This document shows, piece after piece, positions 1 to 38,542 of a stretch of 38,542 nt of DNA (position 1 is the first letter of the stretch; every line of letters starts with the position of its first letter). Position numbers and translations under genes: made by a program. The DNA comes from an uncultured Fodinibius sp. (GTDB lineage: Bacteria; Bacteroidota; Rhodothermia; Balneolales; Balneolaceae). The notes beneath the pieces were generated by a model. The model made no database searches. It saw nothing but the letters and a program-made list of their open reading frames with translations, and was not told the origin of the DNA. The stretch is from contig CAJXOG010000013.1 in the NCBI GenBank assembly GCA_913057775.1, positions 1 through 38,542 of the forward strand. The letters run 5' to 3'.

Positions 1-1
1 G

Positions 2-88
2 TTCACTGGTGCACTATACACAGTGTATGAAACATATCTTTATATCGGTACAAATCGTTATGCTGATGGAATGAAAGTTATACTGTAG
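2..88 (+). CDS. C-terminal fragment of an unidentified protein, interrupted by the IS element
   Basis: One reading frame is open from the left edge and stops at a TAG at 86-88, three bases inside the insertion element. It encodes about 28 residues rich in Tyr, Gly and Thr (it contains YETYLYIGTNRYADG), a composition that would suit a beta-strand-rich protein. I do not recognise the family. If the element and one copy of the putative ACT target duplication are removed, the frame continues only three codons (Lys-Thr-Cys) before a TAA. The insertion would therefore have hit the last few codons of the gene. The start lies outside the window, so length and function cannot be judged. It could also be a chance open frame. 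Confidence 0.35.
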   Translation, partial: FTGALYTVYETYLYIGTNRYADGMKVIL

Positions 89-99
89 TGTAGGCTTCC
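85..99. repeat. Left inverted repeat of the IS3-family element
   Basis: GTAGTGTAGGCTTCC matches the reverse complement of 1221-1235 at 12 of 15 positions, with the mismatches at the two outermost bases and at position 9. It is preceded by ACT (82-84), which recurs directly after the right end (1236-1238). Confidence 0.7.
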
Positions 100-121
100 C
101 TGAAAGTTGACCGTTTGAAAG

Positions 122-389
122 TAGAAAAAATCACGATTCAGCGAATCTCAAGTCATCTCGACCCTCAACAAACAGGAGCAGGGTCTGAAGGTCCGAGACA
201 TTTGTCGCGAGCTACGGCATCAGCAATGCGACCTTCTACAACTGGAAAGCCAAGTATGGCGGACTCAGCTTCAGTGAAGCTGGCCCGTATTAAGGAGCTT
301 GAGACAGAAAATTCCAGATTAAGCGCATGTACGCCGACCTGAGCCTGGTCCATCTTGCCCTCAAAGATGCTGTCGAAAAAAAGGGGTAA
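122..389 (+). pseudogene. IS3-family transposase OrfA remnant (multiple frameshifts)
   Basis: Read with frame corrections, this encodes the small helix-turn-helix protein that binds the inverted repeats of IS3-family elements. From 125 one frame reads KKSRFSESQ and continues to GLKVRDICREL at about 211. An extra base near 212-215 moves the match to a second frame (GISNATFYNWKAKYGG, from 216). Another shift near 280 moves it to a third frame (RIKELETEN). A lost base near 320 returns it to the second frame (RMYADLSLVHLALKDA), which ends at the TAA at 387-389. The expected ATG is replaced by TAG at 122-124. With at least three shifts and no start codon, the gene is dead. The order and identity of the segments match the family closely, so the assignment is firm although no intact product exists. 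Confidence 0.85.
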
Positions 390-1184
390 GCCCTGAACGC
401 AGGCGGGAGATGGTTACCTAAATGCGCGAGCACCACAGGGTAAACATTCGTCAGGGTTGCAAAGCAGTCTCGCTTCCACGAAGTACCAATAGCTATCGGA
501 AGAAGCCGAAAGATGATCAACCGATTATCGATGAGCTACTGGCGTTGACCGGCAAACATCCGGCCATTGGCTTCTGGCAGTGTTACTATCGATTAGCGGG
601 GGGTGGCCACAAGCGGGTGTATCGGGTCTATACGGCCTTGAGACTTAATGTTCGCCGTCGAGCAAAGAAGCGACTTCCGGCACGGGCCAAGCAACAGCTG
701 TTCCAACCCGAAGAGCCTAAGCCAAGTGTGGAGCTTGGATTTTATGCATGACAGCCTCTGGGATGGCCGCACGTTTCGCATGTTGAATGTGATTGATGAC
801 TACATCCGTAAGATTCTTTGGATCGAAACGGATACTTCGCTGCCAGCCTGGCGGGTGATGTGGGTGCTGGAAAACTTAAAAGAGTCTCGCGGGCTCCCAG
901 AGATCATCCGGGTGGACAACGGACCGGAGTTTGTCTCTCGCAAATTAGACCTTTGGTGCAAAGATAATAATCTGACATTAGCCTTTATCCAGCCCGGCAA
1001 ACCAACGCAAAATGCATACGTCGAACGGCTTAACGGCAACATCCGCTCAGAGCTGCTGAACGCTTATATACTTAAAACCCTGAGCGAAGTACGAGAAAAA
1101 ACACAGCAATGGAAATACGATTATAACCACAACCGACCCCACAAATCCTTGGGGTATAAAACACGGGTAGAACTACCACCGTAA
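386..1184 (+). pseudogene. IS3-family transposase OrfB remnant (rve integrase; internal stop and frameshift)
   Basis: This is the catalytic DDE transposase half of the element. The N-terminal part (HTH_21-like, with SPERRREMV) runs in one frame but meets a TAA at 419-421, followed by ATG at 422. The frame then carries on to about 719, where one extra base (719-722) moves the remainder into another frame through the TAA at 1182-1184. The catalytic core survives: Asp at 738 (WSLDF), Asp at 915 (VDNGPEF) and Glu at 1023 (YVERLNG), spaced D-58-D-35-E as expected for the IS3 family. About four codons seem missing near 610-620 compared with relatives, as if lost between short CACAAG repeats. The longest surviving frame could give a protein from an ATG at 648 that holds the whole DDE domain but lacks the N-terminal region. 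Confidence 0.88.
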
Positions 1185-1220
1185 CCGAAATCCTCTACTT
1201 TTAAGTGGTTCGAAAAATGA

Positions 1221-1235
1221 GGAAGCTTACACTGA
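1221..1235. repeat. Right inverted repeat of the IS3-family element
   Basis: The reverse complement of this stretch reads TCAGTGTAAGCTTCC and pairs with the left repeat at 85-99. It lies 36 bases after the OrfB stop codon, a normal spacing for this family. Confidence 0.7.
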
Positions 1236-1238
1236 ACT

Positions 1239-1605
1239 AAAGACTTGTTAACAGAACAGAACGCTTTCAAAAATTCATGTAGATTCTATAATTATTACAA
1301 TAATTTTTAAATAGTAGTGCTCCGTTATCATAATAACATTTCAAATATATAATTTTGGGGATGCAAGCCTACCATGGAGCTATTAAATCTTTTAAAATAA
1401 ACCCGGAACATTTTTGCCTACATAGAATATGAGTAACAAAAGAGTATTTGTTGAAAGGATTAAATATTATTTTTTTTTAATATTAATTAATTTTCCTTAA
1501 TATAATTAACAGGATATAACCAAGTGGAATTGGTTAACAATTAATTCTATTTGTAACAATTGTTCTTCAAATATCTCTTATAAGTGAAATGCAGTTAAAT
1601 CATGT
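1239..1605. other. AT-rich intergenic region, no gene recognised
   Basis: About 370 bases separate the insertion element from the next reading frame. The stretch is strongly AT-rich, with a T-run and TTAATTAA-like tracts at 1467-1510. I see no open frame with protein-like composition, no tRNA and no clear hairpin followed by a T-run. It may hold the promoter of the small gene that follows, but no element can be assigned. Confidence 0.5.
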
Positions 1606-1908
1606 GTGTTAGGTTTCATAAATATCATCTTAAAACCCCATATCATGCAAAGTAACACAAGTTTTCGGCTCACATATTATTTATTTCTCAATATACTTAG
1701 CTTTCTTATATGTGCTGCTCTTGCAAGTATATTATCATGGCCTATACTTGCTGAAATTTCGATAGCTGGCAGTATTTATGTTCTTCTTATTGTTTTTGGT
1801 AAGTATCTATTTGAATCTCGTTTAATACAAACAGATCATGATCTGTCTACAATAGTTAGAAATTTTCTTTTCCAGCTTAAGCATTTAGGAGATGCTGAGA
1901 AGGGTTAG
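1606..1908 (+). CDS. Small hypothetical membrane protein
   Basis: A 100-residue open frame of no family I recognise. It contains two hydrophobic segments (about residues 24-44 and 50-67) that look like transmembrane helices, followed by a charged tail with Lys, Asp, His and Arg. An alternative start is the Met at codon 14 (1645), which would place the first helix nearer the N-terminus and seems equally likely. Neither start has a convincing ribosome-binding site. The gene stands alone, between the insertion element and the convergent MraY-like gene that ends 47 bases downstream. The helices and non-random composition support it being real, but it could be a chance AT-rich frame. Confidence 0.45.
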   Translation: MLGFINIILKPHIMQSNTSFRLTYYLFLNILSFLICAALASILSWPILAEISIAGSIYVLLIVFGKYLFESRLIQTDHDLSTIVRNFLFQLKHLGDAEKG

Positions 1909-1955
1909 AAAGCCCACTGCTATTAAGTATGTTTTATAAGAAGTAAATAACAGCT

Positions 1956-3077
1956 TTAGTTACTGTTAATATTCTTGAAAGATATTTTCTTATCACTCAA
2001 TTTCAGTATTGGCTTAAGACTGCTATGCAGAAATTTTGTGACAGGTGATAGCATCAGCCCCAATATTATTATTGCTAAGAACATCAGAGATGGATTCATC
2101 ATCCCACTCATTGAATAAGCTAAAGCAATAATCAATAAATTACCTAACCAAAAAGAAATTGAAACGAAGGCTTTAGTCACTCCAGACTCAGTTAATTTCT
2201 TATAAACATGGTTAGGAGAAGTTGTAACAAAAGGATTTTTGTCAGTAAGAAGTCTGATATAAAGTGCTCTGATTATATCAGCTGCCGGAATTATCATTAC
2301 TGCAAATGCAAAAATAATTGAGTTATCAATGTGCCAGGGATTTCCGATAATTGTATTGTTGATCTGAATAAATTGTACTCCTATAAAAACAAGCACAAAT
2401 CCAATTATTAATGAACCGGTATCCCCTAATGAAACTTTTGAAGGGTGCATATTATAGATTAAGAACCCAAGTAACGCTCCAGCCAACACAAAGGATAATA
2501 TTGCAAGAGTATAGAATCCTGCCCCAAAAAACCAAATACCAAATATAGATGAAATAATAATACCTACTCCGCCGGCAAGTACGTCTAATTCATTAATATA
2601 TTTGAATGAATTAACAAATATGACAAATAAAGGAATTGTTATAACTGCACCAACCCAAAAAGGTACTTCATATATGCCAAATAGACCGCCGAAGTTTGTA
2701 ATTAAAACTTTTCCGGCAATAACTATTTCAGCAGATGCAAGAAACTGAATAACTAATTTTTTTGGGGTGGTTAGTTCTAATATATCATCGTTTATCCCTG
2801 TAAGAATGAGCATAAACAACGATGCTACTAAAAAAGGGTATGATTCTAGTTGATTAGCATGACCCCAAATAGAAAAGGCAATCAAAAATGCCGCAAATAT
2901 ACCCATACCCCCTAGGTTTGGCACATCTGCGACGGTAACCTTTTTTTGACCTTCTGGCGGATTATCAATTAACTCTTTGAGACCGGCAATTTTTACTATA
3001 ACCGGCATAAATGCGTAACTAATCAAAAATGCTGTTACAACTGACAGTAATACCCCAATTATACTTTCGAACCCCAT
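1956..3077 (-). CDS. Divergent MraY/WecA-family glycosyl-phosphate transferase
   Basis: A 373-residue polytopic membrane protein with about ten hydrophobic helices. The family moves a sugar-1-phosphate from a UDP-sugar onto undecaprenyl phosphate at the inner membrane, starting O-antigen, capsule or related glycans. Family marks seen are PNLGG (53-57), the Asp-Asp pair 97-98 with a following KL-x2-Q, and LGDTGS (217-222) before a Gly-Phe. Two usual motifs are altered. The Asn-x3-Leu-x-Asp-Gly-x-Asp-Gly loop reads NSFKYINELDVLAGG (156-170), with Asn-Glu in place of the first Asp-Gly. The HxHH segment reads NHVYKKL (289-295), keeping only one His. The enzyme may have a different substrate or be a diverged paralogue. 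It lies beside an SLBB gene on the same strand, consistent with a surface-glycan locus. Confidence 0.8.
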   Translation of the reverse strand: MGFESIIGVLLSVVTAFLISYAFMPVIVKIAGLKELIDNPPEGQKKVTVADVPNLGGMGIFAAFLIAFSIWGHANQLESYPFLVASLFMLILTGINDDILELTTPKKLVIQFLASAEIVIAGKVLITNFGGLFGIYEVPFWVGAVITIPLFVIFVNSFKYINELDVLAGGVGIIISSIFGIWFFGAGFYTLAILSFVLAGALLGFLIYNMHPSKVSLGDTGSLIIGFVLVFIGVQFIQINNTIIGNPWHIDNSIIFAFAVMIIPAADIIRALYIRLLTDKNPFVTTSPNHVYKKLTESGVTKAFVSISFWLGNLLIIALAYSMSGMMNPSLMFLAIIILGLMLSPVTKFLHSSLKPILKLSDKKISFKNINSN

Positions 3078-3297
3078 TATCAGCTCTCCAATTTTTTAGC
3101 AAACGTTTATTTTACATCAGATAGAAATAGTACTATAAATATTCTGAATTTCTCTCTTTACTCCGTCTTATTATTTTATAAAATTAAATACTTAAGTCAA
3201 AATGTAATTTAGAACAAGAAAATTTAAATCTTTCTATTTAGATGAACATACAAAGTTTTGTTAGTACTTATTGCTGGCTTCTAATTTAAATTTATTA

Positions 3298-3813
3298 TCA
3301 ATTATTTATTCGGTCATATGCAAGAACCCCAGTAATTATGAGGGTTAGAAAAGGAGTTACGTTTCTCAGCGCTTCGAAAAAAGTTCTTTTTCGCTGTACT
3401 TTTATGGTAATGGTATCATTATTTTGTAATACAAAATTTCTCAATTCACGAGGTAGAGGCTCATCTGGTTTGAATCTAAATACATTTACCAATTCACGAC
3501 CCTCTGTTTCCGAATATCGCAAAACAAATGCTTCTATCCCCTTAACTCTTCTCTCCCCTGTGTCAAGACCTATAGGACCTCTGGCATAGGATATAAGTTC
3601 TGGAATCGAAGTACCTTGGGGTACCATATATCTTCCCGGATTTCTTACATCCCCCCATAAATTCAATGTATCAGCCAATTGCCCGGGTTCAGCTACTTTA
3701 ATTATACCTTCATTAGCAACTTGTTCCAATCCACCTTGAGCATTCGAATCTATTACCCCAAAAAAAATGATAAGTGAGGTTATTCCAATTAAGAACTTTA
3801 ACTTTTTAAACAT
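3298..3813 (-). CDS. Short SLBB-domain protein with signal peptide and C-terminal membrane helix
   Basis: A 171-residue protein. Residues 1-26 form a signal peptide (Lys-rich start, hydrophobic core, Asn-Ala-Gln at the probable cleavage site). The middle (about 48-120) resembles an SLBB (soluble ligand-binding beta-grasp) repeat, with a core of LWGDVRNPGRYMVPQG and a later Val-Asn-Val-Phe strand. The tail (about 151-166) is a short hydrophobic segment. SLBB repeats occur in Wza/GfcE-type polysaccharide export proteins, but the usual Poly_export domain in front of the repeat is absent. The protein is also much shorter than Wza (about 380 residues). With the adjacent MraY-like gene it suggests a role in surface glycan export or assembly. 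That role is inference from domain and neighbour, and a specialised periplasmic adaptor is also possible. Confidence 0.7.
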   Translation of the reverse strand: MFKKLKFLIGITSLIIFFGVIDSNAQGGLEQVANEGIIKVAEPGQLADTLNLWGDVRNPGRYMVPQGTSIPELISYARGPIGLDTGERRVKGIEAFVLRYSETEGRELVNVFRFKPDEPLPRELRNFVLQNNDTITIKVQRKRTFFEALRNVTPFLTLIITGVLAYDRINN

Positions 3814-3910
3814 AATTTTCTAGTCAGATATTTTATTTTTTATATAATATAAAAATACAATGGCAAACGGATTATTATGTATCCCTTATCTCCTAATACC
3901 ACTTTATAAC

Positions 3911-3928
3911 TTCTTAATTAATTAAGAA
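3911..3928. repeat. 18-bp perfect palindrome
   Basis: TTCTTAATTAATTAAGAA is its own reverse complement. It lies in the 243-base gap between the SLBB gene start and the rnc stop, twelve bases from a larger hairpin. It could be an operator for the downstream (minus-strand) SLBB gene or a chance AT-rich palindrome. Confidence 0.4.
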
Positions 3929-3939
3929 TACTCACAAAT

Positions 3940-3971
3940 TACTGAGAAACTTAGAACAAAGTTTCTCAGTA
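3940..3971. repeat. 13-bp perfect inverted repeat (strong hairpin) downstream of rnc
   Basis: TACTGAGAAACTT (3940-3952) and AAGTTTCTCAGTA (3959-3971) pair perfectly around a 6-base loop. No T-run follows on either strand, so it is not a standard intrinsic terminator. In the minus-strand transcript it would form in the 3' region after rnc, about 86 bases past its stop codon, and ahead of the SLBB gene. Possible roles are an RNA-processing or stability element or a protein-binding site. Confidence 0.65.
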
Positions 3972-4056
3972 TTCAAAGCGAAATAAATTTGTACTTTTAA
4001 TGTATGAAATAATTACCTCCATTGATGAAATCTTAGTACATTTTAATACAATTAAT

Positions 4057-4800
4057 TTATTTCATTTTTCTTAAAGCCATCCTGGCCGCTTTTTGCTCTG
4101 CAGCTTTTTTGCTTTTTCCTTTACCCTGGCCCATTTCTTTATTATCCACGAGCACGCGCACTTCAAAAGTTTTGTCATGGCCGGGACCGCTTTCAGAAAT
4201 TACTTCGTAGGTAGGAATCTCCATCTGCTCCGCTTGGGCAAACTCCAGCAACAAGCTTTTATAGTTATCAAGCGTATTTACAATTTGGTCAAAGTCAACG
4301 TGTTGCTCAATAACATTTCTCACAAATTTTGAGGTCGGTTTATATCCCAAATCAAGGTAAAGTGCTCCTACAAGTGCCTCAAAAAGATCTGATAAAACAC
4401 TTTGGGATTCTTTAATTCCTTGTCCACGCACCCGTTCCCCCAAAAGCATAAGACTGTTAAGCTCCAACTTTTTAGCATACATTGCCAGGGTATTTCCCTT
4501 AACAAGTTTAGCTCGTAATTTAGTTAAGAAACCCTCGTTTTCATTGGGAAATAAATCAAAGATAATTTCAGTAACAATCAAATCAAGAACTGCATCTCCC
4601 AAGAATTCGAGACGTTCATAAGAATCAATGGAGGAAAATTTTTCATCGGCTAATGTAGAGCGATGACGCAGTGCACGTATATAGATAAACGGATTATCAA
4701 TTGAAGTACCGATAATCCCTTGGAGCTTCTGTATTCGTTTTTCCTGCTCAGGCGGTAACTCTTCGTCTGTTTGAAAATATGACCTGAGTTTATCAAACAT
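4057..4800 (-). CDS. rnc: Ribonuclease III
   Basis: Cytoplasmic double-strand-specific endoribonuclease that processes rRNA precursors and some mRNAs, acting as a homodimer with Mg2+. The 247-residue product has the catalytic domain first, with signature ERLEFLGDAVLD (62-73) supplying Glu62, Glu65 and Asp69. The second acidic pair, Asp138 and Glu141, sits in SDLFEALVGALYLD. The C-terminal 70 residues form a double-stranded-RNA-binding domain ending in GKGKSKKAAEQKAARMAL. About 30 extra residues precede the catalytic core compared with the E. coli enzyme. The start lies 7 bases after the fabF stop, so it is the last gene of the fatty-acid cluster, an arrangement also known in other bacteria (acpP-fabF-rnc). 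Confidence 0.97.
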   Translation of the reverse strand: MFDKLRSYFQTDEELPPEQEKRIQKLQGIIGTSIDNPFIYIRALRHRSTLADEKFSSIDSYERLEFLGDAVLDLIVTEIIFDLFPNENEGFLTKLRAKLVKGNTLAMYAKKLELNSLMLLGERVRGQGIKESQSVLSDLFEALVGALYLDLGYKPTSKFVRNVIEQHVDFDQIVNTLDNYKSLLLEFAQAEQMEIPTYEVISESGPGHDKTFEVRVLVDNKEMGQGKGKSKKAAEQKAARMALRKMK

Positions 4801-4807
4801 TCACTAT

Positions 4808-6052
4808 TTACTCTTCGAACTTTTTAAATACGAGTGTAGTGTTATGGCCGCCAAATCCAAATGCATTATTCAAGGCATATTTCACATCTCGCACTTCTGC
4901 TTCGTTGAAGGTATAATTTAGATCACACTCCGGATCCGGCGTATCGAAGTTGATTGTTGGCGGAATCATGCCGTGATAGGTCGATAGCAAGGTAGCCAGC
5001 GCCTCAATTGCTCCGGCAGCACCAAGTGCATGTCCCGTCATTGACTTAGTAGAATTATGGTTGATTTCATAAGCATGATCTCCAAACACCTTTTTTATGG
5101 AATTGGTCTCGGCAATATCGCCAAGCGGCGTTGAGGTACCATGCATATTGATGTGATCTACATCTTCTTTGGCAATACCTGCAGAATCGAGTGCTCTGTT
5201 AAGAGCTAAAATAACCCCTTCTCCATCAGGATCGGGAGCTGTAATATGGTGGGCATCAGCAGAAAAGCCATACCCTACAATTTCACCATATATTTGGGCA
5301 CCTCGTTCTTTTGCATGCTCATACTCTTCTAAAAAGAGAATTCCTGATCCTTCACCCAGTACAAATCCATCCCTGTTTTTATCAAAGGGACGAGATGCAG
5401 TTTGAGGATCATCGTTACGGGTAGACATTGCTTTCATCGAGTTAAAACCCGCTACACCAATGCGTGAAACTGGTGCTTCAGATCCTCCCGAAACAGCCAT
5501 CTCGGCCTGCCCGTTTCTAATAGAGTCGTAAGCCAAAGCAATGTTATGAGAACCGGTAGCACATGCTGAAACAGCACAAAAGTTGGGACCTTTAAATCCA
5601 TATTTAATAGAAATTTGTCCCGCTACCATATCGGGTATTAATTTGGGGATAAAGAATGGAGACACCCCTCGGGGTCCATGTTCATGAAATGAAATGGATT
5701 GTTCATAAAACGTATTCATTCCTCCTATTCCCGTTCCAACAATTACTGCAACATCATCTTTATTGATGTCATCCAAATCAAGACCGGTATCCTGGATCGC
5801 TTCTTCAGCAGCTATAAGCGCATACTGGCAAAATTTGTCCAGACGCCGCGCTTCTTTACGTTCGAAGTAATCCTGTTCATCGTAGTCTTCAATTTGTGCA
5901 GCAAACTTTGTCGGAAAGTCAGAAGTGTCAAAATGCTCAATAGGCTGAGCTCCACTCTTGCCCGATATTAACCCATTCCAGAAATCAGGTGCCGTCTTAC
6001 CTACAGGGGTAAGGGCACCTATTCCGGTTATTACAACTCTGCGATTAGACAT
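4808..6052 (-). CDS. fabF: 3-oxoacyl-[ACP] synthase II
   Basis: Condensing enzyme that elongates acyl-ACP with malonyl-ACP in type II fatty-acid synthesis. The 414-residue length is standard for FabF. The catalytic triad is visible: nucleophile Cys164 in VSACATGSHN, His304 in MHGTSTPLGD and His341 in SMTGHALGAAGA, with the conserved Lys336 just before it. The gene follows acpP by 26 bases and precedes rnc by 7, so the three are probably co-transcribed. The N-terminal RRVVITGIGALTPVG is typical and fixes the start. Confidence 0.98.
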   Translation of the reverse strand: MSNRRVVITGIGALTPVGKTAPDFWNGLISGKSGAQPIEHFDTSDFPTKFAAQIEDYDEQDYFERKEARRLDKFCQYALIAAEEAIQDTGLDLDDINKDDVAVIVGTGIGGMNTFYEQSISFHEHGPRGVSPFFIPKLIPDMVAGQISIKYGFKGPNFCAVSACATGSHNIALAYDSIRNGQAEMAVSGGSEAPVSRIGVAGFNSMKAMSTRNDDPQTASRPFDKNRDGFVLGEGSGILFLEEYEHAKERGAQIYGEIVGYGFSADAHHITAPDPDGEGVILALNRALDSAGIAKEDVDHINMHGTSTPLGDIAETNSIKKVFGDHAYEINHNSTKSMTGHALGAAGAIEALATLLSTYHGMIPPTINFDTPDPECDLNYTFNEAEVRDVKYALNNAFGFGGHNTTLVFKKFEE

Positions 6053-6078
6053 GCTAAAAAGTTTAGCGCTTGAGAATG

Positions 6079-6318
6079 TTAGCTTACTTTCTCCTGAAGA
6101 TATTCAACAGCATTACCTACCGTAGCAATGTTTTCTGCATCTTCATCAGGAATACTGATATCAAATTCTTTTTCGAACTCCATAATGAGTTCAACAGTAT
6201 CCAATGAATCAGCACCTAAATCGTTGGTGAAGTTCGCTTCGTGCGTAACTTCTGATTCATCAACACCTAATTTATCAACGATAATTGATTTTACTTTTGA
6301 TTCAACGTCTTGAGACAT
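6079..6318 (-). CDS. acpP: Acyl carrier protein
   Basis: Small acidic carrier (79 residues) that holds growing acyl chains on a 4'-phosphopantetheine arm. The attachment site is Ser38 in [16 protein letters not shown]. The four-helix length and acidic composition are typical. It is separated from fabG by 149 bases that contain a strong palindrome, unlike the tight spacing elsewhere in the cluster. acpP-fabF-rnc may therefore have their own promoter or be set to a different level from the upstream genes, as is usual for this abundant protein. Confidence 0.98.
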
Positions 6319-6407
6319 AACAGTAATTTAACTTATGTTCGGGTTAATTTTAATGAAAACTGCCCACTTTCGTTAAGCATGGGCTGAAAATACAATTTAA
6401 ATTTATA

Positions 6408-6435
6408 AAATACACTTTATGTAAAAAGTGTATTT
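6408..6435 (-). terminator. Perfect 11-bp palindrome between fabG and acpP, possible terminator/attenuator
   Basis: AAATACACTTT (6408-6418) pairs with AAAGTGTATTT (6425-6435) around a 6-base loop. On the minus strand the stem is followed by T, then ATAAATTT, a weak T-rich tail. It lies 32 bases after the fabG stop, so a partial terminator between fabG and acpP is likely. The symmetric AT-rich sequence could instead be a repressor site controlling acpP-fabF-rnc. The sequence alone cannot separate the two. Confidence 0.55.
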
Positions 6436-6467
6436 AGCTATGCATTTTTAACAACAAAAACTTTGGG

Positions 6468-7217
6468 TTACATCCCCATACCACCATCAACTCGTACAGT
6501 TTCTCCGGTAATGTAAGAACTGAGGTCTGAAGCTAAAAATAATACTGTATTAGCAACTTCCTCGGCATCGCCGGCGCGCGCCATAGGTGTTTCTTCTTTG
6601 ATTGCTTCAAGAATTTCCTCATCCAACTCATCTGTCATTTCCGTAGTAATATATCCGGGGGCTACCACATTTACGCGAATATTTCTGGAAGCAAATTCCT
6701 TCGCATATGATTTCGTAAATCCAATAATTCCTGCTTTTGAAGCAGCATAATTACTTTGTCCGGCATTACCGGAAAGCCCTACAATAGAGCTGATATTAAT
6801 AATAGAGCCACCACGATTCCGCATCATGGGCTTGGCAACGGCTTTACTATAATTAAAAATACTTTTAAGATTGGTATCTATTACCTGATCCCACTGTTCT
6901 TCGCTCATTCGCAGGATCAGATTATCACGGGTGATACCGGCGTTATTTACCAAAATATCCAGCTTTTCCCAGTCATCCGTTAGTTCCGAAATAACTTCTT
7001 CTGCCTTTTCAAGTTTTACAGCATCAGCCTGAATAGCTTTTGCTTTGCACCCTTTGGCTTCGATTTCTTCCTTTACTTCATTGGCCGCATCAACTGAGCT
7101 GGCAAAAGTAATCGCCACATCAGCACCATAATCTGCTAATGTTAATGCAATAGATCGACCAATTCCACGACTTCCGCCTGTTACTAACGCTGTCTTTCCT
7201 TTAAGTGATAAACTCAT
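6468..7217 (-). CDS. fabG: 3-oxoacyl-[ACP] reductase
   Basis: NADPH-dependent short-chain dehydrogenase that reduces 3-oxoacyl-ACP in fatty-acid elongation. The 249-residue protein has the nucleotide-binding TGGSRGIG (13-20), the NNAG element (91-94), and catalytic Ser144, Tyr157 and Lys161 (in NISSIVG and YAASK). The C-terminal YITGETVRVDGGMGM is characteristic of FabG rather than of general SDR enzymes. It starts 12 bases after the fabD stop and is embedded between fabD and acpP, which supports FabG over other dehydrogenases. Confidence 0.97.
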   Translation of the reverse strand: MSLSLKGKTALVTGGSRGIGRSIALTLADYGADVAITFASSVDAANEVKEEIEAKGCKAKAIQADAVKLEKAEEVISELTDDWEKLDILVNNAGITRDNLILRMSEEQWDQVIDTNLKSIFNYSKAVAKPMMRNRGGSIINISSIVGLSGNAGQSNYAASKAGIIGFTKSYAKEFASRNIRVNVVAPGYITTEMTDELDEEILEAIKEETPMARAGDAEEVANTVLFLASDLSSYITGETVRVDGGMGM

Positions 7218-7229
7218 CCTAAAATAATT

Positions 7230-8117
7230 TTATTTATAGCCATTTATTTCAACATCGTCTAACGTTCGCTTCACAAGTCCCTGCAAAACTTTACCGGGGC
7301 CTACTTCAACAAACGAGTCAGCCCCATTCTTATGCATATTTTGGAGCGTCTGCGTCCACCGCACAGGATTCAACAACTGATTCAAAACGTTCGATCGAAT
7401 TTCTTCGGGGTCTGTTGTCGGATCTGCTGTATAATTGCTATAAATTGGACAATCCGGCTTAGATATATCCAATGTTTCCAAACTTTCTTTAAGTCCATCA
7501 TAAGCCGGTTGCATCAGTGAAGAATGGAAAGCTCCGCTCACAGGAAGCTTCTTTGCCAATCGGCACCCTTCTTCTTTTAGTAATGCTACCGCTTTATCAA
7601 TGGCTTCTTCATCCCCAGAAATTACCAACTGACCCGGACAATTATAATTTGCAGCAATAACTTCTTTCCCAACCTCTTCGGTTGCCTGCTCACAAATTTG
7701 TTCTACAACCTCATCCCCCATCCCAATGACGGCTGCCATGGTACCGGGATTATTTTCTCCGGCCTGTTGCATAAGCTCACCGCGGCGACGTACAATTTTA
7801 AGAGCATCTTCAAATACTACGGCTCCACAGGCAACAAGTGCAGAAAATTCACCCAAGCTGTGTCCGGCAACCATATCAGGAGTTGCATCTAACGTATTAA
7901 ACAACGCTATGGAATGTAAAAATATAGCAGGCTGAGTAAATTCCGTTTGTTTCAATTTCTCCTCCGGACCTTCAAACATAATCTGTTTAAGATCGAAGCC
8001 AAGAATATCATTAGCTCGATTTACATAGGAAGAAAACACCTCATTATCATCATAATGAGACTTCCCCATTCCAACAGATTGTGATCCCTGTCCGGGAAAT
8101 AAATACGCTGTACTCAT
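7230..8117 (-). CDS. fabD: Malonyl-CoA:ACP transacylase
   Basis: Transfers malonyl groups from CoA to acyl carrier protein, supplying the extender unit. The 295-residue protein begins with the classic FPGQGSQ (7-13). The nucleophile is Ser87 in GHSLGE, Arg112 is the malonate-binding residue, and the catalytic His198 lies in SGAFHSSLM. Near the C-terminus is FVEVGPGKVLQGLV. The start is 3 bases after the fabH stop, which implies translational coupling. Confidence 0.97.
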   Translation of the reverse strand: MSTAYLFPGQGSQSVGMGKSHYDDNEVFSSYVNRANDILGFDLKQIMFEGPEEKLKQTEFTQPAIFLHSIALFNTLDATPDMVAGHSLGEFSALVACGAVVFEDALKIVRRRGELMQQAGENNPGTMAAVIGMGDEVVEQICEQATEEVGKEVIAANYNCPGQLVISGDEEAIDKAVALLKEEGCRLAKKLPVSGAFHSSLMQPAYDGLKESLETLDISKPDCPIYSNYTADPTTDPEEIRSNVLNQLLNPVRWTQTLQNMHKNGADSFVEVGPGKVLQGLVKRTLDDVEINGYK

Positions 8118-8120
8118 AAC

Positions 8121-9116
8121 TTACTTCCACCCCCATTTTAGGTAAATTGATCCCCAGGTATATCCTCCGCCAAAAGCGGCCAGGATCAAATTATCACCGT
8201 GTTCTAATTCGTCTTTCCAATCATATAAACAAAGTGGTATAGTAGCCGCTGTTGTATTTCCATACTTATCAATATTAACCATCACTTTGTCGCTGTCCAG
8301 TCCCATACGATTGGCGGTAGCATTAATAATTCGCAAGTTCGCCTGATGCGGAACCAACCATGCTACATCATCAGCTTCAAGATCATTTTTCTCCATAATT
8401 TCCGCACTTACGTCGGCCATTCCAACGGTCGCTTTCTTAAAGACGGTGCGCCCGTCTTGCCTCGCGTAATGCAGCCGCTCGGCAACGGTCTGTTCACTGG
8501 CAGGATTCAAACTACCACCAGCCGGTTGATATAAAGATAAGTTCGTATCCCCTTCTGACCGATGAATATAATCAATAATTCCTGTTTCATCTTCTGATGG
8601 CTCAAGCAAAACGGCCCCTGCCCCGTCACCAAACAAAATACAGGTAGAGCGATCAGTATAATCAATAATCGAGCTCATTTTATCAGCTCCAATGACCAAT
8701 ACTTTTTCAGCACGACCCGATTCAATAAAATTAGCTCCAGTAGTGAGTGCATACAAAAAGCCTGAGCAAGCAGCCGACAAGTCAAAAGCATAAGCATTGC
8801 TGGCCCCAATCTCATTCTGAACCAAACAAGCTGTGGCCGGAAAAAGATAATCGGGGGTCACCGTCGCCAAAATAATGGTATCAATTTCTTCGCCTGTAAT
8901 GCCCCGCTGCTCAAGTACTTCTTTGGCTGCCTTTGCCCCCATAAAAGCTGTGGCCTTATCGTCATCCTTTAGGATGCGTCGTTCCTCAATACCGGTCCGA
9001 GTTCGTATCCATTCGTCGTTTGTCTCTACCATTTCTTCAAGATCGGCATTGGTCAGCCGATTCTCGGGCAGATAATGTCCTACTGCTGTTATTGCTGCTT
9101 GTATTGCTTCCGCCAT
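8121..9116 (-). CDS. fabH: 3-oxoacyl-[ACP] synthase III
   Basis: Initiating condensing enzyme: joins acetyl-CoA or a branched acyl-CoA with malonyl-ACP to start fatty-acid synthesis. The 331-residue protein has Cys117 in LSAACSGFLYAL, His257 in VPHQANLRI and Asn287 in YGNTTAATIP, the full FabH triad. Start residues for iso-branched chains cannot be told from acetyl by eye. It lies 13 bases after plsX and directly before fabD, the usual plsX-fabH-fabD order. Confidence 0.97.
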   Translation of the reverse strand: MAEAIQAAITAVGHYLPENRLTNADLEEMVETNDEWIRTRTGIEERRILKDDDKATAFMGAKAAKEVLEQRGITGEEIDTIILATVTPDYLFPATACLVQNEIGASNAYAFDLSAACSGFLYALTTGANFIESGRAEKVLVIGADKMSSIIDYTDRSTCILFGDGAGAVLLEPSEDETGIIDYIHRSEGDTNLSLYQPAGGSLNPASEQTVAERLHYARQDGRTVFKKATVGMADVSAEIMEKNDLEADDVAWLVPHQANLRIINATANRMGLDSDKVMVNIDKYGNTTAATIPLCLYDWKDELEHGDNLILAAFGGGYTWGSIYLKWGWK

Positions 9117-9129
9117 GTATGGGGGTTAT

Positions 9130-10113
9130 TTATTTGAGAGATGCTACAATTTTTTCGTTGATATTGTGGTCCACACATTTTGCGGCACTCAATATCATAT
9201 TCTTGATCGCTAATGGAGAACTGCTTCCATGTCCTACCATGGTTAATCCATCAACGCCTAAGAAAGGCACACCACCAACTTTATCGGGATCAAATTCTGC
9301 AAGTGATGTTTTAAGTACTTTGCTAACCAACTTTGCTTCTTTGGCTCCAAGCCCTAAATCTTTGATTCCTTTTTTAACAAACAATTCGAGAGCTTCAGGA
9401 ATAGATTCGCCAAATTTAAGAACAATGTTTCCTATCAGTCCATCACATAGAAAGACGTCAGCTTTTCCACTGAATATATCACCGCCCTCCACATTTCCAA
9501 TAAAATTGGGCAATGACTGAAGTTCGTTATGTGCCTTTTTTAGATTTTCTGTTCCTTTTTCTTCTTCTTCGCCCACATTAAGCAAACCGATCTGAGGATC
9601 ATCTACATCCATAATCTCTTTAGCAAATACCCGGCCCATTTTTGCAAATTCGACAAACATCGATGGACGTACTTCCAGATTTGCTCCGGCATCCATTACC
9701 AGTCGTGGACCTTTGATCGTCGGATAAATTGCTGCAATAGTAGGACGACTTACCCCTTCCAATTTTCCTAATAGAAAAGTAGAAGCAGCCAGCAATGCCC
9801 CAGTATTTCCAGCACTTAAAAAGGCATTACATTTTCCCTTTTTATGCATTCCAACACCGGTAACAATAGAAGAGTTTTGCTTGGTTTTTACGGCTTGAGC
9901 AGGTGACTCGTCCATACCAATGATTTCGGGAGCATGCTGAACCAACAATCGTTCCTGATCATAGTCATGCTCTTCAAGTTCATTGTTTATCACGTCTTCC
10001 GGTCCAACAAGAATAACCGTTAGATTGGGAACTTCGTTAATAGCTTGTATTGATCCTTCTACCGGACTTTTTGGATAGTAGTCGCCCCCTGCGGCATCTA
10101 CAGCAATGATCAT
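9130..10113 (-). CDS. plsX: Phosphate acyltransferase
   Basis: Converts acyl-ACP and phosphate to acyl-phosphate, the donor for PlsY in phosphatidic-acid synthesis, at the inner face of the membrane. The 327-residue protein has the family opening IIAVDAAGGDYYP, a central LSAGNTGALLAAS (about 99-111), and FLCDGLIGNIVLKF later. These are standard PlsX landmarks. Its place between rpmF and fabH is one of the most conserved gene orders in bacteria and supports both neighbours' assignments. Confidence 0.97.
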   Translation of the reverse strand: MIIAVDAAGGDYYPKSPVEGSIQAINEVPNLTVILVGPEDVINNELEEHDYDQERLLVQHAPEIIGMDESPAQAVKTKQNSSIVTGVGMHKKGKCNAFLSAGNTGALLAASTFLLGKLEGVSRPTIAAIYPTIKGPRLVMDAGANLEVRPSMFVEFAKMGRVFAKEIMDVDDPQIGLLNVGEEEEKGTENLKKAHNELQSLPNFIGNVEGGDIFSGKADVFLCDGLIGNIVLKFGESIPEALELFVKKGIKDLGLGAKEAKLVSKVLKTSLAEFDPDKVGGVPFLGVDGLTMVGHGSSSPLAIKNMILSAAKCVDHNINEKIVASLK

Positions 10114-10134
10114 GAATAAGAGGTTAGGATAAAA

Positions 10135-10314
10135 TTACTTGTTCACATCGATAATCTGTCGGCCGCGATAGTAGCCGCACTCTTTACAAATATGATGGTA
10201 GCGATGCAGTGCACCACAATTATCGCATTCAGCCAGGGTTGGCTCACCTATTTTATGGTGTGAGCGACGCTTGTTAGTTCGTGACTTAGAATGTTGACGT
10301 TTTGGATGTGCCAT
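10135..10314 (-). CDS. rpmF: 50S ribosomal protein L32
   Basis: A 59-residue basic protein. It opens MAHPKRQHSKSR, as L32 does, and has a zinc-ribbon made of Cys30, Cys33, Cys43 and Cys46 (two CxxC pairs). The C-terminus GYYRGRQIIDV is typical. It is a structural component of the large ribosomal subunit. The gene sits 21 bases after the DUF177 gene and 21 bases before plsX, the classic yceD-rpmF-plsX order. Confidence 0.97.
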   Translation of the reverse strand: MAHPKRQHSKSRTNKRRSHHKIGEPTLAECDNCGALHRYHHICKECGYYRGRQIIDVNK

Positions 10315-10335
10315 TAGCTAATAATGATATTTCTG

Positions 10336-10866
10336 TTAATTCTTAAGTTCTTTCAATTTTTCCCACCGGGGATCTACCACCTCGGCGTCTGTATCTTCTT
10401 TAGTATCTCCGAAAGATTTTGTTTCAAACTCTTTTGGCCTCCCTTCTTCATCAAGAAACTTAGGATGCAGTTTCTTAATCGGGACATTTAAAAATATAGT
10501 ATCACGGACTTCATCCTCAATGCTCAGTGTATTGCTGGAGAAATTAAATCTCCGAACAGCACCATTTTCATCTTCTTTTTCTTCCTGAACATCAACTTTA
10601 AACACTACCTCATAGTCTGATTCAATAGGTTGAATGTATGGTTCAAGCGATCGATCGCACACAATTTCTACATCCGAATCCACATGAAAATTCACCCTGA
10701 TAAAATGGAGCGTACGGTAAAAAAGAAGATCAACCGTCCCGCCCTCAAATGTATAGGGCGATAGATCCAAATCTTCTTCGGTTAACTCTACCGTGCGCCG
10801 ACTTTCGCCGTCAGGTATTTCTACTATGTTAAATTCGAGTTTTGACATATCCGTAATAGTTCCCAA
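10336..10866 (-). CDS. DUF177 (YceD-family) protein, probable large-subunit rRNA factor
   Basis: A 176-residue acidic protein encoded directly before rpmF. It has the YceD/DUF177 pattern of a beta-rich N-terminal half followed by two strands around VEIVCDRSLEPYIQPI (about 64-79), where family members usually have Cys residues. Here only one Cys is visible. Homologues in E. coli and plants are reported to affect 23S rRNA accumulation, so a ribosome-assembly role is likely. The family identity rests mainly on context, length and the central CDR motif. Confidence 0.85.
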   Translation of the reverse strand: MGTITDMSKLEFNIVEIPDGESRRTVELTEEDLDLSPYTFEGGTVDLLFYRTLHFIRVNFHVDSDVEIVCDRSLEPYIQPIESDYEVVFKVDVQEEKEDENGAVRRFNFSSNTLSIEDEVRDTIFLNVPIKKLHPKFLDEEGRPKEFETKSFGDTKEDTDAEVVDPRWEKLKELKN

Positions 10867-10894
10867 AAATATGAATATTTGGATTTACCTGCAA

Positions 10895-11560
10895 TCAATT
10901 AAACAACCCAAATAACCGCTGCTCAACGAGTTCAATAATGCGTCCTAAATCTTCCTTATTATTTACGAAATCTAAGTCGTCAGTATCAATAATCAGCTTC
11001 TCATGGGGATAACGCTTAATCCAATCTTCATATAACCTGTTTAAACGCTCCAGGTATTCTATACGAATAGTGTTTTCATAATCCCTTCCCCGTTGCTGAA
11101 TTTGCTGGACAAGGGTGGGAACCTGCGCGCGAATATAGATAAGCAAATTAGGTTCCTGAAGGTAATTCGTCATCTCCTTAAAGAGCGCCTCATAATTCTC
11201 AAAGTCGCGGTCACTCATTAACCCCATTTCATGCAAGTTTTTGGCAAAGATCTCAACATCTTCATAAATCGTGCGGTCTTGCACAAAACGCCCTTCACGC
11301 TCCAGCATTTCTTTTTGATGGCGAAAACGACTGGATAAAAAGTATATCTGCAGATTAAAACTCCAGCGACGCATATCTTCATAAAAATCGGACAGATATG
11401 GGTTATCATCTACTGATTCGTAAAAAGGCTCCCATCCAAAATGCTTTGCCAGCAAACCTGTCAAAGATGATTTGCCCGCACCAATATTACCTGCAATAGA
11501 AATAAATTTAAGATTATCTTCTTCAGCTTCGCCCAATTCTTCTGTGATATTATCCGACAT
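10895..11560 (-). CDS. Deoxynucleoside kinase
   Basis: Salvage enzyme that phosphorylates deoxynucleosides, probably deoxyadenosine or deoxyguanosine, with ATP. The 221-residue protein contains a P-loop GNIGAGKSS (24-32), the substrate-site Glu48 in FYESVDD, an Arg-rich helix, and the DRT at 95-97 that replaces the usual ERS/DRS motif. Family members use the same layout. Substrate choice cannot be settled by sight. The gene starts 3 bases after the pgi stop and is followed 28 bases later by the DUF177 gene, so it is probably in one transcript with pgi and the fab genes. Confidence 0.93.
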   Translation of the reverse strand: MSDNITEELGEAEEDNLKFISIAGNIGAGKSSLTGLLAKHFGWEPFYESVDDNPYLSDFYEDMRRWSFNLQIYFLSSRFRHQKEMLEREGRFVQDRTIYEDVEIFAKNLHEMGLMSDRDFENYEALFKEMTNYLQEPNLLIYIRAQVPTLVQQIQQRGRDYENTIRIEYLERLNRLYEDWIKRYPHEKLIIDTDDLDFVNNKEDLGRIIELVEQRLFGLFN

Positions 11561-11563
11561 ACC

Positions 11564-12853
11564 CTAATGTTTTCCCAGTAGTTGATACATTTCTCTTTTA
11601 TAATCTTCCACGCCTGGCTGATCAAAGGGATTAACCCCTAAACAATAGCAATACACAGCCGTCAACAGTTCGTAAAAATAGATAAATTCACCAATATGTT
11701 GTGCATTCAATTTATCGAGTGAAACAATAATGCTGGGGACATCGCCATCGGTGTGTGCCTGGAGTGTCCCCTTAAATGCTTGCGTATTTATTTCATGGAA
11801 TGTTCGTCCCGATAAATAATTAAGCCCATCCTGATTTCCCGGCAACTCTTCGATCGTAATATTTTTCTCTCCGGATTTAACCGTGATAAACGTTTCCATC
11901 ATATTACGAGTCCCCTGCTGGATAAACTGGCCAATACTGTGCAAATCAGTTGAATAGGTAGCCGTGGCGGGAAACATTCCCTTGCCTTGTTTTCCCTCGC
12001 TTTCGCCCAGCAGCTGCTGCAGCCATCCTCCCAAAGCTTCTAGTTGAGGCTCAAAGGTAGTTAACACGTCTAAAGTTTTACCATTATTAAATAGTGCAAA
12101 TTTTATTGCTGCATAATCAAGAACTTGCCCAGGATCTTTTTCCAGTTCCTCATATTTTGAAACCGCATCATAAAATAGCGTCCTGATATCTATTCCGGCT
12201 ACTGCAATAGGAAATAGCCCTACTGGAGTCAACACCGAAAACCGGCCGCCTACATCATCAGGAATAATAAATTTTTTGTATCCGTGCTGGTCAATGAGTT
12301 CATTGAGTGCTCCTCCCTCTTTGCTTGTAGTACAAATAATCCGGTCATCAACATCTTCAGGAAATTGTTTTGTCATCCATTTTCGAAGCACGCGAAAGGA
12401 AAGGGCTGTCTCAAGGGTGGTTCCCGATTTTGAAATCACATTTAAGAACACACTCTTGGGTTCATCATCTTTGTTGGGCTCGTTCAGATAGCCAATCAAA
12501 TCTTTTAAATACTTTCCACTCATGTGGTGACCGGCAAAAATAATCTCCGGCCCGTCGGTTCCAAAAAAGGAACTTAACGCTTCAATAACAGCGCGAGCAC
12601 CTAAATAAGATCCACCAATTCCACATACAATAAAGACATCTGCCTGTTTACGAATATTGGCCGACAAACTATCTATCTGTTCGAGAATAGCATCATTGGG
12701 ATCGGCAAGCAGGTCTCGCCACCCCAACCATTCAGATCCTTCTCCACTGCCCTGTTGTACCGTTTTAAAAGCTTTTTCGGCCTGATTATAAGCCTCAATG
12801 TAATCACTTTCAGCCAAAAATTGTTTGGCCCGGCTGGTATTAATCTCAATCAT
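11564..12853 (-). CDS. pgi: Glucose-6-phosphate isomerase
   Basis: Interconverts glucose-6-phosphate and fructose-6-phosphate. The 429-residue protein belongs to the shorter, Bacillus/Bacteroidota-type branch (E. coli Pgi is about 550). It has the sugar-phosphate-binding VCGIGGSYLGARA, SKSGTTLETA, the signature VGGRFSVLTPVG, and a late HIGEFIYFYE. The start is taken at the ATG at 12853, giving MIEINTSRA. It is the first gene of the minus-strand cluster, 294 bases from the divergent polyprenyl synthase. Confidence 0.96.
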   Translation of the reverse strand: MIEINTSRAKQFLAESDYIEAYNQAEKAFKTVQQGSGEGSEWLGWRDLLADPNDAILEQIDSLSANIRKQADVFIVCGIGGSYLGARAVIEALSSFFGTDGPEIIFAGHHMSGKYLKDLIGYLNEPNKDDEPKSVFLNVISKSGTTLETALSFRVLRKWMTKQFPEDVDDRIICTTSKEGGALNELIDQHGYKKFIIPDDVGGRFSVLTPVGLFPIAVAGIDIRTLFYDAVSKYEELEKDPGQVLDYAAIKFALFNNGKTLDVLTTFEPQLEALGGWLQQLLGESEGKQGKGMFPATATYSTDLHSIGQFIQQGTRNMMETFITVKSGEKNITIEELPGNQDGLNYLSGRTFHEINTQAFKGTLQAHTDGDVPSIIVSLDKLNAQHIGEFIYFYELLTAVYCYCLGVNPFDQPGVEDYKREMYQLLGKH

Positions 12854-13147
12854 TATTTGTTGTATTTAATAGGTCTCTTAAGTACGCGTTACTTGCGTCG
12901 GGATAAACTAAAAAATTTGATGGAGTATAAAACCTGATTAATTGCTAAAATTCAAGTTATTATTCTATTCCGTATTTTTATCAAGCAACCTAAGATCCAC
13001 TACTATTTAAAATAATTTTAGCTAAAATTGAATGTGGAGAAGCTCATCCCAGACAGCTATATTAGGTCTAATTCATTGCAAACTTTCAGGTGCTCTAAAC
13101 CAGCATCTTTTGAATACTTTTAAGCCTTCTACTTAGGAATTAGGCAA
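12854..13147. promoter_or_regulatory. Divergent intergenic region between pgi and the polyprenyl synthase
   Basis: These 294 bases must hold promoters for the minus-strand pgi cluster and the plus-strand polyprenyl-synthase run. The region is AT-rich with several short palindromes such as TAAAATAATTTTA (about 13006-13020). I cannot identify confident promoter elements in either direction, and see no RNA gene. Confidence 0.5.
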
Positions 13148-14167
13148 ATGATTGATACTGAACTAAAAGAGGTTACAAAATTTAAGAGAACGGATAAAAA
13201 AACGCTGAAGCAGATTACAAAACCTGTGTCAGAAAGTTTGTCCGAATTTCGCAGCTTTTACAAAGACGAGCTCCGTACCGATGTATTTCTTCTTGATAAA
13301 ATTGTTCAGTATTTATTGCGGCAGAAGGGAAAGGAGATTCGTCCCACACTCGTATTTATGTCAGCAAGGCTTTTTGGGGATGTAAATGAGCGCAGCTATG
13401 TAGCTGCAACAATGATTGAGCTGCTCCATACCGCTACCCTCATCCACGATGATGTTGTTGACGATGCGGAAGTCCGTCGCGGATTTCTAAGCATTAACAA
13501 GGTTTGGAAAAATAAGGCCAGCGTTCTTCTGGGTGATTTCCTGCTCTCAAAAGGTTTGCTTACTGCCTTGGAATATGAGGAGTTCAAGCTATTAAAAGTG
13601 CTTTCCGATGCCGTTAAAAAGATGAGCGAGGGGGAATTGCGGCAGTTCAAAGCAGCCCGTCTTTTTAATATGGACGAGGAGTATTACTTCAAAGTAATAT
13701 CCGAAAAAACGGCCAGCCTTATTGCTGCCTGTTGTGAGTGTGGTGCTGTATCTACCTCCGACGATCCGGCGATTCATCAGAAAATGCATGATATCGGGAT
13801 GAATACCGGTATTGCCTTTCAAATTCGGGACGACCTGTTCGATTACGGCGTCGATGATATCGGTAAACCCAAGCGAAATGATATACAGGAACGCAAGGTA
13901 ACTCTCCCATTTATTAAAGCCCTTGATAACGCCTCATTTTTTGAGACGATCCGCATGCGTCACCTTATGCGAAAACGCAAAAAAAGTAATGATGAGATTG
14001 AGGAAATTGTGCGTTTTGTACATGACAAAGGAGGAATAACCTATGCCCGTTCCATTATGAATGAATATGCTCAGCAAGCACTTGATGAACTTTCTACGCT
14101 ACCCGAATCACCGGAAAGAACATCGTTTAAAGATCTTATCACGTTTATCATTGAGCGGAAGAAATAA
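13148..14167 (+). CDS. Long-chain polyprenyl diphosphate synthase
   Basis: Trans-prenyltransferase that extends allylic diphosphates with isopentenyl diphosphate, making the side chain of quinones. The 339-residue protein has both Asp-rich motifs: DDVVD (101-105) and DDLFD (228-232), plus a GKEIRPTLV segment and LLGDFLLSKGL. The residue five before the first motif is Ala96, a small residue associated with longer products such as octaprenyl or heptaprenyl diphosphate. Exact chain length is inference. It is followed by an LpxH-type gene 15 bases later, so the run may be one transcript devoted to envelope and lipid precursors. Confidence 0.92.
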   Translation: MIDTELKEVTKFKRTDKKTLKQITKPVSESLSEFRSFYKDELRTDVFLLDKIVQYLLRQKGKEIRPTLVFMSARLFGDVNERSYVAATMIELLHTATLIHDDVVDDAEVRRGFLSINKVWKNKASVLLGDFLLSKGLLTALEYEEFKLLKVLSDAVKKMSEGELRQFKAARLFNMDEEYYFKVISEKTASLIAACCECGAVSTSDDPAIHQKMHDIGMNTGIAFQIRDDLFDYGVDDIGKPKRNDIQERKVTLPFIKALDNASFFETIRMRHLMRKRKKSNDEIEEIVRFVHDKGGITYARSIMNEYAQQALDELSTLPESPERTSFKDLITFIIERKK

Positions 14168-14182
14168 TCGCTTCAGTTAACA

Positions 14183-14968
14183 ATGGATTCCCCCGCACTG
14201 CAACCGCCCCTCTTATTTATTTCTGATGTTCACCTGGGCGGTTTTACAGATACTAAAAACGCACGTATTGAATCCGAGCTTATCCAATTGATCAACTATT
14301 GTCAGCGAAATGACATTCGCTTGGCGGTGTTAGGGGATCTTTTTGATTATTGGATGGAATATCCGGGTTTTGTACCTAAACTCGGTAAAAAACTGCTAGA
14401 CCGATTTGAGGATTTCAACAATCAGTTGGGGCCTACGCTATACATTACCGGTAACCACGACAACTGGACCCGCAATCATTTAAAGGATCGAGGATTTTAC
14501 CTCATCCATGAGCAATATAAATTTAGTAAGGATGATAAAAAGATATTAACGCTGCATGGCGATGGGCTCAATAATCCCAAATACAAATTGAGGCGACCTC
14601 TGATGCACCGGGTTTTACGAAGCCGACGATTTGTAAAGCTATTTCAAATGATATTCCCGCCTCAAACGGGAAATACCATCATGAAATACTTTTCGCGCAT
14701 TACTCGTAAAATGGATTGGGATGCCCGAAAAGAAGAGCAATTGAACAACTGGGCCAAACGCCAGCTCAAAAATTCTGATGTAAATGTTATTTTAACCGGT
14801 CACGATCATATTCCACGACAGAAACAATTTCCTTTCGGAACCTATATAAATTTAGGTACCTTTTATGACCATCAAACGATGGCCTATTATAATAATGATG
14901 GTATTTCTCTCGTTTGTTGGAAGCCAGAGCTACAGATGTTAAAACAATTTGAAACCAAGAATCATTAA
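14183..14968 (+). CDS. UDP-2,3-diacylglucosamine diphosphatase family (LpxH-like) metallophosphatase
   Basis: A 261-residue calcineurin-like phosphoesterase. It carries the full metal-binding set: Asp15 and His17 (FISDVHLGG), Asp52 (GDLFDYW), Asn91-His92 (GNHDN), His125 (LHGDG) and His207/His209 (TGHDHIP). LpxH removes UMP from UDP-2,3-diacylglucosamine in lipid A synthesis. Bacteroidota-type homologues are usually annotated this way, and the GDLFDYW motif is typical for LpxH. The neighbouring envelope genes agree. The last base of its TAA overlaps the ATG of the next gene, so the two are translationally coupled. Confidence 0.85.
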   Translation: MDSPALQPPLLFISDVHLGGFTDTKNARIESELIQLINYCQRNDIRLAVLGDLFDYWMEYPGFVPKLGKKLLDRFEDFNNQLGPTLYITGNHDNWTRNHLKDRGFYLIHEQYKFSKDDKKILTLHGDGLNNPKYKLRRPLMHRVLRSRRFVKLFQMIFPPQTGNTIMKYFSRITRKMDWDARKEEQLNNWAKRQLKNSDVNVILTGHDHIPRQKQFPFGTYINLGTFYDHQTMAYYNNDGISLVCWKPELQMLKQFETKNH

Positions 14969-17280
14969 TGAGCAATTCAGATCACGATGGTGACATGGAT
15001 CGTTATTTCAACGATCCCGATTATCGAAAAAAAAAGGCCCAGGAACGCAACGGCGATAACAACAATAGTTCATCGTCTGATAATAACGGAATTTCAAAAA
15101 AATTACTTCGTTGGGCCGGAGCAGCTGCAGGTGTTATCATATTGGCAGCTACCGGATTTACCCTTTACCTGTACCAGGGCATCCCTTCTATCGAGCAGCT
15201 CGAAAATCCCCAAACGGCCGTTGCTTCAGAGTTAAAAAGCCGTGATGGCGTAGTATTAGATCGCTACTATACCGAAAATCGTACGCACGTTCCCATTGAA
15301 AAAATATCCCCCCATGTAGTTGACGCTCTTATTGCCACCGAAGATCACCGCTTTTACAATCACTGGGGCATCGATATGATACGTACTCTGGCTATTCCAT
15401 GGCACTTAATAAATGGACGTATTCAAGGCGGATCTACTCTTACACAGCAGCTGGCCCGAAATCTCTATAAAAAAATTGGCCGAGAGTTTTCTGTTGTCCG
15501 AAAACTGCGGGAAATGATTACAGCCGTTCAAATTGAACACAACTATACCAAGCGCGAAATTATTGAGATGTATCTCAATACGGTAGAATTTCCCAACAGT
15601 GCTTTTGGTATAGAGTCTGCAGCACAAACTCATTACGGTAAAAATGCAGGTGACTTAACAATTTCTGAAGCGGCTACGTTAGTAGGTTCGCTACAGATGG
15701 TATATTTATACAATCCTCGCCTCTATCCTGATAACGCCAAAAGTCGACGCAACACGGTCTTATTTCAGCTTAATAAGCGAGGATTTATCAGCGATGCGGT
15801 ATACGATAAATTACGACAAGAACCTATCGTACTTAACTATCAGCCGCCATCAAAAGCCGGACAGGAGAACCGTTATTTTGGGCAGTATGTGCGTCAACAA
15901 GTAGATCCGTGGCTAAAAGAAAATGGGTATAATCTAAACACCGACGGATTAACCATTTATACGACTATTGATTCTCGGTTGCAGCGCTATGCAGAACGCG
16001 CACTGCGGACGAAGTTGGATTCTCTGCAAGCTATTTATGAAGATGAGTGGACGAGTCCCAACGGTGAATACATGGATGAGTTCTGGGAAAAGTATCCCTC
16101 CTTTTTGCGTGAATTTATCCGCGATACAGATCGCTATAAAAATGCTTTCTCGAAGTATGATACTGACCAGGAATCGGTCGTTTTCGATACGCTGATGGCT
16201 GATTCTGCTTTTGTTGATTCTGTAAAACATGCTAAAACACGTCTCGAAGCCGGTTTTGTAGGGATTGATCCCAATAACGGGAATGTTTTAGCCTGGGTGG
16301 GCGGGTCCAATTACGGCAATGTCCAATACGATCACGTTTATCAATCCCGAAGGCAAGCCGGTTCTACCTTTAAACCTTTTGTTTATACTGTAGCAATCGA
16401 CAATGGCTACAAGCCCTATCACAAATTCTCAAAATATCCCAGTGTATTTTATGATCGATCGGGTGATGCATGGAAACCTAAAGATCCTGAAGTTCCTTCG
16501 GGACCCGAAATGGTGCCCTTGCGTCAAGCCTTAGCCCGTAGCTTAAATAACGTTACTATTCGGCTTTTACCGGAGCTGGCCGGAGCTCCAGGCACCAATA
16601 AATTAGAAGAATTGGAACCTGCCGCACGTAAAATAAAACAGATGGCTTCCAATCTCGGTATTGATATGTCGAATACCGCTGCCTATCCTTCTATCGCACT
16701 TGGAACAGCAGAAGTTTCTCTGCTTGAGATGGTTAGCGCATATACGACCTATGCCAACCAGGGAGTTCACATTGATCCCATTGCCGTTACGCGTATTGAA
16801 GACAAAGAAGGTAACGTCATCAAGGAATACCATCCCGATTACCAACAAGAGGTTATTAGTCCCGAAACCGCGTATATGATGGTGGATATGATGCGGGGCG
16901 TTATTCGTGGTGGTGAGGATTATTATGGAACAGGAGTACGTCTACGTAATGTTTATGGGGTTCGTCAAGATGTGGCCGGCAAAACCGGAACTACCCAAAA
17001 TAGTGCTGATAACTGGTTTATGGCCATGATGCCACATATCACGATGGGGGCTTGGGTTGGTGGAGAGAATAGAATGATCCGCTTTCCTCAGGATACATAT
17101 ATTGGTCAGGGAGCGCGTTCTGCACTTCCCATTGTCGGTAAGTTTATCAACTTGGCTTCATCGGATTCCAAGGCACCATGGAGCTACGATGCATTTGAAT
17201 CGCCACCCGGTTTTGTGATGCCACAAGATCCCGATAGTACCGAAAATAATGAAACCGGCACCGGACGCATCGGTTGGTAA
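14968..17280 (+). CDS. Class A penicillin-binding protein (PBP1A-type)
   Basis: Bifunctional peptidoglycan synthase: polymerises lipid II and cross-links stem peptides on the outer face of the inner membrane. The 770-residue protein has a charged, Asn/Ser-rich cytoplasmic N-terminus (1-45) and one membrane helix (about 48-70). A glycosyltransferase domain follows, with catalytic Glu125 in ATEDHRFYNHWG and GGSTLTQQLARN. The transpeptidase domain has Ser466 in AGSTFKP, SLN (525-527) and KTGTT (672-676). The C-terminus is short and acidic. The start codon overlaps the preceding stop (TAATG). Confidence 0.95.
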   Translation: MSNSDHDGDMDRYFNDPDYRKKKAQERNGDNNNSSSSDNNGISKKLLRWAGAAAGVIILAATGFTLYLYQGIPSIEQLENPQTAVASELKSRDGVVLDRYYTENRTHVPIEKISPHVVDALIATEDHRFYNHWGIDMIRTLAIPWHLINGRIQGGSTLTQQLARNLYKKIGREFSVVRKLREMITAVQIEHNYTKREIIEMYLNTVEFPNSAFGIESAAQTHYGKNAGDLTISEAATLVGSLQMVYLYNPRLYPDNAKSRRNTVLFQLNKRGFISDAVYDKLRQEPIVLNYQPPSKAGQENRYFGQYVRQQVDPWLKENGYNLNTDGLTIYTTIDSRLQRYAERALRTKLDSLQAIYEDEWTSPNGEYMDEFWEKYPSFLREFIRDTDRYKNAFSKYDTDQESVVFDTLMADSAFVDSVKHAKTRLEAGFVGIDPNNGNVLAWVGGSNYGNVQYDHVYQSRRQAGSTFKPFVYTVAIDNGYKPYHKFSKYPSVFYDRSGDAWKPKDPEVPSGPEMVPLRQALARSLNNVTIRLLPELAGAPGTNKLEELEPAARKIKQMASNLGIDMSNTAAYPSIALGTAEVSLLEMVSAYTTYANQGVHIDPIAVTRIEDKEGNVIKEYHPDYQQEVISPETAYMMVDMMRGVIRGGEDYYGTGVRLRNVYGVRQDVAGKTGTTQNSADNWFMAMMPHITMGAWVGGENRMIRFPQDTYIGQGARSALPIVGKFINLASSDSKAPWSYDAFESPPGFVMPQDPDSTENNETGTGRIGW

Positions 17281-17317
17281 TTTATTAGCTTCTGTTTGAA
17301 ATATACTTTCATTTTAT

Positions 17318-18401
17318 ATGGCAATTAATATCTCGGACTATTTTTCCGAACAGGAGATCTCTGATCTTGCTAGAGAAGCCAACCGTTCTGATAATTTAGA
17401 AAGGCTAACATCATCTGCCTTAGATACTATCAAGGAAAAGAACCTTCTGGATCTTTTTGTCCCTAAGCAATATGGCGGATTCCAACATGATTTACCCGAA
17501 GCCCTGCCCTGGCTTGAGGCAACCTCCTGGATTGACGGTAGCCTGGGATGGACGCTCCTCAGGTGCCGGACTTTTTGGGGCGTTCATGGTACCAGAATTT
17601 GCTCGTTCTGTTTTCAACCAAAAGAATACATTTATTGCCGGCTCTGGATTTCCGGGTGGAAAAGCTAAAAAAACAAACTCTGGTTTTCTTATAGATGGAT
17701 CATGGAAATACGCTTCCGGTATAGATCATGCTACTTTGATCACCGCAACCTGCTATGTAACAAAAGATGGAAAGATACGACAAAAAGAAGATGCTCCCGT
17801 TACCAAGGCCATAGCCTGTTATCCAGATGAAATCGAAATACAAAAAAGGTGGAATAGTTATGGACTCAAAGCTACGGGAAGTCACGATTTTGAGGTGCGG
17901 GATGTACAGATTCCTGAGAAACGAACGTTTACTATTTCGCCGGATTCCGTTCATGTAGATGGACTGCTCTACCAGTATCCATTTGAAGCATTTGCGCACT
18001 GTACGCTGGCCATTTCAATGCTCGGAATAGCGAGGCGTTTTATGGATGAAGCTAAACAAATATTGCTGTCCAAAAATGATATTTCTGAAGTTACCGGACT
18101 TCCAAAATCATTGCGGACAAAAGTCAAATACTCAAATTTAAAATTTGATAATGCAAAAGAGGTCGTTTATAAAACTGTAGAACAATCATGGAAGGAACTG
18201 CAAAAATCTGGGGATCTTGACGATGACCGTGCCAATGAGGTATCTGCTCAATCTCGACGATCATGCCAAACGGCTCTCCATTGTGCACAAAGCCTCTATC
18301 CTCTTTTAGGAATGGCAGTCATCAACCCCGATTCCGCTATAAATAGATGTTGGCGTGATTTACATACCGCTAGTCAACATATGTTTCTAAGGCCTCAATA
18401 A
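17318..18401 (+). pseudogene. Acyl-CoA-dehydrogenase-family flavoprotein, frameshifted
   Basis: Two overlapping frames together give one protein of about 360 residues. The first (from the ATG at 17318) supplies the N-terminal helices, with LFVPKQYGGF and the SWIDGSLGWT segment. The match then leaves this frame near 17555-17559, where one extra base is present, and continues as SGAGLFGAFMVPEFA in the second frame to the TAA at 18399-18401. The rest includes a middle beta-domain (GSWKYASGIDHA; GLKATGSHDFEVRDV) and a C-terminal helical domain ending near RDLHTASQHMF. This architecture matches acyl-CoA dehydrogenase-like flavin monooxygenases and related oxidoreductases. No substrate can be assigned. 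Codon-by-codon quality on both sides is good, so the break is either recent or a sequencing error. Confidence 0.8.
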
Positions 18402-18421
18402 TAAATTAATCAAAAATAGAA

Positions 18422-18449
18422 AAGGCGACCCCTAAATAGAGATCGCCTT
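18422..18449 (-). terminator. Intrinsic terminator after atpC (convergent region)
   Basis: AAGGCGA (18422-18428) pairs with TCGCCTT (18443-18449) around a 14-base loop. On the minus strand the stem is followed by TTCTATTTTTG, a good T-rich tail, 25 bases after the atpC stop. On the plus strand it is followed by an A-run, so it should mainly stop transcription coming from atpD-atpC. Confidence 0.75.
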
Positions 18450-18473
18450 AAAAAATTATCAAAATAGTAAGAA

Positions 18474-18893
18474 CTACTGGGTATTTATCCCTATGTCAAT
18501 CGATAATTTGATTCGGTTTTTGGCACGTTTAAGTGCCTTTTGTGCCCGATCTTTATCGATCGATTTATTGTCAGACTCAAGACGCTCAACGGCCCGTTCT
18601 TTTGCTTGCTTTGCTCGCTCAACATCGATTTCCTCAACCGGTTCAGCAGCTTCAGCTAATAGCGTAAGCTTATTATCGACAACTTCTACAAAACCTCCGG
18701 TTACGGAAAAAGATTGTTCCCCGCCGGCTGCTTTTCGAACCAGTATTTCCCCGATTTCAAGCGAAGAAATAATATTGGCGTGAAGCGTCTTAACTTCAAA
18801 ACTCCCCATCTCTCCGGGGACTCGAACTCCGGTTACTTCATCATCAAAGATTGAACCTTCCGGAGTTAATATTTGAGCACTAAAGGTGTTCAT
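18474..18893 (-). CDS. atpC: ATP synthase F1 epsilon subunit
   Basis: Part of the rotor stalk of F1F0 ATP synthase and a regulator of ATP hydrolysis. The 139-residue protein starts FSAQILTPEGSIFDDEV and contains the beta-sandwich core with VPGEMGSFEVKTLHANIIS and FSVTGGFVEV, then a C-terminal helical hairpin rich in Lys/Arg/Glu. It follows atpD by 17 bases. The remaining F1F0 genes are not in this window, an arrangement typical of Bacteroidota-type genomes, where atpD-atpC are separate. Confidence 0.95.
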   Translation of the reverse strand: MNTFSAQILTPEGSIFDDEVTGVRVPGEMGSFEVKTLHANIISSLEIGEILVRKAAGGEQSFSVTGGFVEVVDNKLTLLAEAAEPVEEIDVERAKQAKERAVERLESDNKSIDKDRAQKALKRAKNRIKLSIDIGINTQ

Positions 18894-18910
18894 TGGTTAC
18901 ATACCTCTTA

Positions 18911-20701
<1,791 letters not shown>

Positions 20702-22372
20702 ATGTTTCTCCGATTTCTTACATTTCTTAAAATATCGTTGGCAGCAAATAATTTTACCCCGAATAACATTGTTATGAAAAACAATGATCAAGAAAGCACC
20801 TCATTAATTTGGAAGCCATTAACCTTTGATATTCTACTTTCGCGTTATTCACTGTCGAATATGCGTGTTTGGGGAATGTTGGCAATGTGGGTTATTGCCA
20901 TTGCCGGAACACTATATGCTACGATTACTCTACTGCCTAGTGAGTGGATGTCATTATCAAATAGCCGTACCGACATCATTAAGTTTTTCGTTTTTAATCC
21001 CGCATTAATTTTAGGCCTATTATTATTTTTCTGGTTTGGTTTTGAGTGGGGATTTATTCCCATCTTTTTGTGCTCGTTCATTATAGCATTTCATTCGAGC
21101 ATGCCTTGGGGTTGGGCGCTCGTTTTTGCGATTGCATTTGTGTTAGGCGTAGCTATCTGTGCAATGGCATACCAGGGGTTCAATGTCGCCTACGATCTGC
21201 GCAGCTTAAAGAGTATTGCGTTCTTTATTTCCATCATGTTTATCGCCTCAATAGGAAGTTCTCTTGGGTCTTTTATCTGGAGTTTCAGCCATCAACTTTC
21301 CGCTTCTCAAACCCTGATGATATGGAAGAGCTGGTGGAGCGGTTCTTTTATTCAGGCAATCTTAATAACAGGTCCCCTACTTTGGCTATTTACCCCGGCA
21401 GTCGAACGTTTAAAAAGTCGTCTTTTTTCGCTGCCTAATCGGTCCCAATTGTCTTTAAAATGGGTGTCCGGAGCAGTTTCCTCAATTACAGGTGCACTTG
21501 CCTTATTTATTTTTTCCGGAAAATACCTTGGCAAACTTAGAGTTGAAGAGGTAATGACGGAACAGAAAACAGCTACTGTTATTGATGTAGTTAATGCTCT
21601 TGAGTCATTCGAGATTATATCGTGGATATCAATCGGCATTATTGTAGTAACGGGATATGGTGCTTTTAAACTTATTGGAGGATGGAATCAGCAGCTAACA
21701 TCGGAAGTGGAAAATAGAACACGTCAGCTTCATGAAAGTCAGGAAAAATTACAGGTTTCATTAGATGAAAAGAAAATTCTCCTAAAAGAAATTCATCACC
21801 GCGTTAAAAACAATATGGCACTGGTAAGTGCTTTGCTGGAATTGCAGGAACAAACCTCCCCACAAAATGGGAATAATGGCACATTCAAAACCGCACGGGC
21901 GCGAATCAAGTCGATGGCACTGGCTCATGAAGCTCTTTACCAAAATGAGTCGTTCTCTAATATCAGTATGAAAGAATATATCCAGCGTATTGGTAATCTT
22001 ACCCATCGATCATTTGTCAATAAAAATACTGACATCGAACTCAAGTTCAACTTGGATGATGCCCGACTGGAAATGTCAAAGTCAATACCGCTTGGTCTGG
22101 TGATCAACGAAATTTTGATCAATGCTCATAAACATGCATTTGATGGCAGGTCTGATGGTTTTATTGAGCTCGGGAGCACGGTTAAAAATAATAAAATAAA
22201 TATTTATATCCGTGATAATGGCGTGGGACTTCCCAAAGATCCGAAAGAGATTAAAACAAAGTCATTGGGAATGACACTGATTAAAAAGTTTTCCAAACAG
22301 CTTAAAGCTGACCTATCTATCGAAAGTGACCAAGATGAGGGAACAACGTTTAGCTTAGCATTTCAAAATTAG
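20702..22372 (+). CDS. Membrane sensor histidine kinase (HisKA_2 type, MASE1-like N-terminus)
   Basis: A 556-residue kinase. The first 340 residues hold about eight hydrophobic helices (for example 60-82, 96-112, 116-135, 170-195), resembling a MASE1-type integral membrane sensor. A coiled-coil linker (about 340-360) leads to the HisKA_2 motif EIHHRVKNN with His365-His366. A HATPase_c domain follows, with N-box ILINAHKHA, G1 DNGVGLP and a late SLGMTLIKK. It should sense a membrane or envelope signal and autophosphorylate in the cytoplasm. No response regulator lies next to it, so it is an orphan here. The start could be the ATG at 20774 (MKNNDQE) rather than 20702, since the first 24 residues look less conserved. 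Confidence 0.88.
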   Translation: MFLRFLTFLKISLAANNFTPNNIVMKNNDQESTSLIWKPLTFDILLSRYSLSNMRVWGMLAMWVIAIAGTLYATITLLPSEWMSLSNSRTDIIKFFVFNPALILGLLLFFWFGFEWGFIPIFLCSFIIAFHSSMPWGWALVFAIAFVLGVAICAMAYQGFNVAYDLRSLKSIAFFISIMFIASIGSSLGSFIWSFSHQLSASQTLMIWKSWWSGSFIQAILITGPLLWLFTPAVERLKSRLFSLPNRSQLSLKWVSGAVSSITGALALFIFSGKYLGKLRVEEVMTEQKTATVIDVVNALESFEIISWISIGIIVVTGYGAFKLIGGWNQQLTSEVENRTRQLHESQEKLQVSLDEKKILLKEIHHRVKNNMALVSALLELQEQTSPQNGNNGTFKTARARIKSMALAHEALYQNESFSNISMKEYIQRIGNLTHRSFVNKNTDIELKFNLDDARLEMSKSIPLGLVINEILINAHKHAFDGRSDGFIELGSTVKNNKINIYIRDNGVGLPKDPKEIKTKSLGMTLIKKFSKQLKADLSIESDQDEGTTFSLAFQN

Positions 22373-22464
22373 GCTCCTCTTACGCTCTTCGCTCTATATT
22401 GCCTGTAAGTATTATAATCGTTAATTAATAGATCTAACGGTTATGATTATAAGCCACATGAAAG

Positions 22465-22875
22465 ATGGATTTTCTATTCAACTATAGTTTCGAAATTGCT
22501 TTCGGAACCTTTCTTATTATGTGGCTGATCTATCGCCAAAATGGTACTTGGCAGCAATCGATAACGGCTCATTATCAAAATAGACGGGTCATCCAGAAAG
22601 ATTATAAAGAGGTCTTTCGAGCAGCTATTGACACCTTAAATTATTGTGGATTTACCATCGATAAGAAAAATTACCGGGAGAGATATATAACAGCCCGGGC
22701 ATCATGGACGATGAAGTCATTTGGTGAATACATAACCATCAAAATGAAAAACAATGACCAAAAAAACCATGTTGCTTTCCACTCCAGATGTAAATTAGAA
22801 ACCCAACTTTTTGACTGGGGCAAGAACAAGCAAAATGCTCAAAAATTTTTTAAAATACTTGACAAATTAGTGTAG
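22465..22875 (+). CDS. Hypothetical membrane-anchored small protein
   Basis: A 136-residue protein I cannot assign to a family. Residues 6-22 form one hydrophobic segment, probably a membrane anchor, and the rest is a soluble, basic domain. That domain has a Cys-Gly-Phe at about 60 and repeats an alternating pattern (ITARASWTMKSFGEYITIKM) that would suit beta-strands. The C-terminus is a Lys-rich helix. The composition and the steady codon use suggest a real gene. It follows the histidine kinase by 92 bases and could be co-transcribed with it, although no terminator was seen in between. Confidence 0.6.
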   Translation: MDFLFNYSFEIAFGTFLIMWLIYRQNGTWQQSITAHYQNRRVIQKDYKEVFRAAIDTLNYCGFTIDKKNYRERYITARASWTMKSFGEYITIKMKNNDQKNHVAFHSRCKLETQLFDWGKNKQNAQKFFKILDKLV

Positions 22876-23127
22876 TTCCCGGTGGTAATACTTTTTTTGC
22901 ATCTGTATGCTTACACTTGTTTTGTTTAATCTCTGCCCATTTAAAAACTAATTACCTGTAGAATTCCATCATATCCGAACATCTATTAAAAGATGTAATT
23001 ATTAGGACTCTATGGAACAACTTGATTAAAAAGTTAGTTCTTTAAAGACAAAACTAAAGCTTTCATTTTTAAGTTTTCGTACTAGCTTACACAATTACTT
23101 ATTTATTAAAATTCAAGTAACCTAATT

Positions 23128-23976
23128 ATGAACAAGCTAACACTAGGTAAATCATTATTTCATTACTTTTTTACGGTATTAATATTTTTAGGATTTACTT
23201 TTACCTCTGCATCACACATTGCAGCTCAGGATCTGGATGTCCCTTATGTACCCACCCCCGAAAACGTAGTTGAACGCATGCTCGATATTACCAATGTAAA
23301 ATCCAGCGATTATGTTATTGACTTAGGATCCGGAGACGGGCGCATCGTAATTGCGGCCGCAAAACGTGGAGCCAGTGGACACGGTATCGATCTTGATCCT
23401 GAGCGTATAGCTGAAGCCCGCGAAAATGCCAGCAGCGAAGGCGTTGACGATCAAATAATGTTCATGGAGGGAAATATTTTTGATACTGATTTTAGTGAAG
23501 CTTCTGTAATAACAATGTATCTGTTACCCTCAGTAAACAAAAAATTACGACCCGAACTAATAGAAAAACTGCAACCCGGCACTCAAGTTGTTTCGCACAG
23601 TTTTGATATGGGAAGCTGGAAAGCAGATAAGAAAGTAGTGGTGAAAAACGATGGAAGAAGCCACGACATTTATTACTGGGTAATACCCGCCCAAGCAGAA
23701 GGAGCATGGTCATGGAGTTATAATGACACCGATTTTAATATGACAGTCAACCAGCGATTTCAGGAAGTTTCTGTCAAAATCACCGATAACACCGACACCT
23801 TTTTTGATATCCATAAAGCCGAGCTAAAAGGAAAGCGGCTTACCGTACGGGCATCAAATGGAGATCAAAATTATATATTTAGCGGACGCGTTGAAGGAGA
23901 TAAGGTTTATGGGATGATGCAGCACCATAACGGCCAGGAAAAGAATTTTTCTCAATGGTCAGCAACAAAGGAATAA
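23128..23976 (+). CDS. Class I SAM-dependent methyltransferase-like protein with a signal peptide
   Basis: A 282-residue protein with an unusual build. Residues 1-33 look like a signal peptide: a basic start, a hydrophobic core (11-26) and small residues before Gln34. The next 150 residues resemble a Rossmann methyltransferase: motif I VIDLGSGDGR (63-72), acidic GIDLDPERI (86-94) and MEGNIFD (113-119). A C-terminal domain of about 90 residues (from about 190) is beta-rich with Trp and Gly (WSWSYND; VYGMMQHH). SAM is not normally available outside the cytoplasm. The signal may therefore be a membrane anchor facing the cytoplasm, or the catalytic fold may be reused for another purpose. The target is unknown. 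Confidence 0.75.
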   Translation: MNKLTLGKSLFHYFFTVLIFLGFTFTSASHIAAQDLDVPYVPTPENVVERMLDITNVKSSDYVIDLGSGDGRIVIAAAKRGASGHGIDLDPERIAEARENASSEGVDDQIMFMEGNIFDTDFSEASVITMYLLPSVNKKLRPELIEKLQPGTQVVSHSFDMGSWKADKKVVVKNDGRSHDIYYWVIPAQAEGAWSWSYNDTDFNMTVNQRFQEVSVKITDNTDTFFDIHKAELKGKRLTVRASNGDQNYIFSGRVEGDKVYGMMQHHNGQEKNFSQWSATKE

Positions 23977-24022
23977 TTTCTTTTATTTCTCTCTATCTTA
24001 ATAAAAGTTTGGTCTTCGCTGC

Positions 24023-25336
24023 ATGAACACATCCGATTCGGGTTCACCGCTTAAAGTCTTTACAAACCTTAGCGCTATAGCCGTCATTGTTGGCATTGTG
24101 GTTGGTATCGGAATATTTCGACTGCCTTCCATTGTAGCACAAAATGCCTCAACCGAACTTCATTATATCGGTTTCTGGATAGCAGGGGGCCTCATATCTA
24201 TAATCGGGGCACTTTGCTATGCCGAAATTGCAACAAAGAAACCCGACGCCGGCGGGGAATACTATTTTCTTACCGAAGCCTATGGATCGTCCATAGGCTT
24301 TTTGTTTTCATGGGGGCGCATGACGGTCATCCAAACAGGATCCATTGCATTGGCCGCTTTTATCCTGGGCGATTATGCATCCACTATTTACGATCTGGGA
24401 ACATACAGCTCATCTATTTATGCCGGCATTACCGTTGTCGGGTTAACCGGATTAAATATATGGGGAACGCATCCTGCCAAGAATGCTCAAAACGGCATGA
24501 CAACTCTTATTGTAGGAATTTTACTGCTCTGCGGACTTGCCGGCGTTATCACCGGCGGTGAAGTTACCCCCCAAACAGGCTCATCAGTTAATAGCTCGGC
24601 CGGTGCAGCTATGATCTTTGTCCTGCTCACCTACGGTGGTTGGAACGAGGGCGTTTATCTTTCGGCCGAACTAAAGGATGTCCGCCAAAACATGTCTAAG
24701 GTGCTACTTATTGGATTAGCTGTAATTACCATTCTATATGTACTCATCAACAGTGCTTACCTTCAGGTGCTTGGGCTCGAACAGCTCCGTACATCCGAAA
24801 CAATAGGTGTAGATCTTACCAATAGTATTTTTGGATCCGAGGGAGCCTTTATTATGGCCACTATTGTCATCATTTCTGCACTCTCAACCGCCAATGCAAC
24901 CATTATTACCGGTGCACGAACCAACTATGCACTGGGACGCGACTTTGATGCCCTGGGATGGATTGGCAAATGGAATCCCAATTATAATTCGCCCATTAAC
25001 GCTTTGTTGGTACAGGGAGGCATAAGTCTCGGACTGGTTTTTTTAGGAGCATTTACCAAGGAGGCTGTTTCCACGATGGTCGATTATACAGCCCCGGTTT
25101 TCTGGTTTTTTATCCTCCTTACCACTATTACGCTATTTCTTTTCCGAAGAGAAGAACCTTCTGGTGATACATTTAAAGTACCGCTATATCCACTTACACC
25201 AATCCTGTTTATCATATGTTGCTCATATCTTTTGTATTCAAGTGTAATGTTTACCGGATGGGGAGCGATGGTAGGGATAGCAATTTTAGCAGTTGGACTT
25301 CCCGTTTACTATTGGGCACAGAATAAATCAAATTAG
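24023..25336 (+). CDS. APC-family amino acid permease
   Basis: Inner-membrane transporter of 437 residues with about 12 hydrophobic helices. The first helix has the unwound Gly-rich VVGIGIFRLP (about 22-31), the substrate/ion site of the APC superfamily. Other marks are YAEIATKKPDAGGEYYFL in the TM2-TM3 loop and the NATIITGARTNYALGRD segment further on. The substrate cannot be told from sequence by eye, but L-type amino acid or serine/threonine exchangers are close in layout. It begins 46 bases after the methyltransferase-like gene and has a long gap after it. Confidence 0.88.
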   Translation: MNTSDSGSPLKVFTNLSAIAVIVGIVVGIGIFRLPSIVAQNASTELHYIGFWIAGGLISIIGALCYAEIATKKPDAGGEYYFLTEAYGSSIGFLFSWGRMTVIQTGSIALAAFILGDYASTIYDLGTYSSSIYAGITVVGLTGLNIWGTHPAKNAQNGMTTLIVGILLLCGLAGVITGGEVTPQTGSSVNSSAGAAMIFVLLTYGGWNEGVYLSAELKDVRQNMSKVLLIGLAVITILYVLINSAYLQVLGLEQLRTSETIGVDLTNSIFGSEGAFIMATIVIISALSTANATIITGARTNYALGRDFDALGWIGKWNPNYNSPINALLVQGGISLGLVFLGAFTKEAVSTMVDYTAPVFWFFILLTTITLFLFRREEPSGDTFKVPLYPLTPILFIICCSYLLYSSVMFTGWGAMVGIAILAVGLPVYYWAQNKSN

Positions 25337-25543
25337 GAAATCCCAAAACCCGGCTAATATAATCCATTCTCTATTAGCAACTCCCATGCTAAAATCGTAT
25401 TTTTGGCAACCTGAGAAACCACGTAATTTATTCGTTTAGAACAAGAATAAGTGAACAAAATGATTGTTACACTGTGTGGATGTGGTTTGCTGGATTTTAG
25501 GATTGATTATCACCGGAAAGTTTAACTCTAAACAGATATTGCA

Positions 25544-26863
25544 TTGAATACCGAAGCAACAGCTCGTTCTATCAGCGTAGAAATACTAATAGATTTTGAA
25601 GATAACGGAGTTCTTGATTATTCCCGTGCCAACAAGCTCGAGAGCCGCGACCGTGCTGAAGTACGCGAGTATGTGCAAAATATTTTAAGACGTCGCTCTT
25701 ACCTCGATTTTCTTATCGATCAGTTTTCGAACGTGAAGATTAATGAGATGAAGTCGAGCTTAAAAAATATTCTGCGTCTCGGCGTTTATGACATGGTATT
25801 TATGGATAGCACTCCCGATTATGCAGCCATCAACGAGTCTGTCGAGATAGCTAAATACAGTCTTGGCTCGCGCACCGGTGATCTTACCAATGCAATACTG
25901 CGCAATCTGCAGCGAGATATTGATGATCTTCCCAAACCCAATTTCGAAGATCGTACGAAATTAGTTGCAACCACCTTTTCGCATCCCGAATGGCTGGTAA
26001 AGCGCTGGACTAATCGTTTTGGCGAACGCGAAGCTTTTAAGCTGATGCAAGCCAACAATAAGCGTCCAAGTTACTACATCCGCGCCAACAATCTGCGTAC
26101 TAAAACGGAGAACTTTAAATTACGAATGACCAAACACGGTATCGAATTTGAAGAAAGTGATTGGCTGCCGGGCTATTTCAAGGTGGATAGTGTTGCGCCT
26201 TTTATTTCGAAAGGCTGGCTGGACAAAGGATTTTGCCAGGTACAGGATATTGCGGCCGGTTTTGCGCCTTACCTTTTGGATCCCCAACCAGAAGAATCCA
26301 TTTATGATCTTTGTGCAGCACCCGGTACCAAAAGTATTTTAATGTCTGATCTGATGAATGGCGAAGGGGATATTTTAGCCGTTGATATTTCTTCGGAACG
26401 ACTTGATAAACTGGCCGAAAGTGCCCTCTCCTATCACGCCGAAAATATTCGTGTTCGTCGTGCAGACGTAACGGAGGTAGAACTTGATGAAACAGATGCT
26501 GTTCTATTGGATGCGCCCTGTACCGGAACAGGCGTACTTAGTAAACGAGCCGACCTACGTTGGCGTCGCGACCAAGATTCTCTTGATAATGCTGTTCAAC
26601 TGCAGTCCGAACTGCTCGATTCTGCTGCAGAAATGGTCAAAAAAGGCGGACGCTTGGTTTACAGCACCTGCTCAATCGAAGAAGAGGAAAATATGGAGCA
26701 GGTGATGAATTTTCTCGACCGACACGAAAACTTTGAGATGAAATCGGTTGAAGGATATGTGCCGGACGAAGTAATCGCTCACGGTGGATTGGCTTACCAG
26801 ACCTTTCCACACAAACACGACTGCGACGGACACTTTGGAGTATTACTAAAGCGTGCGAAATAA
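25544..26863 (+). CDS. rsmB: 16S rRNA m5C967 methyltransferase (RsmB/Sun family)
   Basis: The 439-residue product has an N-terminal NusB-like RNA-binding domain (about 1-140) and a C-terminal SAM-dependent methyltransferase domain. The catalytic pair of Cys residues is Cys326 in DAPCTGTG and Cys376 in YSTCSIEEEEN. The SAM site is near DLCAAPGTKS (about 258-267). It methylates C967 of 16S rRNA in E. coli, and a close paralogue such as a general NOL1/NOP2/Sun enzyme is the alternative. Translation appears to begin at TTG (25544). A hairpin at 26897-26911 probably ends the transcript. Confidence 0.93.
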   Translation: MNTEATARSISVEILIDFEDNGVLDYSRANKLESRDRAEVREYVQNILRRRSYLDFLIDQFSNVKINEMKSSLKNILRLGVYDMVFMDSTPDYAAINESVEIAKYSLGSRTGDLTNAILRNLQRDIDDLPKPNFEDRTKLVATTFSHPEWLVKRWTNRFGEREAFKLMQANNKRPSYYIRANNLRTKTENFKLRMTKHGIEFEESDWLPGYFKVDSVAPFISKGWLDKGFCQVQDIAAGFAPYLLDPQPEESIYDLCAAPGTKSILMSDLMNGEGDILAVDISSERLDKLAESALSYHAENIRVRRADVTEVELDETDAVLLDAPCTGTGVLSKRADLRWRRDQDSLDNAVQLQSELLDSAAEMVKKGGRLVYSTCSIEEEENMEQVMNFLDRHENFEMKSVEGYVPDEVIAHGGLAYQTFPHKHDCDGHFGVLLKRAK

Positions 26864-26896
26864 CCAGTAATTATACAGATCCTGAATCAAGCCTCT

Positions 26897-26911
26897 CCCG
26901 ACCTTTTCGGG
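26897..26911 (+). terminator. Hairpin after rsmB, probable terminator
   Basis: CCCGA (26897-26901) pairs with TCGGG (26907-26911), followed by ATTTTTGGG. It lies 34 bases past the rsmB stop codon. The stem is short and the T-run is brief, so it may be a moderate terminator. Confidence 0.45.
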
Positions 26912-26944
26912 ATTTTTGGGTTGAGATTTCTAAGTTTAATTTCT

Positions 26945-26999
26945 GCTTCCGTAGCTCGCTCACTGAAGCTTTAGCGTAGGAGAGTTCTGCTACGGAAGC
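26945..26999. repeat. Long inverted repeat in the rsmB-valS gap, possible terminator
   Basis: GCTTCCGTAGC (26945-26955) pairs with GCTACGGAAGC (26989-26999), 11 perfect base pairs. The 33-base insert holds further partly complementary pieces (CACTGAAGCTTTAGCG). TTTTTTATT follows the right arm, so on the plus strand it would work as a strong terminator. The arms recall interspersed hairpin repeats in other genomes (GAAGCTTTAGCGTAGGAG-like). Confidence 0.65.
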
Positions 27000-27077
27000 T
27001 TTTTTATTCCTATTCTATTTCAATTTATCTTTTACACCCGACCTTAATTCCCACTCTACATCTTCTTTCCTTTTTCG

Positions 27078-27085
27078 TATCTTTG
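27078..27085 (+). promoter_or_regulatory. Bacteroidota-type -7 promoter element before valS
   Basis: TATCTTTG matches the TAnnTTTG consensus of the Bacteroidota housekeeping sigma factor and is followed by CGACTAAAT. It is 48 bases before the valS start. No clear TTTG -33 element is visible upstream, although T-rich sequence precedes it. Confidence 0.6.
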
Positions 27086-27133
27086 CGACTAAATTAGCGA
27101 TAACCGGAACCTGTAAAACGAGCTTTTAGAATT

Positions 27134-29836
27134 TTGGATAAACCCACGGCTTCTCAAAACATCCCAAAACATTTTGATCCCGGCAGTATCGAAGATAAAT
27201 GGTACAGCTTCTGGGAGGATAACGGTTTTTTTCACTCCGAGCCAGACGACCGCGAATCATATACGGTCGTCATACCGCCACCTAACGTTACGGGCGTTCT
27301 GCATATGGGACACATGCTTAACAATACCATACAGGATGTACTGGTACGTCGGGCTCGCATGCAGGGCAAAAACGCCTGCTGGGTTCCGGGAACAGATCAC
27401 GCCTCCATTGCTACCGAAGCCAAAGTGGTGCAAAAACTGCGCAAAGAAGGCATCACCAAAGCAGACCTCACGCGAGAAGAATTTTTAGAACACGCCTGGG
27501 ACTGGACCGATGAGCACGGTGGTATTATCCTGCAACAGCTGCGCAAGCTTGGGGCTTCCTGCGACTGGGAACGAACACGATTTACCCTCGAAGAAGATTT
27601 ATATGAAGCGGTCGTTGATTGCTTTATCGAACTTTACGAACGCGGCTATATTTATCGCGGCAAACGGATGATCAACTGGGATCCGGAAGCCCAAACTGCC
27701 CTTTCTGATGAGGAAGTCATTCACCGTGAGGAGACGTCAAAACTCTATCACGTACGCTACAGAATTAAAGACAGCGACGAGTGGGTTACGATTGCAACCA
27801 CCCGTCCCGAGACCATTCTGGCTGATACGGCCGTTTGCGTGCATCCTGATGATGAACGTTACCAGGAGCTGATCGGTAAAACAGCTATTATCCCTGTTGT
27901 GGAGCGCGAAGTTCCTATTATTGCGGATGAGTACGTTGATATGGAGTACGGAACCGGTTGTCTGAAAATTACGCCGGCTCACGATGAAAATGATTATCAA
28001 ATCGGACAAAAGCATGAGCTGGAAATTATTGACATGCTCAATCCCGATGGTACGCTGAGTAAAGCAGCCGAGCATTACATCGGGGAAGATCGCTTTGATG
28101 CTCGTGAACTGATCATCAAAGACCTGGAAAAGAGTGATCAGCTGGTTGATATTGAAGAAATGCAAAATAAGATTGGTTATTCTGAGCGGACTGATGCGAT
28201 CATTGAACCGCGTCTTTCGCTGCAGTGGTTTTGCAAGATGGATGAGCTGGCCAAGCCTGCTCACGAAAATGTGATGAATGATAACATTGAGTTCCATCCC
28301 TCAAAGTTTAAGAATTCCTACAACCACTGGATGGAAAACATCCGCGACTGGTGTATCTCGCGTCAGCTTTGGTGGGGACAGCGCATTCCTGCTTGGTATT
28401 ACGGCGACGGAAAGAATGATTACGTCGTAGCCAAAACGGAAGAGGAAGCCATTGAAAAAGCACGCGAAAAGTCGGGTAATGATGATTTAATAGCCAACGA
28501 CATTCGTCAGGATGAGGATGTGCTTGATACTTGGTTTTCATCCTGGCTGTGGCCCATTACGGTCTTTGATCCGGACTTTATCCGCACCGGCGAACCCAAT
28601 GAAGATCTTGAATATTACTATCCTACGCAGGATTTGGTTACTGCCCCGGAGATCATGTTTTTCTGGGTCGCTCGCATGATCATGTCCGGCTATGAATTTA
28701 TGGATGAAAAACCATTTAGCAATGTCTATTACACCGGTATCGTCCGTGATAGTCAGCGGCGGAAGATGTCGAAGTCGTTGGGTAATTCTCCTGATCCCAT
28801 CAGGCTCATGGAAGAATACGGAACCGACGGCGTACGCGTTGGAATGCTGTTTTCATCACCTGCCGGCAACGATCTTCTTTTTGAAGAACAACTGTGTGAA
28901 CAGGGTCGCAATTTTGCCAATAAAATCTGGAATGCGTTCCGATTCCTGTCGATGAATCGTACCGAAGAAACACAGCTTAAAGATTCTCTTGAAATTGATG
29001 AAGATAACCTCGTTGATCGCTGGATGTTCTCTCGTCTGCACGAGACGATTGACGCCATCAACAAGGATATGGAAAACTTCCGTATCAACGAGGCACTGCA
29101 CAAAATTTATTCACTGATCTGGGATGATTTCTGTGACTGGTATATCGAACTGATTAAGGCCGACGAACAGGGCGCAAGTATTCCCGAAGATCGTCTGTCG
29201 CGCGGATTTAATTTCTTTGAACAGCTGATGAAACTGTTACATCCTTTTATGCCATTTATTACCGAGGAAATATGGCAGCTTATCCGTGATAGGGATACTG
29301 AGGAAGCTATGATTGTGGCCTCATGGCCTGAATTTGAAGAAAGTTCTGTTTCTGAATCAGATCAAGCACTTTTTGAGTCTATTCAAAAAATGATCTCCGC
29401 TATTCGAAATATCCGGGCTGAATTCAACCTTAATCCCAATGATGATATCGACTTGCTTATTAAGGCCAAGAATGAAGAAACGGCCAATGCATTAAATAAT
29501 AACGAGTGGATCTTCCGCAAGCTTCAGTCCATCGATTCGTTTGAAGTATCAGCTGACTTAGAAAAACCCGAAACATCAGCATCAGCTGTGATTGAAGGTA
29601 CCGAGCTTTTCGTACCGCTGGAAGGACTCATCGATCTGGATAAAGAACGCAAGCGCATTCAGAAAGAAATTGATCGCCTCGAAGGATTTTTAAAATCAAT
29701 CGAAGGCAAACTAAATAATGATGGCTTCGTTAATAATGCCCCCGAAGATGTGGTGCAAAAAGAGCGGGATAAAAAAGAAGACACGGAAACAAATCTCGAA
29801 AAACTGCGCGAAATTTTAGAAGAACTTGATTCCTAA
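27134..29836 (+). CDS. valS: Valyl-tRNA synthetase
   Basis: Charges tRNA-Val in the cytoplasm. The 900-residue class I synthetase has HMGH (57-60) in PPPNVTGVLHMGHML and KMSKS (544-548) in RRKMSKSLGN. An editing domain lies between them (with TTRPETILADTAVC at about 222). An anticodon-binding region and a C-terminal coiled coil (about 845-898, rich in Lys/Glu/Leu) follow, as usual for ValRS. Translation appears to start at TTG (27134), because the first ATG codons lie inside the conserved N-terminal segment. It is preceded by a TAnnTTTG promoter and followed by a hairpin-rich spacer. Confidence 0.97.
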   Translation: MDKPTASQNIPKHFDPGSIEDKWYSFWEDNGFFHSEPDDRESYTVVIPPPNVTGVLHMGHMLNNTIQDVLVRRARMQGKNACWVPGTDHASIATEAKVVQKLRKEGITKADLTREEFLEHAWDWTDEHGGIILQQLRKLGASCDWERTRFTLEEDLYEAVVDCFIELYERGYIYRGKRMINWDPEAQTALSDEEVIHREETSKLYHVRYRIKDSDEWVTIATTRPETILADTAVCVHPDDERYQELIGKTAIIPVVEREVPIIADEYVDMEYGTGCLKITPAHDENDYQIGQKHELEIIDMLNPDGTLSKAAEHYIGEDRFDARELIIKDLEKSDQLVDIEEMQNKIGYSERTDAIIEPRLSLQWFCKMDELAKPAHENVMNDNIEFHPSKFKNSYNHWMENIRDWCISRQLWWGQRIPAWYYGDGKNDYVVAKTEEEAIEKAREKSGNDDLIANDIRQDEDVLDTWFSSWLWPITVFDPDFIRTGEPNEDLEYYYPTQDLVTAPEIMFFWVARMIMSGYEFMDEKPFSNVYYTGIVRDSQRRKMSKSLGNSPDPIRLMEEYGTDGVRVGMLFSSPAGNDLLFEEQLCEQGRNFANKIWNAFRFLSMNRTEETQLKDSLEIDEDNLVDRWMFSRLHETIDAINKDMENFRINEALHKIYSLIWDDFCDWYIELIKADEQGASIPEDRLSRGFNFFEQLMKLLHPFMPFITEEIWQLIRDRDTEEAMIVASWPEFEESSVSESDQALFESIQKMISAIRNIRAEFNLNPNDDIDLLIKAKNEETANALNNNEWIFRKLQSIDSFEVSADLEKPETSASAVIEGTELFVPLEGLIDLDKERKRIQKEIDRLEGFLKSIEGKLNNDGFVNNAPEDVVQKERDKKEDTETNLEKLREILEELDS

Positions 29837-29846
29837 CATCCCCCAC

Positions 29847-29925
29847 CCCGATTCTCGGGACACCCCCTTCGCAGGGGAACTTTAAAATCCCTCCTTGAGG
29901 AGGATGACTCCGCTTTTACGGAGTC
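29847..29925. repeat. Array of four short hairpins after valS
   Basis: Four consecutive perfect stem-loops are packed into 79 bases: CCCGA/TCGGG (29847-29859), CCCCT/AGGGG (29864-29877), CCTCC/GGAGG (29890-29903) and GACTCCG/CGGAGTC (29906-29925). No clear T-run follows. The block is GC-rich within an AT-rich region. Similar palindromic units occur as interspersed repeats in many bacteria, so a REP-like mobile or mRNA-stabilising element is likely. Confidence 0.65.
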
Positions 29926-29964
29926 GGGAGGTATAATAACAACAAGATATTATTTTAGTATTTT

Positions 29965-32229
29965 ATGCCGAAAGAACCGGACTTTATACACGACTTAAAC
30001 GAGCAACAAAAACGCGCCGTACGTCACGGTGAAGGTCCCCTATTGATTGTGGCCGGGGCCGGTAGTGGTAAGACGCGTGTTCTTACCTATCGTATCGCTT
30101 ATCTGATACATCAAAACATGGCGGCACCCAATGAAATTCTTGCGCTTACTTTCACCAACAAGGCTGCCAAAGAAATGCAGGACCGGATTTATCAGTTGAT
30201 TGGAGAAGAAGCCAAGCGCCTGTGGATGGGGACTTTTCACTCGGTATTTTCGAAAATTCTTCGGTATGAAGCTGAGAAAATTGGTTTTAGCTCCGATTAT
30301 TCTATTTATGATACGGAGGATTCTAAGAATGCTATCAAACAGATTTTGCGGGAAAACAACTACGATCCCAAAGAGATAAAGCCGCGCATTCTGCAGCGGC
30401 GTATCAGTGATGCCAAAAACGAGCTCATCAATCCAGATCATTACAGTGAAAAATTTATCCACAGCACGCTTGATGACATCACTGCAAAGATCTACAGAAT
30501 TTATGTAGAGCGGCTCAAGCATAATAACGCCATGGACTTTGATGATTTGCTCATCAAGCCCATCGAGCTATTTGATCAATATCCCGAGGTGCTCGAAAAG
30601 TACCAGGATCGCTTCAAATACATCATGATTGATGAGTACCAAGATACCAATCACGCCCAATATAAGGTCACTAATATGTTGGCCAACAAGTACGAAAATT
30701 TATGTGTAGTCGGTGATGATGCGCAATCTATTTACTCATTCCGAGGAGCCGATATCAGCAATATTCTGGATTTCAAAAGTGATTATGAAGAGGCGGTTGA
30801 AATTCCGCTCGAGCAGAACTATCGCTCGACCAAAGCCATTTTGAAAGCTGCCGATTCTATTATCAAAAATAACAATAAGCAGCTCGAAAAAACGTTGTGG
30901 ACGGATAATGATATGGGTGATACCATCACCGTTCTCGATAATTATGATGAACGTGACGAAGCAAACCGTGTAGCGAATTATATCCAGGATTTGAAGATGC
31001 GCAAAGGATATGACTACAACGACTTTGCCATCCTGTATCGCACAAATTACCAGAGTCGCGTTTTTGAGGAAACCTTCCGAAGAAAAGGAATTACCTATCA
31101 GCTGGTAGGCGGTCTCTCTTTCTATCAACGCAAGGAAATTAAGGACGTGCTGGCATATTTAACACTGCTCATAAATCCCGATGACGACACGAACTTAATG
31201 CGTATCATCAATGAACCATCGCGTGGAATCGGGCAAAAATCGCTATCCGATTTGATGAATCGTGCACGGCAGACCGGCCAATCACTCTGGCGCATACTCG
31301 AAAATGTGGAAGAGGTCGATGTTTATAAACCGGCTGAAAATAGCGTTAAGGATTTTGTCCGCATGATCAACAGTTTAAAACAGGAGCTTGCCAGTGGAAC
31401 GAGCTTGGTTCAAGTAACAAAACAACTGCTGGATGAGTCTGGCTACATGAAATCACTGGTGGAGGAAAATTCTCCGAAGTCAATGACACGACGCGAGAAT
31501 ATCCTAGAGCTTCAAAACGCTATTTCCTATTTTGAGAAAAACAATAACAATGCCACGCTTAGCTCTTTTCTTCAGGAAATAAGTCTGATTACCGACACCG
31601 ATAAATACGATGAAGATAAGCCGGCCGTTACCATGATGACGGTGCACGCAGCCAAAGGACTTGAGTTTCCTGTTGTATTTATTGTGGGACTCGAAGAAGA
31701 GCTTTTCCCTGTGGGCAGCCGCAATAACGAAGATGTCAATATCGAGGAAGAACGACGGCTGTTCTACGTAGCTATTACCCGCGCAGAAAAAGAACTGTAT
31801 TTCAGTCACTGCCGCAGCCGCTACAAATATGGTGAAGAGCAGCGCAAAACGAGATCACGATTTTTGGATGAAGTAAGTTCTGACGTGGTACGCACTGAAA
31901 CAGGGTCATCCATTGATCAGGATAAAAACAGATTCTCTGATAACAAAAATGGTAACAGTTCTAACAATGGCAATACAAGGGTAGAGTACGATTGGAAAAA
32001 ACCGCTGTATGACAAAAATAATCGCTCATCACATACGCAGATCCACTATGATAACCCGGATGAGGATCCTTTTCAGGTTGGAGCAAAGGTTGTTCACAAT
32101 GTTTTTGGACCAGGGAAAATCATTAGTCGCAGCGGAAAAGGTGAAAGAACCAAAGTTGTTGTATTTTTTAAAGAACGAGGACGGAAAACATTGATGCTCC
32201 GTGCCGCAAAAATGCAGGTTGTCGGATAA
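29965..32229 (+). CDS. UvrD/PcrA-type ATP-dependent DNA helicase
   Basis: A 754-residue superfamily 1A 3'-5' helicase. Walker A is GAGSGKT (31-37), and Walker B is in IMIDEYQDTNHAQY. Later motifs are DDAQSIYSFRGAD (motif III), QNYRST (motif IV), VHAAKGLEFPVVF (motif V) and RRLFYVAITRAEKEL (motif VI). The last 60 residues form a small beta domain (VGAKVVHNVFGPGKIIS), the Tudor-like tail of PcrA that binds RNA polymerase. It should act in nucleotide-excision repair and replication-conflict resolution. UvrD and PcrA cannot be told apart by eye. The adjacent valS and outer-membrane genes give no further context. Confidence 0.94.
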   Translation: MPKEPDFIHDLNEQQKRAVRHGEGPLLIVAGAGSGKTRVLTYRIAYLIHQNMAAPNEILALTFTNKAAKEMQDRIYQLIGEEAKRLWMGTFHSVFSKILRYEAEKIGFSSDYSIYDTEDSKNAIKQILRENNYDPKEIKPRILQRRISDAKNELINPDHYSEKFIHSTLDDITAKIYRIYVERLKHNNAMDFDDLLIKPIELFDQYPEVLEKYQDRFKYIMIDEYQDTNHAQYKVTNMLANKYENLCVVGDDAQSIYSFRGADISNILDFKSDYEEAVEIPLEQNYRSTKAILKAADSIIKNNNKQLEKTLWTDNDMGDTITVLDNYDERDEANRVANYIQDLKMRKGYDYNDFAILYRTNYQSRVFEETFRRKGITYQLVGGLSFYQRKEIKDVLAYLTLLINPDDDTNLMRIINEPSRGIGQKSLSDLMNRARQTGQSLWRILENVEEVDVYKPAENSVKDFVRMINSLKQELASGTSLVQVTKQLLDESGYMKSLVEENSPKSMTRRENILELQNAISYFEKNNNNATLSSFLQEISLITDTDKYDEDKPAVTMMTVHAAKGLEFPVVFIVGLEEELFPVGSRNNEDVNIEEERRLFYVAITRAEKELYFSHCRSRYKYGEEQRKTRSRFLDEVSSDVVRTETGSSIDQDKNRFSDNKNGNSSNNGNTRVEYDWKKPLYDKNNRSSHTQIHYDNPDEDPFQVGAKVVHNVFGPGKIISRSGKGERTKVVVFFKERGRKTLMLRAAKMQVVG

Positions 32230-32260
32230 TAGATTTGGCGCCGACACATAGGTTCACCAA

Positions 32261-33826
32261 ATGAAAAACACAGTTTTTTACGGTTTAAATTTTAGATTTA
32301 CTACCCAAATAGCTGTAGCTATACTGCTATTTATATTTTGTAGTATTTCTATTCCCCTGCAAGCACAACCCGTGATTAATGCCCAAAATACTGCTCTGGG
32401 TGGTGGAGGTACGGCCTACCTATCCGGCAATGAAGCATTGTTTTGGAATCCGGCAAACTTGGCTATCAATGACCGACACGGCACTATCCATATAAATCTG
32501 GGAGAGACCGGTATTGTATACGAACCCGTTCTATCTTCGGATGTAGCCGGTGAGCAGTTTTTCAACTTTACCGACAGTTATTTTCCCTATGAATTGGGTG
32601 CAGTGGATATTACTCCAATACAACGCCAAACGATCATTGACGAAAATTATCCCCGGAACCGGTTAGTATCTCAGCATCAAACACGGACAGATGTTATGCT
32701 GGGAGGTATTTCGTGGTATCGAGGCGACGAAACGTTTTCTTTGGCCGCAAGGGCGCGCTACGCTTCCCGCATTGAAGTTGGCAGAGGTTGGTATTCAGAT
32801 GAGTATGTTCAGCAAGATAACCAACAGCTTCGCGACTTTACCCTGGATCAGCATATCAGCAAAAATATTGAAATTGCAATGGGTTACGGACGCGAGTTCA
32901 CCTTCCTTGAAGGACTATTTTCTCGATTGAGCAAGTTGTATGTAGGTATTTCCCCAAAATTTATAATTGCTGGCCCCAGTTTCAGTGCCACTCATCATGG
33001 CCAGCAACAACGGTCCGATGTGGATACTCAAGCCCAATATGTAACCGAATTTTCGTATCAATCCTCCGGTGAGTATACGCGAATGACCAGAGACTACTTA
33101 TCATCAGGAAATACGCAAACCGCCATCAATAACAATCTAAATAAAAAGTTCAATTTCGAACCTACCGGCTATGGTGCGGCTTTTGATTTTGGACTTACAT
33201 ACCTCATTCCTATTGGCAGTGACCTTCATGTTATTGAGAATAATCCCAAAAAATCAGTAGTGGGGAAATCGCTGAGGATTGCCATCTCTTTTAATGATAT
33301 TGGAATGATCCGGTACACAGAACAACCACTTTCTTTTTCTGCTCCAGACGATACTATGCAAATCGGTCGTGAATTCCCCAAGGAATCAATGTTTATAGGA
33401 TCCGGTGGCCAGTATCTAACGTATTTTGATGAAGCATTCGAGGTTACCAACCCATTTGAACAAGCTCAAAATCCGAGCGAAAAAACATTTTCAGCTCCTA
33501 CTCCGGCTTCACTAAATGGTGGCATAATGCTGGATCTCGAAAGAATTAAATTTATGGGCGACCTGACTCTCGGATTAAATAATACAGCCCTAACTAACAC
33601 CAAACTGGCAATGCACCTGGGTATGGAGGTCCGGCCAATTAGAAAAATTCCCCTTCGAATGGGAACCAGATTGGCAGCCGGATTACCTGCACACGTTGGA
33701 ATAGGCACCGGCTATGAAAGTCGTTATTGGGATTTTAATGTAGGAACACAGATCATTTTTCGCTCTCATTCCTTAACCAAAGAATTAGTGGGAGGAGCGT
33801 TTGTGGGTATTCAGCTCCATCTATAA
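32261..33826 (+). CDS. Outer-membrane beta-barrel protein (PorV/TraF-like)
   Basis: A 521-residue protein with a signal peptide (1-36, ending in Leu-Gln-Ala-Gln) and then the motif NTALGGGGTAYLSGNEALFWNPANLA. A Gly-rich opening that names Asn-Pro-Ala-Asn-Leu is shared by FadL-like and PorV/TraF-type barrels of Bacteroidota. The remainder is rich in aromatic and alternating residues expected of transmembrane beta-strands, and the protein ends in Val-Gly-Ile-Gln-Leu-His-Leu, with an aromatic-poor tail. Its cargo is unknown. It starts 31 bases after the helicase stop, but the functions are unrelated. The family is assigned only by pattern. Confidence 0.7.
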   Translation: MKNTVFYGLNFRFTTQIAVAILLFIFCSISIPLQAQPVINAQNTALGGGGTAYLSGNEALFWNPANLAINDRHGTIHINLGETGIVYEPVLSSDVAGEQFFNFTDSYFPYELGAVDITPIQRQTIIDENYPRNRLVSQHQTRTDVMLGGISWYRGDETFSLAARARYASRIEVGRGWYSDEYVQQDNQQLRDFTLDQHISKNIEIAMGYGREFTFLEGLFSRLSKLYVGISPKFIIAGPSFSATHHGQQQRSDVDTQAQYVTEFSYQSSGEYTRMTRDYLSSGNTQTAINNNLNKKFNFEPTGYGAAFDFGLTYLIPIGSDLHVIENNPKKSVVGKSLRIAISFNDIGMIRYTEQPLSFSAPDDTMQIGREFPKESMFIGSGGQYLTYFDEAFEVTNPFEQAQNPSEKTFSAPTPASLNGGIMLDLERIKFMGDLTLGLNNTALTNTKLAMHLGMEVRPIRKIPLRMGTRLAAGLPAHVGIGTGYESRYWDFNVGTQIIFRSHSLTKELVGGAFVGIQLHL

Positions 33827-33990
33827 TCGAGGACATTTCTGTCAAGCTGTCAAGGTCATTCTCAATTAAGAGCTCAAGTTGCTATTTTGCCAGTAAATAT
33901 GACTAATTGGTAGTTTGAATAAAGTTGGCTCTTTATTTGCATCAATGTAATACAACAAAGAAAAAAATATAGATTTAAATAATTGCATAT

Positions 33991-36525
33991 ATGAAGAACA
34001 TCTTCGACAATATGGCCAATTTTGAAGATATTCAGGATCAATTTGATGATTTTGAACAGGCTATTCCCCTGATGTCCGAAGAGGAAGAAAAGGAATTGAC
34101 GCAATCAGAGGTACCTGATGAACTTCCCATTTTACCACTTAAAAACACCGTTCTATTCCCTGGTGTTGTGGTACCTATTACGGTGGGCCGAGACCGTTCC
34201 CTCGAGTTAGTTAAAGAAGCATACGAATCTGATAAAACCATTGGTGTAGTCAGCCAGAAGGATGATGAAGATGAAGATCCCGATGGAAAGGATCTTTATG
34301 AAGTTGGTACTGTTGCACAAATTCTTAAGCTTATAAAGATGCCGGATGGCAGCAAAAGTATCGTCATCCAGGGAAAAACCACTTTCAAAGTTGAAGAGTT
34401 TTTGCAGAAAGATCCTTATTTCAAGGCTTCGGTTGAGCCCTACCGCCAAGAGATGGATATTGAAGGTGTAGAGCTTGATGCCTCCATCAGATCGGTTAAA
34501 GAAACAGCCCAAAAAATTGTAAATCTTTCTCCGAATATTCCATCAGAAGCTTCTGTTGCTATAAATAATATCAACAGTCCCAATTTTCTTCTTAACTTTA
34601 TCTCGTCGAACCTCAACGTTTCGACCTCAGATAAACAGGAAGTACTCGAGATCCGTAATTTTTCTGAGCGGATGGAACGTGTGATGGAGTTTCTCAATAA
34701 AGAACTTCAGGTTCTGAATCTAAGCGAGGAAATTCGCACGAAAGTTAAGTCAGATATAGACGAGCAGCAGCGCGATTTTTACCTGCGCCAGCAGATGAAA
34801 GCGATTCAGGAAGCGTTGGGCGAAGATGGAGAACAACAAGAAATTGCATCCCTGCGTAAGCGTGCCAAAGAAAAAAATCTTCCTGAAGAAGCTCAGGAGA
34901 CGGTTGAAAAGGAATTGAAGCGTCTGGAACGCACTCCTAACTCATCTCCAAATCATGGAGTCATCCACAATTATATTGAATGGATTTTAGACCTTCCCTG
35001 GGAAAAATATTCTGATGATAACCTGGATCTGGAAAATGCCCAGGATGTACTGGATGATGATCACTACGGTCTGGACAAGGTTAAGAAGCGCATTATCGAG
35101 TACTTAGCCGTACTTAAGCTTAAGAAAGATATGAAAGCCCCCATCCTTTGTTTCTACGGCCCTCCCGGTGTTGGTAAAACCTCGCTTGGTAAATCAATTG
35201 CACGGGCCTTAAACCGAAAATTTGAACGGTTTAGCCTCGGGGGTATTCACGATGAAGCAGAAATTCGCGGGCACCGACGAACGTACATCGGAGCACTTCC
35301 GGGTCGTATTCTGCGTGCTATGAAGAAAGCCGGTACGAGTAATCCGGTGATGATGCTTGATGAGATTGACAAGGTAGGTTCTGATTACAGAGGAGATCCC
35401 ACTTCTGCCCTGCTTGAAGTACTTGATCCCGAACAAAACGACAGCTTCGCGGACAATTACCTTGAGCTAGAATATGATCTGTCTAACGTTCTCTTTATTG
35501 CAACGGCAAACTCACTTGATACTATTCCTGCTCCGCTGCGTGATCGTATGGAAATTATCAATATCAGTGGATATACGCTGCAGGAGAAAACACAGATTGC
35601 CAAAGAGCATCTGATGCCCAAACAGATTAAAGAGAATGGTCTGAAAGATGAACAGATAGAAATTAAGGATGAAACTATTAGACAGATCATTGAAAAATAT
35701 ACCCGTGAATCGGGCGTCCGATCCCTTGAACGCGAAATTGGCTCGGTATGCCGCGGTGTTGCCGCAAAAATTGCCAAAGGCGATGAAGGAGAACACGTTG
35801 TAGAAGCCAATGATCTCCAGGAATATCTTGGAAAGCGTAAGTACTTCTCAGAAGTAGCTGAACGTACCAAAGTTCCCGGGGTTGCTACAGGCTTAGCCTG
35901 GACCCCTTACGGCGGGGATATCCTCTTCATTGAGGCCAGCGTATCAAAAGGAACGGGCAAGTTGCACATTACAGGTCAGCTGGGTGATGTAATGAAAGAA
36001 TCGGCCATGCTGGCAATGTCGTATTTAAAGGCCCACTCTGAAGAATTGAACATCCCAGAAGAAGCGTTTAAGTATTGGGATCTACACATACACGTACCCA
36101 AAGGAGCCGTTCCCAAAGACGGACCTTCTGCGGGAGTTTCCATCTTTTCAGCAGTAGCATCTATCTTTACCCAACGCAAAGTGAAAGGTACACTGGCTAT
36201 GACCGGTGAAATTACCCTGCGCGGACTTGTTCTGCCAGTAGGCGGAATCAAGGAAAAAGTACTGGCTGCCAAGCGTGCTGGTATCGATAAGGTTCTGTTA
36301 CCGCAAAAGAATGAGAAAGATGTCGCTGAAATTGAAGAAGATGTGCTCGGCGATCTCAAAGTGAAGTATCTCGAACGCATGGATCCACTGCTTGATATCG
36401 TACTTGAGGATGAAGCGGTACGATCCCCTCAGGAGCGTTTCAAGGTAAGTGAATCCTATAAAAAGAGAACAAGCGACAATTCTGAATCTACTGACTCCAC
36501 CGAAGAGACAATTGTAATGGAGTAA
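33991..36525 (+). CDS. lon: ATP-dependent Lon protease
   Basis: Cytoplasmic AAA+ serine protease that removes misfolded and short-lived regulatory proteins. The 844-residue protein has an N-terminal substrate-binding domain (LPILPLKNTVLFPGVVVPI at about 46-64) and a helical region. The AAA+ module has Walker A GPPGVGKT (390-397) and LDEIDKVG for Walker B. The C-terminal protease domain has catalytic Ser713 (DGPSAGVSI) and Lys756 (GGIKEKVL). The start at 33991 gives MKNIFDNMANFED; a start at Met8 (34012) is possible. A clear terminator follows at 36545. Confidence 0.97.
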   Translation: MKNIFDNMANFEDIQDQFDDFEQAIPLMSEEEEKELTQSEVPDELPILPLKNTVLFPGVVVPITVGRDRSLELVKEAYESDKTIGVVSQKDDEDEDPDGKDLYEVGTVAQILKLIKMPDGSKSIVIQGKTTFKVEEFLQKDPYFKASVEPYRQEMDIEGVELDASIRSVKETAQKIVNLSPNIPSEASVAINNINSPNFLLNFISSNLNVSTSDKQEVLEIRNFSERMERVMEFLNKELQVLNLSEEIRTKVKSDIDEQQRDFYLRQQMKAIQEALGEDGEQQEIASLRKRAKEKNLPEEAQETVEKELKRLERTPNSSPNHGVIHNYIEWILDLPWEKYSDDNLDLENAQDVLDDDHYGLDKVKKRIIEYLAVLKLKKDMKAPILCFYGPPGVGKTSLGKSIARALNRKFERFSLGGIHDEAEIRGHRRTYIGALPGRILRAMKKAGTSNPVMMLDEIDKVGSDYRGDPTSALLEVLDPEQNDSFADNYLELEYDLSNVLFIATANSLDTIPAPLRDRMEIINISGYTLQEKTQIAKEHLMPKQIKENGLKDEQIEIKDETIRQIIEKYTRESGVRSLEREIGSVCRGVAAKIAKGDEGEHVVEANDLQEYLGKRKYFSEVAERTKVPGVATGLAWTPYGGDILFIEASVSKGTGKLHITGQLGDVMKESAMLAMSYLKAHSEELNIPEEAFKYWDLHIHVPKGAVPKDGPSAGVSIFSAVASIFTQRKVKGTLAMTGEITLRGLVLPVGGIKEKVLAAKRAGIDKVLLPQKNEKDVAEIEEDVLGDLKVKYLERMDPLLDIVLEDEAVRSPQERFKVSESYKKRTSDNSESTDSTEETIVME

Positions 36526-36544
36526 CGATTGAATTATAAACACT

Positions 36545-36576
36545 AAAAGTCGTCTCGATTTATCGGGGCGACTTTT
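36545..36576 (+). terminator. Intrinsic terminator after lon
   Basis: AAAAGTCGTCTCGA (36545-36558) and TCGGGGCGACTTTT (36563-36576) form a 14-bp stem, including some G-T pairs, with a TTTA loop. The right arm runs into TTTTTTATTTT. It is the clearest terminator in the window, 20 bases after the lon stop. Confidence 0.9.
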
Positions 36577-36618
36577 TTATTTTGATGATGCTCTAATTTT
36601 AAACTAAAGCCGTAAAAT

Positions 36619-37548
36619 TTGCCCAACGAAGGACGTATTGTAGAATCTACCGGTCAATGGTATAAAGTTGCTTATGATGAGGACAGCGGAATGCAGACCA
36701 TTAACTGTCGCCTTCCGGGCCGGTTTCGTCTTAAAGATCACGCGTTGACCAATCCCATCGCCGTTGGCGACTATGTTGAATTTGAAATTAATGATGACGG
36801 CTCGGGGAGTATTGAAAAAATAAAAGACCGTGAAAATTATCTTATCCGTCAATCCACTCATCATCAAGAAGATCACCAAATACTGGCAGCCAATATCGAT
36901 CGCGCTTACGTAGTGCAATCCGTTAAAATGCCCCGAATGAAACAGGGCTTTTTTGATCGCTTCCTGGTAACATGCGAAGCCTACCAGATCCAGGCCTCTA
37001 TCATCATAAATAAAATGGATCTGGCTGATGAAAATGCCCAGGCGTATGTAGATTCCATTGCCGATTTATATGACTCGCTGGGTTATCCTGTTCTTAAAAC
37101 AAGTATAAATGACGAGGAATCTCTTGATCGGCTTAAAGAAGATCTTCGAGATAACACTTCTGTTTTGATCGGTCCTTCAGGTGTTGGCAAGACAAGTTTA
37201 CTAAACAGCATCGACCCCAACATTGACCGCAAGGTAGGTGAAATTTCTACATTTAATGAGAAAGGAAAACACACTACCACGTTCGCAAAACTACTGCACT
37301 TGCAAATTGGGGGATATATTGTGGACACCCCCGGCATTAAAGAATTTGGATTGGTCAATATCGAACCTTGGGAACTTTCACTGTTCTTTCCGGAGATGTT
37401 AGAGCCGCGCCAAAACTGCAAGTTTAACAACTGTACACATGCTCACGAACCGGGTTGTGGAGTGATTGAGGCCTTTAAAGAAGGTTTTATCGATGCCGAC
37501 AGGTACGATTCTTACCTCAATATCCTCGATTCTCTGCAAGAGGATTAA
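36619..37548 (+). CDS. rsgA: Ribosome small-subunit GTPase
   Basis: Circularly permuted GTPase that tests late 30S subunit maturation. The 309-residue protein has an N-terminal OB fold, then G4 NKMD (131-134), G1 GPSGVGKTS (185-193), and G3 DTPG (in VDTPGIKEFG). A C-terminal zinc-binding segment follows, with Cys-His in CKFNNCTHAHEPGCGV. The permuted order G4-G1-G3 is diagnostic for RsgA. Translation begins at a TTG (36619), giving MPNEGRIVESTGQWY, the expected N-terminus. It lies after the lon terminator, so it should have its own promoter. Confidence 0.96.
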   Translation: MPNEGRIVESTGQWYKVAYDEDSGMQTINCRLPGRFRLKDHALTNPIAVGDYVEFEINDDGSGSIEKIKDRENYLIRQSTHHQEDHQILAANIDRAYVVQSVKMPRMKQGFFDRFLVTCEAYQIQASIIINKMDLADENAQAYVDSIADLYDSLGYPVLKTSINDEESLDRLKEDLRDNTSVLIGPSGVGKTSLLNSIDPNIDRKVGEISTFNEKGKHTTTFAKLLHLQIGGYIVDTPGIKEFGLVNIEPWELSLFFPEMLEPRQNCKFNNCTHAHEPGCGVIEAFKEGFIDADRYDSYLNILDSLQED

Positions 37549-37629
37549 AAAGTAGAGAGTTAGCCTCAAATTCTTTAGTATTGCAATAGTCTACGGATGG
37601 TTAAAAATCGAAAATTAAAAATTAGGGAT

Positions 37630-38542
37630 ATGAAATTAAGATACCGTTTTCTCACATTTGTACTGCTATTTGGTCTGTTTACCTTTAATGCAACACCCAC
37701 CTTTGGACAGGTTGGCGATATTGGAGATATCTTACAAGCAGGGCGTGAAGATGCCAATACACTCGCACGCGCTTATCTCGAACCTTTTGGATCGGGATTT
37801 GGTGCTTCGCTCAACACCGGGTGGACCAATACTGCCAGTCCGCACAGCAAATTGGGTTTTGATGTAACCGTCAGTACCGGACTAGCTATTGTGCCCGATG
37901 CCGCGAAATCATTTAATGTTAATGAACTTGGACTTCAACAGCTGGAGTTGGAAGGTACAAATCCTGTATCACCTACCATCAATGGTAATGATGAAACAGG
38001 TTCATTGCTTGCTGCTTATGAAGAAATCAACGGCAACCGGCAAAAACTTATTGAATTTAACATGCCTGAAGGTTCAGGATTTGGTTACGTTCCCGCCCCC
38101 ATGATAAAAGCCGGAGTTGGTATTGTTAAAGATACAGAACTGATGCTTCGCTATACTCCCAAAACGGAGATTGGAGATTTTGGTTCATTCAACCTATTTG
38201 GCGTAGGTGCCAAACACGGTATCAATCAGTGGTTGCCCGGTGGCAAGCTGCTACCGGTTAACCTTTCGGTGATGTTTGGGTATACGAGCATGGAAGTAGG
38301 CTCCGATTTGGATTTGGCTGCCAGTGATGTTATCCAAGATCCCAACAATACAGAGAATCCATATAATGCTTCTCAATGGGATGGACAAACTGTTGAATTA
38401 AATACAGATGCATGGACCATTAACGCATTAGTAGGTAAGAGTTTGCCTATAATTTCGGTATATGGCGGTGTTGGTTACGAGGCCTCTACTTTCAGTATTA
38501 CCACGCCGGGATCGTATCCCACCGTTGTTCCCAATGAGGCAT
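37630..38542 (+). CDS. Putative outer-membrane beta-barrel protein (DUF6588-like), truncated by window end
   Basis: The frame starts at the ATG at 37630 and is still open at the right edge after 304 codons. Residues 1-26 are a signal peptide (basic start, hydrophobic run, Phe-Gly-Gln at the cleavage site). The mature part begins GDIGDILQAGREDANTLARAYLEPFGSGFGASLN and then alternates polar and aromatic residues with Gly and Asn turns, as in an outer-membrane barrel. The opening resembles a family annotated as DUF6588, common in Bacteroidota. I am moderately sure of the barrel call and less sure of the family. Function is unknown. It follows rsgA by 81 bases. Confidence 0.75.
   Translation, partial: MKLRYRFLTFVLLFGLFTFNATPTFGQVGDIGDILQAGREDANTLARAYLEPFGSGFGASLNTGWTNTASPHSKLGFDVTVSTGLAIVPDAAKSFNVNELGLQQLELEGTNPVSPTINGNDETGSLLAAYEEINGNRQKLIEFNMPEGSGFGYVPAPMIKAGVGIVKDTELMLRYTPKTEIGDFGSFNLFGVGAKHGINQWLPGGKLLPVNLSVMFGYTSMEVGSDLDLAASDVIQDPNNTENPYNASQWDGQTVELNTDAWTINALVGKSLPIISVYGGVGYEASTFSITTPGSYPTVVPNEA

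Follow-up and report, generated by a model that had tools for sequence, protein, structure and literature searches.

Can a methyltransferase that carries an export signal work outside the cytoplasm, and what would then supply its cofactor? The general view is that chemistry based on S-adenosylmethionine (SAM) takes place only in compartments that make or import SAM. The question is raised by a gene in a 38,542-nucleotide stretch of DNA from an uncultured Fodinibius sp. (contig CAJXOG010000013.1), here called the window. The first-pass annotation had described a signal-like N-terminus, a methyltransferase fold, and a beta-rich C-terminal part, and this observation was confirmed by the sequence and by a structural model. 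The gene was correctly placed as a single intact frame of 282 residues containing the motifs IDLGSGDGR, GIDLDPERI, and MEGNIFD (Table 1). That annotation did, however, end one gene early, as the permease gene directly downstream belongs to the feature as well. Ahead of motif I the open frame contains only two ATG, GTG, or TTG codons, Met1 and Met51. Starting at Met51 would cost the core its conserved PYVPTP segment, and the leader is therefore not an artifact; the downstream start that was foreseen as a threat to the leader does not displace it.

Table 1. Features of the locus, in window coordinates
Feature	Coordinates	Strand	Remarks
Putatively exported aKMT-type methyltransferase gene	23128..23976	+	282 aa plus stop
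N-terminal leader, signal-peptide-like	23128..23226	+	residues 1-33; likely cut between A33 and Q34
Seven-beta-strand methyltransferase domain, intact SAM motif	23239..23694	+	residues 38-189
Predicted C-terminal eight-stranded beta-barrel, avidin-like meander	23695..23973	+	residues 190-282 (about)
Partner APC permease (PF13520, LAT-type), 437 aa	24023..25336	+	46 bp downstream, same strand
atpC/atpD, rsmB-like gene, valS (names from sequence)	18474-20410, 25544-29836		flank the pair

The methyltransferase core most closely resembles aKMT. The best family match of the window protein in a profile search was NF041081 (aKMT; E 3e-39), at 134 bits against a curated cut-off of 200 bits, and four other members scored 102-163 bits. 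A PDB sequence match was obtained with 5bxy (E 4e-49), the other solved relatives being 5fa8/5fad and 5jwj. The enzyme model, built from 13 aligned sequences with a mean pLDDT of 81.9, gave Z scores of 27.5 for 5bxy, 27.3 for 5fad, 27.0 for 5fa8, and 20.6 for 5jwj, with the best structure outside this group at 19.9. The core is 41-46% identical to the aKMT chains and has the PYVPTP, DLG.GDGR, and LL..N..L.P motifs in common with them. The SAM motif residues D65, G67, G69, D70, G71, and R72 are invariant among 35 aligned members, and PYVPTP, N137, and P142, common to aKMT and outside the cofactor motif, are kept as well. In three comparisons the dN/dS of this domain was 0.027, 0.035, and 0.068, consistent with strong purifying selection, albeit with dS at 1.1-1.4 and so near saturation. 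The leader evolves loosely (0.445, 0.492, and 0.509), and the two of three comparisons that could be computed gave 0.117 and 0.126 for the C-terminal barrel and 0.041 and 0.037 for the permease. In contrast to the window protein, aKMT has nothing that matches the barrel, and in its solved chains no more than about six residues precede the core, although these constructs may be trimmed; we know of no leader on native aKMT.

The closest solved relative, 5bxy (54% identity), is titled as a Salinibacter ruber "RNA methyltransferase" in complex with S-adenosyl-L-homocysteine (SAH). Its chain is identical to residues 51-206 of the translated Salinibacter gene L097, which has a leader and has the permease alongside. 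This means that a member with both a leader and a linked permease binds the product of SAM, although the SAH may have been added for crystallization. The crystallized construct lacks the leader, and 5bxy differs from the window protein in having no C-terminal barrel. As 5bxy is the post-leader part of L097, its RNA assignment looks unsupported. Judged from the conserved residues, the cofactor site is intact in the leader-bearing enzyme. The invariant motif, the purifying selection, and the SAH complex all speak against a repurposed fold or a different cofactor, both of which had been suggested for this protein.

The leader has the sequence features expected for Sec export, by simple scores: an n-region with K3 and K8, a hydrophobic core, and a signal peptidase or lipoprotein cut site, here SHIAA followed by QDLD. 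In a first set of orthologs, all those complete at their left end carry a hydrophobic leader, mostly ending AQ.LDVPY. By inspection a leader was present in all 42 permease-linked copies, 41 of which also passed a scripted hydrophobicity threshold; the copy just below it, from Agrobacterium (L058, MFRNLALASTVFTLSLAPVQAQ), was accepted by inspection. Among the 74 unpaired copies, 63 had a leader by inspection; of the other 11, two were cut by a contig end and nine were leaderless, namely L182 and the viral-contig copies L114-L120 and L122. Leaders were assessed with simple scores in 104 copies, a set from which 12 loci were omitted (L114-L122 from viral contigs, L182, and the contig-end-cut L082 and L131). 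In 101 of these the n-region had a more positive charge than the stretch following the core, which is the N-in/C-out pattern, and an x-[AGS]-Q site was found in 89. A loose twin-arginine-like motif occurred in only 4 of the 104, and Tat export was set aside on this basis.

Leaders of the signal-peptidase-I type are found in the window's family and in the main Salinibacter-type copies, while many paralogs of the Salinibacter type, together with a small number of paired copies (L060, L150, L159, and L173), have lipoprotein-type leaders; the lipobox reads, for example, LAGC-AQD in L096 and LAGC-ARE in L150. A script divided the 116 copies into 78 SPI-like, 29 lipobox, 7 without a leader, and 2 cut off. 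These classes are rough. On inspection, three of the SPI-like copies (L118, L119, and L122) have no leader, as in their sister L117, the cysteine of two lipobox copies (L075 and L128) is misplaced, and a leader is present in L058, which the script had placed among the leaderless. The existence of leaderless members on viral contigs and in genome G391 implies that the fold does not need an N-terminal extension. On the viral-classed contigs (L114-L120 and L122), aKMT-type domains without a leader stand behind other N-terminal segments. All nine leaderless members are unpaired in the available DNA; we set this aside as a mere hint that the leader is a condition for pairing, as eight of the nine come from another collection and some of the contigs are truncated.

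Taken together, the leader sequences make it highly probable that the enzyme is exported and resides outside the cytoplasm. The idea of export put forward in the first-pass annotation is thus borne out by a leader kept across genera and phyla, by the exchange of signal-peptidase-I sites for lipoboxes, and by the charge pattern, and the phylogenetic survey it called for finds the combination of signal and methyltransferase conserved in every permease-linked copy.

The beta-rich C-terminal part was modeled as eight beta strands with a pLDDT of about 82. When this part was modeled alone from three sequences, an eight-stranded barrel was again obtained (pLDDT 82.5), in agreement with the earlier description. 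A Pfam search of the C-terminal part returned no match above cut-off. VIA-align placed avidins at the top (4jnj, Z 11.8 over 92 residues, 1.9 A, 15% identity) and also listed a quinohemoprotein amine dehydrogenase domain (1jju, Z 10.8), while the top Foldseek hits were fatty-acid-binding proteins, none with an E value below 0.001. The modeled eight-stranded meander barrel would therefore be avidin-like as a resemblance of fold only. Of the 35 aligned members, those of the window's order and the two alphaproteobacterial ones have the barrel, whereas Salinibacter-type, cyanobacterial, and other members lack it. Being missing from many members, the barrel is optional and unnecessary for the pairing of enzyme and permease.

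The permease was followed across several genome collections. Its match to PF13520 reached 146.7 bits, against a gathering cut-off of 27. In 58 relatives, the enzyme occurred in 21 (at 96 bits or more; 52 of the 58 have some match, many of them to other methyltransferases) and the permease in 16 (at 48% identity or more; 18 pass by E value), all within the 21. One genome of the same genus as the window, G007, had neither. Among 296 genomes of the phylum, 14 encoded the enzyme; 13 of the 14 also encoded the permease, which was absent from the remaining 282. The nearest named relatives of the window, L035 and L036, mark its genus as Fodinibius (Aliifodinibius), of the Balneolaceae. Balneolaceae is placed in the phylum Balneolota by NCBI; the genome sets used here count the wider phylum. 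Among 244 genomes of the class, the enzyme was found in 51 and the permease in 31, again all within the 51. These 31 orthologs, drawn from 71 genomes that pass the permease threshold, comprise 30 with at least 500 bits and the split gene of G424 (386 and 239 bits), the next score being 327. Twenty-nine of the 31 adjoin the enzyme; in G047 and G373 the two genes are on separate contigs, with the enzyme at a contig end. Another order gave 8 of 151 genomes with the enzyme, and the same 8 with an adjacent permease (60 pass the threshold, the 8 counted lie above 650 bits, and the next scores 258). Two of a further 148 genomes had the enzyme, each with the permease alongside. The first four of these sets overlap in part and the genomes are related, so that the counts are not independent events.

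Outside the window's phylum, plasmids and viral contigs were surveyed. The permease (E <=1e-40) was present in 4 of 72,556 plasmid records, from Agrobacterium, Chelatococcus, and two Leptolyngbya, with the enzyme adjoining in all four, although for AP018204.1, one of the two Leptolyngbya records, the adjacency comes from two match positions only. The enzyme was matched in six plasmid records, including a weak partial match in Natrinema and a good match in Gloeothece, where no permease is present. The Gloeothece copy (L061, 2854-3480) has a leader and no permease alongside; the upstream gene, on the opposite strand, encodes an HPP family protein. Four of the 14 loci on viral contigs (L123-L126) were too weak and were left out of later counts.

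Adjacency was observed in Bacteroidota, in alphaproteobacteria, and in one cyanobacterium, in either gene order. The enzyme came first in 19 of 41 pairs and the permease in 22, and, with start positions estimated, the intergenic distance lay between -11 and 325 bp. The distance matrices of the two proteins were correlated at 0.88, and their trees agreed in the main groups while differing in places (L060, L072, and L078). Clustering of the open reading frames from 39 neighborhoods recovered the enzyme in 39 loci and the permease in 24. No third recurring gene emerged: the next groups, in 21 and 16 loci, were frames overlapping the pair (21 of 21 and 22 of 25 ORFs), and the remaining groups were confined to the window's family or to at most 10 loci, groups of 10 or more loci having been examined individually. 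The genes that flank the pair in the window recur only in loci of its family, and the pair is kept amid other surroundings. Upstream, what looks like a single gene is spread over two overlapping frames (17318-17668 and 17457-18401, + strand), by a frameshift or an assembly error; we take the split gene at 17318-18401 to be acyl-CoA-dehydrogenase-like. As the pair persists in three phyla despite changing order and surroundings, the two proteins are very likely coupled, and we hold their pairing to be functional with high confidence.

The coupling is not obligatory for the enzyme, as 20 of the 51 enzyme-bearing genomes of the class have no permease ortholog. Some of these are fragmentary MAGs and in G391 the enzyme is leaderless, while G161, G417, G426, and G427 are near-complete. 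No substitute transporter recurred beside the permease-less copies in 16 neighborhoods read by eye, and Pfam searches of nine neighboring ORFs found no amino-acid carrier family; the matches were NTPase_1, MarC, DUF5687, FG-GAP/UnbV, DUF748, DoxX, and Peptidase_M48, with two ORFs unmatched. The MarC membrane protein, encoded directly upstream and on the same strand of two aKMT-type copies in G416 (L148, 5527-6189), is the sole membrane family of possible interest, seen once and in a genome without the permease. The 20 permease-less genomes imply either that another carrier operates there or that the task of the permease is not the supply of SAM. Fourteen class genomes encode three to seven copies of the enzyme, with one permease in eight of them and none in six, and never more than one. 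In G428 and G432 (L160-L172) there are seven aKMT-type copies each, all with leaders and several with lipoboxes, and one permease each. A permease number that never exceeds one is more in keeping with a shared supply than with separate carriers for the enzymes, an argument to which the six multi-copy genomes without any permease add nothing.

The permease matches LAT-type APC transporters of the PDB over its full length, namely BasC (E 5e-49), LAT1, xCT, and b0,+AT. At 163.4 bits it falls below the TIGR00911 (L-type amino acid transporter) cut-off of 701.8 bits, and it forms its own subfamily with seven marker residues. R99, D117, T203, E209, T293, A357, and P358, among others, are present in 41 of 41 paired permeases and in none of nine other LAT-type paralogs. 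The G047 permease (L192), which lies away from the enzyme, has the seven residues and so belongs to the same subfamily. The invariant E209 follows the YGGWN motif and aligns with LAT1 Tyr259, and the glycine that matches LAT1 Gly255 is also kept in the paired permeases. In LAT1, Tyr259 contacts the substrate side chain and the Gly255 carbonyl holds the amino group (PMC12444478), and LAT1 is described as an antiporter in a published abstract. With its acidic side chain, E209 would match a positively charged substrate group, of which the SAM sulfonium is one example, but also lysine or arginine. Because SAM, like SAH, is an alpha-amino acid, a single exchanger could bring the cofactor out and return the product. 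An amino-acid-permease-type carrier of SAM exists in yeast, Sam3. The name "S-adenosylmethionine permease" also appears in published papers. On these comparisons the chances that the permease is a SAM/SAH exchanger appear about even.

An exported member was expected by the first-pass annotation to need another cofactor source. A dedicated permease, which it did not mention, does adjoin the gene, with SAM as the putative cargo. The strongest competing explanation accepts both the pair and the export of the enzyme, and has the permease carry lysine, a methylated amino acid, or some other amine, as substrate or product, while SAM comes from lysis or through another carrier. The amino-acid transporters among the relatives of the permease, the fit of E209 to a cationic amino acid as well, and the 20 genomes that do without the permease are all consistent with this. 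The core, however, is closest to aKMT, to which a review assigns broad-specificity lysine methylation (PMC9006661), methylation of a free amino acid finds no support in this analysis, and the multi-copy genomes never have more than one permease. We regard this explanation as unlikely, though deserving of serious consideration.

The mitochondrial enzymes FAM173A and FAM173B (ANT-KMT and ATPSc-KMT) offer a different precedent, with an aKMT-like core after an N-terminal hydrophobic segment (PMC9006661). In the passages of two reviews that treat them, they and aKMT form a group of archaeal-KMT-like lysine methyltransferases, and they appear to be membrane-anchored and to act on matrix-side substrates; these passages mention alphaproteobacterial homologs and say nothing of signal peptides or a permease (PMC9006661, PMC10238732). 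By analogy, the leader could be an uncleaved anchor and the enzyme could face the cytoplasm and have membrane proteins as substrates, for example the ATP synthase c-ring, and in the window genome atpD and atpC, as named from sequence, are indeed close by. Contrary to the mitochondrial anchor, the leaders surveyed here fit N-in/C-out by charge in 101 of 104 copies, have the x-[AGS]-Q site in 89, and are replaced by lipoboxes in many members. The c-subunit loop of the window genome (L201), ARQPEASDD, has no lysine, and the atpDC neighborhood is confined to 13-14 of 39 loci, all from the window's family, for which reasons ATP synthase was also rejected as a partner. The cytoplasm-facing anchor, which the earlier annotation had offered as its alternative, is accordingly improbable.

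We consider it quite improbable that the exported domain is non-catalytic, a periplasmic SAM/SAH binding protein or sensor acting with the permease: the 5bxy crystal shows only SAH binding, but the aKMT-shared motifs beyond the cofactor motif are retained and the domain is under strong purifying selection. Slightly less probable still is that the permease is itself the substrate, as adenine nucleotide translocase is for FAM173A, for although the permease was never found without the enzyme and the enzyme is sometimes found without the permease, no lysine column is conserved in the 41 linked permeases (23 of 41 at best). With no lysine in the c-subunit loop and none conserved in the permease, neither kind of FAM173 substrate carries over.

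We favor, with modest confidence, the reading that the enzyme methylates lysine outside the cytoplasm and relies on a dedicated exchanger, most likely with SAM moving out and SAH moving in. Sequence and structure comparison establishes the leader, the intact cofactor pocket, and the conserved pairing with one permease subfamily; from these we infer the location in vivo, the SAM/SAH cargo, the lysine target, and the identity of the substrate. The aKMT-type, SAM-dependent enzyme would leave the cytoplasm by the Sec route. Sec passes proteins in an unfolded state, and the cofactor must therefore be supplied outside. The enzyme would then act in the periplasm, at the outer face of the inner membrane, while the adjacent, co-inherited LAT-type permease would exchange SAM for SAH, the two sharing the alpha-amino-acid group that this transporter fold would grip. 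Lysines of envelope proteins would be the most likely methylation targets, a proposal that we judge reasonably likely by analogy, with the lysine specificity carried over from aKMT.

More tentatively, and with slightly less than even confidence, these observations may describe a transmembrane SAM cycle in which one APC exchanger serves one to seven periplasmic or lipid-anchored aKMT-type enzymes that methylate the envelope. Among the matches listed from openly licensed papers, neither an exported aKMT-type enzyme nor bacterial periplasmic SAM exchange was described. Considered by itself, the enzyme extends the aKMT kind; were SAM exchange demonstrated, the pair would be a system of a new type. 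The structure 5bxy, filed as an RNA methyltransferase, gains a cellular context. If the proposal is correct, bacteria would supply SAM to the periplasm, the permease would be a candidate SAM/SAH exchange transporter, and a set of envelope proteins would be predicted to undergo lysine methylation after export.
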